Below the pieces are notes generated by a model, which was not told the origin of the DNA, did no database searches, and worked only from the letters and a program-made list of their open reading frames with translations. Positions 1 through 64,000 of a DNA stretch of 64,000 nt are shown piece by piece. The DNA is from Amedibacillus dolichus DSM 3991. GTDB lineage: Bacteria > Bacillota_I > Bacilli_A > Erysipelotrichales > Erysipelotrichaceae. A program made the translations under genes and the position numbers. Numbering within the stretch: the stretch's first letter is position 1; each line of letters begins with the position of its first letter. Location of the stretch: assembly GCF_000154285.1 (NCBI RefSeq), contig NZ_DS483477.1, positions 186,001 to 250,000 on the forward strand, given 5' to 3'.

Positions 1-696
1 GAAATAAAAGTTCCTTACGAAAATATTCAAGCCTATTTTTATGAATTGTCAGATAAAGATTATGAAAATATGTTAAAGACGAGCATGCAAAGTGCAAAAG
101 CGATAAAAAACGATTTTAGCTTGGGTTCTGTTTTATCGAAGAATAATAATTTATATTTTGTGTTTGATATTAAAAGTGAGTTTATTTGTGTCCACCCATT
201 AAGAAAAAATCTGAATGGTATAAGTGATCATAAAACCGCACTTTTCAGTTTTCAAAATAAACAGTATTTTATTGATTTTACTTCTGTTATGCAAATCAAA
301 AACAGCGATGATCTAAATGTGATTTCAATGCTTTCCAGAGTTCAGCGGACAGAGGTTATGAAAACAAAGGAAAAGATGATGAAAAAACCACAGAAAACAG
401 GGAATAGCGTTCGCAAAGATTTGTATTTTAAATATCCAATCGGTTCGCAACTTTATTTGGGATATCAAGATAGTTATTTTATATATTTTTTCCATCAGCA
501 TCAAAAAGCTTATGGCTTATTTTATGATGAAGAGGGAAATGAAAAATATACATATTACACAACGGATTTTAATTATATGCAGCTATTGGACGAACGATGT
601 GATGCTGATGAATTAGTGGATTTGATTTCGCATAGTCCTTATGATAAAAAAACACAGGAATATTTATTAATGAAGATTGATTCGCAACGATCATAA
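1..696 (+). CDS. Hypothetical protein, 5' end outside window
   Basis: The reading frame is open to the left edge of the window, so the true start is missing; a TTG at 46 is only an internal candidate. I do not recognise the family. The visible 231 residues hold two similar segments, each with a G-S-x-L core followed by a YF-x-F stretch (near codons 42-60 and 145-165 of the visible frame), suggesting an internal duplication of a small beta-rich domain. There is no signal peptide, membrane segment or catalytic motif that I can name. The gene converges on the WYL regulator with only 13 bases between the two stops. Coding status is well supported by length; function is unknown. Confidence 0.65.
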   Translation, partial: EIKVPYENIQAYFYELSDKDYENMLKTSMQSAKAIKNDFSLGSVLSKNNNLYFVFDIKSEFICVHPLRKNLNGISDHKTALFSFQNKQYFIDFTSVMQIKNSDDLNVISMLSRVQRTEVMKTKEKMMKKPQKTGNSVRKDLYFKYPIGSQLYLGYQDSYFIYFFHQHQKAYGLFYDEEGNEKYTYYTTDFNYMQLLDERCDADELVDLISHSPYDKKTQEYLLMKIDSQRS

Positions 697-709
697 AAAA
701 TATAAATGC

Positions 710-1681
710 TTAAGAGTTGTAATTTAATACGGCAGTTTTTAAAATATTAAGAATTTCGTTTTTGAGTTCAATTGGTGCCGTAATTTCACAGTATTGCAGG
801 TATTGTAAACAAAAATAAATGATACCTTGTCGAGAAGAAGTAATAATAGCAAGAAAATGATTTTGATCAAAGGGTTGTAAAGACATACCAGTACCAAAAC
901 GATCGATAATATCATCTAATATGCGATATTTACATTTTAAAATGATTCTTTCCTCTTTACCTCCATACATATAAAATTTAGATTTGGCATAATCATATGG
1001 ATCAAAGGAGTTTTGAAGAGGCTTTCTGACAGCATCTTCATCAATTGCTATATTTTGCATTTTATCAATGCGATAATGACTTAAATTATCATAGTTATCG
1101 TTTTTACAAATCAAATAATAGTTTTCATTTGCATAGACCATATAGTAAGGGTGTACGCGATATTTATGTTCTTTACGTTTAACCAATGCTTTGTTAATAT
1201 CGTATTTCATATAGTCAAATATGACAGGGTGATTATGCTGTATAGCCTCTGTTAATAATTCGATATTTAAGAAAAACTCTTTGTTTTGAGTTTTACGCAT
1301 ATTTCGCATATATACCGTTTTATTGAAATCTTTTTTCATATATTGGCTTTGCGTTGAAAAAAGCTTTTGTATCAAATCATTTGAAGCTTTTTCCGGTATG
1401 AAGTGCGAAGCGTAAATTGCATTGCATAATAAGTGAATTTCATAAGGCTCGAAAAGACGTTGGGCAATGAAATATCCATCTTTTGCAGAAGTAGCAAAAT
1501 GAATATCACAACCGCAATCATTTAATGTTTGAATATGATCGTGCAGTGTTTTTCGATTTAGCTCACAATCATATTCTAATAATAAATATTGTTCGATTTG
1601 TTTGCGAGTAAGGCGATGCGTTTCATCGGAATATTTATTAAGTATATTATATACATGAATCAAGGAAGCTTTTTTGCTCAT
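710..1681 (-). CDS. WYL-domain transcriptional regulator
   Basis: A 323-residue DNA-binding protein. Residues 1-75 form a winged-helix-type N-terminus (RKTLHDHIQTLNDCG resembles a recognition helix and wing). The middle and C-terminus match a WYL domain, including HPYYMVYANENYYLIC and HYRIDKM, where WYL proteins bind a ligand or nucleic acid. The start at 1681 is chosen because a GGAGGT lies 6 bases upstream; an ATG at 1687 abuts that site directly. It is divergent from the HIRAN gene, and the region between them has a palindrome and a direct repeat. WYL regulators often sit in or near defence islands (known for the family). Control of the neighbouring CRISPR genes is possible but not shown. 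Confidence 0.85.
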   Translation of the reverse strand: MSKKASLIHVYNILNKYSDETHRLTRKQIEQYLLLEYDCELNRKTLHDHIQTLNDCGCDIHFATSAKDGYFIAQRLFEPYEIHLLCNAIYASHFIPEKASNDLIQKLFSTQSQYMKKDFNKTVYMRNMRKTQNKEFFLNIELLTEAIQHNHPVIFDYMKYDINKALVKRKEHKYRVHPYYMVYANENYYLICKNDNYDNLSHYRIDKMQNIAIDEDAVRKPLQNSFDPYDYAKSKFYMYGGKEERIILKCKYRILDDIIDRFGTGMSLQPFDQNHFLAIITSSRQGIIYFCLQYLQYCEITAPIELKNEILNILKTAVLNYNS

Positions 1682-1714
1682 ATTCATACCTCCGAATTTA
1701 TTTATCAATTATAT

Positions 1715-1800
1715 AGTATCACAAATATTTATGAAAAAAATGACTCGTATATTTAATGCGTAAAAAAAGTATCACATTATTATATATAATGGTAATGTGA
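1715..1800. promoter_or_regulatory. Divergent WYL/HIRAN control region with palindrome
   Basis: AGTATCACA occurs twice as a direct repeat (1715-1723 and 1768-1776). The 8-base arms TCACATTA (1772-1779) and TAATGTGA (1793-1800) form a perfect inverted repeat whose loop contains TATAAT (1785-1790), the likely -10 box of the HIRAN gene. A protein bound there would occlude that promoter. The divergent WYL regulator is the obvious candidate binder, by inference only. Confidence 0.5.
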
Positions 1801-1816
1801 AAGAGAGGTTTTGTAT

Positions 1817-2116
1817 ATGTATATAACGATTTCAGGAATGGGACACTATTTAGGAATGGACGTTTTTCGATTAGGACAAATATTATTTTTAGAGAAGGAA
1901 GAAAGCAATCAACATGACATGGAAGCAATTAAAGTGTGTATGGAGGGTGGAGCACAGATCGGTTATGTTGCGAATAGCACCTATACAAGAGCTATTGGAA
2001 CATATTCAGCAGGATATATTTACAGAGATTTTGAGAGGACAGCAAAAGCTAAAGTAGCCTTTATTACACATGATATGGTCATTGCGGAATTATTGGTTGA
2101 AACTAAGGCACAGTGA
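1817..2116 (+). CDS. HIRAN-domain protein
   Basis: A 99-residue protein consisting almost entirely of one HIRAN domain. It shows the family pattern: an N-terminal beta strand with G-H-Y-L-G, then a leucine-rich segment, E-x-x-N-x-x-D-x-x-A-I-x-V (residues about 30-45) and G-Y-V (about 51-53). HIRAN domains bind DNA ends or stalled forks and are usually fused to helicases or nucleases; here the domain stands alone. ATG 1817 is preferred over the upstream TTG because an AGAGAGG site lies about 8 bases before it. It is divergent from the WYL regulator and 5' of a tiny hydrophobic peptide gene and cas9, so a defence-associated role is plausible but unproven. Confidence 0.8.
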   Translation: MYITISGMGHYLGMDVFRLGQILFLEKEESNQHDMEAIKVCMEGGAQIGYVANSTYTRAIGTYSAGYIYRDFERTAKAKVAFITHDMVIAELLVETKAQ

Positions 2117-2175
2117 AATAAAAAAAGAGAAGAGTATATAAAGGCGTTTTTGTATTAGAATGGGGAGTAAAAGAT

Positions 2176-2256
2176 ATGATGTTTATAATAAGAATGATAG
2201 CTTCGATAATCGGTGCAATAGTAGGATTGTTAGGAGCTTTATTGGGACGTAAATAA
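2176..2256 (+). CDS. Small hydrophobic glycine-zipper peptide (26 aa)
   Basis: The frame starts with two ATG codons and has a good ribosome site (GGGGAG at 2162-2167, 8 bases before ATG 2176). It encodes 26 residues: one Arg near the N-terminus, a run of Ile, Ala, Leu and Gly with glycines every three to four residues (GAIVGLLGALLG) and an RK tail. This is the look of a membrane-inserting peptide, such as a type I toxin, a small membrane regulator or a leaderless antimicrobial peptide. It lies 59 bases after the HIRAN gene and may share its transcript. I cannot assign a family; such short frames also arise by chance. Confidence 0.45.
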   Translation: MMFIIRMIASIIGAIVGLLGALLGRK

Positions 2257-2618
2257 ATAGTTAATTGAGCGTAAGGTTGTAATTGATAAAGTGTATGATT
2301 CTCAAAAGTTGAGGAAAACAATAGATAAAAGACTTAATAAAATAGTTTCAAGCAAATCATTGAATTTTATAACGGTTGATAATTGAATATGGAAAGATAA
2401 GAGCAAAAAGAAGGAATGGGAAGTTTAAACAGTTGAAATCGAAGCTGAAAGGAGGAATATAGGTATCATGATGCTTATTATACTGTTTTGTAAAATTTGT
2501 GAGTAATTTATATTATGAATGTATTTCTGCAATATAATGGTTGGGAATAGGATTCGGTATTATCGCAAAATACGTTATCTAGGGAAATCAAATGTGATAT
2601 ACTTTTTATAAGAGAAGA
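2257..2618. other. Intergenic region upstream of cas9
   Basis: No convincing gene. An extended -10 promoter, TG-A-TATACT (2595-2603), lies about 30 bases before the cas9 start and is the best candidate for cas operon transcription; no good -35 box accompanies it. An isolated strong ribosome site (AAAGGAGG near 2448-2456) is followed only by a 12-codon frame, possibly a decayed gene. Confidence 0.4.
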
Positions 2619-2633
2619 ATGATGGAGGTTTTT

Positions 2634-5600
2634 ATGGGCAGATTAGTATTGGGATTAGATATTGGTATTACTTCGGTTGGATTTGGAATTATTGATTTAG
2701 ATGAAAGTGAAATTGTAGATTATGGTGTTCGTTTATTTAAAGAAGGGACAGCTGCTGAAAATGAAACAAGACGTACTAAGCGTGGCGGCAGAAGATTAAA
2801 ACGAAGAAGGGTTACTAGGCGAGAGGATATGTTGCATTTGTTGAAACAAGCTGGTATTATTTCAACTTCTTTTCACCCTTTAAATAATCCTTATGATGTA
2901 CGTGTCAAAGGACTGAATGAAAGGTTAAACGGAGAAGAATTAGCCACAGCTTTATTGCATCTTTGTAAACATAGAGGAAGTAGTGTTGAAACGATTGAAG
3001 ATGATGAAGCAAAAGCTAAGGAAGCAGGAGAAACGAAAAAAGTTTTGTCTATGAATGATCAACTTCTGAAATCCGGCAAGTATGTTTGCGAGATTCAAAA
3101 AGAGCGATTGCGTACAAATGGTCATATTAGAGGGCATGAAAACAACTTTAAGACAAGGGCGTATGTTGATGAAGCTTTTCAAATACTTAGTCATCAGGAT
3201 TTATCTAATGAACTGAAGTCAGCGATTATAACTATCATATCACGGAAAAGAATGTATTATGATGGGCCGGGAGGTCCACTATCTCCAACACCTTATGGAC
3301 GCTATACATATTTTGGACAAAAAGAACCGATTGATTTAATTGAAAAAATGCGTGGTAAATGTAGTTTATTTCCTAATGAGCCACGTGCACCTAAGCTTGC
3401 ATATAGTGCTGAGTTATTTAATTTGTTGAACGATTTAAATAATTTATCTATTGAGGGAGAAAAGCTAACATCAGAACAAAAAGCCATGATTTTGAAAATT
3501 GTTCATGAAAAAGGAAAAATTACTCCGAAACAATTGGCGAAAGAGGTTGGCGTATCGTTGGAGCAAATTCGTGGGTTTAGAATTGATACGAAGGGAAGTC
3601 CATTATTATCTGAATTGACCGGTTATAAAATGATACGTGAAGTCTTGGAAAAAAGTAATGATGAACATTTGGAGGATCATGTATTTTATGATGAGATTGC
3701 TGAGATTTTGACAAAGACGAAAGATATAGAAGGAAGAAAAAAGCAAATAAGCGAATTATCTTCTGATTTGAATGAAGAGAGTGTTCATCAACTAGCAGGC
3801 TTAACTAAATTTACTGCGTATCATTCACTATCTTTTAAAGCATTGCGATTGATTAATGAAGAAATGCTAAAAACAGAATTGAATCAAATGCAGAGCATCA
3901 CATTATTCGGTTTAAAACAAAATAATGAACTATCTGTAAAGGGAATGAAAAATATCCAAGCAGATGATACTGCTATTTTAAGTCCGGTTGCGAAACGGGC
4001 ACAACGTGAAACCTTTAAGGTAGTTAATCGCTTGCGTGAAATTTATGGTGAATTTGATAGTATCGTTGTAGAAATGGCACGTGAAAAAAACAGTGAAGAA
4101 CAAAGAAAAGCAATTCGTGAAAGACAAAAATTCTTTGAAATGCGTAACAAACAAGTAGCAGATATTATCGGAGATGATCGTAAGATCAATGCTAAACTTA
4201 GAGAAAAATTGGTTCTATATCAAGAACAAGATGGTAAAACAGCGTATTCGTTAGAGCCTATTGATTTAAAACTATTGATTGATGATCCAAATGCTTATGA
4301 AGTGGATCATATCATTCCGATTTCTATTTCTTTAGATGATTCTATAACAAATAAAGTTTTAGTTACACATCGTGAAAATCAAGAAAAGGGTAATTTGACA
4401 CCAATTTCAGCTTTCGTAAAGGGAAGATTCACAAAAGGATCCTTGGCGCAATACAAAGCATATTGTTTAAAGCTGAAAGAAAAGAATATAAAAACAAACA
4501 AGGGATATCGAAAGAAAGTTGAACAATACTTGTTGAATGAGAATGATATTTACAAGTATGATATTCAAAAAGAATTTATCAATCGTAATCTTGTAGATAC
4601 AAGTTATGCAAGCAGAGTGGTTTTGAATACATTGACTACTTACTTTAAACAAAATGAAATTCCTACTAAAGTATTTACAGTCAAAGGTTCTTTAACAAAT
4701 GCATTTAGACGAAAGATCAATTTGAAAAAGGATCGTGATGAGGATTACGGACATCATGCGATTGATGCATTGATTATTGCATCAATGCCAAAGATGCGCT
4801 TGTTAAGTACGATTTTCTCACGTTATAAAATTGAAGATATTTATGACGAAAGCACCGGAGAAGTATTTTCATCAGGTGATGACAGCATGTATTATGATGA
4901 TCGGTATTTTGCCTTTATCGCAAGCTTAAAAGCTATTAAAGTAAGGAAGTTCTCACATAAAATTGATACAAAACCTAATCGCAGCGTCGCAGATGAAACA
5001 ATTTACAGTACACGTGTGATAGATGGTAAAGAAAAAGTTGTGAAGAAATATAAAGATATCTATGATCCTAAATTCACAGCGTTAGCTGAGGATATTTTGA
5101 ATAATGCCTATCAAGAAAAGTATTTGATGGCGTTACACGATCCACAAACATTTGATCAAATCGTTAAAGTGGTCAATTATTATTTTGAAGAAATGTCAAA
5201 GTCAGAGAAATACTTTACTAAGGATAAAAAGGGGCGCATTAAAATTTCTGGAATGAATCCTTTGTCTTTGTATCGTGATGAGCATGGTATGCTGAAAAAG
5301 TATTCTAAGAAAGGAGATGGGCCTGCAATTACACAAATGAAATATTTTGATGGTGTATTAGGAAATCATATTGATATTTCGGCTCATTATCAAGTAAGAG
5401 ATAAAAAAGTTGTTTTGCAACAAATTTCCCCATATCGAACAGACTTTTATTATTCTAAGGAAAATGGATATAAATTTGTTACTATCCGTTATAAAGATGT
5501 AAGATGGAGCGAGAAAAAGAAAAAGTATGTTATTGACCAACAAGACTATGCGATGAAAAAAGCAGAGAAGAAAATTGATGATACATACGAATTCCAATTT

Positions 5601-5909
5601 TCCATGCATCGTGATGAACTTATCGGAATTACCAAAGCAGAAGGAGAAGCGCTTATTTATCCAGATGAAACTTGGCATAACTTTAACTTCTTTTTTCACG
5701 CTGGAGAGACTCCGGAAATTTTGAAGTTTACGGCAACGAATAATGATAAAAGTAATAAAATTGAAGTAAAACCGATACATTGTTATTGTAAAATGCGGTT
5801 AATGCCAACTATTAGTAAGAAGATTGTACGCATAGATAAATACGCTACTGATGTAGTAGGAAATTTATATAAAGTAAAGAAAAATACCTTGAAATTTGAA
5901 TTTGACTAG
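2634..5909 (+). CDS. cas9: CRISPR-associated endonuclease Cas9 (type II)
   Basis: RNA-guided double-strand DNA nuclease of 1091 residues, in the small size class. Domains in order: RuvC-I with LGLDIG (catalytic D9), arginine-rich bridge helix (about 45-68), recognition lobe (about 70-450), RuvC-II with VVEMAREKN (E480), HNH domain with YEVDHIIP (D558, H559), N573 and N582, RuvC-III with GHHAIDALIIA (H707, H708, D711), then a C-terminal WED/PAM-interacting region. All catalytic residues expected of an active Cas9 are present. ATG 2634 is chosen because GGAGG lies 5 bases upstream; a longer frame begins at 2619. It is first in a cas9-tracrRNA-cas1-cas2-csn2-array locus, and its 3' end contains the tracrRNA promoter -35 box. 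The PAM cannot be read from sequence. Confidence 0.98.
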   Translation: MGRLVLGLDIGITSVGFGIIDLDESEIVDYGVRLFKEGTAAENETRRTKRGGRRLKRRRVTRREDMLHLLKQAGIISTSFHPLNNPYDVRVKGLNERLNGEELATALLHLCKHRGSSVETIEDDEAKAKEAGETKKVLSMNDQLLKSGKYVCEIQKERLRTNGHIRGHENNFKTRAYVDEAFQILSHQDLSNELKSAIITIISRKRMYYDGPGGPLSPTPYGRYTYFGQKEPIDLIEKMRGKCSLFPNEPRAPKLAYSAELFNLLNDLNNLSIEGEKLTSEQKAMILKIVHEKGKITPKQLAKEVGVSLEQIRGFRIDTKGSPLLSELTGYKMIREVLEKSNDEHLEDHVFYDEIAEILTKTKDIEGRKKQISELSSDLNEESVHQLAGLTKFTAYHSLSFKALRLINEEMLKTELNQMQSITLFGLKQNNELSVKGMKNIQADDTAILSPVAKRAQRETFKVVNRLREIYGEFDSIVVEMAREKNSEEQRKAIRERQKFFEMRNKQVADIIGDDRKINAKLREKLVLYQEQDGKTAYSLEPIDLKLLIDDPNAYEVDHIIPISISLDDSITNKVLVTHRENQEKGNLTPISAFVKGRFTKGSLAQYKAYCLKLKEKNIKTNKGYRKKVEQYLLNENDIYKYDIQKEFINRNLVDTSYASRVVLNTLTTYFKQNEIPTKVFTVKGSLTNAFRRKINLKKDRDEDYGHHAIDALIIASMPKMRLLSTIFSRYKIEDIYDESTGEVFSSGDDSMYYDDRYFAFIASLKAIKVRKFSHKIDTKPNRSVADETIYSTRVIDGKEKVVKKYKDIYDPKFTALAEDILNNAYQEKYLMALHDPQTFDQIVKVVNYYFEEMSKSEKYFTKDKKGRIKISGMNPLSLYRDEHGMLKKYSKKGDGPAITQMKYFDGVLGNHIDISAHYQVRDKKVVLQQISPYRTDFYYSKENGYKFVTIRYKDVRWSEKKKKYVIDQQDYAMKKAEKKIDDTYEFQFSMHRDELIGITKAEGEALIYPDETWHNFNFFFHAGETPEILKFTATNNDKSNKIEVKPIHCYCKMRLMPTISKKIVRIDKYATDVVGNLYKVKKNTLKFEFD

Positions 5910-5917
5910 ATTATAAT
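5889..5917 (+). promoter_or_regulatory. tracrRNA promoter inside the cas9 3' end
   Basis: TTGAAA (5889-5894), 17 bases, then a perfect TATAAT (5912-5917). The -35 box lies within the last cas9 codons and the -10 box just after its stop. The predicted start near 5924 falls a few bases before the anti-repeat, as expected for a tracrRNA. Confidence 0.8.
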
Positions 5918-5923
5918 ATAGAT

Positions 5924-6014
5924 GATCATAATCTAGCAAAAGTTTATATGATCTAACAAAACAAGGGTTTATCCCGGAATCAAGTTCCAAGTATATGCTT
6001 GGAGCTTTTTCTTT
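5924..6014 (+). ncRNA. tracrRNA
   Basis: The 5' part (about 5924-5961) is complementary to nearly the whole CRISPR repeat. ATAATCTAGCAAAA and CTAACAAAAC match the reverse complement of the repeat ends, with mismatches and a bulge in the middle. It is followed by AAGGG-TTTAT-CCC (nexus-like stem 5965-5967/5973-5975), then a terminator: GTTCCAAG (5984-5991), loop TATATG, CTTGGAGC (5998-6005) and a T-rich run to 6014. Orientation is the same as the array, as needed for duplex formation with pre-crRNA. Predicted length is about 90 nt. The ends are inferred from promoter and terminator positions. Confidence 0.9.
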
Positions 6015-6025
6015 AAGAGGATAAT

Positions 6026-6928
6026 ATGGGATTTCGAGTATTATACATCGAGAATCAGTATCATCTCCAATTATATTTAGATAATTTAAAGGTGGAAACG
6101 TCTCAGGGAGATATACAGTTTCCGATTAGTGATATTCAAATTCTAGTAATTGATCATTATCGATCTACATTAACAGTTCCATTAGTAAACAAATTAACTG
6201 AAAATAATGTTTGTGTAATTATTTGTGGAATCGATCATTTACCAAAGAGCTATATATTACCCATGAATGGACATTTTGCACAAAGTGGAAATATTATGAA
6301 GCAAATCACTTGGTCTAATGAAATAAAACAAATATTACACCAACAAATTGTAAAAGCTAAGATTTTTAATCAAATTGAGATTCTGAAAACAAATCAATGT
6401 AAATATGAGGTAATAAAAAAACTGTATGAATTTTATGATACAGTAGATTTAGGCGATGCAACAAATCGAGAAGGATTAGCGGCGAAAATGTATTTTAGAG
6501 AAATGTTTGGCAATGATTTTATTCGATTCGAAGATGATGTGATCAATGCAGGACTGAATTATGGTTATAGTATTTTCCGTTCTTTGATTTCATCTATTAT
6601 TGTGGGAAAAGGTTATTTGCCTAATTTAGGAATTTTTCATAAAGGTAAGACAAACATGTTTAATCTAAGTGATGATATAATTGAGGTGTTTCGTCCGATT
6701 GTCGATAAATACGTGTATGATAATTTAAAAGAGGAATTATTATTTAAATCAAAACATCGCGAAGAATTGATACAGTTAACAGTTAAAAAAATAGAGATAG
6801 ATGGGAAACTACAAACAGTACCCAACGCAGTCAACGAATATGTTGAATCAATTTTAAAAGTGATTGAAACAGGTAAAATAACGGATTTTAAATTTCCATC
6901 TCCGCATGTTGTTGATTATGATTTATGA
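6026..6928 (+). CDS. cas1: CRISPR-associated integrase Cas1
   Basis: A 300-residue metal-dependent integrase that, with Cas2, inserts new spacers at the leader end of the array. The N-terminal beta domain is followed by a helical catalytic domain with TNREGLAAKMYF (E149), LGIFHKGKTN (H205) and SDDIIEVFRPIVD (E220), the usual acidic-His-acidic triad of Cas1. ATG 6026 follows AAGAGG directly after the tracrRNA terminator, so transcription must pass that terminator or start afresh. It overlaps cas2. The family assignment is unambiguous. Confidence 0.97.
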   Translation: MGFRVLYIENQYHLQLYLDNLKVETSQGDIQFPISDIQILVIDHYRSTLTVPLVNKLTENNVCVIICGIDHLPKSYILPMNGHFAQSGNIMKQITWSNEIKQILHQQIVKAKIFNQIEILKTNQCKYEVIKKLYEFYDTVDLGDATNREGLAAKMYFREMFGNDFIRFEDDVINAGLNYGYSIFRSLISSIIVGKGYLPNLGIFHKGKTNMFNLSDDIIEVFRPIVDKYVYDNLKEELLFKSKHREELIQLTVKKIEIDGKLQTVPNAVNEYVESILKVIETGKITDFKFPSPHVVDYDL

Positions 6929-7241
6929 ATTTATGAGACTCATTTTGTTTTTTGATTTACCAATGCATACAAAAAATGAAATCCGAATTTATAATAAGTT
7001 TCGCAAGTATTTAATACAAAATGGATATTTAATGATGCAGTTTTCTGTATATTGTAAGTTATTTCCGAATCGAGAAGCAGCGGTAAAGCATATTCAAATT
7101 CTTAAACGAAATATTCCAACGAGGGGTTTGGTTCATATCATGATGATAACTGAAAAGCAATATGAACGTATTGAAATTCTTGTTGGTAATCAATCAAGAC
7201 AGGAAAAATTAGCCGGAAGTAAGGCTTATGTAAAACTATGA
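6918..7241 (+). CDS. cas2: CRISPR-associated protein Cas2
   Basis: A 107-residue ferredoxin-fold protein that forms the central dimer of the Cas1-Cas2 adaptation complex. It starts with MIYEFMRLILFFDLP, the type II Cas2 pattern with the conserved aspartate at the end of strand 1, and has QFSVYCK and an ITEKQYERI segment. ATG 6918 is chosen by comparison with type II-A Cas2 N-termini; a longer frame starts at 6906 and a shorter one at 6933. It overlaps cas1 by 11 bases and csn2 by 4, so the genes are probably translationally coupled. Confidence 0.95.
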   Translation: MIYEFMRLILFFDLPMHTKNEIRIYNKFRKYLIQNGYLMMQFSVYCKLFPNREAAVKHIQILKRNIPTRGLVHIMMITEKQYERIEILVGNQSRQEKLAGSKAYVKL

Positions 7242-8101
7242 TTGGTATTCGTATAATTAAAGGCAGTAGTTTTTTCGAGTTTGGAATGAATCAATGCAAA
7301 TTGATTTTGGGGGATCACCTTGAAAAGCTATTTGCAATTCAGCAGTGCTTATATCAGTTTGCTTCTTCAAGTAGTATAACAGAATTTGAAACTGAAAATA
7401 ATATTAGCTTGTCTGTACAAATGAATGAAAGTGAAGTTAATAAAAAGAAAATGCAGATATTTAAAATAGGAGATTCATTTGAACTTCAAGACGAATTGAA
7501 AATGAATACTAAATCCTATCTTCAAGCTTATTGCGAAACCTTATTAAATGATGAAACCTATTATAATTCAATCAATACTATTTCTATTTTATTTCAAAGC
7601 CTCAGCCAAGAACTAAACCTTAATTCTGATCAATTTAGTATTGAATTTGCGGATATGAATGTTAAGCAACTTATCAAATTGATAAATGTGAAATTATTAC
7701 AAGATGATTTGTATAGTAGTGCTTATAATTTATCTTATGAAGATTATTATTTGTATCAATTAAATGTACTTTTAGCTATTGATGCTTCATTATATGAAAA
7801 TCAAGTGTTTTGCATTCTTAAATTACATACATTGACAGAAAAATTATATACTAAAATAAGAAAATTCAAGAATATTCGTTTTTTAATATTTTCTGTAAAA
7901 TGTATTTGTAAAATCAATATTGAGGATATTTATTATATTGGATTGAGAAATGTGGTTGATTTTGGCAATGAGGATCAAATATATGATTTGTTTTCAACAA
8001 AAAAGCAAACAATGGAGGAAATAAAAAATATGATAAAAGACTATTTTATAAAACTGAGTAATGGAACAAAAAATGATATTGTAGATTTGATAATGAAATA
8101 A
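7238..8101 (+). CDS. csn2: Csn2-like protein (type II-A, atypical length)
   Basis: A 287-residue protein starting within the cas2 stop (ATGA overlap). Fourth gene of a cas9-cas1-cas2 operon directly before the array, it occupies the csn2 position. Content fits the family: an N-terminal beta segment with FGMNQCKLILGDHLEK, a long acidic helical middle rich in Leu and Asn, and a C-terminal strand FLIFSVKCICKIN followed by D-I-Y-Y-I-G-L. Csn2 rings bind double-stranded DNA ends and assist spacer acquisition. The length lies between the usual short (about 220) and long (about 350) subfamilies. Sequence similarity is weak by eye, so identity rests mainly on context. Confidence 0.75.
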   Translation: MIGIRIIKGSSFFEFGMNQCKLILGDHLEKLFAIQQCLYQFASSSSITEFETENNISLSVQMNESEVNKKKMQIFKIGDSFELQDELKMNTKSYLQAYCETLLNDETYYNSINTISILFQSLSQELNLNSDQFSIEFADMNVKQLIKLINVKLLQDDLYSSAYNLSYEDYYLYQLNVLLAIDASLYENQVFCILKLHTLTEKLYTKIRKFKNIRFLIFSVKCICKINIEDIYYIGLRNVVDFGNEDQIYDLFSTKKQTMEEIKNMIKDYFIKLSNGTKNDIVDLIMK

Positions 8102-8142
8102 ATATACCCAAATTCAAATACATATGTTAAAATATGTTTGAG
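8102..8142 (+). promoter_or_regulatory. CRISPR leader with leader-anchoring motif
   Basis: Forty-one AT-rich bases separate csn2 from the first repeat. The last seven, GTTTGAG (8136-8142), differ by one base from ATTTGAG, a leader-end motif known from type II-A systems that guides Cas1-Cas2 integration. A possible -10 box TAAAAT lies at 8128-8133; no clear -35 box is seen. Confidence 0.65.
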
Positions 8143-9168
8143 GTTTTGTTACCATATGGATTTTTGCTAGATTAAGACAAGCTTGTAGATGTTCTACGAT
8201 TGGTTTTCGTTTTGTTACCATATGGATTTTTGCTAGATTAAGACAGCGGAGCGAAAACCTAAAGAAACCCAAGTGTTTTGTTACCATATGGATTTTTGCT
8301 AGATTAAGACAATGAATTGTTAATAGGTTCGTCGATGATAGTTTTGTTACCATATGGATTTTTGCTAGATTAAGACTTTTAGACATCGAAAACAAACGAT
8401 TGTATGTGTTTTGTTACCATATGGATTTTTGCTAGATTAAGACTGCTTGCCATCGAAAGCAGTGGGGGAGTATGTTTTGTTACCATATGGATTTTTGCTA
8501 GATTAAGACCTCATAATGTGTATGTCATTAATCCTATATGTTTTGTTACCATATGGATTTTTGCTAGATTAAGACAATCTTGTAATGGCTGGATTGTTAA
8601 TTTGCGTTTTGTTACCATATGGATTTTTGCTAGATTAAGACTCTGCTTTATTTTTGCGCTTACTCCATCTAGTTTTGTTACCATATGGATTTTTGCTAGA
8701 TTAAGACATGAAGATAAGAATGGTTTCTTATATGGGTGTTTTGTTACCATATGGATTTTTGCTAGATTAAGACAAATATTATAGCCAAAACCATCTGGCA
8801 TAAGTTTTGTTACCATATGGATTTTTGCTAGATTAAGACATACATTCCTTCATGGTGTTCGTCAACAAGGTTTTGTTACCATATGGATTTTTGCTAGATT
8901 AAGACTAATACTTTCAGAGCCTCTTTAGGTATTGAGTTTTGTTACCATATGGATTTTTGCTAGATTAAGACTTAATAAAGCATCAGCTCCCATAACACCG
9001 TGTTTTGTTACCATATGGATTTTTGCTAGATTAAGACAAAAGTTGGAAGGAAGAAATATGTTATCCTGTTTTGTTACCATATGGATTTTTGCTAGATTAA
9101 GACTGTATGGCTTGAGAGAAGCAAGTGATCGAAGTTTTGTTACTATATAGATTTTGCTAGATTAAAAA
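8143..9168 (+). CRISPR. CRISPR array, 16 repeats and 15 spacers
   Basis: The 36-base repeat begins GTTTTGTTACC and ends GCTAGATTAAGAC, with a palindromic CCATATGG near its middle. Repeats start at 8143, 8209, 8275, 8341, 8408, 8474, 8540, 8606, 8672, 8738, 8804, 8870, 8936, 9002, 9068 and 9134. The first 15 look identical; the last has several changes and a lost 3' end, typical of the leader-distal end. Spacers are 30 bases, except the fourth (8377-8407), which is 31. The repeat 5' GTTTTG, the leader motif, the degenerate end and the tracrRNA complementarity all indicate + strand transcription. Spacer targets cannot be identified here. Confidence 0.99.
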
Positions 9169-9171
9169 TGG

Positions 9172-9210
9172 ATATCCAATCATATGAGACACTATGATGG
9201 ATATTTTTTT
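9172..9210 (+). terminator. Terminator after CRISPR array
   Basis: A 12-base-pair stem, 9172-9184 with 9193-9204 and one bulged A, is followed by a run of seven T. It ends the pre-crRNA transcript a few bases after the degenerate repeat. Confidence 0.85.
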
Positions 9211-9305
9211 ATGCTTTTACAATAATACAGTGTATTTATTACAACATCTTAAGAATGTAAGACATTGTTAGAGGTTTTTGTTATAATTACGTAGGAGTGA
9301 AGTCG

Positions 9306-10040
9306 ATGAAACAAAAGAGAAAGCTTAAGACATCGAAGGCTTTATCTAGTATTGCGATTTTAGAAGGAATTGTGATTGTTAGCATGGTTATTCTTTGTCT
9401 TGTCAAAACAGATCTTCCTATTGTAGAAAGTATCTTGCCGGAACAGCTACACGGATCAAAGGAGTATGATGTGGTTTTAGATGCCGGGCATGGAGGTTTC
9501 GATAGCGGAGCGATGGATCAAAATTTGATTGAAAAGGATATTACTTTGCAAATGAGTAAGCAAATAGGTAAAATACTTGAACGGCATGGCTATAATGTTG
9601 CCTATATACGCGAGGGTAATGCGATCGATTGGGCAACTGATGAACTTTCTGATTTAGCTTATCGTGTAGAATACGCGAATCAAACCAAAGCAAAACTGTT
9701 GTTATCCATTCATGTTAATTCTGAAGAAGTCAATTCGGGGACCTGTGGCTTTGAAATTTGGGGAAAAGGGAGCGATGCAATAGCTATGCGCTTTGCAGAA
9801 CGCATATTATCAAATATCGACACTTTAGGTTATACACAAAATCGCGGCTTTAAGAATCAAGATGATGCCCCTTTATATCTGCTTGAAAATACGCAGTTTC
9901 CCTCTCTTTTGTTAGAGGCAGGCTTTATCGGTAGTGAAACCGATGCATACTATTTGCGCTCAGGAACAGCTCAAAAAAAGTTCTGTGAACAAGTAGCAAT
10001 GGGAATAATGGAAATCTTGCAGGAATTAGAGGAAGAATAA
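9306..10040 (+). CDS. N-acetylmuramoyl-L-alanine amidase (Amidase_3, CwlD-like)
   Basis: Zinc amidase of 244 residues that cleaves the bond between N-acetylmuramic acid and L-alanine in peptidoglycan. A single N-terminal membrane segment (about 17-36) anchors it outside the membrane. The Amidase_3 domain has DAGHGG (H62), an IEKDITL glutamate, SIHVNS (H136) and LLEAGFIG (E204), all expected zinc or catalytic residues. ATG 9306 has AGGAG 8 bases upstream; a GTG at 9297 lies inside that site. An extended -10 promoter (TG-T-TATAAT, about 9280-9288) precedes it. Size and layout resemble CwlD, but a spore role is not shown here. Confidence 0.9.
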   Translation: MKQKRKLKTSKALSSIAILEGIVIVSMVILCLVKTDLPIVESILPEQLHGSKEYDVVLDAGHGGFDSGAMDQNLIEKDITLQMSKQIGKILERHGYNVAYIREGNAIDWATDELSDLAYRVEYANQTKAKLLLSIHVNSEEVNSGTCGFEIWGKGSDAIAMRFAERILSNIDTLGYTQNRGFKNQDDAPLYLLENTQFPSLLLEAGFIGSETDAYYLRSGTAQKKFCEQVAMGIMEILQELEEE

Positions 10041-10080
10041 AAGATTGCTAAATCATACATATACGATAGGAGGAAGATAT

Positions 10081-10575
10081 ATGCCAAAAATCGGATTACG
10101 CATGATAAAAACATCAATAGCTGTTTTTCTTTGTTTTCTTATTTATGTATTGAGGAATGAACAAGGTATTGTTTTTTATTCCTGTATTGCCGCTGTTCTT
10201 TGTGTTCAACAAGATAGTAGAGATACTTTACGAGTCGGAAAAAATCGTATGGAAGGGACGATAATTGGTGGAGTAATTGGAATGTTGACACTCGTCTTTA
10301 TGAAATACGTTTTTGTTAATGACAATAAGCTCTTTTGTTATTTGTTTATTTCTCTCATGATTATTCCTACTATTTATACAACCATCTGGTTGAAAAAGCC
10401 AAGTGCATCTTATATATCCTGTGTGGTTTTTCTCAGTATTACGGTCAGTCATGGTGCTGATGGAAACCCTTATATGTTTGCTTTGATGCGTATGTTGGAT
10501 ACTTTTATTGGGATTCTTGTTGCGTATGCAGTAAATCTAATACATCTTCCTTCTACGAAAGAGTCGGATAACTAG
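10081..10575 (+). CDS. FUSC/aromatic acid exporter family membrane protein
   Basis: A 164-residue protein with about four to five membrane segments (near 6-24, 28-44, 61-78, 84-103, 107-122 and 130-150). RMIKTSIAVFLC at the N-terminus and the GKNRMEGTIIGGVIG motif are characteristic of the small FUSC/ArAE_1 membrane domain. It lacks the long cytosolic C-terminal domain of full-size exporters, as in many Bacillota. Substrate unknown. ATG 10081 has AGGAGG 7 bases upstream. The gene follows the amidase by 40 bases and may be cotranscribed with it. Confidence 0.8.
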   Translation: MPKIGLRMIKTSIAVFLCFLIYVLRNEQGIVFYSCIAAVLCVQQDSRDTLRVGKNRMEGTIIGGVIGMLTLVFMKYVFVNDNKLFCYLFISLMIIPTIYTTIWLKKPSASYISCVVFLSITVSHGADGNPYMFALMRMLDTFIGILVAYAVNLIHLPSTKESDN

Positions 10576-10611
10576 AGATAATAGTTTTTCGACATTTTTT
10601 TAATTTTCCTT

Positions 10612-10639
10612 TTGAAATAATATAAAAACCTTTATAATG
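10612..10639 (+). promoter_or_regulatory. Promoter of SulP gene
   Basis: TTGAAA (10612-10617), 16 bases, TATAAT (10634-10639), about 26 bases before the TTG start of the transporter gene. Confidence 0.7.
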
Positions 10640-10664
10640 ATATAGATTGAGGAGGAAAATAGAT

Positions 10665-12296
10665 TTGAGGACGTTTTTATTCGATTTGAAAAAAGAATTT
10701 GAGGGGTATAGTTTTCATAAGCTGACAAAGGATTTGTTGGCGGGATTAACGGTTGCGGCAGTTGCTTTGCCCTTAGCATTAGCTTTTGGAGTCAGCAGTG
10801 GTGCCGATGCAGCAGCCGGTATGATTACGGCAATTATTGCCGGACTTGTGATTGGTGGTTTCTCCGGAGCCAGTTATCAGATTAGCGGACCAACTGGGGC
10901 GATGAGTGCGATTTTAATAGGCTTAAGTGCGCAATATGGTCTGCAAGGCGTTTTTGCGGCTTCCTTACTATCCGGTCTTTTATTGTTAATTGCTTCTTTT
11001 TTAAAAATAGGTAAAATTGTATCATTTATTCCCGGTAGTGTAATAAGTGGGTTTACAAGCGGAATTGCTGTTATTATTGCTGCCGGACAGATTGATAACT
11101 TTTTCGGAACGGTATCAAAAGGCTCTACCATGTTGGAAAAGCTGGCATCGTATGGAGAACTTGGCTTTGCGATTGATCCAATGACGGTCTTTTTTGGTGT
11201 CTTAGTAGTGCTTGTGATGCTGCTATGGCCGAAAAAGTGGCAGCATACGTTTCCATCTTCTTTAGCGGGATTGATCATAGCACTTGTTATACAATTGATT
11301 ATACAAGCTGATGTAGCGATGGTTGGAGAACTGCCATCTACTTTGCTACCCGAGGTTCGCTTACTTCCAAGTGAAATTCCATGGCAGGATATGCAGCAAT
11401 TGCTTGTTCCTGCTATTAGTATTGCAGCACTTGGAATGATTGAGTCTTTGTTATGCGGAGCTAGTGCGGGAAAAATGAAAAATGAGGCATTGAATGCGGA
11501 TCGTGAGTTATTTGCACAGGGAATCGGAAATACATTATTGCCTTTTTTCGGAGGGGTACCGGCAACTGCGGCAATTGCTCGTACAAGTGTAGCAATCAAA
11601 GCGGGTGGACAGACACGATTAGTTTCTATTTTTCATTCCTTGGTGCTTTTAGCGTCTATGTTTTTATTAGGACCATTGATGTCAAAAATTCCTTTATCCG
11701 CCTTAGCCGGAGTTTTGATGGTTACGGCGTGGCGCATGAATGAATGGAAAGAAATTCACTACATGTTTCATAAGCATTTAAAAACAAGCATGATTCAGTT
11801 TTCGGTAACCATGCTAGCAACAATTGTATTTGATCTTACAATTGCGATTGTGATTGGCTTATTGGTAAGCTGTCTGTTATTTATTGTGAATAATGCAGAC
11901 TTAGAAGTTGTTATTGAGGCAGTGGATTTCAAACGCTTAGATCGCAGTCTAAAACACTCACATGAAAAAACGGTACTTGCTTATGTATCCGGACCAATGT
12001 TTTTTGTTAATCAAGGGAAATGTAAGAAAAAGCTTATAGAGGAGTGTGCAGATGCGCAGGCAGTTATTTTATCCATGCGTGGAGTTCCGACGATTGATGA
12101 AAGTGGTTTAACGGAATTGGTGGAAATTGCGCGGTATTACCACTCTCAAAATGCCTATGTTATTTTATGTGGGGTAAGTCGAGCGGTGCTTGAACGTATG
12201 GAACGCTATGAGCTGTTTGATGCATTTGATAATGTGGTTTGGGACGCATTGAAGGCGATTGAATTTTTAGATACAATATATCAGAAAACGGAATAG
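10665..12296 (+). CDS. SulP family inorganic anion transporter
   Basis: A 543-residue SLC26/SulP transporter with about 12-14 membrane segments (residues about 22-400) and a C-terminal cytosolic STAS domain (about 425-540). It shows the family signature AAVALPLALAFG in the first segment, GPTGAMSAILIG, and STAS-type ILSMRGVPTIDESGLTEL. SulP proteins move sulfate, bicarbonate or other anions with protons or sodium; the substrate is not evident. A TTG start at 10665 is chosen because GGAGG lies 9 bases upstream, while the TTG at 10647 precedes that site. It has its own promoter and a following hairpin. Confidence 0.9.
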   Translation: MRTFLFDLKKEFEGYSFHKLTKDLLAGLTVAAVALPLALAFGVSSGADAAAGMITAIIAGLVIGGFSGASYQISGPTGAMSAILIGLSAQYGLQGVFAASLLSGLLLLIASFLKIGKIVSFIPGSVISGFTSGIAVIIAAGQIDNFFGTVSKGSTMLEKLASYGELGFAIDPMTVFFGVLVVLVMLLWPKKWQHTFPSSLAGLIIALVIQLIIQADVAMVGELPSTLLPEVRLLPSEIPWQDMQQLLVPAISIAALGMIESLLCGASAGKMKNEALNADRELFAQGIGNTLLPFFGGVPATAAIARTSVAIKAGGQTRLVSIFHSLVLLASMFLLGPLMSKIPLSALAGVLMVTAWRMNEWKEIHYMFHKHLKTSMIQFSVTMLATIVFDLTIAIVIGLLVSCLLFIVNNADLEVVIEAVDFKRLDRSLKHSHEKTVLAYVSGPMFFVNQGKCKKKLIEECADAQAVILSMRGVPTIDESGLTELVEIARYYHSQNAYVILCGVSRAVLERMERYELFDAFDNVVWDALKAIEFLDTIYQKTE

Positions 12297-12304
12297 TTAA
12301 GTAT

Positions 12305-12341
12305 AAGAGGTGGTATGAAAATACCGCTTCTTGCGCTTTTT
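12305..12341 (+). terminator. Terminator after SulP gene
   Basis: The arms 12305-12316 and 12321-12332 pair over 12 positions including G-T pairs, with a GAAA loop, and are followed by GCGCTTTTT. A second short hairpin (CGCTTTT with AAAAGCG) follows directly. Confidence 0.65.
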
Positions 12342-12397
12342 ACTGTAAAAGCGAAACAGAATATATTATAATAAACTAATAAAAAGGTTGTGAAAAT

Positions 12398-13288
12398 ATG
12401 GAATTTATCGTTACTCCCTTTCATGTGGAGGATATTACAAGATTACATGAGGCGAACGCCGATGGTGTGGTAGTGGCAATGCCGTTTTTTTCGGCTAGGG
12501 GCGCTGCTGTTTTTACTTTGGAAGAACTTGTGCAATTACGTAGTCTTACAACTGCAATGAATATGAAATTGTATGTGTTGGTCAATCGCTTTTTTATGGA
12601 AAATGAATTAGAAAAACTACGGGAGCATTTGCGATACTTAAAAAAATTAGCTGTTGACGGTATTTACTATGGCGATGAAAGTGTGTTATATGAAGCAAAG
12701 AAGCTGGAAATGGAACATCTTTTGATTTATTCTCCGGATACTCTTACAACATCTTCACAAGATGTTCAGTATTATTTAGATGAAGGAATCTCTATGGTAA
12801 CGATATCTAAGGATATTACATTAGAGGAAATCTGTCATATTGCGAAGCAGGTAAAAGGGGAATGTGAGGTTATCCTTCATGGTCGATTGAATATTATGCA
12901 TTCTAAGCGTCGTCTTTTGTCGAATTATTTTGATTTCCTTGGAAAAAAAGTAGATGTTTTTAATAAAAAAGATATTTATTTAATGGAAGAAACAAGAGAT
13001 GAGCACATGCCGATTGTGGAAGATGATTTAGGAACACATGTATTCAGCGGTTATACGCTTGTTTCCTTTGAAGAAATCAAACAATTAGCGCAAAGCGGTA
13101 TTCGGCATGTACGCATTGATGGTATTTTTCATGATTTGGATTATGTATGTAAAGCACTTTCTTTGTATCAAGCCGTTTTATCAAATGAAATGAGCGGAGC
13201 ACAGGCAAAGGAAGAATTTGATAAGTGCTATCCTGACGATCATGCAACATCTGGTTTTTATTATGTTAAAACCAGTAAGGTAAAATAG
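12398..13288 (+). CDS. Peptidase U32-family protein, TrhP1-like
   Basis: A 296-residue U32 family protein, shorter than the next gene and paired with it as yrrN/yrrO are in Bacillus. In such pairs (TrhP1/TrhP2) the proteins support prephenate-dependent 5-hydroxyuridine formation at tRNA position 34. The N-terminal half is a barrel-like segment. The U32 signature is degenerate: VILHGRLNIMHSKRRLLS lacks the cysteines present in the partner. The stop is 11 bases before the next start, indicating an operon. The older name collagenase-like protease is probably misleading. The TrhP1 call rests on pairing, length and the degenerate motif. Confidence 0.8.
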   Translation: MEFIVTPFHVEDITRLHEANADGVVVAMPFFSARGAAVFTLEELVQLRSLTTAMNMKLYVLVNRFFMENELEKLREHLRYLKKLAVDGIYYGDESVLYEAKKLEMEHLLIYSPDTLTTSSQDVQYYLDEGISMVTISKDITLEEICHIAKQVKGECEVILHGRLNIMHSKRRLLSNYFDFLGKKVDVFNKKDIYLMEETRDEHMPIVEDDLGTHVFSGYTLVSFEEIKQLAQSGIRHVRIDGIFHDLDYVCKALSLYQAVLSNEMSGAQAKEEFDKCYPDDHATSGFYYVKTSKVK

Positions 13289-13299
13289 GAGTTGAGGTT

Positions 13300-14526
13300 A
13301 TGCAAAAAATAGAATTATTAGCACCGGCAGGCGATTTAGAACGTTTAAAGATTGCGGTTTTATATGGTGCCGATGCAGTTTATTTAGGTGGAAAACAGTT
13401 TTCTTTACGCTCACGCGCCAGTAATTTTACATTAGAAGATATTGCGGAAGGAGTAAAATTTGCGAATGCGCATGGGGCACACGTTCATGTTACGGTAAAT
13501 ATGTTGCCGCATGAAGATGATTTAGAAGGCTTAAAGGAATATTTGATTGCATTGGAGCGTATCGGTGTTACGGCAATCATTGCCGCTTCTCCTTATATTA
13601 TGATGACTGCGAAAAGATATGCACCTAAACTGGAAGTTCATGTCAGTACCCAACATTCCTCTACAAACTCCAGCTGTGCTAATTATTGGAAGGATAAAGG
13701 AATGGATCGTGTGGTTTTGGCACGTGAATGTAGCTTAAAGGATATTTTACAGACATCAGAAAATACGGATATTCCTTTGGAGGTTTTTGTGCATGGAGGA
13801 ATGTGCATTTCGTATTCCGGAAGATGTGTACTTTCCAATCAAATGACATCAAGAGATGCGAATCGAGGAGGCTGTGCACAGAGCTGTCGTTGGAAGTATC
13901 GGTTATTTGAAGGAGATACGCAGCTGCATGATGAAAGGGATATGTTTTCCATGTCCAGCAAGGATCTGATGGCTGCTCGCTATATTCCCGCTTTGATTCA
14001 GGCAGGCATTGCTTCTTTAAAGATTGAAGGACGTATGAAAAGCGCGTATTATATCGCTACTTTAATACATACCTATCGTCATTTAATTGATGAAATTTAT
14101 GAGCAAGGAAGTATTAGCGAGGAGCGAATGGAATATTATGTGAAGGAACTTTCTAAAGCGGAAAATCGTCCGACTGCTTCAGGATTCTATAATGGGTTAC
14201 CGAAAGCTATGGATCATTTATATGGTATAAATGGTGCAGGTGTTACTCAGGAGTATATCGCTTATGTTTTGGATTATGATGAAGAACAGCATTTAGCAAC
14301 CTTGGAGGTACGTAACAATTTTCAGCCATTTATCGAAGCGGAAGTGTTTGGTCCGCATATTCCTATGACACGTTTTCATTTTCAAGAGCTGTATGATTTA
14401 GATGGAAATACTTTAGAGGTTGCGAAAACACCAATGCAGATTATTAAGACAAGGGTTGATGTGCCTATGGAAAAGGACGCTATGATTCGTAAGGTCATGG
14501 TCAAAGATCGCAGTGATATTTATTAA
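13300..14526 (+). CDS. Peptidase U32-family tRNA hydroxylation protein, TrhP2-like
   Basis: A 408-residue protein with the full U32 signature, EVFVHGGMCISYSGRCVLSN followed by RGGCAQSCRWKY (residues about 160-200). The cysteines in this stretch probably hold an iron-sulfur cluster, as described for TrhP. The N-terminus, ELLAPAGDLERLKIAV, is typical of the family. A C-terminal domain of about 80 residues follows. With the preceding gene it likely makes 5-hydroxyuridine in the anticodon wobble position of several tRNAs. It is cotranscribed with the upstream U32 gene and 14 bases before the sortase gene. Confidence 0.88.
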   Translation: MQKIELLAPAGDLERLKIAVLYGADAVYLGGKQFSLRSRASNFTLEDIAEGVKFANAHGAHVHVTVNMLPHEDDLEGLKEYLIALERIGVTAIIAASPYIMMTAKRYAPKLEVHVSTQHSSTNSSCANYWKDKGMDRVVLARECSLKDILQTSENTDIPLEVFVHGGMCISYSGRCVLSNQMTSRDANRGGCAQSCRWKYRLFEGDTQLHDERDMFSMSSKDLMAARYIPALIQAGIASLKIEGRMKSAYYIATLIHTYRHLIDEIYEQGSISEERMEYYVKELSKAENRPTASGFYNGLPKAMDHLYGINGAGVTQEYIAYVLDYDEEQHLATLEVRNNFQPFIEAEVFGPHIPMTRFHFQELYDLDGNTLEVAKTPMQIIKTRVDVPMEKDAMIRKVMVKDRSDIY

Positions 14527-14540
14527 GTGAGGAATGTTCG

Positions 14541-15314
14541 ATGAAGAAAAAGAAAAGCAGAAAGCTGATTTATAATGTTTTATTGTTGATTGTTGGTGCG
14601 GTATTTGTTTTTTCCGCCTATCAGGTAGGAAAAACATTATATCAATACTATTTGCAGGATAAGGAAGCGGAACAAATGCAAAAAATTGCAAAGGTTCCAA
14701 AGGATCCGGAGGAAAAAGAATTTAAGATTGATTGGAACGAATTAAAGAAAACCAATGAGGATATCATCGGGTGGATTTTAATTCCGGATACCAATATCAG
14801 TCATGCCATTGTGCAGGGAACAGATAATTCATATTATTTGAATCACACAGTAGAAAAAAGAATATTGTATTCTGGTGCTATTTTTATGGATTATGCAGCT
14901 AATCCTGATTTTCAAGATCGCCATACGATCATTTACGGACATAATGTTAAATACGGCACTATGTTTGCACAGTTAGATCGTTATCGCGAGAAGGATTTTT
15001 ATGAAACACATCCGTATGTCTATATCTTTACACCGGAAAAAAGCTATCGCTGTCCATTGGTCAGCTTTGAACATACGAATGATACATCACCTTCCTATCA
15101 AACACAATTTGCAAGTGATGAAGAATATGCACAATATTTAGATAAGGTAAAAGCCGCAAGCATTTATGATACAGGTGTGGAAATCGGGGTTGAGGATCAA
15201 TTGATTACACTAAGCACCTGTTCCTATGAACGAGGAGGGCAGCCAAGTGAGCTGCGTTATCTTGTGCATTTAAAATTAGAAGAATATGATGGAAAATATA
15301 TCATTGAAGAATAA
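14541..15314 (+). CDS. srtB: Class B sortase
   Basis: A 257-residue membrane-anchored cysteine transpeptidase that cuts surface proteins at a sorting motif and attaches them to peptidoglycan. One N-terminal membrane segment (about 10-28) follows a lysine-rich start. The class B layout is clear: NEDIIGWILIPDTNISHAIVQG, IYGHN (H134), TLSTCSYE (C227) and SELRYLVH (R239). No substrate gene is adjacent, though a protein with a sorting-type tail lies at 28.7-32.2 kb. A strong terminator follows, so it is the last gene of the U32 transcript. Confidence 0.93.
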   Translation: MKKKKSRKLIYNVLLLIVGAVFVFSAYQVGKTLYQYYLQDKEAEQMQKIAKVPKDPEEKEFKIDWNELKKTNEDIIGWILIPDTNISHAIVQGTDNSYYLNHTVEKRILYSGAIFMDYAANPDFQDRHTIIYGHNVKYGTMFAQLDRYREKDFYETHPYVYIFTPEKSYRCPLVSFEHTNDTSPSYQTQFASDEEYAQYLDKVKAASIYDTGVEIGVEDQLITLSTCSYERGGQPSELRYLVHLKLEEYDGKYIIEE

Positions 15315-15319
15315 GAAGG

Positions 15320-15354
15320 CTATTGCTTCATAAAGACGAAGCAATAGTTTTTTT
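15320..15354 (+). terminator. Terminator after sortase
   Basis: Perfect 10-base-pair stem CTATTGCTTC (15320-15329) with GAAGCAATAG (15338-15347), then seven T. The 293 bases from here to ftsW hold no gene that I can support. Confidence 0.92.
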
Positions 15355-15647
15355 ATAAGACTTTCCTAAGTGTTTGTTTTGTTAGATGCAGCAGATACAT
15401 TTTTTTGCTTACAACTTTTATGCAGATGAAATCTCTATATTCTGATTGTTGAAATGAATACTTTACCTTTTGCGAATATGTTTATTGATAGATGTTTACA
15501 GCAAAGAAAAATATCAATTAGGAATTTCGTTTAAGATATGATAAGGTTTGTTGTACAAATGCACACAGGGATTGATGGCTTTAGTGAAAATGGTGAAAGC
15601 GTAATAGGATAGTTTTCCTACTCATAAGCTATTGGTGGGGTGATGGC

Positions 15648-16730
15648 TTGTTTACCAAAAAAACAAGATTACTAACAATGTTGATTTTATTGTTGGTTAT
15701 CATAGGGATTGTTATGGTTGGCAGCAGCTCACGTGTTTGGGCAGAAGCAAAATTTGATAATGCACATTATTTCATGGAAAAGCAGGCAATGTTTGCGCTT
15801 GTCGGCTTATTTGTAATGTATGCAGCAAGCCGAATTTCTTTATTGAAGTTGCGTAAGCAGGCAAAGCTATTGTATTGGGTTTGTATAGGAACACTTGTCT
15901 TGGTGCTCATTCCCGGGTTAGGAGTTGCGCGTAATGGGAGCCGTTCGTGGTTTGGAGTAGGAAGCCTACTAGTTCAGCCATCGGAGTTTTTTAAGATTGC
16001 CGTAATTATGTATGTTTCGGATTTTTTAGCGAAGCGCTATCGTATTAAAACCTTTAAACGCGATTTATTATTTCCGGGATTTTTGGTTGCTTTCGGATTT
16101 GGATTGATTTTGTTGCAGCCGGATTTTGGCAGTGGACTTGTAATGGTATGCTCGATTGTTGTTATTGTATTAGCTGCCGATGCTCCGATTTCATATTTTG
16201 TTCGAGTGGGAATGCTTGGCTTGATAGGACTTGGTGGCTTGATTATTTCAGCACCCTATCGCTTGGCACGTATTACATCGTTTATCAATCCATGGAAGGA
16301 TCCTTTAGGTGCTGGATTTCAGATCATACAGTCCTTGTTCGCAATTGCACCAGGTGGTATCTTGGGTGTTGGCTTTGATCAAAGCATGCAGAAGCATTTT
16401 TATTTGCCGGAACCACAGACAGATTTTATATTTGCCATCTTCGCAGAAGAATTTGGGTTTTTAGGCAGTGTGCTTTTAATCGGGTTGTTTGTAGCGGTTA
16501 TTTATCAAGGTGTGAAGATTGCAAAAGGGTGTCATGATCCGTATTTATGCTACGTAGCGGTTGGATTAACCTCATTGTTTGCAATTCAAGTCATGATCAA
16601 TTTAGGTGTTGTCGTGGGATTGTTTCCGGTAACAGGGATTACCTTGCCTTTTATTTCCTATGGTGGGAGCTCCTTAGTTGTAATGATGGGATCGTTTGGC
16701 TTATTGGAGAGTATTGCAAATGAGGAGTAA
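15648..16730 (+). CDS. ftsW: FtsW/RodA/SpoVE-type peptidoglycan glycosyltransferase
   Basis: A 360-residue SEDS glycan polymerase with about ten membrane segments that uses lipid II to build septal or lateral peptidoglycan with a class B PBP. Family motifs are present: GSRSWFGVGSLLVQPSEFFKI, LQPDFGSG and, near the C-terminus, GLFPVTGITLPFISYGGSSL. Next to murG, murB and divIB, a division role (FtsW or SpoVE) is more likely than RodA. The start is TTG 15648, following TGGGGTGA; an ATG at 15644 is in another frame and ends quickly. Confidence 0.9.
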   Translation: MFTKKTRLLTMLILLLVIIGIVMVGSSSRVWAEAKFDNAHYFMEKQAMFALVGLFVMYAASRISLLKLRKQAKLLYWVCIGTLVLVLIPGLGVARNGSRSWFGVGSLLVQPSEFFKIAVIMYVSDFLAKRYRIKTFKRDLLFPGFLVAFGFGLILLQPDFGSGLVMVCSIVVIVLAADAPISYFVRVGMLGLIGLGGLIISAPYRLARITSFINPWKDPLGAGFQIIQSLFAIAPGGILGVGFDQSMQKHFYLPEPQTDFIFAIFAEEFGFLGSVLLIGLFVAVIYQGVKIAKGCHDPYLCYVAVGLTSLFAIQVMINLGVVVGLFPVTGITLPFISYGGSSLVVMMGSFGLLESIANEE

Positions 16731-16773
16731 TTCATAAAATATATTTTCTTAGGTTCGCTTACATGCTATAATA

Positions 16774-16782
16774 AAATATAAG
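16774..16782 (+). promoter_or_regulatory. Extended -10 promoter before murG
   Basis: TG-C-TATAAT at 16774-16782 with a weak TTCGCT 17 bases upstream of the hexamer, ten bases before the murG ribosome site AGGAG. Confidence 0.5.
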
Positions 16783-16792
16783 GAGTGATTTG

Positions 16793-17872
16793 ATGAGAAT
16801 GCTGATCGTTACCGGAGGAACCGGAGGGCATATCTATCCGGCAATCGCACTTGCTGATGCCGCAAAGAAACGTTATCAGAATATTGAAATTTTATTTGTA
16901 GGAAATGATGATCGTATGGAAGCTACGGAAATTCCTGCCCATGGTTATGCATTCAAGGGATTACATGCCAGTGGATTGACCGGAAATGTTTTTCGAAAGC
17001 TGAAGGCTCTTGCACTGATGGCAAACTGCTATCGTAAAACCTTTTCTATTTTGAAAGAATTTCAACCGGACATCGTGATTGGCTTTGGTGGTTATGTCAG
17101 TGCTCCTGTGATGCTTGCAGCACATGCAAAGCATATCCCGACGATGATTCATGAACAAAATTCGATTGTCGGTGTTGCAAATAAGGCAGTTGCGGATAAA
17201 ATGGATGCCATCGTTATTTGCTATGAAAAATGCTTTGAGGAATTCGAACGAAAGAAAACACGCTTATTAGGAAATCCAAGGGCAACAAACGCGGAACAGG
17301 CAAGCTTTGATAAGGAGTATTTTTGTTCCTTAGGGCTTTCTCTTGAAAAGCCGTTGATTTTAGTTGTTATGGGTTCTTTAGGATCGACTTCCATCAATGC
17401 GATTATGAAAGATGCTCTTCCTTCTCTTGATGAGAGCTATCAGATTTTATTTGTAACCGGTAAAAATAATGATAAGGAAATCAAGAAGGAATTGCGAAAG
17501 GATAATATTTTTGTTGTTGATTATGTAAAACAGCTTGCGATCATGGAGCATGTGGATTTGATTGTATGTCGTGCTGGTGCGACAACAGCGGCAGAGATTA
17601 CCGCACTTGGAACACCGAGCATTTTGATACCGAGTCCTTATGTTGCGCATAATCATCAATTCTATAATGCAAACGTATTGGTTGAGCATAAAGCTGCATT
17701 TATGATTGAAGAAAAAGATTTGAATGCAGATATATTGAAACAAAAAATTGATTTGGTAATGACAAATGCACAGCTACGTGAAGAAATGAAGAAAAATGCA
17801 TTAGCGTTGGGGAAACCGAATGCCAGTGAGGATATTTTAGACTGGTGCGATGAAATGAAAAAGGTGAAATAA
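16793..17872 (+). CDS. murG: UDP-GlcNAc transferase MurG
   Basis: A 359-residue GT-B enzyme that transfers N-acetylglucosamine from UDP-GlcNAc to lipid I, giving lipid II at the inner membrane face. The N-terminal GGTGGHIYPA loop, IGFGGYVSAP, HEQNSIVGVANK and the C-terminal RAGATTAAEITALGTPSILIPSPYVAHNHQ motif are all hallmark MurG. Start ATG 16793 has AGGAG at 16781-16785. The murB start follows its stop by one base, so the two are coupled. Confidence 0.97.
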   Translation: MRMLIVTGGTGGHIYPAIALADAAKKRYQNIEILFVGNDDRMEATEIPAHGYAFKGLHASGLTGNVFRKLKALALMANCYRKTFSILKEFQPDIVIGFGGYVSAPVMLAAHAKHIPTMIHEQNSIVGVANKAVADKMDAIVICYEKCFEEFERKKTRLLGNPRATNAEQASFDKEYFCSLGLSLEKPLILVVMGSLGSTSINAIMKDALPSLDESYQILFVTGKNNDKEIKKELRKDNIFVVDYVKQLAIMEHVDLIVCRAGATTAAEITALGTPSILIPSPYVAHNHQFYNANVLVEHKAAFMIEEKDLNADILKQKIDLVMTNAQLREEMKKNALALGKPNASEDILDWCDEMKKVK

Positions 17873-17873
17873 A

Positions 17874-18779
17874 TTGGAGAAGCTTATAGAACGATTACGG
17901 CCTTATGCAGATGTAGAGTGCGATGTAAAGCTGTCTACACGTACTACATTTCGCATAGGCGGACCATGTAAATATTTTATTTATCCAAAAAATATGCTAG
18001 GTTTGTTGCGTATTTTGGATATTTTAGAGGAAGCACAGATACCGCGTAAGGTATTTGGAAAGGGCAGCAATATTTTATGCAGCGATGATGCCTATGAGGG
18101 TGCTGTTATCAGCTTGGATCGATATTTTACGGATTTTGTATTTGAAGCTGATGGAACATGTGTTGCGGCAGCTGGTACAAGTATCATACTTTTGGCATAC
18201 GAAGCAATGAAGAACTCCCTAAGTGGTTTGGAATTTGCTAGTGGAATACCGGGAACCGTTGGCGGTGCTGTATTTATGAATGCGGGTGCTTATAAGAGCG
18301 ATATGTCGAAAATCTTAAAAGAAGTTTATGTTTTAAAGGATAAAAGCGTTGTCAGCATGTCGGTAGAGGAATTGGATTATCGCTATCGGCACTCTTTGTT
18401 TCAATCGCATTTCGATTGGATTATCCTTGGCTGTCGTTTGCAATTAACCAAGGGAGATCAAAAGGCCATTCGCGATTTAATGGATTCCAGAAGAAAGCGT
18501 CGTATGGACTCGCAGCCTCTTGACAAGCCATGCGCCGGCAGCATGTTTCGCAATCCGCAAGGGTATCAGGCTTGGGAATTGATTGAGCGTATCGGTTATC
18601 GCGGGAAACGTATAGGCGGTGCGATGGTATCCGATAAGCATGCAAATTTTATTGTGAATGAGGATCATGCAAAAGCAACGGAAATCCTTGCACTTGTTAA
18701 AGAAATACAGCAGGAAGTAAGAAAGCAATTCGGCGTAGAATTGATTACGGAAGTGGAGAAATTTAATTGGAAGAGCTAA
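17874..18779 (+). CDS. murB: UDP-N-acetylenolpyruvoylglucosamine reductase MurB
   Basis: A 301-residue FAD enzyme that reduces enolpyruvyl-UDP-GlcNAc to UDP-MurNAc with NADPH. It has the FAD-binding segment TTFRIGGPCKYFIYP, GKGSNILCSDD, GLEFASGIPGTVGGAVFMNAGAY, the catalytic serine context AGSMFRNP and a C-terminal VEKFNW with glutamate. This is the type II-like short MurB. TTG start at 17874, one base after the murG stop; the ribosome site lies within the murG end. It overlaps divIB by 13 bases. Confidence 0.96.
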   Translation: MEKLIERLRPYADVECDVKLSTRTTFRIGGPCKYFIYPKNMLGLLRILDILEEAQIPRKVFGKGSNILCSDDAYEGAVISLDRYFTDFVFEADGTCVAAAGTSIILLAYEAMKNSLSGLEFASGIPGTVGGAVFMNAGAYKSDMSKILKEVYVLKDKSVVSMSVEELDYRYRHSLFQSHFDWIILGCRLQLTKGDQKAIRDLMDSRRKRRMDSQPLDKPCAGSMFRNPQGYQAWELIERIGYRGKRIGGAMVSDKHANFIVNEDHAKATEILALVKEIQQEVRKQFGVELITEVEKFNWKS

Positions 18780-19549
18780 ACGATCTGCTATACGATGACG
18801 TCGAAGCGAAATACCTTGCCCTGCAGAAAAAAAAGAAGAATCGAAAAAAAAAGAAGCGTCAAAGGCGATTGCTTATTTTAGTAATACTGATTGCTGTAAT
18901 TGCCGTTTATTTTTACAGTGATATTTCCAAGGTCAATGCCCTAAAGGTTTCCGGTAATGTTTTTTACAATGAGGAAGAAATATTAAAAAAGGCAAATCTA
19001 TCTTATGATACTCGTTATATGGTGATGCCGAAATGGTATATAGAATGGAAGCTTTTGAAGGATCCTCTCATTGATGAGGTTCATGTAGAAAAAAAGCTGA
19101 ATGGTTCTATTTCCATTAAGGTCAGTGAGAAAGGAATGCTTGGATATCTGGTGGAAAATGAAGAAAACTATATGCTGATGGAAGATGGAAGCAAAACCGA
19201 GATCGACGAGGATAGGCTTTCTACGATTGTCGATTTCCCGCTTATTAACGGATTTGAGGAGAAAGAGCTAAAGCAGCTTTCTAAAGCTTTTTTCAGTAAA
19301 AAGGACCCGGTAGAGCCAGAGGTTATTTCCATGATTTCGGAAATTGTTCCGTATGCGACCAGCTATGATGAGCACATGGTAAAAATTATTATGTCAGATG
19401 GAAATACGATCTTTACGTCATACGAGTCGATACCTTTGTTGAACAGCTATTTAGATACACTTATGGAATTGAAAAAAGATAAGGCGTGTCTGTGGCCGGA
19501 TATCAATACCGGCAGCATTCAATCCTTGGATTGTTCTACGAAAGAGTAA
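18767..19549 (+). CDS. divIB: Cell-division protein DivIB/FtsQ
   Basis: A 260-residue divisome protein with a short, very lysine- and arginine-rich cytosolic start (about 20-37), one membrane segment (about 38-54), then an extracellular POTRA domain (VNALKVSGNVFYNEEEIL onward) and a beta domain typical of FtsQ/DivIB. It stabilises the FtsL-FtsB complex and regulates septal synthesis. TTG start at 18767 inside the murB end. ftsA and ftsZ are not in this window, so the division cluster is split. Confidence 0.88.
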   Translation: MEELNDLLYDDVEAKYLALQKKKKNRKKKKRQRRLLILVILIAVIAVYFYSDISKVNALKVSGNVFYNEEEILKKANLSYDTRYMVMPKWYIEWKLLKDPLIDEVHVEKKLNGSISIKVSEKGMLGYLVENEENYMLMEDGSKTEIDEDRLSTIVDFPLINGFEEKELKQLSKAFFSKKDPVEPEVISMISEIVPYATSYDEHMVKIIMSDGNTIFTSYESIPLLNSYLDTLMELKKDKACLWPDINTGSIQSLDCSTKE

Positions 19550-19552
19550 AAA

Positions 19553-19581
19553 TTGAAAGTTTTAAGGCTTTTTGATATAAT
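19553..19581 (+). promoter_or_regulatory. Promoter of yloU-yloV
   Basis: TTGAAA (19553-19558), 17 bases, TATAAT (19576-19581), 25 bases before the yloU start, which has AGGAGG. Confidence 0.8.
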
Positions 19582-19605
19582 GATACAGATATAAGGAGGA
19601 GTATT

Positions 19606-19965
19606 ATGTCAATTACAAAGAGTACGCAGTATGGAAATATCAATATTTCTATGGACGCTGTTGCAGCATTAGCCGGTGGCGTTGTTACAGAATGCTATGG
19701 TGTTGTGGGAATGGCATCACAGAAAATCCTTAAGGACGGCATTGCCGAACTTTTGAAAAAAGAGAATTATACAAAAGGTATTGTTGTGCGTAATACAGAT
19801 GAAGGATTAGAACTTGATATGTATATTATTGTTTCTCATGGTGTAAAAATCAGTGAAGTTGTCCGTGAGGTACAGCAGCGTGTAAAATATATGTTAGAAA
19901 AAACACTTGAATTGGATTTCCGACAGGTAAATGTATATGTTCAAGATGTTAAGGTAATGAAGTAG
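19606..19965 (+). CDS. yloU: Asp23/Gls24 family protein YloU
   Basis: A 119-residue single-domain Asp23/Gls24 protein. Typical features are GNINISMDAVAALAGGVVTECYGVVGM at the start, GIVVRNTDEGLELDMYIIVSHGVKISEV in the middle and VREVQQRVKYMLEKTL near the end. The family is associated with envelope homeostasis; the exact function is unknown. It sits directly upstream of the yloV/fakA-like gene (8 bases), a conserved pair in Bacillota. Confidence 0.93.
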   Translation: MSITKSTQYGNINISMDAVAALAGGVVTECYGVVGMASQKILKDGIAELLKKENYTKGIVVRNTDEGLELDMYIIVSHGVKISEVVREVQQRVKYMLEKTLELDFRQVNVYVQDVKVMK

Positions 19966-19973
19966 GTGGTTGT

Positions 19974-21602
19974 ATGACAACAATAAATGGAAAGTTATTT
20001 AAGGAGATGTTGGCTAGTGGTGCCAATCATTTAGCAAATAAATTTCGCGAAATTGACGCACTGAACGTTTTTCCTGTTCCCGATGGAGATACCGGTACGA
20101 ATATGTCGCTCACTTTCAGTGCCGGAGTGAAAGACGCACTTGCATGTAGCAGTGATGATGTTTGTGATATTGCCAAGGCATTATCTAAAGGACTGTTGAT
20201 GGGTGCCCGTGGAAATTCAGGTGTTATTACATCACAAATTTTCAGAGGTTTATACCAAGGGGTAGATGGCATGAAAGAAGTCAATGGTTTTCAGCTTGCC
20301 AATGCCTTAGTAAGTGGTTCTCGTGTTGCTTATAAAGCCGTTATGCGTCCGGTGGAAGGGACGATCCTTACGGTTATTCGTGAGGCAGCGGATTATACAT
20401 ACGCTTATGCGAGTGGAAAAGAAGATGTTAGCTGTTTAGAGGTCATGGAAAAATTGGTAGAAGAAGCTAAGGCTTCCTTAGCACGCACACCGGAGCTATT
20501 GCCTGTTTTACAGGAGGTCGGTGTTGTAGACAGCGGCGGAGCAGGGCTATTAACAATTTTTGAAGGGTTCCTGTCTGCAATGCAGGGAAACATGATTGAA
20601 AAAACAGAAAGTGATGAAACAAGTGAAGGAGTACAAGCTGCTGTTGAAAGTGATGAATTCGGCTATTGCACAGAATTTATCATTCGTTTATCAGAGCAGG
20701 GCTTAACCATCTTTAAAGAAGAAGCTTTAAAGGACGCGTTGGCACGTATCGGAAATTCGATTGTTTGTGTTCAAGATGATGATATTGTTAAGGTTCACGT
20801 ACATACATTAACACCGGGAGAAGCTTTAAATCTCGGGCAGCGTTATGGAGAATTTGTTAAGCTGAAAATCGAAAACATGCAGGAACAGCATGAAAATATT
20901 TTAACGAATGCTCCTGTTGAGAAAAAAGAAGAACAAGCGCCAAAGCAGAAATATGCGATTATTACGGTTGCTGCCGGTGATGGCTTACGTGATATGTTCA
21001 AAGAGCTGCGTGCAGATATCGTAATCAGCGGTGGACAAACGATGAATCCGTCTACGGAAGATTTTGTAGAGGCTATTAAGAAAGTGAACGCTGAAAATAT
21101 CTTCCTATTGCCAAACAATTCCAATATTGTTATGGCAGCACAGCAAGCGGCAATCGTTTGTGAAGATGAAAATGTTCATGTGATTCCAAGTAAGACAATT
21201 CCACAAGGCTTATGCGCATGTATCAATTTCAATCCGGATATTGATTTTGATATGAATGTAACCGAAATGAGTGATGCCTTATCACTTGTAAAAACCGGTC
21301 AGATTACTTATGCCATTAAGGATACAACATTTGAAGGTATGGAAATCAAAGCGGGAGATTACATGGGAATTAAAGAAAAGGATATTGTTCTTTCTATTCA
21401 GGATAAAATGGAAGCTACCCGTCAGCTGTTGGCTCAAATGATTGATGATGATAGCGAAATCGTAACACTTATCTATGGTGAAGATGTTTGTGAAGAAGAA
21501 GCAAATCAAATTGTTGAATATATAGAAAATAACTTTGATGTGGAAGTGGAATTAACGAACGGATCTCAGCCGGTATATTCGTTTATTATCGGTGTAGAAT
21601 AA
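19974..21602 (+). CDS. fakA: DAK2-domain fatty acid kinase ATP-binding subunit (YloV/FakA-like)
   Basis: A 542-residue protein. The N-terminal DhaL/DAK2 domain (1-200) has NVFPVPDGDTGTNM (metal- and ATP-binding aspartates), RGNSGVITSQIFRG and DSGGAGLLTIFEGF. The middle and C-terminal FakA-type domain has ISGGQTMNPSTEDF. FakA with FakB lipid-binding partners phosphorylates exogenous fatty acids for phospholipid synthesis. No fakB is in the window. It forms an operon with yloU and is followed by a terminator. Confidence 0.92.
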   Translation: MTTINGKLFKEMLASGANHLANKFREIDALNVFPVPDGDTGTNMSLTFSAGVKDALACSSDDVCDIAKALSKGLLMGARGNSGVITSQIFRGLYQGVDGMKEVNGFQLANALVSGSRVAYKAVMRPVEGTILTVIREAADYTYAYASGKEDVSCLEVMEKLVEEAKASLARTPELLPVLQEVGVVDSGGAGLLTIFEGFLSAMQGNMIEKTESDETSEGVQAAVESDEFGYCTEFIIRLSEQGLTIFKEEALKDALARIGNSIVCVQDDDIVKVHVHTLTPGEALNLGQRYGEFVKLKIENMQEQHENILTNAPVEKKEEQAPKQKYAIITVAAGDGLRDMFKELRADIVISGGQTMNPSTEDFVEAIKKVNAENIFLLPNNSNIVMAAQQAAIVCEDENVHVIPSKTIPQGLCACINFNPDIDFDMNVTEMSDALSLVKTGQITYAIKDTTFEGMEIKAGDYMGIKEKDIVLSIQDKMEATRQLLAQMIDDDSEIVTLIYGEDVCEEEANQIVEYIENNFDVEVELTNGSQPVYSFIIGVE

Positions 21603-21640
21603 GATGCTCAAAAATACAACAAAATATTTAAAAATAGTAA

Positions 21641-21666
21641 AAGCCTGAAAAGTTCGGGCTTTTTTT
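21641..21666 (+). terminator. Terminator after yloV
   Basis: AGCCTGAA (21642-21649) pairs with TTCGGGCT (21653-21660) including one G-T pair, followed by six or more T. Confidence 0.85.
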
Positions 21667-21733
21667 GCATTGTATAGTATCATGAAGTATCTTAAATCGA
21701 TCGTGTTTAAGTTTTTGGGTGCTTATTTGGTGT

Positions 21734-21898
21734 TTATCTATCCAATTCATTAAAGATACTTTCAATAGTTAATGATAATTTAGTATTTGCTTCCTATGCT
21801 GTATGTGAATAAATCTTAGATGTAACTCTTATACTGCTATGTCCTAGATGAGAAGAAATACTTTTTAAATTTACATTCTTGTAAAGTAGACATAATCT
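21734..21898 (-). pseudogene. Decayed C-terminus of a tyrosine recombinase
   Basis: The minus strand reads LLYKNVNLKSISSHLGHSS and onward through RVTSKIYSHT, then an in-frame stop, EANTKLSLTIESIFNELDR and a final stop. LGHSS is the conserved box of phage and conjugative-element integrases, with the YSHT tyrosine as the expected nucleophile. Everything N-terminal, including the first catalytic arginine, is missing, and the frame carries an internal TAG. It sits in a roughly 700-base gene-poor gap and marks a former integration event; no attachment site could be identified. Confidence 0.8.
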
Positions 21899-22046
21899 TC
21901 AGTTTCTGTTCAAAAGAGTACGGTTATTTTACACTATCTTATAAACAATATTAAAATATAAGTGAAAGAAATATACAAAATAAGAAATGTATTACAAATG
22001 TATATATTTTGAACTCTTTGTCCTATAAAACAAATTTATCAGTTGT

Positions 22047-22160
22047 ATGAAACGAACACTAAGATATTTAAAACAAGATGATGTTTTAGAGGATATTCGT
22101 AATGCTTAAAGAGGATATAGCAAACAAGAAATACTATACAAATTACCAATAGGATTATAA
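22047..22160 (+). pseudogene. Short frame with one internal stop, unknown
   Basis: From ATG 22047 the frame reads MKRTLRYLKQDDVLEDIRNA, a TAA at 22107, then RGYSKQEILYKLPIGL and a second TAA. The residue pattern across the stop looks like one small helical protein interrupted by a nonsense mutation. An ACCAATA/TATTGGT inverted repeat (22145-22174) overlaps its end. I do not recognise it, and it may be chance. The rest of 21899-22361 has nothing that I can support apart from a TATAAT at 22301. Confidence 0.25.
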
Positions 22161-22361
22161 ATAAGAGTATTGGTTTTGCATCTACTAAGTTTCGGTTTTC
22201 AGCTATATTTTATTTTAACAACTGTTAGTAAGTTGGTACTGTTTATGTAAAAATATCGTTAAATATGCAGTTTTTCATGTTCATTCTATTTGATTCATAT
22301 TATAATAAAAACAAAAAAGGGAATATTTTATGAATTAGAAATATGACAGAGAGGGCATAGT

Positions 22362-23675
22362 ATGTTTACGAAAATATTGCGAAAGCTGCATTTTACGAAG
22401 GAAGAGATTAGTTGGATTTTGTATGATATTGGAAATAGTGCGCAGGTATTAACAACCTGTACGGTTATTTTCCCATTGCTTATTGCTAAAATTACACCGG
22501 AGAACAGCAGTGTGTATGTTGGGTGGGCAAACACCATATATGCGATTGTTTTAGCTGTTTTATCGCCGGTCTTAGGAACAGTTGCAGATTACAAAGGTAA
22601 AAAAATGCAAATGTTTAAATTTTTCTTATTTTTAGGAATTGCCGGAGGCTTTGGATTAGCACTACCTTTTATTGACTATAAGGCAGCACTCATTTTGTTT
22701 GTGATTGCTATGCTGGGGTATAATGGCTCCATTATTTTCTATGATGCCTTTATCGTTGATGTATGCGATGATGAGCGTGTGGATAAGGTATCGGCAGCGG
22801 GCTATGCTTGGGGATATATTGGCAGCGTACTTCCTTTTTTGATCTTTATCATTCCATTTGCTATTGTTACCTTGTTTGGAAATGAGCAGGGCAGTGTTAT
22901 GATTGGAAACTTTGAGTTAAGCTATCGGTTAGCTTGTAGTATGACGATGGGAATGGCGGTTTTATGGTGGCTTTTTTATTCACGTCCGATGTTAAAAAAT
23001 GTCAAGCAAAAGCATTATTATGAGCCGGAATCACATTATGTGAAAAAATCATTTGTAAAGCTGTGGAATACTTTTCGCAATGTGAAGAAAAATAAGAATA
23101 TCTTTATGTTTTGTTTATCTTACTTTTTTTATATTGACTGTGTAAATACGGTTATTAAAATGGCAGTAAGTCTAGCTACCGAGATGGGGATCAGTGATGT
23201 AATGAGCTTGGTTGTTGTAATTTTCATCAATATCATTGCCTGTCCGGCATCAATTATCTTCGGTAAGCTTGTCGGTCGCTTTGGTTCTAAAAAAATGATT
23301 TATGCCGGAATTATCGGTTATATCGGAGTTATTGCTAGTGGTGTGCTTATTCAAAGCAATGCTAATTTCATTTGGGTCGTGGCAATTTTAGTAGGATTGT
23401 TTCAAGGAGGTATTCAATCCGTATCAAGAAGCTATTTTGCAAAGCTGATACCGGATAAGGCAGATAGTAATGAATTTTTTGGTTTCTTCTCAGTGTTTTC
23501 TAAATTTTCGGCTATTCTTGGACCGATGTGTGTGTCCGTATTGATTATGCTTACCGGAAAAACACAGTATGGGATATTAGGCTTGATACCCTTGATGATA
23601 TTGGGAGCAATCTTTTTAGCCTTTGTAAAGGATCCGGATAGTGAAAAAGAAATGCTTGCGAAAAATAAAAAGTAG
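22362..23675 (+). CDS. UMF1/Atg22-like MFS transporter
   Basis: A 437-residue membrane protein with about 12 segments. ISWILYDIGNSAQ near the N-terminus, LGTVADYKGKKM (MFS loop 2-3 motif), IIFYDAFIVDV and GGIQSVSRSYFAKLIP are characteristic of the UMF1 family. Family members are annotated as effluxers or amino-acid exporters by analogy with yeast Atg22; substrate unknown. It stands alone, with a TATAAT at 22301 upstream and a terminator shared with the convergent aconitase gene. Confidence 0.87.
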   Translation: MFTKILRKLHFTKEEISWILYDIGNSAQVLTTCTVIFPLLIAKITPENSSVYVGWANTIYAIVLAVLSPVLGTVADYKGKKMQMFKFFLFLGIAGGFGLALPFIDYKAALILFVIAMLGYNGSIIFYDAFIVDVCDDERVDKVSAAGYAWGYIGSVLPFLIFIIPFAIVTLFGNEQGSVMIGNFELSYRLACSMTMGMAVLWWLFYSRPMLKNVKQKHYYEPESHYVKKSFVKLWNTFRNVKKNKNIFMFCLSYFFYIDCVNTVIKMAVSLATEMGISDVMSLVVVIFINIIACPASIIFGKLVGRFGSKKMIYAGIIGYIGVIASGVLIQSNANFIWVVAILVGLFQGGIQSVSRSYFAKLIPDKADSNEFFGFFSVFSKFSAILGPMCVSVLIMLTGKTQYGILGLIPLMILGAIFLAFVKDPDSEKEMLAKNKK

Positions 23676-23683
23676 TAATAAAA

Positions 23684-23711
23684 AGCTCTGCCGATTTGAC
23701 AGAGTTTTTTT
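23684..23711. terminator. Terminator between transporter and aconitase
   Basis: CTCTG (23686-23690) pairs with CAGAG (23700-23704); A-rich on the left and a T run on the right. It serves the + strand transporter and, less strongly, the minus-strand aconitase gene. Confidence 0.7.
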
Positions 23712-23714
23712 ATG

Positions 23715-25643
23715 CTAGGTAGTGCTTTGTTGTAGACGAATAAGATTTAAAGTACCACCAGCCTTTATCGTTTCGATTTCTAAATACGTAAGGTTGTGAT
23801 TCACAAGGAAATGCGTGTTCTTGGTAGTATTGGATACGGTTAAAGGTGTATCCGGGTGTAGATTGTGTAAATTATCAATCATTAGCTCATCGAATTCATC
23901 AATAGCATCATAATCGCTTTCTTCTTGAAAGGTTAGAGGAAGAATGCCGAAATTGATAAGATTCGCACGATGAATGCGGGCAAAACTTTTGGCAAACACG
24001 GCTTTGATTCCTAAATACATCGGAGCAAGTGCCGCATGTTCACGAGAGCTTCCCTGGCCATAATTACTACCGGCAACAATAAATCCTCCATTGTTCGCAA
24101 GGCAGTCATCATGGAAATCGGCTTTTACATTCATAAAAATAAATTCACTGATTTTCTCGATATTGCTGCGATAAGGCAAAACTTTTGCACCGGCAGGAGC
24201 AATATGATCAGTAGTAATGTTATCACCAACCTTAATTATTACTTTTTTATGGATTTCATGATCTAATGGGGTATTGATTGGAAGTGGTTTGATATTTGGC
24301 CCACGAACTACCTTTGTTGTCTTAGCTGTTTCCTCACTTGGAATAAGAATCATGCGATCATCAATGTTCAATGTATTTGGTTCTTCGGGCAATTCGTAAT
24401 CTATCGTACGTGGGTCCACAAGATAGCCGGCAAGTGCACTTGCTGCAGCTGTTTCGGGAGAAACCAAGCAGACCTTAGCACTTAAGGTTCCACTGCGTCC
24501 ATAGAAATTGCGATTGAAAGTACGAAGTGATAAAGCGTTAGAAATAGGAGATTGCCCCATGCCAATACAAGGTCCGCAGGTGCTTTCTAAAATGCGTGCA
24601 CCGGAAGCAATCATAGTTGCTAAACCGCCATTGCTTGAAAGGGTATGCAATACCTGTCTGGAACCACAAGAAATAACAAGGGAAACATTCGGGTCGATCA
24701 TTTTTCCCTTTAAGATATTGGCAACACTCATCATATCTAGGTAGCTGGAGTTGGTACAGCTACCGATAGCAACCTGATCTACCTTAAGACCGGCAACCTC
24801 ACTTACCGTTAAAACATTATCCGGAGAGTGTGGCATGGCAATCATCGGTTCAAGCTTTTCCAAATCCAATTCGATGATTTGATCATAGCAGGCATCATCA
24901 TCGGCAAACAGTTCTTTATAATCTTCTTCACGTTGCTGTTTGCGTAAAAATTCTTTTGTTACCTCATCGCTTGGAAAAATGGAGGTCGTAGCACCTAACT
25001 CGGCTCCCATATTCGTAATGGTTGCACGTTGTGGAATACTGAGGTTTTTTACTCCATCGCCGCTATATTCAATAACTTTACCCACGCCACCTTTTACTGA
25101 CAAAATTTGCAGGATCTTTAAGATAATATCCTTAGAGCTGACACCTTTTGATAAGCGGCCATGCAATCTTACATTGATGATTTCCGGCATTGCCAAATGG
25201 AAGGGTCTTCCGGCCATTGCACAAGCAACATCTAAGCCGCCGGCTCCGATTGCAAGTGCTCCTATGCCTCCTGCTGTTGGTGTGTGTGAATCACTGCCTA
25301 ATAAGGTTGTTCCCGGTTTCGCAAAGCGCTCTAAATGTACTTGATGGCATATTCCGTTTCCAGGTCTTGAAAAAAGCACTCCATGCTTCATTGCTACCGT
25401 TTGCAAATATTTGTGATCATCAGCATTCTCAAATCCGTTTTGTAGCGTATTATGGTCTACATAGCTGATAGATAAATCGGTTTTTACTTGATCTACTCCC
25501 ATTGCTTCGAGCTGAAGATAGGTCATCGTACCTGTTGCATCTTGTGTTAGGGTTTGGTCGATGTGAATAGCAATCGGCTTTGTTCGCTGTAAAGCTCCTT
25601 CACTTAAATGTGCTTGTATAATTTTTTCTGTAATTGTTGGCAT
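23715..25643 (-). CDS. acnA: Aconitate hydratase
   Basis: A 642-residue iron-sulfur enzyme interconverting citrate and isocitrate. It has the shorter layout close to the mitochondrial/IPMI-like group, not the roughly 900-residue AcnA. LLGSDSHTPTAGGIGALAIGAGGLDVA, IGSCTNSSYLDM (first cluster cysteine), ESTCGPCIGMG (second and third) and C-terminal GSNYGQGSSREHAALAP (active-site Ser and Arg) are all intact. The start at 25643 has AAAGGAGGT upstream on the minus strand. It is divergent from citrate synthase across about 115 bases holding promoters for both, so the three enzymes probably form one pathway unit. Confidence 0.93.
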   Translation of the reverse strand: MPTITEKIIQAHLSEGALQRTKPIAIHIDQTLTQDATGTMTYLQLEAMGVDQVKTDLSISYVDHNTLQNGFENADDHKYLQTVAMKHGVLFSRPGNGICHQVHLERFAKPGTTLLGSDSHTPTAGGIGALAIGAGGLDVACAMAGRPFHLAMPEIINVRLHGRLSKGVSSKDIILKILQILSVKGGVGKVIEYSGDGVKNLSIPQRATITNMGAELGATTSIFPSDEVTKEFLRKQQREEDYKELFADDDACYDQIIELDLEKLEPMIAMPHSPDNVLTVSEVAGLKVDQVAIGSCTNSSYLDMMSVANILKGKMIDPNVSLVISCGSRQVLHTLSSNGGLATMIASGARILESTCGPCIGMGQSPISNALSLRTFNRNFYGRSGTLSAKVCLVSPETAAASALAGYLVDPRTIDYELPEEPNTLNIDDRMILIPSEETAKTTKVVRGPNIKPLPINTPLDHEIHKKVIIKVGDNITTDHIAPAGAKVLPYRSNIEKISEFIFMNVKADFHDDCLANNGGFIVAGSNYGQGSSREHAALAPMYLGIKAVFAKSFARIHRANLINFGILPLTFQEESDYDAIDEFDELMIDNLHNLHPDTPLTVSNTTKNTHFLVNHNLTYLEIETIKAGGTLNLIRLQQSTT

Positions 25644-25670
25644 GCATCTACCTCCTTTATCAATGATTCT

Positions 25671-25726
25671 ATTATACACGAAACAGAAAATATTTTCATT
25701 TGATTTTATGAAAATTATGTTATAAT
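25671..25726. promoter_or_regulatory. Divergent promoters for aconitase and citrate synthase
   Basis: On the + strand TTGATT (25700-25705) is followed by an extended -10, TG-T-TATAAT (25718-25726), with a short 15-base spacer. On the minus strand TATAAT lies at 25676-25671 with a weak ATGAAA 17 bases upstream. No clear operator is visible. Confidence 0.6.
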
Positions 25727-25758
25727 TATGAAATAAGTTACAAAAAGGAGGGGATAGT

Positions 25759-27096
25759 ATGGAGGATAAACTTTATGCCTTTTATCTAGCCGGTAAAAAG
25801 GAAAATGAAATTCCTAATGCGCTGTATCGTAAATATAATGTGAAAAAGGGCTTGCGTAATGAAGATGGGACCGGTGTACGTGTCGGTTTAACACGAATTG
25901 CAGATGTGGTTGGCTATGAAATTAGGAATGAAGAAAAATGTGATGTAGCGGGGAAATTGTATTACCGTGGTATAGAATTACGAGAATTGATTAACGGGTA
26001 TTCAAAAGCACAAACTTACGGATATGAAGAAATCTGTTTTTTATTACTGTTTGGATATTTACCCAATAAAGCACAGATGAAAGAATTTTGCGAACTGTTG
26101 CGCTCTCACTATGAGTTGCCTAAGGATTTTTTAGAAACCAAGTTTTTGCAAATGCCCGGTAAAAATATCATGAATCGTATTCAACAGGCAGTGCTTAGTT
26201 TGTATGACTATGATGATAAAGCAGATGCTACCGATATTTCCAATACGCTTTTGCAAGGAATTGATATTCTGGCAAAGCTTCCTAGTATTTTGGTGTATGC
26301 CTATCAATCCAAGTTGCATCGTTATCATCAAGAATCCCTTGTTATTCATTTGGTACAGCATAATTTATCCATAGCAGAAAATCTTTTGTATATGCTAAGA
26401 AAAGATAATCGCTATACAAAGCTAGAGGCACAGCTTTTGGATATGTTGTTGATTGTTCATGCCGATCATGGGGGAGGGAATAATTCCACTTTTACAAATG
26501 TTGTGATTGCTTCCACCGGAACGGATATATATGCGGCTATGGTAGGGGCGATTGGTGCTATGAAGGGACCAAGGCATGGAGGCGCAAATATGAAGGTAAG
26601 AGCCATGTTAGAGGCGGTGGTTGAAAAAATCGGATATTGTGAGGAAGAAGAAGTGATTTGCAATCTGATCAATCAAATTTTGGACAAACGTTTTTTTGAT
26701 GGCTCAGGTTTGGTATATGGTATGGGGCATGCAATTTATACATTGAGCGATCCAAGAAGCGAAGTGCTGCAAAGCTATATCGAGATTTTGGCTAAGGAAA
26801 AGCAAAGAATGAGCGAATATGCTTTTTATAAACGCTTTGAGGCTTGTGCTAAAAAAGTGATGTGGGAGAGAAAGCATATTCGTATTTCCAGTAATGTCGA
26901 TTTTTATTCCGGCTTTGTTTATGATATGCTAGGGATTCCGCAAGAATTATTTACTCCGCTGTTTGTGCTTGCCAGAACGGTTGGGTGGTTGGCGCACAAT
27001 ATTGAAAATAAGCTGTATGATGGGCGCATCGTACGTCCGGCAACCAAATATGTCGGAGAGCTACAAGACTATGTGAAGATGGAGGATCGTTTATGA
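25759..27096 (+). CDS. gltA: Citrate synthase
   Basis: A 445-residue citrate synthase joining acetyl-CoA and oxaloacetate. Active-site segments are present: VHADHGGGNNSTFTNVVIAS (His), GAMKGPRHGGAN, GSGLVYGMGHAIYTLSDPR (His), and RTVGWLAHNIEN with arginine near the C-terminus. An extra N-terminal stretch of about 60 residues precedes the usual core, as in some clostridial enzymes. It starts at ATG 25759 after AAAGGAGGGG. The stop overlaps the next start (ATGA), so it is coupled with isocitrate dehydrogenase. Confidence 0.93.
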   Translation: MEDKLYAFYLAGKKENEIPNALYRKYNVKKGLRNEDGTGVRVGLTRIADVVGYEIRNEEKCDVAGKLYYRGIELRELINGYSKAQTYGYEEICFLLLFGYLPNKAQMKEFCELLRSHYELPKDFLETKFLQMPGKNIMNRIQQAVLSLYDYDDKADATDISNTLLQGIDILAKLPSILVYAYQSKLHRYHQESLVIHLVQHNLSIAENLLYMLRKDNRYTKLEAQLLDMLLIVHADHGGGNNSTFTNVVIASTGTDIYAAMVGAIGAMKGPRHGGANMKVRAMLEAVVEKIGYCEEEEVICNLINQILDKRFFDGSGLVYGMGHAIYTLSDPRSEVLQSYIEILAKEKQRMSEYAFYKRFEACAKKVMWERKHIRISSNVDFYSGFVYDMLGIPQELFTPLFVLARTVGWLAHNIENKLYDGRIVRPATKYVGELQDYVKMEDRL

Positions 27097-28091
27097 AAAC
27101 TGTAACTGTGTTTCGAGGAGATGGTATCGGACCGGAAATCTGCGATGCCGTATTAGAGATTTTAAAGTCCGCAAAGGCAAAAGTAACATTTGAATGTTTT
27201 GAGGTAGGCGCAATGGAATATGAGCGAAATGGAAAGCTGATACCAGATGAAGCGTATGCCTCTTTTGAAAGAAATAAGGTACTTTTGAAAGCTCCGATCA
27301 CTACTCCGATCGGTAAGGGATTTCGTTCGTTAAATGTAACCTTGCGCAATAAGTATGATTTATATGCGAATATTCGCCCGGCAAAATCGAATCCGGCAAT
27401 TGTAACACCATTTCCTAATGTTGATCTTGTAACTTTTCGAGAGAATACTGAAGATTTGTATGTCGGTGTGGAAAAAGTGATTGATGAAGATACGGTGCAT
27501 GCGACAAAAATCATTACCCGTAAGGCGAGTGAGCGAATCATTCGTGATGCGTTTGCATATGCGTTAAGCAATCATCGTCATAAGGTAACGTGTGTGCACA
27601 AAGCAAATATTTTAAAACAAAGTGATGGTATGTTCTTAGCTATTTTTTATGATATTGCCAAGGAATATCCGAGTATTATGGCAGATGATAAAATTGTTGA
27701 TAACGTATGTATGCAGTTGGTTATGCACCCACAAGCCTTTGACGTATTGGTAATGCCAAATCTTTACGGTGATATTGTTTCGGATCTAACCAGTGGCTTG
27801 ATTGGTGGATTGGGGCTGTTGCCAAGCTGTAATATCGGAAAAACGTATGCTATGTTTGAGGCAGTGCATGGCTCTGCACCGGATATTGTCGGTAAACATA
27901 TAGCAAATCCAACAGCTTTATTGTTATCGGCATGTATGATGCTTGATTATTTAAAGGAGGAAGAAACAGCAAGCAGAATACGTACGGCGGTTGATGAGGT
28001 GTTGAAGGAAGCAGTTTCCTTAACACCGGATTTACATGGAACAGCAACGACGCAGCAGTTTCGCGATGCCATAATCGAACATTTGTTATAA
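27093..28091 (+). CDS. icd: Isocitrate dehydrogenase, NAD-type short form
   Basis: A 332-residue beta-decarboxylating dehydrogenase. The start [10 protein letters not shown], the substrate-binding segment [43 protein letters not shown] and [25 protein letters not shown] match NAD-dependent isocitrate dehydrogenases. Isopropylmalate or homoisocitrate dehydrogenase is an alternative, but the operon with citrate synthase and divergent aconitase favours isocitrate. The product 2-oxoglutarate would feed glutamate synthesis. No downstream cycle enzyme is in the window. Confidence 0.88.
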
Positions 28092-28104
28092 GAAAAAATG
28101 AAGG

Positions 28105-28419
28105 CTAGTTGGAAGAACAAAAATCTTCAAACTCCTTCATTTTATTATGCAGCATTAACAAGTCATAAGCTTCGTTATCGTTAAGCTCTTTTTCATATTC
28201 ATCAATAACATTGCAGACGGTTTCACTTAATGGATAAGGCTCTCCGCTTTGGGTGCGGATAAAATGTAAGTGCCAAGCTTCCCGATTGGCAGAAAGATAA
28301 ATAGAAGCACAATCCTCACCCATATCTCCCCAAATGGCTTTGGTATATAAATCGGTAAAGAATTGTAGCTTTGTTTCTGCAAAATACTTTCGCAGCTCGC
28401 TTAGTTTTTGTGGTTGCAT
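28105..28419 (-). CDS. Conserved-looking hypothetical protein
   Basis: A 104-residue soluble protein, acidic toward the C-terminus, with no membrane segment. It has a good GAGGAG ribosome site 5-6 bases before its ATG at 28419, and converges on the isocitrate dehydrogenase gene with a 13-base gap. I do not recognise a domain. Aromatic-rich segments (AIWGDMGEDCASIYLSA and AWHLHFIRT) suggest a compact alpha/beta fold. Probably a real gene. Confidence 0.65.
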   Translation of the reverse strand: MQPQKLSELRKYFAETKLQFFTDLYTKAIWGDMGEDCASIYLSANREAWHLHFIRTQSGEPYPLSETVCNVIDEYEKELNDNEAYDLLMLHNKMKEFEDFCSSN

Positions 28420-28712
28420 AGCTTCTCCTCATTTCTTATAAGATAAGGGTATCTCAGTCATCGAAAGAAGTCAATGGAATAGGTAGCGAAATTTTAAATG
28501 TAAGAGAAAAATAGGAAAGTATGAATTAAATCTTTGTGAAATAAGCATGTTGATATGGAGGTATTTAAGCTGTATGCAAACATCACCCTCTTTGTATTGA
28601 CAGCGCTTACAAGCAATGATACTATTGACATATAAGTGATGATTGGTTGTTTGTTTCATAGCAACCATCATTTGTGTATATGCAAAAAGGTATATACGGA
28701 AAGGACTATACT

Positions 28713-31700
28713 ATGACGTGGACAAAGGGAAAATGTAGTAAGGCTATGTTGGCATTGTTGCTTGCCTCTTATATGGTATCAAACTGTGCAACGCCGATTA
28801 TAGCAAATACGAATACTCGTAATGCCGTTGTAAAAGAACGTGTTACGTATTCAGAAGATGCTTTAAGAAGAATGACGAATCCGGTGCCGCAGCACTATAC
28901 TGTTCAAAAACAGGAGCTATGGCAAATGTCGTCAAATACAAGACTTGTCATTTTAGCAAATGAAGAAAATATGAAGAATAATCGTTTAAAAGAAGTTGTA
29001 CAATTGGTAAACAGCGAATTTATGGATAAAGAAATCGGTGCGAATAAGTCAACACCATTAGCGATGATCTATGCTCCAAGAGATGCAATAAGCACAAGTG
29101 ATATTCTTGTTACTGTTGATCGTAAGAATCCGATAAGCGAAGAGACAGTAAGCGAAGAAGCTTATAAAATCGAAATTGATGAAAACGGGGTTCGTTTAAC
29201 GGGTGCATCGGAGACAGCGGTTCTATATGGATTAAGAACTATCCAACAGCTTATGATTGCCAATGACGGATTGGTTTATGGAACGATCGTTGATTATCCC
29301 GATATGAAGGAACGTCGTATTCATGTTGATTGTGCACGTAAGTATATTTCGAAGAATTGGTTCATTCGTTTAATTCGTGAAATGTCTTATATGAAAATGA
29401 ATGCTTTACAAATGCATTTTTCTGAGAATCTCGGTTTTAGAATAGAATGTGAAACAGATCCTGCAATTGTATCGAAAGACGGATATTTAACTAAGCAAGA
29501 GGTAAGAGAAATTATTGCGGAAGCTAATAAATATGGTGTGAAGATCATTCCGTCTTTTGATAGTCCGGGACACGTTGATCAGATTCTAAAGGCCCACCCG
29601 GAATTTGGACAAGTGAGCAATACAGGAGAGCATTATAAATCCGGTCTAGATATTACAAATCCAAAGGCTGTTGAGTATATTCGAAGCTTATATTCCGAAT
29701 ATATGGATTTGTTTGAAGGGTGTACTGACTTCCATATCGGCGGTGATGAGTACATGGAATTTGACCGCCCACCATTTACTACACAATATCAAAGTGTTTT
29801 AAATGAATATGCCAAAAAGACTTATGGAGAAGGCTATACTTGGAAAGACGCAGTAGCCGGATATATCAATGATTTAGCTGAGTTTGTGCATGAGCGTGGT
29901 TTTACTCCGCGAATTTGGAATGATGGTATTTATTATGGTGAAAGCTATGCTCCTCAAAAAATTAAAATGCATGATTATATAGGAATTGATTTTTGGTCTC
30001 AGATGTCATGGAATCCAAGCATCGCTAAATTACAGACGTTTGTAGATAAGGGGCATGATACAATTTATAATATAAATGCAAGCTTCTTTTACTATGTTTT
30101 ACGAAATGATAAACCCACTGATGGAAGAGAACAACATTCTTTTGATAATTTGAATGCAGATAAGAAAATTTTTGAAGAATTTACACCGGGTAAATTTCAA
30201 TCAAATACGGTAGATGACAACTCTGCATTTATTAAAGGTGCTTCTTTGGGTATTTGGTGTGATAATCCAAATCTTGTAGATGAAGAAGTGATCATGGACG
30301 ATATTCATGATGAAATGCGTGCATTGGCAAGTAAATCTTGGAATACGCAAAGCAATGCGAATTATACTTTTGAACAGTTCAAAGAAAGCTATACAAAACT
30401 TGGAAATGTAGCCGGATATGAAAAAGGAACAAAGTTACCATATTCAGGAGAGGTTATTTTGGCAGATGATTTAGGAAAAGTAACCTTGAGATATGTAACA
30501 GAAGATGGAAAAAGTATTAAGAATGATGCTGTGAAATATGGCAAAATCGGAGAAAATTTTGAATTTAATGCAGATGCTATTTATGGATACCGATTACTTT
30601 CTGAACAATCAGTACAAGGTATTTATCAAAAAGAGGAGGCTGTTTATACTTTTGTATATGAATTGTACTGTGATAAAACGCAATTGCGTAAGGAAATCGA
30701 ACAACCATTGTTGACAGAGCATTATATTCGCGAAACGATAAGCGACTATACAAATGCTTATACACAGGCAAAAATAGTTTATGAAAAAGAAAATAGCACA
30801 CAATTAGAAGTCGATCAAGCTTTACAGACGCTTTTAAAGGCAAAAGAAAAAGCAATACATTTGGATTTTTACCCTCTATATGTTGAGGCAATGTATCCGT
30901 TGACCAATGAAGGCTATATATCTGGGTATGAGGAATATTTAAACGCAGTCGAAAAAGGGCGTGCAGCATTAAAGGATCAAGCATTAACAGTAGATGATAT
31001 GCGAGCTTGTTTTGATGAAATCGTTGCTGCTAAAGGTAAGCTTATGAAGCCTGATGGCAACATACCGACTGTAAAAGCGACAGATGCGTATTATTCCTCA
31101 GGTGTTTATCCGGCAGATAAATACAGCTATGAAAAAATGCTAGATCATGATCCGTCTACAAAAACTTGGTTTAATGCAGATCAAACGAAAGATAAAACAA
31201 TTCAATTTGTTTTCCCTAACGTAGTGAAAATGAGTCAGATCAAAATTGAACAGCCAAAAGATTGTGGTGAGGACATCATCGAAGGTGCTGATGTTGAAGT
31301 TTCATTAGATGGACAGCAATGGACTAAGGTAGGAGATCTTAATAATGTATTAGACAAAACGATAACCTTTGAAGGTACGAACGTAAAATATGTGCAGATT
31401 CGTTTGACGAAAGATAAAAAGAAATGGTACCAAATTCAAGATATCTACTTTACGTTTGAACAGATCCAAGAGGATAATACATTAAGAGATTTGATCCAAG
31501 AGGCAGAGAACTTAGATTACTTAACGAAAGACATCGATTATGTTTCTGAGTTGGTTGATAAGCTAATCGCGGCACAAAAAGCGTATATTCATAAAGAAGA
31601 GGATACACAAAAGGTTGAAGATGATTTGCGCAAGGCGATGCAAGCCCTTCAAACGTCCGGGGTATTGGATTTTACCGAGTTGAATGAATTGATTGCTTAT

Positions 31701-32246
31701 GCGGAAAAGATTGATTTGTCGAATTATACAAATACAGAGGAATTTGCAGAGGCTTTAAAAGCGGCTAAGGAATGTGCGATAAATGCAAGAAGTCAGCGTG
31801 AAATCACAGCAGCTAAAAATCAGTTGAAGAATGCTATTGATACATTAGAAGAAAAGGAGGAAACACCTGTCGATAAGAAGGTATTAGAAGAAAAGCTTTG
31901 TGAAGCCAAAGCCTTAGATGCTACAAAATATACCAAGGAGAGCTATCAGGTTTTAGAAAAGGCTATCAAAGAAGCGGAAGGTGTTTTGCACGATCAAGAT
32001 GCGACACAAGAAGATGTAAATAGACAAGTGCTGAATTTGAAGGCGGCAATTGATGCGTTAGAAGTAATAGATGTGAAGCCGATCGATCCAATCAAACCGT
32101 CTGAACCAACTGATCCAATGGACAATGAAACGACCGAAATACCGAATACCGCAGACAGATCAAATTTAGGAATATGGATTGATTTGTTAGGAGTATCCAC
32201 AATTGTATTGCGTTGTGAATATGCAAAAAGAAAGTATAAAAGATAA
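28713..32246 (+). CDS. Secreted GH20 beta-N-acetylhexosaminidase-type enzyme with sorting-like tail
   Basis: A 1177-residue surface enzyme. A signal peptide (about 1-31, ending PIIA) is followed by a GH20b-like domain (about 50-190), then the GH20 catalytic barrel (about 195-530) with FHIGGDEYMEF; D345 and E346 are the substrate-assisted catalytic pair. C-terminal modules: a MucBP-like strand region (about 570-640), FIVAR-type helical repeats, an F5/8C-like carbohydrate-binding domain (about 790-910) and two or three more FIVAR repeats. The tail has a proline-rich spacer, IPNTAD, one membrane segment and a basic end, resembling a sortase signal. It likely releases GlcNAc or lacto-N-biose from host glycans; exact specificity is not readable. 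ATG 28713 is preferred because GGAAAGGA precedes it and gives a clean signal peptide. Confidence 0.9.
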   Translation: MTWTKGKCSKAMLALLLASYMVSNCATPIIANTNTRNAVVKERVTYSEDALRRMTNPVPQHYTVQKQELWQMSSNTRLVILANEENMKNNRLKEVVQLVNSEFMDKEIGANKSTPLAMIYAPRDAISTSDILVTVDRKNPISEETVSEEAYKIEIDENGVRLTGASETAVLYGLRTIQQLMIANDGLVYGTIVDYPDMKERRIHVDCARKYISKNWFIRLIREMSYMKMNALQMHFSENLGFRIECETDPAIVSKDGYLTKQEVREIIAEANKYGVKIIPSFDSPGHVDQILKAHPEFGQVSNTGEHYKSGLDITNPKAVEYIRSLYSEYMDLFEGCTDFHIGGDEYMEFDRPPFTTQYQSVLNEYAKKTYGEGYTWKDAVAGYINDLAEFVHERGFTPRIWNDGIYYGESYAPQKIKMHDYIGIDFWSQMSWNPSIAKLQTFVDKGHDTIYNINASFFYYVLRNDKPTDGREQHSFDNLNADKKIFEEFTPGKFQSNTVDDNSAFIKGASLGIWCDNPNLVDEEVIMDDIHDEMRALASKSWNTQSNANYTFEQFKESYTKLGNVAGYEKGTKLPYSGEVILADDLGKVTLRYVTEDGKSIKNDAVKYGKIGENFEFNADAIYGYRLLSEQSVQGIYQKEEAVYTFVYELYCDKTQLRKEIEQPLLTEHYIRETISDYTNAYTQAKIVYEKENSTQLEVDQALQTLLKAKEKAIHLDFYPLYVEAMYPLTNEGYISGYEEYLNAVEKGRAALKDQALTVDDMRACFDEIVAAKGKLMKPDGNIPTVKATDAYYSSGVYPADKYSYEKMLDHDPSTKTWFNADQTKDKTIQFVFPNVVKMSQIKIEQPKDCGEDIIEGADVEVSLDGQQWTKVGDLNNVLDKTITFEGTNVKYVQIRLTKDKKKWYQIQDIYFTFEQIQEDNTLRDLIQEAENLDYLTKDIDYVSELVDKLIAAQKAYIHKEEDTQKVEDDLRKAMQALQTSGVLDFTELNELIAYAEKIDLSNYTNTEEFAEALKAAKECAINARSQREITAAKNQLKNAIDTLEEKEETPVDKKVLEEKLCEAKALDATKYTKESYQVLEKAIKEAEGVLHDQDATQEDVNRQVLNLKAAIDALEVIDVKPIDPIKPSEPTDPMDNETTEIPNTADRSNLGIWIDLLGVSTIVLRCEYAKRKYKR

Positions 32247-32338
32247 TAAAAGAGATAGGCAATAGGAAGCTTTTATTATGTGAATGAGGAAGTAAGAGGG
32301 ATAATAAAGAATTTAGAATAATAAGGAAAAATAGTAAG

Positions 32339-32397
32339 TGCGATTCTCTAAGCCAAAGAATACAATAAGGAATTGTATGAAAGGACAGAGAATCGCA
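32339..32397. repeat. Nested inverted repeat
   Basis: TGCGATTCTCT (32339-32349) is perfectly complementary to AGAGAATCGCA (32387-32397). The loop contains a second perfect hairpin, ATACAAT with ATTGTAT. It lacks a strong T run, so it is a poor terminator for the upstream GH20 gene. It could be a structured RNA end, a protein site or a small repeat element. Confidence 0.6.
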
Positions 32398-32532
32398 TTT
32401 ATAAAATTATCTGATTTTTGATTATCTGCATAAATACGATGCTTTTCAAGCATTTTGAAATATATTGAAATATTCATTTTATCATGCATTTATCACGATT
32501 GAATGCGCCTTGATATGATAGTAAAACCGCAC

Positions 32533-32563
32533 TAAAAAGACACCATAAACTTACGTGGTGTCT
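32533..32563 (-). terminator. Minus-strand terminator upstream of IS
   Basis: AGACACCA (32538-32545) and TGGTGTCT (32556-32563) form a perfect 8-base-pair stem. On the minus strand it is followed by TTTTTAG, giving a rho-independent layout. No minus-strand gene ends nearby now; the nearest is the XRE gene beyond the IS element. Confidence 0.6.
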
Positions 32564-32662
32564 GATGCTAGAATAAAAACCGTATCAGTTAAATGTGAGA
32601 GTTAAAGCATCTTATGGTATACTGTCATAAATTATTAACACAGAAAGAAGAGGAATTTAATT

Positions 32663-32953
32663 ATGGCTAAACCTACATTTACAGATGAATTTAAACAAGG
32701 AGTTGTTCAGTATGTACTTGATCATCCTGATGAATCTAAACTTTCTATTGCTAAACGTTTTGACATTGCTGACAGTACTGTTCATAAATGGGTGAAAGAT
32801 GCTGATAAAAATAATGGTACTATTGTTTCCAGAGGTTCTGGTAATTTCTCTAGTGATGAAGCTAAAGAAATTGCTCGTTTGCGTAAGGAGCTTAAAGATA
32901 CACAGGATGCGCTTGATGTCTTAAAAAAGGCTATTGGCATACTGGGAAAATAA
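32663..32953 (+). CDS. IS3-family transposase OrfA, helix-turn-helix
   Basis: A 96-residue DNA-binding subunit. KPTFTDEFKQGVVQYVLDHP and SIAKRFDIADSTVHKWVKDADK form the HTH_Tnp_1 domain, followed by a leucine-zipper-like coiled coil (EIARLRKELKDTQDALDVLKKAIGIL). Codons at 32921-32929 hold A-AAA-AAG in the zero frame. A -1 slip there leads without a stop into the orfB frame, giving the full OrfAB transposase. The frame terminates at 32953 when no slip occurs. ATG 32663 has an AGAAGAGG-type site. Confidence 0.9.
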   Translation: MAKPTFTDEFKQGVVQYVLDHPDESKLSIAKRFDIADSTVHKWVKDADKNNGTIVSRGSGNFSSDEAKEIARLRKELKDTQDALDVLKKAIGILGK

Positions 32954-33021
32954 CGAAACAGGAACTTTATTATCAAATCAAAATAAAAAAGCAGAATGAT
33001 AATAATGCTTCGATTTCCGGT

Positions 33022-33834
33022 ATGCTCGATAAACTTAATGTCAGTAAATCAGGATATTATGATTATGTTAACAGAAAACCTTCTAAACAAAAAGTTAGAA
33101 AACAAGAACTCAGTAAAAAAATAAAAGCAATTCATGAAGAATCACATGAAATTTATGGAGCACCGAAAATAACTGTAAAACTGAATCAGTCAGGAATAAA
33201 AGTCAGCGAAAAATATGTGGGCAATATTATGCGTGAGATGGGTATTAAAGCCCATTATATCAGACCATGCACAATAACCACTAAGGACAGTGATTTTTCA
33301 TCAAAACTGAAGAATATTCTAAAACGTAATTTCAATCCTGAAAAGCCGAATTCAGCCTGGTGTACAGATATAACCTATATTTGGACACAGGAAGAAGGAT
33401 TTGTGTATCTGACAAGTATAATGGATTTATACTCAAGAAAAATAATAGCCTGGAAACTAACAAAAACAATGGAAGTAGAGGAAGTATTAAAATGTCTGGA
33501 AGAAGCAAAAAGGAGGAGAAAAACAGATAATCCGGTAGTAATACACAGTGACAGAGGTGTTCAATTCACATCAAAAAAATACTATAATCTAACGGTAGGA
33601 ATGATCGGCAGTTACTCTAAAAAAGGGAATCCATGGGATAATGCATGCATAGAATCATTTCATGCATTGATAAAAAGAGAATGGCTAAACAGAAAAAAGA
33701 TAAATGACTATTCAGAAGCCTATCAGATGGTATTTGAATACATAGAAGGATTTTACAATACAGTAAGAATACATTCTCATTGTGATTACCAATCTCCAAA
33801 CAAATATGAAAAAACTACTACCAGAATAATTTAA
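33022..33834 (+). CDS. IS3-family transposase OrfB, DDE integrase
   Basis: A 270-residue catalytic part with a HTH_21-like start (IHEESHEIYGAPKITVKLNQSG) and an rve integrase core: WCTDITYIWT (first Asp), VIHSDRGVQFTS (second Asp) and NPWDNACIESFHALIKRE (Glu), an intact DDE triad. The frame is open upstream to the slippery site at 32923-32929, so it is normally made as an OrfAB fusion. ATG 33022 is only a possible independent start. The element looks capable of transposition. Confidence 0.92.
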   Translation: MLDKLNVSKSGYYDYVNRKPSKQKVRKQELSKKIKAIHEESHEIYGAPKITVKLNQSGIKVSEKYVGNIMREMGIKAHYIRPCTITTKDSDFSSKLKNILKRNFNPEKPNSAWCTDITYIWTQEEGFVYLTSIMDLYSRKIIAWKLTKTMEVEEVLKCLEEAKRRRKTDNPVVIHSDRGVQFTSKKYYNLTVGMIGSYSKKGNPWDNACIESFHALIKREWLNRKKINDYSEAYQMVFEYIEGFYNTVRIHSHCDYQSPNKYEKTTTRII

Positions 33835-33947
33835 ACTAAAAATTGAAAATTCTTATATTTTAGTTGTCCGAAATCTTGACATAGTACCAGTCTTTGTTAA
33901 AGGACGGTCAATTCGAAGATTAACTGCTTTGTGTGAATGGGTATGAA

Positions 33948-34463
33948 TCATTGTTTTCTATATGTGAGTACAATACCGATTACAGAAACGATAAAAACGA
34001 ATGGTGCAAATCTCACAAATAAAAATTCGAAACCATGAAGTAAAGTGCCTGCAATCGCTGATTCTGAATTGTTAAAATCCCAAGACAAATATTCACTATT
34101 CATAGCTATGAGGGCAATAAATACTGCTACGATAATTATGCATAAGAAAATAAGTAAATAACGAATAGTTTTAATTTTCCTTTTGTTTCTTTTAGCGAAT
34201 TGAAGATTAATAACCTCAAGTTTTTTAGAAATATTTTTTAAATCTTTCTCGTTTAAACCTTCTTCTTGTATGGTTTCTCCTAGCAAGGTACTTACAGATG
34301 TATCTAGTTCTTCTGCCAACGAAACAAGCATACTAGAATCGGGGACAGATAAACTTTTTTCCCATTTAGATACTGTTTGCCTTACTACATTTAGCTTTAT
34401 AGCTAATTCTTCTTGTGAAAGTCCTTTTGCCTTTCGTAGATTTCTAATATTTTCATTCAACAT
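33948..34463 (-). CDS. XRE-family regulator with C-terminal membrane segments
   Basis: A 171-residue protein. The N-terminal HTH_3 domain (1-60) has the family pattern NIRNLRKAKGLSQEELAIKL and RQTVSKWEKSLSVPDSSML. A charged linker (about 70-98) leads to two hydrophobic segments (about 99-120 and 145-165), so it is a membrane-tethered regulator. The start at 34463 has AAAGGAGG upstream. A palindrome at 34512-34528 may be its operator. Its downstream side reaches the IS right end within 60 bases, and no terminator is seen there. Signal and targets are unknown. Confidence 0.83.
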   Translation of the reverse strand: MLNENIRNLRKAKGLSQEELAIKLNVVRQTVSKWEKSLSVPDSSMLVSLAEELDTSVSTLLGETIQEEGLNEKDLKNISKKLEVINLQFAKRNKRKIKTIRYLLIFLCIIIVAVFIALIAMNSEYLSWDFNNSESAIAGTLLHGFEFLFVRFAPFVFIVSVIGIVLTYRKQ

Positions 34464-34511
34464 ATACTATGCCTCCTTTGTTTTGATACAATTATTAAAT
34501 ATTAAAACAGC

Positions 34512-34528
34512 CGTTGCTACAAGTAACG
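34512..34528. promoter_or_regulatory. Candidate operator of XRE gene
   Basis: CGTTGCT (34512-34518), three bases, AGTAACG (34522-34528): an inverted repeat with one G-T position, about 50 bases upstream of the XRE start. A dyad of this size fits XRE dimer binding. Confidence 0.35.
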
Positions 34529-34694
34529 CAAATTAACAAATGTATTATTGTACCAAATTCATTTCTAATACTTACTCCATACCCGCATTATATTAATTCA
34601 GTATAATTGCTACAATGAGGGTTGAGTCAGCAACACTATTTTTTTGATCGTCCTTGTGCTGTAAGATTCTGTGGATTGCCTGCGTTTTGGTAAC

Positions 34695-34749
34695 TTTCTG
34701 CCTTTACATATCAATTTATGTATTATATTTCCTATAATTAAGGCAGAAA
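34695..34749. repeat. Inverted repeat with inner dyad
   Basis: TTTCTGCCTT (34695-34704) and AAGGCAGAAA (34740-34749) are perfectly complementary over 10 bases; the loop holds an inner ACATA/TATGT dyad. There is no T run after it. Otherwise the 428 bases between the XRE gene and tRNA-Leu hold no gene that I can support. Confidence 0.5.
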
Positions 34750-34891
34750 AGCGACTTTATAATTATATAAGTAGAAGCTTCTGAAAAAATTAACAAGTTT
34801 TATGATTGTTGAGAAAATAAGTTTAAAAAAATGAAAAAAGTGATTGCTTTTATGAATGATGTATGCTAAAATAACAGAGCAATTAAGGAAT

Positions 34892-34974
34892 GCGGGTGTG
34901 GCGAAATTGGCAGACGCACCAGACTTAGGATCTGGCGGGCAACCGTGGGGGTTCGAGTCCCTTCACCCGCACCA
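34892..34974 (+). tRNA. tRNA-Leu (UAG)
   Basis: Eighty-three bases with acceptor GCGGGTG/CACCCGC, anticodon loop CTTAGGA (anticodon TAG), a long variable arm (GGCGGGCAACCGTGGG region), T-loop GTTCGAGTC and an encoded CCA. Followed by a terminator. Confidence 0.97.
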
Positions 34975-34987
34975 TATATTGTAAATG

Positions 34988-35009
34988 AGCCTTGAAAAAG
35001 GCTTTTTTT
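34988..35009 (+). terminator. Terminator after tRNA-Leu
   Basis: AGCCTT (34988-34993) pairs with AAGGCT (34998-35003), followed by seven T. Confidence 0.85.
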
Positions 35010-35098
35010 GTGCTTTATGGAAACTATGTAGTGATTGAACTAGGATTAGAACCGTGAGAATTACTTTTAGGTAAAACAATAAAATAAAAAACAAAAAG

Positions 35099-35170
35099 TT
35101 TAGCACTAAAGTGTTGACAGTGCTAAAGAAATGGCATATACTATTAGCAGACATAGAGGTTGAGTGCTAG
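35099..35170 (+). promoter_or_regulatory. hrcA promoter with two CIRCE-type operators
   Basis: CIRCE 1: TTAGCACTA (35099-35107), nine bases, CAGTGCTAA (35117-35125). The -35 box TTGACA (35114-35119) lies inside it, then 17 bases to TATACT (35137-35142). A second, weaker 9-9-9 copy follows immediately: TTAGCAGAC (35144-35152), nine bases, GAGTGCTAG (35162-35170), covering the likely start site. HrcA bound to either site would block transcription. Confidence 0.9.
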
Positions 35171-35185
35171 AAAGGAGTGCTGAAG

Positions 35186-36196
35186 ATGCTGACAGAACGG
35201 CAAATCAAGATATTTAAAGCTATCGTAGATGTTTTTACTAAAACAGCAGAGCCGGTCGGTTCCAAGGCATTGATGGACGTGTTAGACTTCAGCTGTTCCA
35301 GTGCAACCATTCGTAATGAGATGGCGGCTCTTGAAGAAATCGGTTTATTGGAAAAAACACACACCTCTAGTGGACGTATCCCTAGCAGTAAAGGGTATCG
35401 CTTCTATGTAGAGCACCTCATGGAAAAACAATTAGATGATTCGGTGAAAAATTCTTTACAAAAAGTTTTCAGCGAACGTCATTATTCGATTGAGGAAATT
35501 GTTAAAAAGAGCTGTGATATTTTATCACAGATGACTTCACTTACTTCTGTTGTTCTTGGACCGGAAAGCCGCTCGCAGCTATTGCAGCATATACAGCTGA
35601 TTCCATTGACTCAGCGCAGTGCGGTTGCAATATTCGTAACGGATCATGGACATACCGAAAATAAAACCTTTCATTTCAATACGGACGTTAGTATTGAAGA
35701 TATTAAGACTTGTACGGATTTGTTAAATGATAAGCTAAGTGGTACACCGATTTGTGATGTTGTTGATCGAATGCGGGAAATCGAACCGTTGTTAGCTAGT
35801 CATGTTGCTCGTCATGAGGTTTTATTTGAGGCGTTTGTCAACGCATTTATGCGTTTCGCAACGGAAAATGTTTATTGCAGCGGGCAATCGAATATGCTGT
35901 ATCAACCGGAGTTTGCCGATATTGAAAAGCTGAAGGAGCTTATGAAAATGTTGGAGGATAGCTCTTTATTCCGTCAAATTGCCAATCATGAAGGAAATAT
36001 GGCGATTGAAATTGGCGGTGAGCATGAGTTGGTACAGGTTGATAACGTAGCCGTTATTTCCAGTAAATTTCGTATCGGTGATAATGAACAAGGGGAATTG
36101 ATGGTTGTCGGTCCGACACGCATGCAGTACAACCGAGTTGTAGCGTTGATGGAATATATGAGCAAAGTTATTGAAGATATGTATAATGAGCGATAG
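35186..36196 (+). CDS. hrcA: Heat-shock repressor HrcA
   Basis: A 336-residue repressor that binds CIRCE and represses class I heat-shock genes, stabilised by GroE. An N-terminal winged helix (MLTERQIKIFKAIVDVF, VGSKALM, CSSATIRNEMAALEEIGLLEKTHTSSGRIPSSKGYRFYV) is followed by the GAF-like central and C-terminal dimer domain. ATG 35186 is chosen because AAAGGAG lies 8 bases upstream; a GTG at 35177 overlaps that site. First gene of hrcA-grpE-dnaK-dnaJ, so it is autoregulated. Confidence 0.97.
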   Translation: MLTERQIKIFKAIVDVFTKTAEPVGSKALMDVLDFSCSSATIRNEMAALEEIGLLEKTHTSSGRIPSSKGYRFYVEHLMEKQLDDSVKNSLQKVFSERHYSIEEIVKKSCDILSQMTSLTSVVLGPESRSQLLQHIQLIPLTQRSAVAIFVTDHGHTENKTFHFNTDVSIEDIKTCTDLLNDKLSGTPICDVVDRMREIEPLLASHVARHEVLFEAFVNAFMRFATENVYCSGQSNMLYQPEFADIEKLKELMKMLEDSSLFRQIANHEGNMAIEIGGEHELVQVDNVAVISSKFRIGDNEQGELMVVGPTRMQYNRVVALMEYMSKVIEDMYNER

Positions 36197-36205
36197 GAGG
36201 TCAAT

Positions 36206-38640
<2,435 letters not shown>

Positions 38641-38687
38641 GAACGTAGTATATACAACTCCTAGCGAATGCTAGGTTTTGTATGTTC
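38641..38687 (+). promoter_or_regulatory. Intercistronic hairpin between dnaK and dnaJ
   Basis: CCTAGC-GAAT-GCTAGG forms a tight stem, extended outward through ATACAA/TTGTAT and GAAC/GTTC around an internal loop. There is no T run, so it is not a standard terminator. It may stabilise the dnaK message or lower dnaJ expression. Confidence 0.6.
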
Positions 38688-38711
38688 TAACGCATAAGGA
38701 AGGTGATGACT

Positions 38712-39812
38712 TTGGAAAAAAGAGATTACTACGAAGTCCTTGGATTAAGCAAGGGCGCAAGTGATGATGAAATCAAAAGAGCATATCGTAAAATGGCCAA
38801 GAAATATCACCCGGATATTAACAAAGAAGCCGATGCGGAAGCAAAATTTAAAGAAATCAATGAGGCTTATGAGGTCTTAAGTGATCCACAAAAAAAAGCA
38901 ACCTATGACCAATTCGGTCATGCCGGTATGGACGGCGCAAGCTTTGGCGGCGGACAAGGGTTTGGCTTTGATGACTTAGGCGATATCTTCGGTTCTTTCT
39001 TCGGTGGAGGATTTGGCGGTGGCTCTCGAAGTCGCAGAAATACCGGTCCGATGAAGGGCAATGATCGTTTTATGCAAATGCGTATTGATTTCATGGACGC
39101 TATTTTTGGCAAGACAGAAACGATTACGGTAGAATTGGATGAACAATGTGATACTTGCTTAGGCTCTGGTGCAAAAACCAAGGCTGATGTGAAAAGCTGT
39201 CCGAATTGTGGAGGCAGTGGTACGGTAACAACGCAGCAGCGTACACCTTTTGGTGTATTTCAATCACAAGGAGTGTGTCCGCAATGTAATGGTAGCGGTA
39301 AAAAAATTATCAATAAATGTCCAAAATGTGGTGGTAAAGGCTATGAGCATAAGCGTGTAAAGCTGGATATTAAAATTCCTGCCGGTATTCAAAGCGGGCA
39401 GCAGGTGCGTATCGCCAATAAAGGAGAGCGTGGCATCAATGGTGGTCCAAATGGTGATTTGTATATTGAAATCATCGTATCACGCCATAAACAATTTGTA
39501 CGTGATGGAAATGATATTCGTATCAGTATTCCTATTAGTGTAGTTGATGCGGTACTTGGCTGTAAGATTGATGTTCCGACTGTTTATGGTGATGTAGAAT
39601 TAAGTATTCCTGCCGGCACGCAGCATGGACAATTGTTCCGTTTAAAAGGAAAGGGTGTAAAATCCTCTCGTGGTCAAGGCGATCAATATGTGGAAATACA
39701 GTTGGAAGTGCCTACAAAGCTCAATAGAGATGAAAAGGAATTGTTTGAGAAGATTCGTGATAAGCGTAAGCATGAATCACCATTTGAAAAGTTTAAAAAA
39801 GCATTTAAGTAA
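38712..39812 (+). CDS. dnaJ: Chaperone DnaJ (Hsp40)
   Basis: A 366-residue class A J-protein that stimulates DnaK ATPase. J domain (1-65) with HPD in [12 protein letters not shown], a Gly/Phe-rich region (about 75-115), four zinc-binding CxxCxGxG-type motifs ([33 protein letters not shown]), then the C-terminal substrate domains. TTG 38712 gives the usual [11 protein letters not shown] start after GGAAGGTGA; ATG 38706 and GTG 38703 in the same frame are alternatives. A strong bidirectional terminator follows. Confidence 0.96.
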
Positions 39813-39814
39813 GT

Positions 39815-39838
39815 AAAACCTCCCGTTTGGGAGGTTTT
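39815..39838. terminator. Bidirectional terminator between dnaJ and cca
   Basis: AAAACCTCCC (39815-39824), loop GTTT, GGGAGGTTTT (39829-39838): a perfect 10-base-pair stem with A tract and T tract, usable from both strands. It touches the cca stop codon. Confidence 0.9.
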
Positions 39839-41180
39839 AGCTTTTAAACGTTTTTAACAGAGATAGCAAATTATCTTTTGTATTCTGACTTGGATCATCA
39901 ATAACGGTCTGATAAAGCATTTCCAAGGCTTTTTTTATATCTGCACCTTGATATCCCAATGCGATTATATCATGTCCGTTTACCGCTAAATCTTTTCGTT
40001 GAATCATGTCTTGTTCTTTTTGCATCTGCAAAAGCAAAGCTTTCGATGCAAGTATATTTTCAATGAGTTCCTTTTGAAGCTTTGGGTGCTTGGCATGATT
40101 ATCCGCAAGCTGTATATCAAGTATATCAAGGGCAAGCTCTATGTCGTTATCTAGTTTTGATAGAAAGCGTCGTAAGACTTTGCGTTTTGGGCATACGTAG
40201 TAGTCATGAAATGCAATCAGTGTCGTAATATATTTGATGGCAGTATTGGAATAATGGAGCTGTTTCAAACGCTGCTTGGCTATTTCCTTGGAAATTTCCG
40301 CATGCCCGTGATAATGCACAATACCTTTTTCATCGAAGCTTTCACAAAGTGGCTTGCCTAAATCATGAAATACGATGGCAAGCTTTTTTTCTAAGTTGTA
40401 ACCTTTGCTATGGTTTAAGGCAATATCGGTGTGGGTAAATATGTCATACGCATGCCATGGGGTCGGCTGTGGTGCGTCATAAATGCGCTGCATTTCCGGT
40501 AATATAAGTTCAAGAACATTGGCCGCTCTTAAAAAATGTAAGGCATTTGGTTTATCGCTGCATAGATATTGATTAAACTCTGCCTGTATGCGTTCTTTTG
40601 AAACATAGTCGATATCCATAGCGTGTGTCAGAATTGCTTGCCAGGTTTTTTCTTCAATCGTAAAGGATAATTGAGCTGAAAAGCGTAAGGCACGTAGGAT
40701 ACGTAGGGCATCTTCTTCCATTCGTTTGTTAGGATCTCCTACACAACGTATGGTTCTTCGATGGATATCTTTGATGCCGCAAAAGGGATCGATCAAACCA
40801 TGAACGGGGTGATAGGCAATTGCATTGATCGTAAAATCACGGCGCTTCAAATCCTCATAAATTGATTTGGTAAAGGATATATTTGCTGGTCTGCGATGGT
40901 CGATATAGTCATCTTCTTTTCGATAGGTCGTAATCTCAATAAAGTGTTCTTGGTATATTAGGGTTAGTGTTCCATGAGCGAATCCGGTTGGTAAAATGTG
41001 TAAACCTATCTGTTGAAAAAGTGCTATGGTTTCTTGTGGCAGAGCATTGGTGATTACATCATAATCGTGGCAGTTACGCTTACAGATAGCATCACGAACA
41101 CAGCCACCGACAACGAAGGCTTCATAGCCATTAGCTTCGTAAATTGCGAATATATCGAGTATGTATTGTGGTAGCAGCAT
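39837..41180 (-). CDS. cca: CCA tRNA nucleotidyltransferase with HD domain
   Basis: A 447-residue class II nucleotidyltransferase that adds or repairs the 3' CCA of tRNAs. The head domain has FVVGGCVRDAICKRNCHDYDV (the Gly-Gly and D-x-D metal site), TYRKEDDY, RRDFTINAIAY, LIDPFCGIKDI and the neck EEDALRILRALRFSAQL. The C-terminal half has an HD phosphohydrolase-like motif, VFHDLGKP. All tRNAs in this window already encode CCA, so repair may be its main role. Its start has AAGGAGGAG upstream. Confidence 0.95.
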   Translation of the reverse strand: MLLPQYILDIFAIYEANGYEAFVVGGCVRDAICKRNCHDYDVITNALPQETIALFQQIGLHILPTGFAHGTLTLIYQEHFIEITTYRKEDDYIDHRRPANISFTKSIYEDLKRRDFTINAIAYHPVHGLIDPFCGIKDIHRRTIRCVGDPNKRMEEDALRILRALRFSAQLSFTIEEKTWQAILTHAMDIDYVSKERIQAEFNQYLCSDKPNALHFLRAANVLELILPEMQRIYDAPQPTPWHAYDIFTHTDIALNHSKGYNLEKKLAIVFHDLGKPLCESFDEKGIVHYHGHAEISKEIAKQRLKQLHYSNTAIKYITTLIAFHDYYVCPKRKVLRRFLSKLDNDIELALDILDIQLADNHAKHPKLQKELIENILASKALLLQMQKEQDMIQRKDLAVNGHDIIALGYQGADIKKALEMLYQTVIDDPSQNTKDNLLSLLKTFKS

Positions 41181-41240
41181 GGTTTTCTCCTCCTTGTTTC
41201 TTTATTATAATTCGTCTATAATAGCTTGGGAAGTGATGAT

Positions 41241-41792
41241 GTGAAAAAAATAGTGGAAATGACACACGATATTATGCGCAATTATACAAAATCAAAAGGA
41301 ATTGCGGTTGATTTTACGATGGGGAATGGCTATGATACACTTTTTTTGGCACAGCAGGATTTTGCAAAGGTTATTGCATTCGATATTCAAGAAGAAAGTC
41401 TCATGCGTACCAAGGCACTGCTTCAGCAAGAAAAACAGCTTGCGAAGGTAAATCTGATTTGTGATGGACATGAAAATTTAGATGCTTATGTTTCTGCTTT
41501 TGATGTAGGTATTTTTAATTTCGGTTATCTTCCGCAAACGGATAAATGTGTAACAACAAAACTTGCGACAAGTAAAATAGCTGTTGAAAAAGCACTTGCA
41601 TGCTTGGCTGTGCATGGAGTATTGCTATTGGTGTTGTATCCCGGACATGAGGAAGGGAAAAAGGAAGCTGATTATTTCTTAGAAAAAGCTAAAGCGTTGC
41701 CAAGCAAACAGTTTGCGATTTGCCATATCGCATTGATGAATAAAAAGCAAGCACCGAGTATTTTGGTGATTGAAAGACAGGCAAAAGGATAA
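41241..41792 (+). CDS. mnmM: tRNA wobble methyltransferase MnmM-like (YtqB family)
   Basis: A 183-residue class I SAM methyltransferase. AVDFTMGNGYDTLFLAQ is the SAM-binding motif I, followed by IAFDIQEESL, FNFGYLPQTDK, and LLVLYPGHEEGKKEADYF, which are hallmarks of YtqB. YtqB acts as MnmM, methylating 5-aminomethyl-2-thiouridine to the methylaminomethyl form at tRNA position 34. A GTG start at 41241 is chosen because GGAAGTGA precedes it; a TTG at 41226 would place the site inside the gene. Confidence 0.87.
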   Translation: MKKIVEMTHDIMRNYTKSKGIAVDFTMGNGYDTLFLAQQDFAKVIAFDIQEESLMRTKALLQQEKQLAKVNLICDGHENLDAYVSAFDVGIFNFGYLPQTDKCVTTKLATSKIAVEKALACLAVHGVLLLVLYPGHEEGKKEADYFLEKAKALPSKQFAICHIALMNKKQAPSILVIERQAKG

Positions 41793-41831
41793 AATTTTCT
41801 TTGTTTTTTACATAGAGTTCACATAAAGGGA

Positions 41832-41845
41832 CACACTAAAGTGTG
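41832..41845. promoter_or_regulatory. Palindrome before manganese catalase
   Basis: CACACT-AA-AGTGTG, a perfect 14-base palindrome a few bases before the ribosome site (AAAGGAG) of the catalase gene; a candidate operator, or a hairpin in the 5' leader. Confidence 0.45.
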
Positions 41846-41860
41846 AAAGGAGTGAAATTT

Positions 41861-42562
41861 ATGTTTAAACATGAGAAGAAGCTAATGCACAAGGTGCGTG
41901 TCGAGAAGCCAAATCCGCAATATGCGGTGTTGATGCAGGAACAATTAGGAGGCTGTAATGGTGAGTTAAAGGCTGCCATGCAATATTTATCGCAATCCTT
42001 TCGTGCGAAAGACCCTGTATTTAAAGATTTATTACTTGATATCGGAACTGAGGAACTTTCACATCTTGAAATTGTTGCGGAGTGTATCAACCTACTAAAT
42101 GGCGGAGATGTAGATTATAAGAAAATTGATAGTGGGGAATTGGAAACCATGGTAACCTTTGGGTTAAATCCGGCATTGATCAATTCCAGTGGGAATCCAT
42201 GGACAGCAGATTATGTTACTGTTACCGGAGATTTAGCTGCCGATTTATTGGCGGATATTGCCAGTGAACAGCGTGCAAAGGTCGTATATGAATATTTGTA
42301 TCGTCAAATTGATGATAAATATGTAAAAGAAACCATCATGTTCTTGTTGGAGCGAGAAGAAGCACATAATGCTTTATTCTGTGAAGCCTTAAATAAAATC
42401 ACTCATGATGGTTCGAATAAAAACTTCGGAATCAGTGAAGATAGCCGCTTATATTTTGATTTATCAAAGCCGGGACGTTATTTTGATGATCCGAAGCCGG
42501 AACCGGTGGAAATGAAAAATGCACCGGGTTGTAGCTGTAAGGATAAAAAGGCAAAGAAGTAG
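41861..42562 (+). CDS. Manganese catalase family protein (CotJC-like)
   Basis: A 233-residue four-helix-bundle dimanganese protein that likely breaks down hydrogen peroxide. Metal-ligand segments are EQLGGCNGELKAAMQYLSQSF, IGTEELSHLEIVAE, ASEQRAKVVYEYLYRQ and LLEREEAHNALF, giving the paired Glu and Glu-x-x-His ligands. The tail ends in a lysine-rich segment with C-S-C. CotJC spore-coat proteins are the same family; nothing here decides between free catalase and coat protein. ATG 41861 follows AAAGGAGTG. Confidence 0.9.
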   Translation: MFKHEKKLMHKVRVEKPNPQYAVLMQEQLGGCNGELKAAMQYLSQSFRAKDPVFKDLLLDIGTEELSHLEIVAECINLLNGGDVDYKKIDSGELETMVTFGLNPALINSSGNPWTADYVTVTGDLAADLLADIASEQRAKVVYEYLYRQIDDKYVKETIMFLLEREEAHNALFCEALNKITHDGSNKNFGISEDSRLYFDLSKPGRYFDDPKPEPVEMKNAPGCSCKDKKAKK

Positions 42563-42571
42563 CCTAGGAAG

Positions 42572-42622
42572 AACTGTGTTTGATAAGAGTCGTTAAAAAA
42601 CTCAATATAACACAGTTTTTTT
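42572..42622 (+). terminator. Terminator after manganese catalase
   Basis: AACTGTGTT (42572-42580) pairs with AACACAGTT (42609-42617); the loop contains an inner GAGT/ACTC stem, and a T run follows. Confidence 0.8.
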
Positions 42623-42676
42623 CTATCCATGAAATTCAGAGATAAAAAATGGGAAAGGTTAGTAAAATGCAAAATT

Positions 42677-42749
42677 TTAGCACTCTATAGTTGACAGTGC
42701 TAAATAATGTGCTATACTATATTTAGCAGTTAGGTTTATAGAGTGCTAA
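42677..42749 (+). promoter_or_regulatory. clpB promoter with two CIRCE-type operators
   Basis: CIRCE 1: TTAGCACTC (42677-42685), nine bases, CAGTGCTAA (42695-42703), enclosing the -35 box TTGACA (42691-42696). TATACT (42713-42718) follows after 16 bases. CIRCE 2: TTAGCAGTT (42723-42731), nine bases, GAGTGCTAA (42741-42749), spans the likely start site. The layout matches the hrcA promoter. Confidence 0.92.
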
Positions 42750-42762
42750 AGGAGTGATAGAT

Positions 42763-45318
42763 ATGAATTTTGAAAAGATGTCAGAAAAGCTGCAGGAGGT
42801 TATCATGCAGGCAGTGGAAATCTGCAAGAACTACCAGCATACATCTATTAGTACGATACAGATGCTGAAGGCCATTTTCGAAAATGATGTGCTAGATGGA
42901 CTATATAAGCGTTTGAATATAGATAAAACTAAAGCACTGGCTATCATTGATGAGGAAATGGCGCGTGTGGCAACTGCCTCTAATGTGAATCCGCAATTTT
43001 CTTCTGAGGTAGCAAATGCTTTTCAACAAGCAGAGCAATGGAGCGCTTCGGTAAATGAAAGTTATATGAGCGTTGCGAGTGTTTGGATTGCATTGATGTT
43101 CAATAAAAGCTATATTTCCAAGAAATTGGTTAAAGAGTTTCATTTGAAGGAAGCTGATGTGAAAGAGGAAGAATTGAAACGTCGTGGCAATAAAACGATG
43201 GATACACCGAATGCCGAGAGCAATTTGGAAGCCTTAAGCAAATACGGTCGTGATTTAGTAGAAGAGGTAAAAAGCGGAAAGATCGATCCGATTATCGGAC
43301 GTGATGATGAAATTCGTCGTGTAATTCAGATTTTATCTCGTAAGACGAAGAACAATCCGGTGTTGATTGGTGAGCCCGGTGTAGGTAAAACCGCAGTGGT
43401 TGAAGGAATTGCTTGGCGTATCATGAAGGGTGATGTTCCGGCTTCTTTAAAGGATAAGAAGCTGATTGAATTGGATATGGGCTCCTTGATTGCCGGCGCA
43501 AAGTATCGTGGTGAATTTGAAGAGCGTTTAAAGGCTATTCTTGAAGAAGTAAAAAATGCACAGGGTGGTATCATTCTGTTTATTGATGAGATTCATAATT
43601 TGGTTGGAGCAGGGAAAAGTGAGGGCTCCATGGACGCAGGAAATATGCTAAAGCCGATGTTGGCACGTGGAGAGTTGCGTTGTATCGGTGCAACAACCTT
43701 TAAAGAATATCGACAGTATATTGAAAAAGATGCTGCTTTGGAACGTCGTTTCCAACGTGTTCAGGTTGCTGAACCTACAGTGGAGGATACCATCAGTATC
43801 TTGCGTGGTTTAAAAGATCGTTTTGAATCTTACCATGGGGTGAAAATTTTAGATGAAGCGATTTTGGCAGCCGCAACCTTATCCAATCGCTATATTACCG
43901 ATCGTTTCTTACCGGATAAGGCAATTGATTTGGTTGATGAAGCTTGTGCAACCTTACGAGTAGAGATGGAATCTATGCCACAGGAGCTTGATGAGCTGCA
44001 ACGTAAAATCATGCAGCTGCAAATCGAAGAAACGGCTTTAAAAAAGGAAGAGGATAAGAAATCCTTGGAACGCTTGGCGGAAATTCGTCAGGACTTAAAA
44101 GAGCTGCAACTGAAAAAAGATGAGCTATATACAAAATGGGAAGATGAAAAGGCTGTTTTGGAGGAAAGTAAAGATGCTAAGGTAAAGTTGGAAAAGGCAC
44201 GCTTAGATTTGGAACAGGCACAAAATGAAGCTCGTTATGAGGACGCGGCGAAATTACAATACGCTACGATTCCTCATCTTGAAAAGCTTATTAAGGAGCA
44301 GGCAGAGAATAATCACGAAGATGCATTGATTCAAGAAACCGTCAATGAAGAAATGATTGCTAAAATTGTTTCTCGTTGGACAGGTGTAGAGGTTGCACGT
44401 TTGGTTGAAAGTGAGCGTAAGAAGCTTTTACAGCTAAAGGAAGCCTTGCAAAAGCGTGTAGTTGGGCAAGATCAAGCCTTAGAATTGGTAACTGATGCTA
44501 TTCTTCGCAGCAAAGCGCAGATTCAAGACGAAAACCGACCAATCGGAAGTTTCTTGTTCCTAGGTCCGACCGGTGTTGGTAAAACCGAGGTTGCTAAAGC
44601 ATTAGCACAACAGCTGTTTGATAGCGAAAGTCATATCGTACGTATTGATATGAGTGAATATATGGAAAAACACAGCGTTTCCCGTTTGATTGGTGCTCCT
44701 CCCGGATATGTCGGTTATGATGAAGGTGGACAGCTGAGTGAAGCGGTACGCAGAAATCCATATTCTATCGTTTTGTTTGATGAAGTTGAAAAAGCTCACC
44801 CAGATGTATTTAATGTTTTATTACAGATTTTAGATGACGGTCGCATTACCGATTCAAAGGGTGTAACGGTTGATTTTAAGAACACATTGTTGATTATGAC
44901 TAGTAATCTTGGCAGTCAATTTGCTTTTGATAGCGAAGGACGCGATGAAAAGTATATGCAGGAAGTTAAGAAATACTTTAAACCGGAGTTTATTAACCGT
45001 ATTGATGAAATCATTGTATTTAATGCCTTAGATGAAAGTATGCTGTCAAAGATTGCGCACAAATTTATGAATGAGTTGCGTGAACGCTTGGCACACAAGG
45101 ATATTGAATTGCGTGTAAGTGATGCGGTATATCGAAATATTGCAACGCAGGGTGTGGATCCGGTATATGGAGCTCGTCCGATGAAGCGTTATATTCAGCG
45201 TAATATCGAAACCTTGATTGCTCGTAAAATGATTGAAGGCAATGCCGGAAAAGATAGTGTGATTTCGGTTGATGTCCAAAACGATGCGTATGTCGTTCAT
45301 ATTGAAGATAAAGAATAA
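42763..45318 (+). CDS. clpB: Disaggregase ClpB (Hsp100)
   Basis: An 851-residue AAA+ protein that, with DnaK, rescues aggregated proteins. The N domain (1-150) is followed by AAA-1 with [13 protein letters not shown] (Walker A), LFIDEIHN (Walker B), the ClpB-type coiled-coil middle domain (about 405-520) and AAA-2 with [27 protein letters not shown] and [10 protein letters not shown] (sensor 2). There is no ClpP-binding IGL/F loop in its usual place, which fits ClpB, not ClpC. ATG 42763 has AAGGAG 9 bases upstream. It is under HrcA control by the two CIRCE sites. Confidence 0.95.
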
Positions 45319-45346
45319 CAGTGGCCGAAGCTGCTGTTTTCTTTAT
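45317..45346 (+). terminator. Terminator after clpB
   Basis: A nine-pair stem (45317-45325 with 45330-45338, two G-T pairs) and CGAA loop overlap the stop codon and are followed by TTTTCTTT. Confidence 0.7.
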
Positions 45347-45352
45347 AAATAC

Positions 45353-45381
45353 TTGACTTTTTTTGATGGTATGGCTATGCT
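45353..45381 (+). promoter_or_regulatory. Promoter of yaaA
   Basis: TTGACT (45353-45358), 17 bases, TATGCT (45376-45381), about 20 bases before the start. Confidence 0.65.
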
Positions 45382-45402
45382 ACAAGCAAGGTAGGTGAAG
45401 GT

Positions 45403-46155
45403 ATGTTGATTTTGATATCTCCGGCTAAGCGTATGCGCAGTCATGTGGATTTTCTTGATGCGAAAGGAAAGCCTCCTTTTTTGAAACAAAGCAAGCGTTT
45501 GTTAGAGGAATTAAAGACGAAAGGGCTAGTGGAAATTCAACATCTTTTACATTGTAATGAAGGTATTGCCAAGGAAGCGATGCAACAATATCAATCCATG
45601 GATATAGAATATGGTAAGGTTCCGGCTTTATTGGCGTTTGATGGAATTCAATATACCTATATGCGACCGGATTTGTTTTCCGATGAAGCCTTTTGTTATT
45701 GTGAACAGCATCTGTATATTCTTTCCGGTTTTTATGGGGTGTTAGGCAGCATGGACGGAGTTTGCCCTTATCGTTTGGAGTTAGATAATCCATTCTCCGC
45801 ATCTTTTTGTAAGAACTTATATGCGTATTGGAAAGATGACTTGTATCGTTATGTTGCGGCAAAAGATTCTTGCTTACTTGATCTTACCAGCAAGCAATAT
45901 GGAAAAATTATCAAACGCTATCAAGATGACGATGTACGTATTGTTACCTGTCGTTTTTATGAAAAGGAGCCGAGCGGATTAAAGGAAAAGGGTGTTTATG
46001 TGAAAATGGCAAGAGGAGAAATGGTACGCTGGTTGGCAGAATCAAATATCACGAGGGTGGAGGACGTAAAAGCATTTTCGCAGTTAGGATATAGCTACAG
46101 TGAACAGCATTCGCATCATGAGGAATTTGTTTTTATAAGAAACGCCAAGAGATGA
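45403..46155 (+). CDS. yaaA: YaaA (DUF328/UPF0246) peroxide stress protein
   Basis: A 250-residue protein opening with LILISPAKRM, the family signature. It continues with ALLAFDGIQYTYM, LYILSGFYGVLGSMDGVCPYRLE and a C-terminal KMARGEMVRWL. YaaA binds DNA and limits intracellular free iron during peroxide stress in E. coli; the same role here is by family. Single gene with its own promoter. Confidence 0.92.
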   Translation: MLILISPAKRMRSHVDFLDAKGKPPFLKQSKRLLEELKTKGLVEIQHLLHCNEGIAKEAMQQYQSMDIEYGKVPALLAFDGIQYTYMRPDLFSDEAFCYCEQHLYILSGFYGVLGSMDGVCPYRLELDNPFSASFCKNLYAYWKDDLYRYVAAKDSCLLDLTSKQYGKIIKRYQDDDVRIVTCRFYEKEPSGLKEKGVYVKMARGEMVRWLAESNITRVEDVKAFSQLGYSYSEQHSHHEEFVFIRNAKR

Positions 46156-46189
46156 ATTTTGTGGAATCATGTTATTTTATAGGCGTAGC

Positions 46190-46218
46190 TTGAAATTTTA
46201 GATAGAACAGTTTACACT
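46190..46218 (+). promoter_or_regulatory. Promoter of the DUF5685/J-domain pair
   Basis: TTGAAA (46190-46195), 17 bases, TACACT (46213-46218). Confidence 0.6.
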
Positions 46219-46245
46219 ATACAAGGAGTTTCGAATGGAGGAGCT

Positions 46246-47091
46246 ATGTTTGGATATATCGTTGTGAATAAGCCGGAGTTGAAAATAAAGGATTTTGATG
46301 TGTATCAGTCTTTTTATTGTGGCCTTTGCCGTAGCCTTCATAGCATGTTTGGACGTCGCTCGCAAATTACATTGAATTATGATTTGACTTTTTTGGCTGT
46401 TTTATTAAGTGGCCTATACGAACCTAAGCAAACGCTTCATGAGGAGCGCTGTATTGTTCACCCAATGCAAAAACATAAAAAGCTTGCGAATCCATGCATC
46501 GAATATGCCAGTGAAATGACAGTTGTTTTAACCTATTTGAAATGTGAAGATGATTGGTTAGATGAGAGACGCTATACAAGTTTTACCATGAGAAAGCTGT
46601 TAGCAAAAAGCTATCGGCAATTGGAAAGAAAGTACCCCGAAAAGATAAAACGTATTGAACAGGCTTTAAAGGAAATTCATGTCTTGGAGCAGCAGCAATC
46701 CCATGATATTGATTTGCTTGCGAAATGCTTTGGAGCGGTTATGGGGGAAATTGTTTGTATGAAAGAGGACGAATGGAAGCATAGGCTGTATGAATTGGGC
46801 GACTATTTGGGACGTTTTGTATATTTGTTAGATGCTTATGATGACATTGAGCGAGATATTCAAAAAAAGCAGTTTAACCCATTGATGGAACTATATGCAC
46901 AAAAAGACTTTGATAAGCGTGTGCAGGCAATGTTAGAAATTATGATTGCAAAGTGTGCGGAAGCTTTTGAAGGCTTACCGATTTTAGAATATATAGATAT
47001 TTTAAGGAATATTTTATATTCCGGTGTTTGGTCAAAATATGAAATGATTAGAAAGAAAAGATTAGGTGAAGAAGATGCAGGATCCATATAG
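46246..47091 (+). CDS. DUF5685 family protein
   Basis: A 281-residue soluble, mostly helical protein starting [13 protein letters not shown], with [24 protein letters not shown] (a CxxC pair within an N-terminal motif) and [19 protein letters not shown] near residue 200. These match DUF5685, a Bacillota family often encoded beside a short J-domain protein, as it is here. The Asp-rich helix recalls all-alpha isoprenoid-synthase folds, but no activity is known. The next gene starts inside its 3' end (17-base overlap). Confidence 0.85.
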
Positions 47092-47668
47092 TATCCTTGG
47101 CGTTGCTCATAACGCCAGTGATGAAGAAATAAAAAAAGCATATCGCCGGCTGGTAAAAAAATATCACCCGGACGTGAATAAAAATCCGGGCGCAGAAGAA
47201 AAGTTTAAAGAAATTCAAAATGCCTATGATACCATTATGGACGCTAAAAAACGAGGCGATAGCGGTAATTTTTGGCAAAATACATATAGCTATAACAGCT
47301 ATGGCAATAGTGGCGGTATGAATGACTATCAAAGCGTTGTAAGTTTGTTGAACGCCATGCGCTATGCAGAGGCAAATCAAATTTTACAACAGATGCAGAC
47401 ACGTGGTGCAGATTGGTATTATTTAAGTGCGATTGCCAACTATGGTATGGGAAATCAGATTGCGGCAATGGACTATGCTGAAAGGGCATGTCAAATGGAT
47501 CCGGCGAATCAACAGTATCGTCAGCTTTATGCACAGCTATCTAATGCTCGAGGACGTTATCAAAATATGCGTGGAGGATATACGGTTAGCGGAAATGATT
47601 TCTGTTGTCGTTTGATTGCCTGCAGCATGTGCTTTAATTGCTGTGGCGGAGGATTTTTCTGTATATAA
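47075..47668 (+). CDS. Short J-domain protein with cysteine-rich tail
   Basis: A 197-residue protein. The J domain (1-65) has [31 protein letters not shown] with intact HPD. A Gly/Asn/Tyr linker, then helices of TPR character (about 95-160: [28 protein letters not shown]) and a C-terminus with seven cysteines in the last 25 residues. It lacks the DnaJ zinc domain. It probably recruits DnaK to a partner, maybe the upstream DUF5685 protein. ATG 47075 has AGGTGAAGA upstream; the GTG at 47066 is in frame. Confidence 0.88.
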
Positions 47669-47709
47669 GATTCGATAAAGACATATCCTAAAAGAATAGG
47701 AGGGTGGCG

Positions 47710-48357
47710 ATGAAGATAAAGCATATTATATGGGATTGGAATGGAACATTGTTAGATGATTTAGATGTCAGTATGGCAGCTTTGAATGAGGTTTTAAAAA
47801 GTGAACAGCTTCCGCTAGTTTTGGATAAAGAGGAATATCGCCAGTATTTTCAATTTCCGGTTATTAAATATTATGAAAAGGTCGGCTTTGATTTTGCCAA
47901 AACCCCCTTTGATGTTTTAGCAAAGCGTTATATGGATTACTATCAGCCTCATAGCTTCGCCTGTCCACTGCATGAGGGAGCTGTAGAGCTTTTAAAGGAT
48001 TGCCGAGAAAAAGGAATCCATCAATCCCTTCTTTCGGCTACCAAGCTAGATTTTCTTTTCCGTCAAATTGATCATTATGGAATACGTTCGTATTTTGAAC
48101 ATATTTGCGGTTTGGATAATAGCCATGCGCATTCAAAAGCAGAGTTGGCAAAAGCGTTTGTATCAAAAAATCATTTCGATCGCTCTTGTACGGTTTTTAT
48201 AGGAGATAGTGTGCATGATTATGAGGTCGCAAGCTATGCAGGGTGTCGTTGTATTTTGATTGCCAACGGACATGAACATATCTCAAAGCTAGAAGCATGC
48301 GCTACGCCGGTGCTGAAGGATATCTATGAATTGAAAAAACTATTATCGGCAGTGTGA
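47710..48357 (+). CDS. HAD-superfamily phosphatase
   Basis: A 215-residue HAD hydrolase with IIWDWNGTLLDD (nucleophile and acid aspartates, motif I), SLLSATK (motif II), KAELAK (lysine) and VFIGDSVHDYEVASYAG (motif III). A C1-type helical cap (about 18-85) suggests a phosphoglycolate phosphatase-like small-molecule enzyme. Tryptophan at the usual position between the aspartates (DWNGT) is common in this subgroup. ATG 47710 follows AGGAGG. Confidence 0.85.
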   Translation: MKIKHIIWDWNGTLLDDLDVSMAALNEVLKSEQLPLVLDKEEYRQYFQFPVIKYYEKVGFDFAKTPFDVLAKRYMDYYQPHSFACPLHEGAVELLKDCREKGIHQSLLSATKLDFLFRQIDHYGIRSYFEHICGLDNSHAHSKAELAKAFVSKNHFDRSCTVFIGDSVHDYEVASYAGCRCILIANGHEHISKLEACATPVLKDIYELKKLLSAV

Positions 48358-48363
48358 AAAGCA

Positions 48364-48392
48364 TTGCCTTTTTTGAAAGCTCTCGCTACAAT
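48364..48392 (+). promoter_or_regulatory. Promoter of deoD-deoB
   Basis: TTGCCT (48364-48369), 17 bases, TACAAT (48387-48392), followed by GGAGGGG before the deoD ATG. Confidence 0.65.
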
Positions 48393-48420
48393 AAAGATAA
48401 TAAGGTAAGGAGGGGTTGTC

Positions 48421-49140
48421 ATGGCAACACCACATAATGAAGCTTCTTTCGATGAGATTGCCCGCATTGTTTTGATGCCGGGAGATCCATTGCGTGCGAA
48501 GTATATCGCCGAGCATTATTTAAGTGAAGCAGTTTGCTTCAACACAGTACGTAATATGCTTGGATATACCGGTTATTATAAAGGTAAGAAAATCAGTGTT
48601 ATGGGAAGTGGTATGGGAATGGCAAGCATCGGTATTTATTCCTATGAGCTATTTCATGATTACGATGTGGAGTATATTCTTAGAATCGGCAGTGCCGGTG
48701 CTTATAGTGATGAATTACAGCTGTTTGATATGGTACTGGCGGAAAGTGCTTGGAGTGAATCCACTTATGCCAAAGCGCAGGGAGGAGAAACAAGTGATGT
48801 ATTGTATCCGAGCTTAAAAATGAATGCGTGTATTCGAAAAAATGCCGATAAGCTAGGAAAACCATTGCATATCCACCGCATTCATTCCAGTGATGTATTT
48901 TATCATGAAGCGAATGTTCCCGATTGTGAGGATTTTTGTAAGGAACATGGCTGTATGTGTGTAGAAATGGAAAGCTTTGCCTTGTTTCATAATGCCAAGC
49001 AGTTAGGAAAACAGGCGGCTTGTCTATTGACGATTTCCGATTCTTTGATTACTCATCAGGCAACAAGTGCGAAAGAGCGAGAAACCTCTTTTCATGAAAT
49101 GATGGAGCTGGCTTTTGAAAGTGCCATCGCCTTGGTGTAG
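48421..49140 (+). CDS. deoD: Purine-nucleoside phosphorylase DeoD
   Basis: A 239-residue hexameric-type phosphorylase cleaving purine (deoxy)ribonucleosides to base and pentose 1-phosphate. LMPGDPLRAKYIAEHYL, YTGYYKGKKISVMGSGMGMASIGIYSYEL, RIGSAGA, VEMESFALF and the catalytic Asp in TISDSLITHQ are all present. Together with the next gene it forms a nucleoside-salvage operon. Confidence 0.95.
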   Translation: MATPHNEASFDEIARIVLMPGDPLRAKYIAEHYLSEAVCFNTVRNMLGYTGYYKGKKISVMGSGMGMASIGIYSYELFHDYDVEYILRIGSAGAYSDELQLFDMVLAESAWSESTYAKAQGGETSDVLYPSLKMNACIRKNADKLGKPLHIHRIHSSDVFYHEANVPDCEDFCKEHGCMCVEMESFALFHNAKQLGKQAACLLTISDSLITHQATSAKERETSFHEMMELAFESAIALV

Positions 49141-49143
49141 CTT

Positions 49144-50328
49144 ATGAAGTATAAACGTATATTCACGATCGTGATTGATAGTTTGGGAATCGGAGCCATG
49201 GAAGATGCGGCTATGTATGGTGATGAAGGCAGCGATACCTTAGGACATATTGATGAGAAAATGGAGTCCTTTCATATACCGAACCTGCGCAAATTGGGCT
49301 TGGCGAATTTGCACCCCTTGAAGCATGTAGCGCGGATCGAAGAACCAATCGGTTTATATACACGCTTAAAGGAACAAAGTGCAGGTAAGGATACCATGAG
49401 CGGACATTGGGAAATGATGGGTTTGCGTATTCAAAAACCATTTCAAACTTTTAGTGAAAACGGATTTCCTAAAGAATTGATTGCGGAGCTGGAAAAGCGT
49501 ACCGGACGTCATATCATCGGTAATAAGGCTGCCAGTGGTACGGAGATATTGAAGGAACTTGGAGAGCGGGAACTGAAATATAACGAGCTGATCGTTTATA
49601 CATCGGCTGATAGTGTTTTACAAATTTGCGGACATGAGGAATATATGGGGCTAGATACCTTGTATGAGTATTGTCGTATTGCGCGGGAATTGACCATGGA
49701 GCCAAAATGGCGGGTTGGACGTGTGATTGCACGACCATATATCGGTAAAGATGCGCATAGCTTTCAAAGAACGAGCAATCGCCATGATTATGCTTTAAAG
49801 CCGTTTGGAAAAACAGCTTTAAATGTATTGTGTGAAGCAGGCTATGATGTGATCGGTATCGGCAAGATTCGTGATATTTTCGATGGGGAAGGTATTCGTG
49901 AAGCATATACATCGAAAAGCAGTATCGAGGGTATGGATCAAACCATTGCGCTGGCACAAAAGGATTTTTGTGGCTTATGCTTTGTGAATTTAGTCGATTT
50001 TGATGCGAAATGGGGGCATCGTCGCGATCCGCTTGGATATGGCAAGGAACTAGAAGCCTTCGATTGCAAGCTGGGGGAACTGTTACAGGTGTTGAAAGAT
50101 GATGATTTATTGATGATTTGTGCCGATCATGGCAACGATCCGATCTTTAAGGGCAGTGATCATACCCGAGAATATGTACCTCTGTTATTGTATGCAAAGC
50201 ATTTTAATCATACCGGAAGATTACGTGATGGTGATAGCTTTGCGCTGATCGGAGCTACCATTGTGGATAATTTTGGTTTAACAATGCCAAAGGGTACGAT
50301 TGGCACAAGCATCTTAAAGGAATTATAG
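49144..50328 (+). CDS. deoB: Phosphopentomutase DeoB
   Basis: A 394-residue alkaline-phosphatase-superfamily mutase interconverting (deoxy)ribose 1- and 5-phosphates. [25 protein letters not shown] (metal Asp), [15 protein letters not shown] (phosphorylated Thr), [17 protein letters not shown] and CADHGNDP with [11 protein letters not shown] complete the metal sites. It lies 3 bases after deoD and uses its product. Confidence 0.96.
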
Positions 50329-50361
50329 AAGGCTGTTTCTAGGGGTTAAAAAACAGAAAAA

Positions 50362-50414
50362 GGAGATTTTTAATGGCTGTTTCATTCAACCATGTTAGAA
50401 ATCTCCGTTTTTTT
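50362..50414. terminator. Bidirectional terminator between deoB and helicase gene
   Basis: GGAGATTT (50362-50369) pairs with AAATCTCC (50399-50406), with further pairing inside (TAATGG/CCATG-TTA). A T run follows on the + strand, and CTTTTTCTG follows on the minus strand. Confidence 0.8.
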
Positions 50415-50429
50415 ATAAGGAAGTAAGTC

Positions 50430-52775
50430 TTAATCGGATAGCGCCTTTTTCCAAAATGCCTGTGTAGAGGAGCGAACCTCTTGCGGTGTATGAACAATGG
50501 TGTAGGGGTGCAGATGCGAAGGTAAAGCACCTCGATAATGCAGGCTGGTATAACGTTCATCAATAAATAGTAAAATACCCTTATCTTCATGAGAGCGAAT
50601 CAAACGTCCGGCAGATTGCAAAATCTTATTCATACCGGGATATTGGTAGGCATAGGCGTAGCCTTGTTGATTTTCTTCATCGAAATGTTGGCGAATTAAA
50701 TCGGAATAAGGATTAATCTGTGGCAAACCGACACCGACGAGAATAACACCGATTAAGGCATCGCCTTTTAAATCGATTCCTTCACTAAACATACCGCCGC
50801 AAACACAGAAATAAAGACGCAAATGCTTGCTGATTTGGAATTGAGCAAGAAAGGTTTGTTTTTCTTCTTCTGTCATATCCTGCTGTTGATAAAAGACATC
50901 AATATCCGGATAGCTTTTTATGAAATGCTCGTAAAGCTGCTTCATGTAGGCATAGCTTGGCGCAAAGAGAATATAATTTCCGTTTCGTTGGGTTATGGTG
51001 GCATATAATAGCTCACAGATAGCATCAATGCTTTGCGAGCGTTGACGATATCGTGTGGAAATTTGATTGGCAATCATAACGTGGACATGCTCTTTTGGAA
51101 AAGGAGAGGGTAATGATAGACGTTTGGAATCATGATTACCGCCAAGCAGAGTTAAATAGTAGTCAATTGGCGAGAGAGTGGCGCTGAAGAAGATGGTAGC
51201 ACGTCCTTTGCGTAAAATATTTTTGATTGGCTGGGAAGGATTCATACAGTATTGGCGTATCCATACATCTTGCTTTTGACGTTGGATACAGGTGGTGAAA
51301 TGCTCGTCATAAAATTCAGCAATTCGCTGATAATGGAGAGCTTTGAAATATAACTCACGAAGTGCATCTTCCATTTCGTTTTCATGGATACCTTCCAGAT
51401 ATTCGTTAAGCTCGTTGGTAAGCTTTTCAAGGCATTGTAAGAAAAAGGGCATTGCTTCCTTTTGGGCGAGAAAGTCTAGTTGTTTTTCTTCGCATTGCTT
51501 GCGTAAAGAGATGAATTGCTTGTTGAGGTGATGATGAGCTTTATGCAACTTTGCAAAGCTTTTTGGAATATAAGCCTTGATGATTTGAAAATCCTGTTTG
51601 GAAAGCTCTGCGCTATACATTTCTCTTGCTCGATCAACTAGGTTATGTGCTTCGTCAACAAGGAAGAGGTAGTTTCCTTTGTCGATAAAAAAGCGTTTGA
51701 GATATACGCGAGGATCAAAGACATAGTTGTAATCTCCGATGATTACATCGCTGTATTCACAAGCATCTAATCCTAGTTCAAAAGGACAAACAACATATTT
51801 TTTGCCATATTCTACAAGCCTTTCGTAATCTATGAAATCATGTTGGGTGATGAGCTCATACAAAGCATTTTTATTACGGTTATAATATCCTTTCGCATAA
51901 GGACAATTTTGCGGATCACAGTTTCTTTCGGCTAATAAACAAATTTTATCTTTAGCGGTAATAGCGACACTTTTAAAATGCAGATTTTGCTTGTATAGCT
52001 GCTGCAAAGCGTCATAGGCAACTTGTGCGGTTATATTTTTGGCACATACATAAAAGATTTTTTCGATTTTTCCCTCACCGATGGCTTTTAATCCTGGAAA
52101 GAGTGTGGAAATTGTTTTGCCGATACCGGTGGGAGCTTGTGCGAATAGAATGTCGTGATCTAAAATGGTCTTATATACCGCTATGGCAAGCTTACGCTGT
52201 CCCTTGCGATATTCTGGAAACGGAAAAACCAACCGCTGTAAATCGGAAGTGCTTGTGGTGTGGATAGTATGCGATATATTTGCCCAACGCAAGTATTGCT
52301 TTAAAGTATCAAGATAGAAGTCTTTAAGTTCTTGAAAGGTTTTGACTTGATCGAAACTTTTGATTTTCTGTTCGTTGATTTGATAATAGGTCAAGCGTAT
52401 CGTAAGTTGTGTACATGCATGGTTACAAAGATAGAAATAGCCATAACAGTAGGCTTGCGCCAAGTGGACAAGCTGTCTTTCTTCCAGCTGTTCATAAGGT
52501 ATGGCAGTTGATTTGATTTCCTCTAAAATAACTTGGTGATCTTGAATAATAATCCCATCGGCACGTCCTTCAATGGTAAAGCAAACATTATCAAGCGTCG
52601 TAGTGTTGGATAAAAAAACCTCGCTTTGATAATGTTCACCGCCCTGTGCTTGTAGTTGGCGATGAATTCGACTTCCCAAATTGGCGCGTTCGATATTGTT
52701 AAAGGAGGCGATTAAATCTCCGCTTTGATAAACGAATTCTACTAACGTACGTACCGACATTTTACAGCTTATCAT
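50430..52775 (-). CDS. XPD/DinG-type helicase with N-terminal PD-(D/E)XK nuclease domain
   Basis: A 781-residue DNA repair protein. The N-terminal domain (about 1-190) has an EGRADGIIIQDHQVILEEIKST motif (Asp, Glu-x-Lys) of a Cas4/RecB-like nuclease. The helicase follows: QAPTGIGKTISTL (Walker A, about 233-245), CDPQNCPYAKGYY and CPFELGLDAC within an iron-sulfur-type cysteine region, LVDEAHNLVDRA (DEAH), FSATLSPI, and the C-terminal GGMFSEGIDLKGD and QSAGRLIRSHEDKG motifs. It probably unwinds DNA 5' to 3'. The start at 52775 has GGGAGGT upstream; a longer frame from 52883 is unlikely. Confidence 0.88.
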   Translation of the reverse strand: MISCKMSVRTLVEFVYQSGDLIASFNNIERANLGSRIHRQLQAQGGEHYQSEVFLSNTTTLDNVCFTIEGRADGIIIQDHQVILEEIKSTAIPYEQLEERQLVHLAQAYCYGYFYLCNHACTQLTIRLTYYQINEQKIKSFDQVKTFQELKDFYLDTLKQYLRWANISHTIHTTSTSDLQRLVFPFPEYRKGQRKLAIAVYKTILDHDILFAQAPTGIGKTISTLFPGLKAIGEGKIEKIFYVCAKNITAQVAYDALQQLYKQNLHFKSVAITAKDKICLLAERNCDPQNCPYAKGYYNRNKNALYELITQHDFIDYERLVEYGKKYVVCPFELGLDACEYSDVIIGDYNYVFDPRVYLKRFFIDKGNYLFLVDEAHNLVDRAREMYSAELSKQDFQIIKAYIPKSFAKLHKAHHHLNKQFISLRKQCEEKQLDFLAQKEAMPFFLQCLEKLTNELNEYLEGIHENEMEDALRELYFKALHYQRIAEFYDEHFTTCIQRQKQDVWIRQYCMNPSQPIKNILRKGRATIFFSATLSPIDYYLTLLGGNHDSKRLSLPSPFPKEHVHVMIANQISTRYRQRSQSIDAICELLYATITQRNGNYILFAPSYAYMKQLYEHFIKSYPDIDVFYQQQDMTEEEKQTFLAQFQISKHLRLYFCVCGGMFSEGIDLKGDALIGVILVGVGLPQINPYSDLIRQHFDEENQQGYAYAYQYPGMNKILQSAGRLIRSHEDKGILLFIDERYTSLHYRGALPSHLHPYTIVHTPQEVRSSTQAFWKKALSD

Positions 52776-53004
52776 TTCATTACCTCCCGATATGTATATT
52801 TTATTTGTTTTCAAAATGAAATTCAATGTATAATAAATGCGAGCTTTCACATTTTTATGGATAAGAATGAAATAGTATCGCAAAGCTGTAATTGCTTTTT
52901 GAATTACTCATTTGTTTGTAGTATATAGAAAAACAGTGATAGCTAAAGGTTGAATTAAAAAATAGCGAAGTCTGCAAGAGGAGAAATAGAAAAGAGGTGG
53001 CAAT

Positions 53005-53946
53005 ATGAGAGAAATCGTGATTGGAAAAAATGACTGTGATCAGCGTGTGGACAAATTCTTAAGTAAGGCACTTCCCACGCTTCCCAAAAGCCTAATGTAT
53101 AAAGCAATACGCAATAAAAAAATCAAGGTCAATCGGAAGCGCTGCGAAATTTCTCAGCGTTTGCAAGAGGGAGATACGATGCAGCTGTTTTTAGCGGAGG
53201 AGTTTTTTATGACGCAAATAGATACTGCGTTTTTAAAGGTTCCAAGTGAGTTGGATATCGTTTATGAAGATGAAAACTTATTGATCGTTAATAAGGCGAA
53301 GGGACTGCTTGCCCATCGTGATCAAAAGGTGGGACAGGATAATCTTATGGATCGCATTTTGCATTATTTATATATTCATAAGGAATATGATCCGCGTATG
53401 GAAAACAGCTTTGTCCCGGCTTTGTGTCATCGCATTGATCGCAATACGCAGGGACTTGTCATTGCAGCGAAAAATGCTGCCAGTTTGCGTGCTATGAATG
53501 CCCATATCAAGCAAAGGAAAGTAAGAAAAAAATATGTATGCATTGCACAAGGTGTGTTTGATAAGCGACAGGAGCACGTTTTATTGTATCATTGTAAAAC
53601 GAAGGATAATGTTGCGCATATTTTGCCATACCCTAAGGAAGGCTATAAGCCTATCGAAATCAACTATCAGATAAAGGAGCAAAAAAAGCAGTATGCCTTG
53701 GTAGAGGTAGAATTGTTAAGTGGTAAGAGCCATCAAATTCGAGCGATGTTGGCATATCTTTCGCACCCTTTGTATGGTGATGTCAAATATGGGGCGAAGC
53801 ATACGGCTGCTAAACATTATCAAATGCTTTGTGCATATCGAATCGAATTTGTTTGGAAGCAGGAAGATGTATTGGCGAATATGAGAGGGCGTGTCATAGA
53901 GCTGGATAAGATTGATTTAATAGATACTTTTCATGCTTTGAAATAG
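53005..53946 (+). CDS. RluA-family 23S/tRNA pseudouridine synthase
   Basis: A 313-residue enzyme converting uridine to pseudouridine. An S4 RNA-binding domain (about 12-60: QRVDKFLSKALPTLPKSLMYKAIRNKKIKVN) is followed by the catalytic domain with ALCHRIDRNTQGLVIAAKN (catalytic Asp in HRxD, about 142), YVCIAQG and GKSHQIRAMLAYLSHPLYGDVKYG. RluC/RluD-like in layout; the target site cannot be told. Ribosome site GAGGTGGC precedes ATG 53005. Confidence 0.92.
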   Translation: MREIVIGKNDCDQRVDKFLSKALPTLPKSLMYKAIRNKKIKVNRKRCEISQRLQEGDTMQLFLAEEFFMTQIDTAFLKVPSELDIVYEDENLLIVNKAKGLLAHRDQKVGQDNLMDRILHYLYIHKEYDPRMENSFVPALCHRIDRNTQGLVIAAKNAASLRAMNAHIKQRKVRKKYVCIAQGVFDKRQEHVLLYHCKTKDNVAHILPYPKEGYKPIEINYQIKEQKKQYALVEVELLSGKSHQIRAMLAYLSHPLYGDVKYGAKHTAAKHYQMLCAYRIEFVWKQEDVLANMRGRVIELDKIDLIDTFHALK

Positions 53947-53967
53947 TAAAACGACTCTTTGGAAAAT

Positions 53968-53998
53968 GACAGGACAATAAAGATCTTGTCTTTTTTTT
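53968..53998 (+). terminator. Terminator after pseudouridine synthase
   Basis: GACAGGA (53968-53974) pairs with TCTTGTC (53984-53990) and is followed by eight T. Confidence 0.75.
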
Positions 53999-54059
53999 GT
54001 AGGGAAATATGATGGAAAATAATGGTTTTTTGATGTGCTGAAATCTTTAAGAATATGAC

Positions 54060-54088
54060 TTGAAAGTGTGTTGTAAAAGGTTTATACT
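54060..54088 (+). promoter_or_regulatory. Promoter of the V-type ATPase operon
   Basis: TTGAAA (54060-54065), 17 bases, TATACT (54083-54088), then AAGGAGGT before the first gene. Confidence 0.75.
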
Positions 54089-54126
54089 TTCAACGTAGTA
54101 AAAGAGCAAGAAGGAGGTAATCGCTT

Positions 54127-54438
54127 TTGGATAGAATATTAAAGGATATTGTAGCAGCGGATAAAGAAGCTCGTAAAAGGGTGCAGGAGAAAAAGACGGA
54201 ATGCTTGAATATTCAGCATCTTGTGGAAGCGAAAAAAGCGGAAACCAAAGCGAAATACGAGCAGGAAAATCTTGCGTTGCTGGAGGCAAAAAAGCAAGCC
54301 TTTGAGGTAGAAAAAGCACAGGCTTTAAAAGCAGCAAAGCAGGAATTTGATAAACAAGCCGAGGCTCTAAAGCAAACATATAAAGCTCATAAAGATGAAT
54401 GGGTCCAACATATTTATGAACATTGTATTCATCAATAA
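54127..54438 (+). CDS. ntpF: V-type ATPase peripheral stalk subunit G/H
   Basis: A 103-residue, almost wholly helical, Ala-, Lys-, Glu- and Gln-rich protein with heptad character from residue 10 to 90, the pattern of the coiled-coil stator subunit that pairs with subunit E. It is the first gene of the ATPase operon, the normal place of ntpF/ahaH. TTG start 7-8 bases after AAGGAGGT. The assignment rests on composition and position. Confidence 0.8.
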   Translation: MDRILKDIVAADKEARKRVQEKKTECLNIQHLVEAKKAETKAKYEQENLALLEAKKQAFEVEKAQALKAAKQEFDKQAEALKQTYKAHKDEWVQHIYEHCIHQ

Positions 54439-54464
54439 GGTCATTAGCAAGGGAGGTGGTGCTT

Positions 54465-55499
54465 GTGAGTAAAGCGAGTGGAGCCATTATCGCCAAAGCG
54501 AAGGCAATGTATGGAGCGAACTTAAAGGAAGCAGATTATCTTGAGCTTGTACGCAAGCACAGTGTAGCGGAAGTGGTGTCGTATTTAAAAAATGAAACGA
54601 ACTATCGAGATATTTTGAAAGATGTTCGTGAAAACAATATTCATCGCGGACAGCTAGAGGTCTTGTTGCGAGAGGAATTGTTTCAGCGACAGTTGGCACT
54701 TTATCGCTATGCTGATGCTTCCTTGAAGGACGTTTTCCATGTCCAGTTGGAAGAAGTTGAAATCGAACTGATTTTAAATTGTGTGCGAATGCTTATTTCC
54801 GATTCTTTTGCGGAAGGAATTGCCGATTTACCGTTCTTTCTTAAGGATTATTTGAATTTTTCCCTTGTTGATTTAGGGAAGGTTCGCTCCTATGAGGAAT
54901 TGTTGGCACTGTTGGCTAAGACACATTACGCATCAATTTTAATGAAGCATCGCTGCCAAAGAGGTGAAGAACTGAAGTTGAACTATGCACATATTGAGCA
55001 TGATTTAATGCAGCTATACTATGAGCGAATGCTTGCAAGTATTCAAAGACAAAAAAGCAAGAAGGTGCGAAAGCAGCTGCAAGAGCTGGCAACGGCATTA
55101 TTGGATTTTGATAATCTGACAAAAATTTATCGTTTAAAGAAATATTTTCATTTAAGCGATGATTTGGTTCGCTCCTCCCTCATGGAAGTGCAAGGCTATC
55201 ATTCCAAAGTTCCATTAGAGGAAATGATCGCTTGCAGTGATGAGCAAGCCATGCGCAAATGGCTGCATACATGTAAGTATCATGTGGAACTGCAAGAGCA
55301 TGACTATATAGAGCAGGGTTTTGAAAAAATACGTTATAAAGAAGCCGGTAAGCTATTTCAATATTCCTTAGATGCCTATACGGTTTACAGCAGCTATCAT
55401 CTGATGATGCGGCAGGAATTGGAAAATTTGATTCATATTATTGAGGGAATTCGTTATCAGGTTCCCTGTGAGGAAATTGAAAAGCAATTGATTTATTAA
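54465..55499 (+). CDS. ntpC: V-type ATPase subunit C
   Basis: A 344-residue helical subunit (V-type C, archaeal AhaC type, equivalent to eukaryotic d) that connects the rotor ring to the central shaft. IAKAKAMYGANLKEADYLELVRKHSVAEVVSYLKNETNY is the typical start, followed by three repeat-like helical segments and LENLIHIIEGIRYQVPCEEIEKQL at the end. GTG 54465 is chosen as GGAGGT lies 7 bases upstream; the frame is open to 54423. Confidence 0.9.
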   Translation: MSKASGAIIAKAKAMYGANLKEADYLELVRKHSVAEVVSYLKNETNYRDILKDVRENNIHRGQLEVLLREELFQRQLALYRYADASLKDVFHVQLEEVEIELILNCVRMLISDSFAEGIADLPFFLKDYLNFSLVDLGKVRSYEELLALLAKTHYASILMKHRCQRGEELKLNYAHIEHDLMQLYYERMLASIQRQKSKKVRKQLQELATALLDFDNLTKIYRLKKYFHLSDDLVRSSLMEVQGYHSKVPLEEMIACSDEQAMRKWLHTCKYHVELQEHDYIEQGFEKIRYKEAGKLFQYSLDAYTVYSSYHLMMRQELENLIHIIEGIRYQVPCEEIEKQLIY

Positions 55500-55513
55500 G
55501 AAAGGAGACTCCC

Positions 55514-57436
55514 ATGGCAATAGCAAAAATGAAGCTGGTTAGTATCAGTGGCGACAATGAGTATTTAGATGATGTGCTGCTGCGGTTTGTGGATTTGGAT
55601 TGTATGCACCCGGAACCGGCGAGTAAGTTTGTGGACAGTGTGCATGGACTAACAACATTAAATGATGAAAATCCAGTCAGCGAGCTGCTGAATCATTTTT
55701 ATGAAATTGTTGAAGATATGAAGCTCGATGTTAAGGAAATGAAATCGCGTGATAAGGATTATGATGTCAAAAAGATGCAGGAAACACTAGACACTTATTA
55801 TCATCGTTATAGCAAGGCTTTAGCGGTGCGTAAGGATTTGGAAAAGGTGATTCATGAAAATGAAGATGCCTTGGTACAGGTACGCAATATCGAAAGCAGT
55901 GATCTGAATTTAGATGATTTATTCGAATGTGAATATATTAAGATTCGTTTTGGACGCTTGCCGCTAGACAGTGTGGAAAAACTGCAATATTATCGAAATC
56001 ACCCGTTTGTGTTTAAATCATTTAACAGTGATCAAACCTATAGCTGGTGTGTGTATATTACAACTGCGAAATTTGAAGGCGATGTAGATAATATTTTTTC
56101 ATCTTTGTATTTTGAACGTATCCGCATACCGGAATTTGTTCACGGTACTCCAGAGCGAGCGAAGGAAATGCTGCAAGAGGAAATTGACAGCGATGTCTTG
56201 CAGCTTGCCCATGTCGATGAGGTAATGGAAGCAATCAAAGCGGAATGCAGTGATGAATTTGCTTATATCAAAGCGGAATTGGAATTTATCAATCATACGT
56301 ATGAGGCTCGTAAGTATGTGGTAGGTTTAGGGGAGCGCTTTTCGATCATCGGTTTTGTGGCGGAAGATGATATTGAAAAATTAAAAGCAATTTATGCAGA
56401 TTTGAAAGAGGTGGATATTGAAGTGCGTCCGGCGCATAGTGATAAGCGTTTGTCGCCGCCAACCAAGATTAAGAATGGGTGGTTTGCCAGGCCTTTTTCG
56501 ATGTTTGTAGAAATGTATGGGGTACCGGAATACGGCAGCTTTGATCCAACACCGTTTGTCGCAATTACATATTCTTTATTGTTCGGTATCATGTTCGGTG
56601 ATTTAGGACAGGGAGCGGTGTTGATGCTGGTCGGTTATCTTGCTTATAAATGGAAGGGTATGCGACTTGGAGAAATCGGTGTGCGAATCGGAATTATGTC
56701 TTGTATCTTTGGAACCATTTACGGCTCGGTATTCGGAAATGAAACTTTGTTGAATCCGTTGTATGAAACCTTATTTCACATGGAAGAAAAGCCGATTGAG
56801 ATCATGACGAGCGAGTTTATTCCTATTTTACTGATCGTATCGATTATTATCGGTGCGGTACTGATGCTGATTAGTATGGTGATGAATATTATATTGCAAT
56901 GGAAAAATCACAATATCGGAGAAATGCTGTTCTCTCACAATGGAATTGCCGGCTTGATTTTTTATGGCTCACTTGTCGGTGGTGCGGGACTACAGTTAGG
57001 ACTTGGTATCAATGTTTTCGGAAATAAGCTTTATATTTTAGGATTGATTCTTGTGCCGCTTATCGTTATTTTCTTGAAAGAGGCCTTGATCCATAAGCTG
57101 GAGCATGAAAAGCTGTTTCCAAATGGCTTTGGCGCTTATTTTACCGAAAGTTTCTTTGAATTGTTTGAAATCTGTTTATCGTATGTAACCAATTCGATTT
57201 CTTACCTGCGTGTCGGAGGCTTTGTTTTATCCCATGCCGGTATGATGATGGCTGTAACGCTTTTGATGAGCATGGCAGGAAGCGGAAGTCTTTTCGTGGC
57301 AATACTGGGAAATATCTTTGTTATGTGCTTGGAAGGACTGATTGTCGGTATTCAGGTGCTTCGTCTTGAATTTTATGAAATGTTCTCTCGCTATTTTACA
57401 GGCAGAGGAATTGCGTTTAATGCTATGAATAACTAA
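55514..57436 (+). CDS. ntpI: V-type ATPase membrane subunit I (a-type)
   Basis: A 640-residue subunit. The N-terminal cytosolic half (1-345) with coiled coil connects stators. The C-terminal half has about seven to eight membrane helices forming the ion half-channels, with FDPTPFVAITYSLLFGIMFGDLGQGAVLML (family hallmark) and NSISYLRVGGFVLSHAGMM, where the conserved arginine (in YLRVG) faces the rotor glutamate. It starts at ATG 55514 after AAAGGAGA. Confidence 0.95.
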   Translation: MAIAKMKLVSISGDNEYLDDVLLRFVDLDCMHPEPASKFVDSVHGLTTLNDENPVSELLNHFYEIVEDMKLDVKEMKSRDKDYDVKKMQETLDTYYHRYSKALAVRKDLEKVIHENEDALVQVRNIESSDLNLDDLFECEYIKIRFGRLPLDSVEKLQYYRNHPFVFKSFNSDQTYSWCVYITTAKFEGDVDNIFSSLYFERIRIPEFVHGTPERAKEMLQEEIDSDVLQLAHVDEVMEAIKAECSDEFAYIKAELEFINHTYEARKYVVGLGERFSIIGFVAEDDIEKLKAIYADLKEVDIEVRPAHSDKRLSPPTKIKNGWFARPFSMFVEMYGVPEYGSFDPTPFVAITYSLLFGIMFGDLGQGAVLMLVGYLAYKWKGMRLGEIGVRIGIMSCIFGTIYGSVFGNETLLNPLYETLFHMEEKPIEIMTSEFIPILLIVSIIIGAVLMLISMVMNIILQWKNHNIGEMLFSHNGIAGLIFYGSLVGGAGLQLGLGINVFGNKLYILGLILVPLIVIFLKEALIHKLEHEKLFPNGFGAYFTESFFELFEICLSYVTNSISYLRVGGFVLSHAGMMMAVTLLMSMAGSGSLFVAILGNIFVMCLEGLIVGIQVLRLEFYEMFSRYFTGRGIAFNAMNN

Positions 57437-57449
57437 GGAGGAAAATGTT

Positions 57450-57884
57450 ATGTTGACTATGTTTGAAATGCTATTACCATTGATTTTGATTGTTTTGATT
57501 ACGTTGCCGCTGATTCCGGTGTTTAAAGGAAAGAAAAGCATCTCTACGGCAAAGCGTCGTATGCTTACACATGTATGTTGCTTTTTCGCAATACTTTTGG
57601 TATCTGTTTTCTTTACGGCAACAAAGGCGCATGCCGCTATGGAGGGTGCGGAAACAACGGTATCGTTAGGAGCAGGTCTTGGCTATATCGCTGCGGCTTT
57701 GGCAACCGGCTTATCTGCACTTGGTGCCGGTATTGCCGTTGCGGCTGCTGCTCCGGCAGCAATCGGAGCTTTTTCCGAAAATGAAAAGAACTTCGGTAAA
57801 TCTATGATTTTCGTTGCGATGGGTGAAGGTGTTGCAATTTACGGTTTGTTGATTTCTATTATCATCGTTTTGATGAAACTATAG
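57450..57884 (+). CDS. ntpK: V-type ATPase proteolipid subunit K
   Basis: A 144-residue rotor-ring protein. The C-terminal 80 residues are a clear c-subunit hairpin (LGAGLGYIAAALATGLSALGAGIAVAAAAPAAIGAFSENEKNFGKSM, then FVAMGEGVAIYGLLISIIIV) with the ion-binding glutamate in GEG. The first 63 residues are different: one or two hydrophobic segments (about 6-24 and 40-60) separated by a basic loop and ending in AHAA. They do not resemble the usual first hairpin of NtpK and may be a leader-like or structural extension. The ring ion (H+ or Na+) is not decided. Confidence 0.92.
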   Translation: MLTMFEMLLPLILIVLITLPLIPVFKGKKSISTAKRRMLTHVCCFFAILLVSVFFTATKAHAAMEGAETTVSLGAGLGYIAAALATGLSALGAGIAVAAAAPAAIGAFSENEKNFGKSMIFVAMGEGVAIYGLLISIIIVLMKL

Positions 57885-57899
57885 AATTGTAGGAGCGAT

Positions 57900-58208
57900 A
57901 TGAAATTTTATCTGTTAAGTGATAACATTGATACACAGATGGGAATGCGTTTGGCCGGTATTGAGGGCGTTGTTGTGCATGAGCGCCGTGAGGTGTTAGA
58001 AGCACTTGAAAAAGCGATGCATATAGAAGATATAGCGGTTATATTGATTACTACCAAACTTGTGCAAACCTGTCCGAATGTTATCTCGGAATTGAAGCTA
58101 AGACAGAAAAAACCGCTGATTGTCGAAATACCGGATCGCCATGGCTCTACCGATATCGGAGAGGTTATGGACGCCTATGTATCGGAAGCAATCGGGGTAA
58201 AGCTATGA
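57900..58208 (+). CDS. ntpG: V-type ATPase subunit F
   Basis: A 102-residue CheY-like central shaft subunit. YLLSDNIDTQMGMRLAGIEGVVVHERREVLEAL and IAVILITTKLVQTCPNVISELKLRQKKPLIVEIPDRHGS match the family (archaeal AtpF, enterococcal NtpG), which binds subunit D and regulates ATPase activity. It starts 15 bases after subunit K. Confidence 0.9.
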   Translation: MKFYLLSDNIDTQMGMRLAGIEGVVVHERREVLEALEKAMHIEDIAVILITTKLVQTCPNVISELKLRQKKPLIVEIPDRHGSTDIGEVMDAYVSEAIGVKL

Positions 58209-58218
58209 GGTGAACAAA

Positions 58219-58812
58219 ATGCTAGATGATAAAATAAAAATCGAGGACTATTTTGTGGAAGAAATCAAGCGTGTCAGTCAATTGGAAATTGATGCACTTG
58301 ATGAACAAATCAAAAAAGCACATGAGGAATCCTTTACGCAAATGCAGAAGGAGCTTGCAAGTGAGGCTGCTTATGAACGTGAAAGTCGCATGAAGGAACT
58401 GGAAAGCGAGCAAAGCATAGAACTTAGCAAATTACAGGAAAAGCTGCATCATGATTTGCTTGCCCAACGCTCGGCAATTGCTGAGGAAGTATTTGCAGCG
58501 GTACGATCAAAATTGATAGATTTTACGCAGAGCAAAGAATATGAAACATATTTGTTGGATAAGGTAAAAGAAGCAGCTGCATTAGGGTATGGAGAAGCAT
58601 GCTTATATGTTGGTAAAAAGGATTTTAAGCGCCTTTCTGCTTTATGTGAAGCCTTTGGAAAATGCGAAGGTAAGATCGATGAAGATATTGTACTAGGTGG
58701 ATTGCGTGTGGAATATGAGGCACAGGGAATTGTGTTAGATGAAAGCTTTGATACGAGTTTAGAAGAACAAAAGGAATGGTTCTATGCCAATGCAGGATTG
58801 TATGTGAAGTAA
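58219..58812 (+). CDS. ntpE: V-type ATPase peripheral stalk subunit E
   Basis: A 197-residue stator subunit with a long N-terminal helix (1-110, Glu-, Lys- and Gln-rich) and a globular C-terminal domain with ILGGLRV-type sequence (IVLGGLRVEYEAQGIVLDESFDTSLEEQ), the hallmark of V/A-type E. ATG 58219 has GAGGTGA upstream; a GTG at 58210 lies within that site. Confidence 0.9.
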   Translation: MLDDKIKIEDYFVEEIKRVSQLEIDALDEQIKKAHEESFTQMQKELASEAAYERESRMKELESEQSIELSKLQEKLHHDLLAQRSAIAEEVFAAVRSKLIDFTQSKEYETYLLDKVKEAAALGYGEACLYVGKKDFKRLSALCEAFGKCEGKIDEDIVLGGLRVEYEAQGIVLDESFDTSLEEQKEWFYANAGLYVK

Positions 58813-58837
58813 TCCAAGATAGGCAAGAGGTGATAAT

Positions 58838-60589
58838 GTGAGTGAAAATGTAATTTATTCAATTAACGGACCGGTTGTAAAGGTAAAGGATACAAAAGAT
58901 TTTTCAATGCTTGAAAAAGTTTATGTCGGACACAAGCGTCTGATGGGAGAAGTAATTTCCGTTTCTAAAGCCGCTACTACGATACAGGTATATGAATCCA
59001 CAACCGGTTTGCAGCCGGGAGAACCGGTGGAAGCAACCGGCGGACCGATTTCCGTAACGCTCGGACCGGGGATTTTACGCAATATTTTTGATGGAATCGA
59101 ACGTCCTTTAAAAGCAATTGCCGAAACATCAGGAGCATTTATTGCGACCGGAAGTGATGTTGCACCACTTGATGAGGAAGCTTTATGGGACGTTACGGTT
59201 CAGGTGGAAATCGGCGATATGGTGAAAGGTGGACAAGTGTATGCGACCATTCCGGAAACCGATCTGATCGAGCATCGTTGTATGATTCCGCCATTTATGA
59301 GTGGGGAAATTATCGAAGTTGCGGAAAACGGGAAATATCGTATTCATGATAAAATCGTTAAGCTACGTGATGAGAAGGGAATCGTTCATGAGCTAAGTCT
59401 TATACAGAAATGGCCGATCAAGCAGGCACGTCCGGTAACCAAGCGTTTGCCAATCAGCGTACCTCTGATTACCGGACAACGAATTTTCGATACCCTATTT
59501 CCGATTGCCAAGGGTGGTACGGCTGCTATCCCCGGTGGCTTTGGAACAGGAAAGACCATGACGCAGCATCAATTGGCAAAATGGTGCGATGCCGATATCA
59601 TCGTATATGTCGGCTGCGGAGAACGCGGAAATGAAATGACACAGGTGCTAGAGGAATTTTCCGAATTGATCGACCCTAAATCCAATCGTCCTTTAACAGA
59701 TCGAACGGTATTGATCGCAAATACCTCCAATATGCCGGTTGCAGCACGTGAAGCAAGCATTTATACCGGTTTAACATTGGCGGAGTATTATCGCGATATG
59801 GGATATCATGTAGCTATTATGGCAGATTCGACTTCACGTTGGGCTGAAGCATTGCGCGAAATCAGCGGACGTTTGGAAGAGATGCCGGCAGAAGAAGGTT
59901 TTCCTGCTTATCTTCCTTCCCGTATTTCACAATTTTATGAGCGTGCCGGTTATATGGAAACCTTAAATCATCAAAACGGATCGGTAACGATCATCGGTGC
60001 CGTGTCTCCTCAAGGAAGCGATTTTTCGGAACCGGTAACGCAAAATACAAAGCGATTTGTACGATGCTTTTGGGCACTTGATAAGGCACTTGCTTATGCA
60101 AGACATTATTTTGCAATCAATTGGAATGAATCCTATTCGGAATATGTAACGGATCTATCGAAATGGTATAACAAAAACGTTCATGAACGCTTCTTGCGAA
60201 ACCGCCAACAGATCATGAGCCTTTTAGCTGAAGAAACAAAACTGATGGAAATCGTAAAGCTGATTGGTAGTGATGTACTTCCGGAGGATCAAAAGCTGGT
60301 CATTGAGATTTGCAAGGTCATTCGTGTCGGTTATTTGCAGCAGAATGCTTTTCATGCGGAGGATACATATGTTCCGTTAGAAAAACAACTGCGTATGATG
60401 GATATCATTTTATATTTATATAAGAAAAGTAAAGAATTGATAGCTACCGGGAAACCGATTAGTGAGGTAGCTGCACAAGGAATTTTCGAAAAGGTAACAA
60501 AAATGAAGTACGATGTGCCAAATGATCACATTGAAATGTTTGATGATTATTATGCAATGATTGATGAAGCCATTGCAAAGGTTGCGTAA
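58838..60589 (+). CDS. ntpA: V-type ATPase catalytic subunit A
   Basis: A 583-residue catalytic nucleotide-binding subunit. INGPVVKVKD begins the beta barrel, and a 90-residue non-homologous insert specific to A subunits follows at about 110-200. The P-loop is IPGGFGTGKTMTQH (about 231-244); GCGERGNEMTQVL supplies the catalytic Glu, and MADSTSRWAEALREISGRLEEMPAEEGFPAYLPSRISQFYERAG is the conserved hexamer signature. GTG start after AGAGGTGA. Confidence 0.97.
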   Translation: MSENVIYSINGPVVKVKDTKDFSMLEKVYVGHKRLMGEVISVSKAATTIQVYESTTGLQPGEPVEATGGPISVTLGPGILRNIFDGIERPLKAIAETSGAFIATGSDVAPLDEEALWDVTVQVEIGDMVKGGQVYATIPETDLIEHRCMIPPFMSGEIIEVAENGKYRIHDKIVKLRDEKGIVHELSLIQKWPIKQARPVTKRLPISVPLITGQRIFDTLFPIAKGGTAAIPGGFGTGKTMTQHQLAKWCDADIIVYVGCGERGNEMTQVLEEFSELIDPKSNRPLTDRTVLIANTSNMPVAAREASIYTGLTLAEYYRDMGYHVAIMADSTSRWAEALREISGRLEEMPAEEGFPAYLPSRISQFYERAGYMETLNHQNGSVTIIGAVSPQGSDFSEPVTQNTKRFVRCFWALDKALAYARHYFAINWNESYSEYVTDLSKWYNKNVHERFLRNRQQIMSLLAEETKLMEIVKLIGSDVLPEDQKLVIEICKVIRVGYLQQNAFHAEDTYVPLEKQLRMMDIILYLYKKSKELIATGKPISEVAAQGIFEKVTKMKYDVPNDHIEMFDDYYAMIDEAIAKVA

Positions 60590-60601
60590 GGAGGTTAGCC
60601 T

Positions 60602-62032
60602 ATGAGCATTCAATATATGGGGCTGAGTGAAATCAGCGGACCGCTAATCTTTTTGGACCATGTGCAAAATGCAAGCTATGAAGAAATGGTAGAAATCAAA
60701 TGCGGTGATGGGACGACTCGTTATGGACGTGTTGTTCAGCTTGATGGACAGCGTGCTGCTGTTCAAGTATTTGAAGGGACAAATGCAATGTCGCTTACAA
60801 ATACCAAAACAAGGTTTACCGGAAAACCGATGGAGCTTGCTTTATCAAAAGAACTGCTTGGCAGAGTTTTCAGCGGCAGTGGAAAAGCAATTGACGGATT
60901 GCCGGAAATTTATGCCCAAAAGCGTGCAGATATCAATGGACAGCCATTAAATCCGGTTTCTCGTGTGTATCCGAGAAACTATATCAATACCGGAATCTCC
61001 AGTATTGATGCCTTAACGACCTTGATTCGAGGGCAGAAGCTGCCGATTTTTTCGGGAAGTGGTATGCCGCACAATGAGTTAGCTGTGCAGTTGGTAAAAC
61101 AGGCGAAGATCGCCGATGGTGATGGCAAGAACTTCTGTATTGTATTTGCGGCAATGGGTGTTAAAAATGACGTAGCCGATTACTTTAAACGTAGCTTTGA
61201 GGAAGCAGGAGTTATGGATCGTGTCGCTATGTTTGTGAATTTATCCAATGATCCGATTATCGAGCGTACCTTAACCCCGCGCTGTGCTTTAACGGCAGCA
61301 GAATATCTTGCGTATGAGCATGATATGCATGTGCTTGTTATTTTGACCGATATAACCTCTTATTGTGAAGCTTTACGTGAGTTTTCCAGCAGTAAGGGAG
61401 AAATTCCCGGACGAAAAGGATATCCCGGATATTTATATTCGGATTTAGCTTCCTTATATGAAAGAGCCGGTATTATCAAAGGTGCTAAAGGAAGTGTTAC
61501 TCAAATTCCGATTTTGACAATGCCTAATGATGATATTACCCACCCAATCCCGGATTTAACAGGATATATTACGGAAGGACAAATCGTACTTGATCGTTCG
61601 TTAAATCAAATGGGAATTTATCCACCGGTCGGTATCCTGCCCTCTCTTTCACGTCTGATGAAGGACGGCATTGGAGAAGGCTATACAAGAAAGGATCATT
61701 CTGATGTTTCCAATCAGTTGTTTGCGGCTTATGCGAAAGTACAAGATGCCCGTAGCCTAGCATCGGTTATCGGAGAAGATGAATTAAGTGAGATCGATAA
61801 AAAGTATATGATGTTTGGTTCCTATTTTGAACAGTATTATCTGAATCAAGGGGCAGATGAAAATCGTAGTATAGAAGAAACCTTAGATTTGGGTTGGGAC
61901 TTGTTGTCGATTCTTCCACGTGAAGAGTTGGATCGTGTGGATAATGAAGTATTGGATCAATTTTATAACCATGAAAGAGCAGTTCAGCGTTTTGGTATAA
62001 AAGAAGAAGTTATTATTGCGGAGTTAGCGTAG
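60602..62032 (+). CDS. ntpB: V-type ATPase regulatory subunit B
   Basis: A 476-residue non-catalytic hexamer subunit. [33 protein letters not shown] opens the barrel. No standard Walker A is found in the place of the A-subunit P-loop ([14 protein letters not shown] instead, as usual for B). [43 protein letters not shown] is the hallmark. It starts 12 bases after subunit A with AAGGAGGT. Confidence 0.97.
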
Positions 62033-62046
62033 GATAGGTAGCTGCT

Positions 62047-62682
62047 ATGGCGAATAAACAGGTCTTTCCGACAAAAGGAAATTTAATCGCAACCAAAAAA
62101 TCCAATGCTTTGGCTCACATGGGATACGAATTGATGGATCGCAAGCGTAATATTTTAATTCGTGAAATGATGGGACTATTAGATGATGTTAAGCTGCTGC
62201 GCGATGAAATCACACAAACCTATGCAGAAGCGTATCGAGCCTTACAGCTTGCCAATATGTCCTTGGGAGTAATTTCCGCAATGGCAGAAGCAGTACCGAT
62301 CGATACTGGACTGCATGTAAGCTATCGTAGTGTGATGGGAGTGGAGATTCCTAAGCTTAGCTATGATAAGCAGGAAATTAAGCCGACGTATGGTCTTGAG
62401 CGAGCTAATTCAAAGCTAGACTATGCATATACTTGTTTTCAAAGAGTAAAAGAAATGAGCGTTGTGTTAGCGGAGGTTGAAAACAACGTCTATCGTTTAG
62501 CAAATGCAATTCGTAAATCACAAAAACGTGCCAATGCTTTGAAAAATATCGTTATTCCGGAATTTGAACATAATATCAAATTTATTACCGATGCTTTGGA
62601 AGAAAAAGAACGTGAGGAATTTTCGCGTCAGAAGGTTATTAAAAGAAATAAAGATTCACAAATGCAAATGGAGCGTAAATAG
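62047..62682 (+). CDS. ntpD: V-type ATPase central shaft subunit D
   Basis: A 211-residue rotor subunit with two long antiparallel helices (about 10-75 and 120-205). PTKGNLIATKKSNALAHMGYELMDRKRNILIREMM and RRVNALKNIVIPEF-like sequence (KRANALKNIVIPEFEHNIKFITDALEEKEREEFSRQKVIK) are family signatures. Last gene of the operon. Confidence 0.95.
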   Translation: MANKQVFPTKGNLIATKKSNALAHMGYELMDRKRNILIREMMGLLDDVKLLRDEITQTYAEAYRALQLANMSLGVISAMAEAVPIDTGLHVSYRSVMGVEIPKLSYDKQEIKPTYGLERANSKLDYAYTCFQRVKEMSVVLAEVENNVYRLANAIRKSQKRANALKNIVIPEFEHNIKFITDALEEKEREEFSRQKVIKRNKDSQMQMERK

Positions 62683-62700
62683 CGTTCCATTTCTTATTTT
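62666..62700 (+). terminator. Terminator of the V-type ATPase operon
   Basis: An 8-10 base-pair stem built around the ntpD stop codon (ATGGAGCG with CGTTCCAT, one G-T pair) is followed by TTTCTTATTTT. Confidence 0.65.
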
Positions 62701-62775
62701 ATAGAGGATATTTTAAAAGGAAATAGCATTTTCTTGAATTTTCTATAAATTTTAATAAAAAAATTAAAAAAAGAC

Positions 62776-62804
62776 TTGCATAACTTCAAGTTATTTGTTA
62801 TTAT
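62776..62804 (+). promoter_or_regulatory. Promoter of the tRNA cluster
   Basis: TTGCAT (62776-62781), 17 bases, TATTAT (62799-62804), about 31 bases before the first tRNA. Confidence 0.65.
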
Positions 62805-62835
62805 ATTAAGGCACTGATGAAGTGCTGAAAATAGT

Positions 62836-62912
62836 GCGCCCATAGCTCAACTGGATAGAGCGTTTGACTACGGATCAAAAGGTTGCGGGTTCGATTCCTA
62901 CTGGGCGCGCCA
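62836..62912 (+). tRNA. tRNA-Arg (ACG)
   Basis: Acceptor GCGCCCA/TGGGCGC, anticodon loop CTACGGA, T-loop GTTCGATTC, encoded CCA. Confidence 0.97.
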
Positions 62913-62933
62913 TTCTTATTAAAAAATGAATAT

Positions 62934-63010
62934 CGGGATGTAGCACAGCTTGGTAGTGCACTTGATTTGGGATCAAGGGGTCGCAGGTTCGAATCCTGTC
63001 ATCCCGACCA
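62934..63010 (+). tRNA. tRNA-Pro (UGG)
   Basis: Acceptor CGGGATG/CATCCCG, anticodon loop TTTGGGA (anticodon TGG), T-loop GTTCGAATC, encoded CCA. Confidence 0.97.
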
Positions 63011-63022
63011 TTAAATTTAATT

Positions 63023-63099
63023 GGCTGGGTAGCTTAGTTGGCTAGAGCATCCGGTTCATACCCGGAAGGTCGCGAGTTCGAGTCTCGCCCCCGCCACCA
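63023..63099 (+). tRNA. tRNA-Met (CAU), elongator
   Basis: Anticodon loop TTCATAC within stem CCGG/CCGG, T-loop GTTCGAGTC, encoded CCA. The anticodon arm GGTTCATACCC resembles elongator tRNA-Met of Bacillus, unlike the tRNA-Ile2 type two genes on. The acceptor stem GGCTGGG/CCCCGCC has a T-C mismatch at position 4-69. Confidence 0.9.
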
Positions 63100-63113
63100 A
63101 TTTTGCTAAACTT

Positions 63114-63190
63114 GGACCCTTAGCTCAGTTGGTCAGAGCATCCGGCTCATAACCGGTGGGTCGTAGGTTCGAGTCCTACAGGGTCCACCA
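63114..63190 (+). tRNA. tRNA-Ile2 (CAU), probable
   Basis: Acceptor GGACCCT/AGGGTCC, anticodon loop CTCATAA, encoded CCA. The acceptor and D-arm (GGACC-TTAGCTCAGTTGGT) closely resemble Bacillus tRNA-Ile2, whose CAU is converted to lysidine-AU by TilS. Methionine identity is the alternative. Confidence 0.85.
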
Positions 63191-63202
63191 ATTCATACAG
63201 TT

Positions 63203-63293
63203 GGAGGAATACCCAAGTGGTTGAAGGGTCCGGTCTTGAAAACCGGTAGGTCGGGAAACTGGCGCCTGGGTTCGAATCCCAGTTCCTCCGCCA
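63203..63293 (+). tRNA. tRNA-Ser (UGA)
   Basis: A 91-base tRNA with acceptor GGAGGAA/TTCCTCC, anticodon loop CTTGAAA (TGA), long variable arm, T-loop GTTCGAATC, encoded CCA. Confidence 0.97.
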
Positions 63294-63315
63294 TTCAAAA
63301 TTAAATCTTATACAT

Positions 63316-63392
<77 letters not shown>

Positions 63393-63395
63393 AAT

Positions 63396-63471
63396 GGTTC
63401 CATAGCTCAGTTGGTAGAGCAAAGGACTGAAAATCCTTGTGTCCCTGGTTCAATTCCTGGTGGAACCACCA
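63396..63471 (+). tRNA. tRNA-Phe (GAA)
   Basis: Acceptor GGTTCCA/TGGAACC, anticodon loop CTGAAAA (GAA), T-loop GTTCAATTC, encoded CCA. Confidence 0.97.
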
Positions 63472-63481
63472 TTTAAAAAAT

Positions 63482-63518
63482 AAACGCTTAAGCTATATAT
63501 GAGTTTAAGTGTTTTTTT
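63482..63518 (+). terminator. Terminator after tRNA cluster
   Basis: AAACGCTTAA (63482-63491) pairs with TTAAGTGTTT (63505-63514), one G-T pair, followed by T tract. Confidence 0.8.
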
Positions 63519-63566
63519 ATATTTATCAAGATTACTTAGTAGAATAGTTTTTATACAATGAATAAA

Positions 63567-64000
63567 CTATCGTAATGCCATGACATAAACTTGACATGGA
63601 TTATGTGTATCCCATAATGTAGGAAATACTTCAAATTCATGAAATCCCTGAGCAAGATAAAACCTATTGGTTTGATCATATAGTTCATAGCACCCCATTT
63701 TCACTGTTTTTACTTGTAGAAATAAATATTTTTGTTTATAAGCATATTCTTTGGCTACAGCTATCAGATCCGTTCCTACTCCTTGATGATGGTATTTTCT
63801 TAATACTCCCATTGCGGCAAGCTCTATTGTTGATGTTCCTGTTTGTTTAAGATATACAAAGCCGATAGGAATATCTTCATCAAATGCACTGAAAAAAGGA
63901 TATTTTATACTTTCGTTTATATATTCTTCACGTGCTTCGGCAATTCCAAACCATTCCGGTAATGCTTCAAGTATCTGCCGGGTAATTGCTTGCTTCCGCA
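63567..64000 (-). CDS. GNAT-family N-acetyltransferase, N-terminus outside window
   Basis: The frame runs open to the right edge, so the start is missing; an ATG at 63812 is internal. The visible 144 residues have LPEWFGIAEAREEYI, IGFVYLKQ, IELAAMGVLRKYHHQGVGTDLIAVAKEYA (acetyl-CoA binding Q-x-x-G-x-G/A type loop), and NRFYLAQGFHEFEVFP (C-terminal strand). It transfers an acetyl group from acetyl-CoA; the substrate is unknown. It is convergent with the tRNA cluster. Confidence 0.88.
   Translation of the reverse strand, partial: RKQAITRQILEALPEWFGIAEAREEYINESIKYPFFSAFDEDIPIGFVYLKQTGTSTIELAAMGVLRKYHHQGVGTDLIAVAKEYAYKQKYLFLQVKTVKMGCYELYDQTNRFYLAQGFHEFEVFPTLWDTHNPCQVYVMALR

What the first reader, a model, noticed from the sequence alone, without database searches (positions are those of the whole stretch)
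5889..6014. tracrRNA gene between cas9 and cas1 with its promoter overlapping the cas9 end
TTGAAA-17-TATAAT, a long anti-repeat, a GGG-TTTAT-CCC nexus-like stem and a terminator hairpin sit in just 126 bases. The -35 box is inside cas9 coding sequence. After the nexus there is only one clear hairpin, which doubles as the terminator, so the predicted guide scaffold is short.
Basis: seen in the sequence. Interest (0 to 1): 0.8.

Follow-up and report, generated by a model that had tools for sequence, protein, structure and literature searches.

The report
Ordinary tracrRNA gene behind cas9
This stretch holds the small helper RNA gene (tracrRNA) that a compact gut-bacterium Cas9 needs to use its guides; it is a normal member of a known kind, but its promoter is partly written inside the cas9 gene and its unpaired form is predicted to start with a hairpin seen in most related systems.

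Summary
The finding is correct. Window 5889-6014 carries a complete tracrRNA gene of a type II-A CRISPR-Cas9 system in an Erysipelotrichaceae genome: TTGAAA-17-TATAAT, a predicted start at 5924, a 37-nt anti-repeat, a GGG-UUUAU-CCC nexus and one hairpin that is also the terminator. A covariance model built without the window finds it at 5924-6000 (E 4.9e-11). The genome has no other anti-repeat of this quality. Related loci share the layout, and their repeats, anti-repeats and nexus co-vary. The short scaffold and the cas9-tracrRNA-cas1 order are already described for SaCas9-like systems, so this is a new member of a known kind.

(1) The -35 box is two cas9 codons, Leu-Lys, TTG-AAA in 13 of 13 orthologues with an exact 17-nt spacer; all 14 other invariant Leu columns vary in codon. 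So the promoter constrains cas9. (2) The free tracrRNA is predicted to begin, at +1, with a hairpin. In this family the 5' end pairs with the anti-repeat's bulge segment, so it must open for crRNA pairing. The hairpin is a prediction from sequence, clearly non-random; its function is not shown.

The parts
2619..5909 (+). cas9, 1096-aa ORF (start at ATG 2634 behind GGAGG is likelier, 1091 aa)
   Evidence: TIGR01865 E 1e-189; SaCas9 best solved relative, E about 1e-175, over 9-1088
5889..5894 (+). -35 box TTGAAA, encodes Leu1091-Lys1092 of cas9
   Evidence: TTG and AAA codons and 17-nt spacer invariant in 13 of 13 orthologues
5912..5917 (+). -10 box TATAAT, just after the cas9 stop codon
5924..5953 (+). 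predicted 5'-terminal hairpin of the free tracrRNA: 5924-5930 (GATCATA) pairs with 5947-5953 (TATGATC)
   Evidence: predicted pair probability 0.86-1.0
5926..5962 (+). anti-repeat; upper stem about 5929-5950, bulge 5951-5953 (AUC), lower stem 5954-5962
   Evidence: cofold with the repeat; genome search
5965..5975 (+). nexus stem-loop GGG-TTTAT-CCC
   Evidence: third pair is G-C in 12 and C-G in 3 of 15 sequences
5982..6014 (+). terminator hairpin (stem 5982-6007) with U-tract (6006-6014)
6016..6021 (+). probable Shine-Dalgarno AGAGGA of cas1
   Evidence: sequence; most relatives lack one here
6026..6928 (+). cas1 (type II)
   Evidence: TIGR03639 E 3.5e-87
6906..7241 (+). cas2 (ORF; true start probably a few codons downstream)
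   Evidence: TIGR01573 E 2.1e-19
7238..8101 (+). csn2, 287 aa
   Evidence: PADLOC Csn2 E 5.2e-105; predicted fold matches Stu0660 of S. thermophilus, 3zth, E 2.8e-13
8143..9103 (+). CRISPR array, 15 identical 36-nt repeats, 30-32-nt spacers
9136..9169 (+). degenerate terminal repeat
   Evidence: sequence

Best explanation
The interval is the tracrRNA gene of a type II-A CRISPR-Cas9 locus (cas9-tracrRNA-cas1-cas2-csn2-array) of the SaCas9/St1Cas9 kind. A housekeeping promoter whose -35 box is inside the last codons of cas9 starts a transcript of about 90 nt at about 5924. Its anti-repeat pairs with each repeat of the pre-crRNA (9-bp lower stem, 1x3-nt bulge, 22-bp upper stem); RNase III would cut the upper stem; Cas9 would bind the duplex, the nexus and the single 3' hairpin, which also ends transcription. 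Shown here: sequence, promoter match, complementarity, conservation, covariation. Inferred from known type II systems: transcription, RNase III processing, Cas9 binding. Also inferred: the free RNA first folds its 5' end onto the bulge segment, leaving the lower-stem segment (5954-5962) single-stranded as a landing site for the repeat.
For: Anti-repeat and chance tests. Leave-one-out model finds 5924-6000 at E 4.9e-11 and nothing comparable in the genome. Same anatomy in a dozen same-family loci and further named ones. Repeat and anti-repeat co-evolve: own repeat gives the strongest duplex for 8 of 11 tracrRNAs. Nexus compensatory change. -35 codons fixed: TTG in 12 of 12 at Leu1091 while the other 14 invariant Leu columns use 3-5 codons; in 10 distinct sequences only 17 of 215 invariant residues keep one codon. 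Full II-A gene set; intact array.
Against: No transcript data. No Rfam family matches. No protospacer found in the searches made, so activity and PAM are unknown.
Confidence: 0.96

Rival explanations
1. A tracrRNA relic in a dead locus: the sequence is there but the system no longer works.
For: One degenerate repeat at the array's far end (9136-9169); no protospacer matches in phage or viral collections.
Against: All four cas genes open, active-site columns kept in the alignment (D14, E485, H564, H713, D716 invariant), 15 identical repeats, anti-repeat matched to its own repeat, promoter at consensus. A degenerate last repeat is usual.
Confidence: 0.03
2. The region mainly makes a long-form tracrRNA that acts as a natural single guide and represses the cas promoter, as tracr-L of S. 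pyogenes does.
For: CTAGATTAT (5907-5915) upstream of the start mirrors ATAATCTAG of the anti-repeat and resembles the repeat's 3' end; tracr-L exists in other II-A systems (PMC11417352).
Against: That mimic is not conserved in relatives, does not cover the lower stem, no 10-nt or longer match exists between 5861-5924 and the region before cas9, and no second upstream promoter scores as well.
Confidence: 0.02
3. The 5'-terminal hairpin of the free RNA is a by-product of repeat complementarity, not a selected structure.
For: The hairpin's 3' arm is also anti-repeat; in L063 a perfect anti-repeat would fold nearly as well.
Against: Perfect anti-repeats fold at 0 to -4.1 kcal/mol in 10 of 11 lineages, real ones at -4.4 to -10.2; the paired first base sits exactly at predicted +1; covariation above shuffles and slid controls; outgroups reach the same feature with a separate hairpin.
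Confidence: 0.25

Closest known systems
SaCas9-like (clade V of the Cas9 ortholog catalogue, PMC7606464) tracrRNA scaffolds
   Same: Bulged repeat:anti-repeat duplex, nexus-like stem and one larger 3' fold; shortest scaffolds known; closest solved Cas9 is SaCas9.
   Different: Gene lies between cas9 and cas1; in staphylococcal relatives where an anti-repeat was found next to cas9 it lies upstream of cas9. Nexus is GGG-UUUAU-CCC.
tracrRNA of cas9-tracrRNA-cas1-cas2(-csn2) loci of mollicutes (PMC6882279) and of Listeria and Streptococcus loci fetched here
   Same: Same gene order, duplex with bulge, nexus, terminator.
   Different: Outgroups carry a separate 5' hairpin, often with a GACG loop, ahead of the anti-repeat; in the window's family the 5' end pairs with the anti-repeat instead.
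tracr-L / tracr-S of S. pyogenes
   Same: tracrRNA of a type II-A system with anti-repeat, nexus and terminator.
   Different: tracr-S has further 3' hairpins (own knowledge); no long natural-guide form is supported here.

Membership tests
tracrRNA of type II CRISPR-Cas | Anti-repeat complementary to the repeats of the same locus, outside the array | tested here: met
tracrRNA of type II CRISPR-Cas | Own promoter and terminator in the sense that yields the anti-repeat strand | tested here: met
   By sequence and conservation only:
tracrRNA of type II CRISPR-Cas | Nexus stem-loop 3' of the lower stem | tested here: met
   Compensatory change in 3 of 15 sequences
tracrRNA of type II CRISPR-Cas | Expressed, co-processed with pre-crRNA by RNase III, bound by Cas9 | not testable with these tools
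   No RNA data available
Type II-A CRISPR-Cas | cas9, cas1, cas2 and csn2 in one locus with an array | tested here: met
SaCas9-like clade with two-hairpin scaffold | Cas9 closest to SaCas9 and scaffold with only nexus plus one fold | tested here: met
   placement on the catalogue's own tree was not done
Rfam families | Match above gathering score | tested here: not met
   this tracrRNA type matches no Rfam family
tracr-L natural single guide | Upstream repeat mimic covering the lower stem, plus guide matching the cas promoter | tested here: not met

The most novel reading that the evidence does not exclude
Primary tracrRNAs of the SaCas9/St1Cas9-like clade begin at +1 with a conserved hairpin that protects the free RNA or gates its pairing with crRNA. 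In Erysipelotrichaceae the hairpin is built from the anti-repeat's own bulge segment and must be opened by the repeat, which would nucleate on the single-stranded lower-stem segment. In addition the cas9 C-terminal codons are held by the tracrRNA promoter.
Probability: 0.4. Interest if true: 0.5.

Novelty: new member of a known kind. Interest (0 to 1): 0.33.

Why it matters
It gives a complete, compact Cas9 system (Cas9 of 1091-1096 aa, scaffold of about 90 nt) with a clearly delimited tracrRNA, ready for sgRNA design. The codon-level evidence shows that the end of cas9 is under double constraint, so recoding or truncating cas9 there would also remove the tracrRNA promoter. The 5'-terminal hairpin, if real, is a part of tracrRNA that is normally left out of sgRNA designs and could set the stability and annealing speed of the natural RNA; it can be tested directly by probing and by 5'-end mutants.

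Tried and rejected
Natural single-guide (tracr-L) reading: a repeat-like stretch at 5907-5915 looked promising but is not conserved and no guide-like match to the cas9 promoter region exists. Second tracrRNA in the genome: the only other model hit off the array (contig C3, 27 bits, E 0.11) lacks a nexus and is chance. Rfam: no family. Spacer targets and PAM: the whole array against phages gave only E = 4 chance hits; four spacers' PAM-proximal 22 nt gave no viral contig. Single-sequence scan of genome contigs found nothing; the alignment scan found 80 loci. A consensus fold of the family alignment recovers only the nexus, because the terminator and 5' stems differ in register between lineages. 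Literature searches for a tracrRNA 5' hairpin or for a tracrRNA promoter inside cas9 gave nothing, but the library is open-access only and three key papers (Chylinski 2013, Chylinski 2014, Faure 2019) were not held, so novelty of these details is unproven.

Full report
What was checked. The sequence at 5889-6014 is as described. TTGAAA (5889-5894) and TATAAT (5912-5917) are 17 bases apart and form the best promoter match of the 7.3-kb region; weaker matches are no more frequent than chance. cas9 stops at 5909. The anti-repeat spans 5926-5962. Against the 36-nt repeat GTTTTGTTACCATATGGATTTTTGCTAGATTAAGAC it scores 45, while the best other place in the window scores 31 and 40 shuffled windows reach at most 34; the duplex is -37.1 kcal/mol against -14.1 +/- 2.8 for shuffled tracrRNA. 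The cofold has a 9-bp lower stem, an asymmetric bulge (one repeat base opposite AUC), a 22-bp upper stem, the 3-bp nexus and an 11-bp terminator stem.

Surroundings. The locus is cas9 (2619-5909), tracrRNA, cas1, cas2, csn2 and an array of 15 identical repeats plus one degenerate repeat. Pfam, NCBIfam and solved-structure sequences did not recognise the fourth protein, but PADLOC names it Csn2 (E 5.2e-105) and its predicted fold (pLDDT 84.6) matches Stu0660, the Csn2 relative of S. thermophilus, first in the PDB. The system is therefore type II-A. Cas9 is closest to SaCas9 and St1Cas9 among solved proteins. The genome has one Cas9, one array with this repeat and one anti-repeat outside it.

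Relatives. Sixteen of 273 same-family genomes, the window's own among them, hold this Cas9; the others are 49-57% identical. Wherever the junction is intact in the window's family, the tracrRNA lies between cas9 and cas1 with the same parts. A model built from 14 relatives without the window finds 5924-6000 with E 4.9e-11; the weaker hits on the minus strand of the array are expected, since an anti-repeat resembles the complement of the repeat. The third nexus pair changes from G-C to C-G in three sequences. The own repeat forms the strongest duplex for 8 of 11 tracrRNAs.

Promoter inside cas9. In 13 of 13 orthologues the -35 box is TTGAAA, in frame, encoding Leu-Lys near the C-terminus, exactly 17 bases before a -10 box, although TTG makes up only 5-42% of each gene's Leu codons. 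Among 12 aligned orthologues, the 14 other invariant Leu columns each use three to five codons; this one uses TTG in all 12. In 10 distinct sequences only 17 of 215 invariant degenerate residues keep one codon (1 of 15 Leu, 2 of 22 Lys), and here two neighbours do. The arrangement extends, with TTGAAA, TTGCAA, TTGACA or TTTACA, to several outgroups; in Streptococcus and some Listeria the promoter lies wholly behind cas9. This is strong evidence that the promoter is real, without RNA data.

5'-terminal hairpin (prediction). With the start set at 6 bases after the -10 box, the first base of the free RNA lies in a helix of at least 5 bp in 17 of 18 outgroup sequences and 6 of 9 distinct sequences of the window's group, against 11% and 7% in shuffles (p about 1e-15 and 1e-5, relatedness ignored). 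The signal peaks at the predicted start and falls off within two or three bases. Helix length alone, tested locus by locus, is weak evidence; combined it is significant. Outgroups have a separate hairpin, often with a GACG loop; in the window's group the 5' end (window GATCATA, others GGTTATA, AGGCTTTT, AGGTTTTAA, GTTCTAAT) pairs with the segment that forms the bulge (TATGATC, TATGACC, and so on). Covariation on the family alignment is 0.256 against 0.116 +/- 0.025 in shuffles and at most 0.111 when partners are slid (this count includes the nexus). Perfect anti-repeats would not fold this way (0 to -4.1 kcal/mol in 10 of 11 lineages) whereas the real ones do (-4.4 to -10.2). Acidaminococcaceae and Veillonella loci with the tracrRNA next to the array lack the hairpin. 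Proposed role, inferred: protection of the 5' end, or a gate that the repeat opens by starting on the single-stranded lower-stem segment.

What is known. sgRNAs of the SaCas9-like clade are reported as the shortest, with two hairpins after the duplex (PMC7606464), and the order cas9-tracrRNA-cas1-cas2 is reported in mollicutes (PMC6882279). The finding is thus a new member of a known kind. The coding -35 box and the +1 hairpin were not found in the papers that could be searched, which does not prove that they are new.

Noticed in passing
L068, L071, L080, L087, L092, L096, L112, L118, L122, L123, L128 (cas9-cas1 junctions): tracrRNAs of distant relatives start with a hairpin whose loop is GACG while the stems differ completely (e.g. 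GTCCTC-GACG-GAGGAC, GTAGTC-GACG-GACTAC).
   Followed up: partly
L086, L091, L103, L105, L113 upstream of cas9: In halophilic Bacillaceae the anti-repeat appears split: its outermost bases (GUCUCAU) and the rest are separated by a stem-loop, mostly with a GACG loop, inserted in the tracrRNA.
   Followed up: no
window 6006-6026 and cas1 starts in L049-L078: The tracrRNA terminator ends a few bases before the cas1 start codon; most relatives have no Shine-Dalgarno in between, so cas1 expression must come from read-through of this terminator. The window has AGAGGA.
   Followed up: partly
L047 / L063 (Floccifex porci): cas9 seems to carry a frameshift near residue 987 although tracrRNA, csn2 and arrays follow; assembly error not excluded.
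   Followed up: no
window 710-1708 (-) and 1811-2116 (+): A WYL-domain regulator and a small HIRAN-domain protein lie just upstream of cas9; a link with the CRISPR locus is untested.
   Followed up: no
window 8137-8143: TTTGAG directly before the first repeat resembles the leader-anchoring sequence of other II-A arrays (own knowledge).
   Followed up: no
window 62836-63468 and 34892-34971: Cluster of seven tRNA genes and one single tRNA gene.
   Followed up: no
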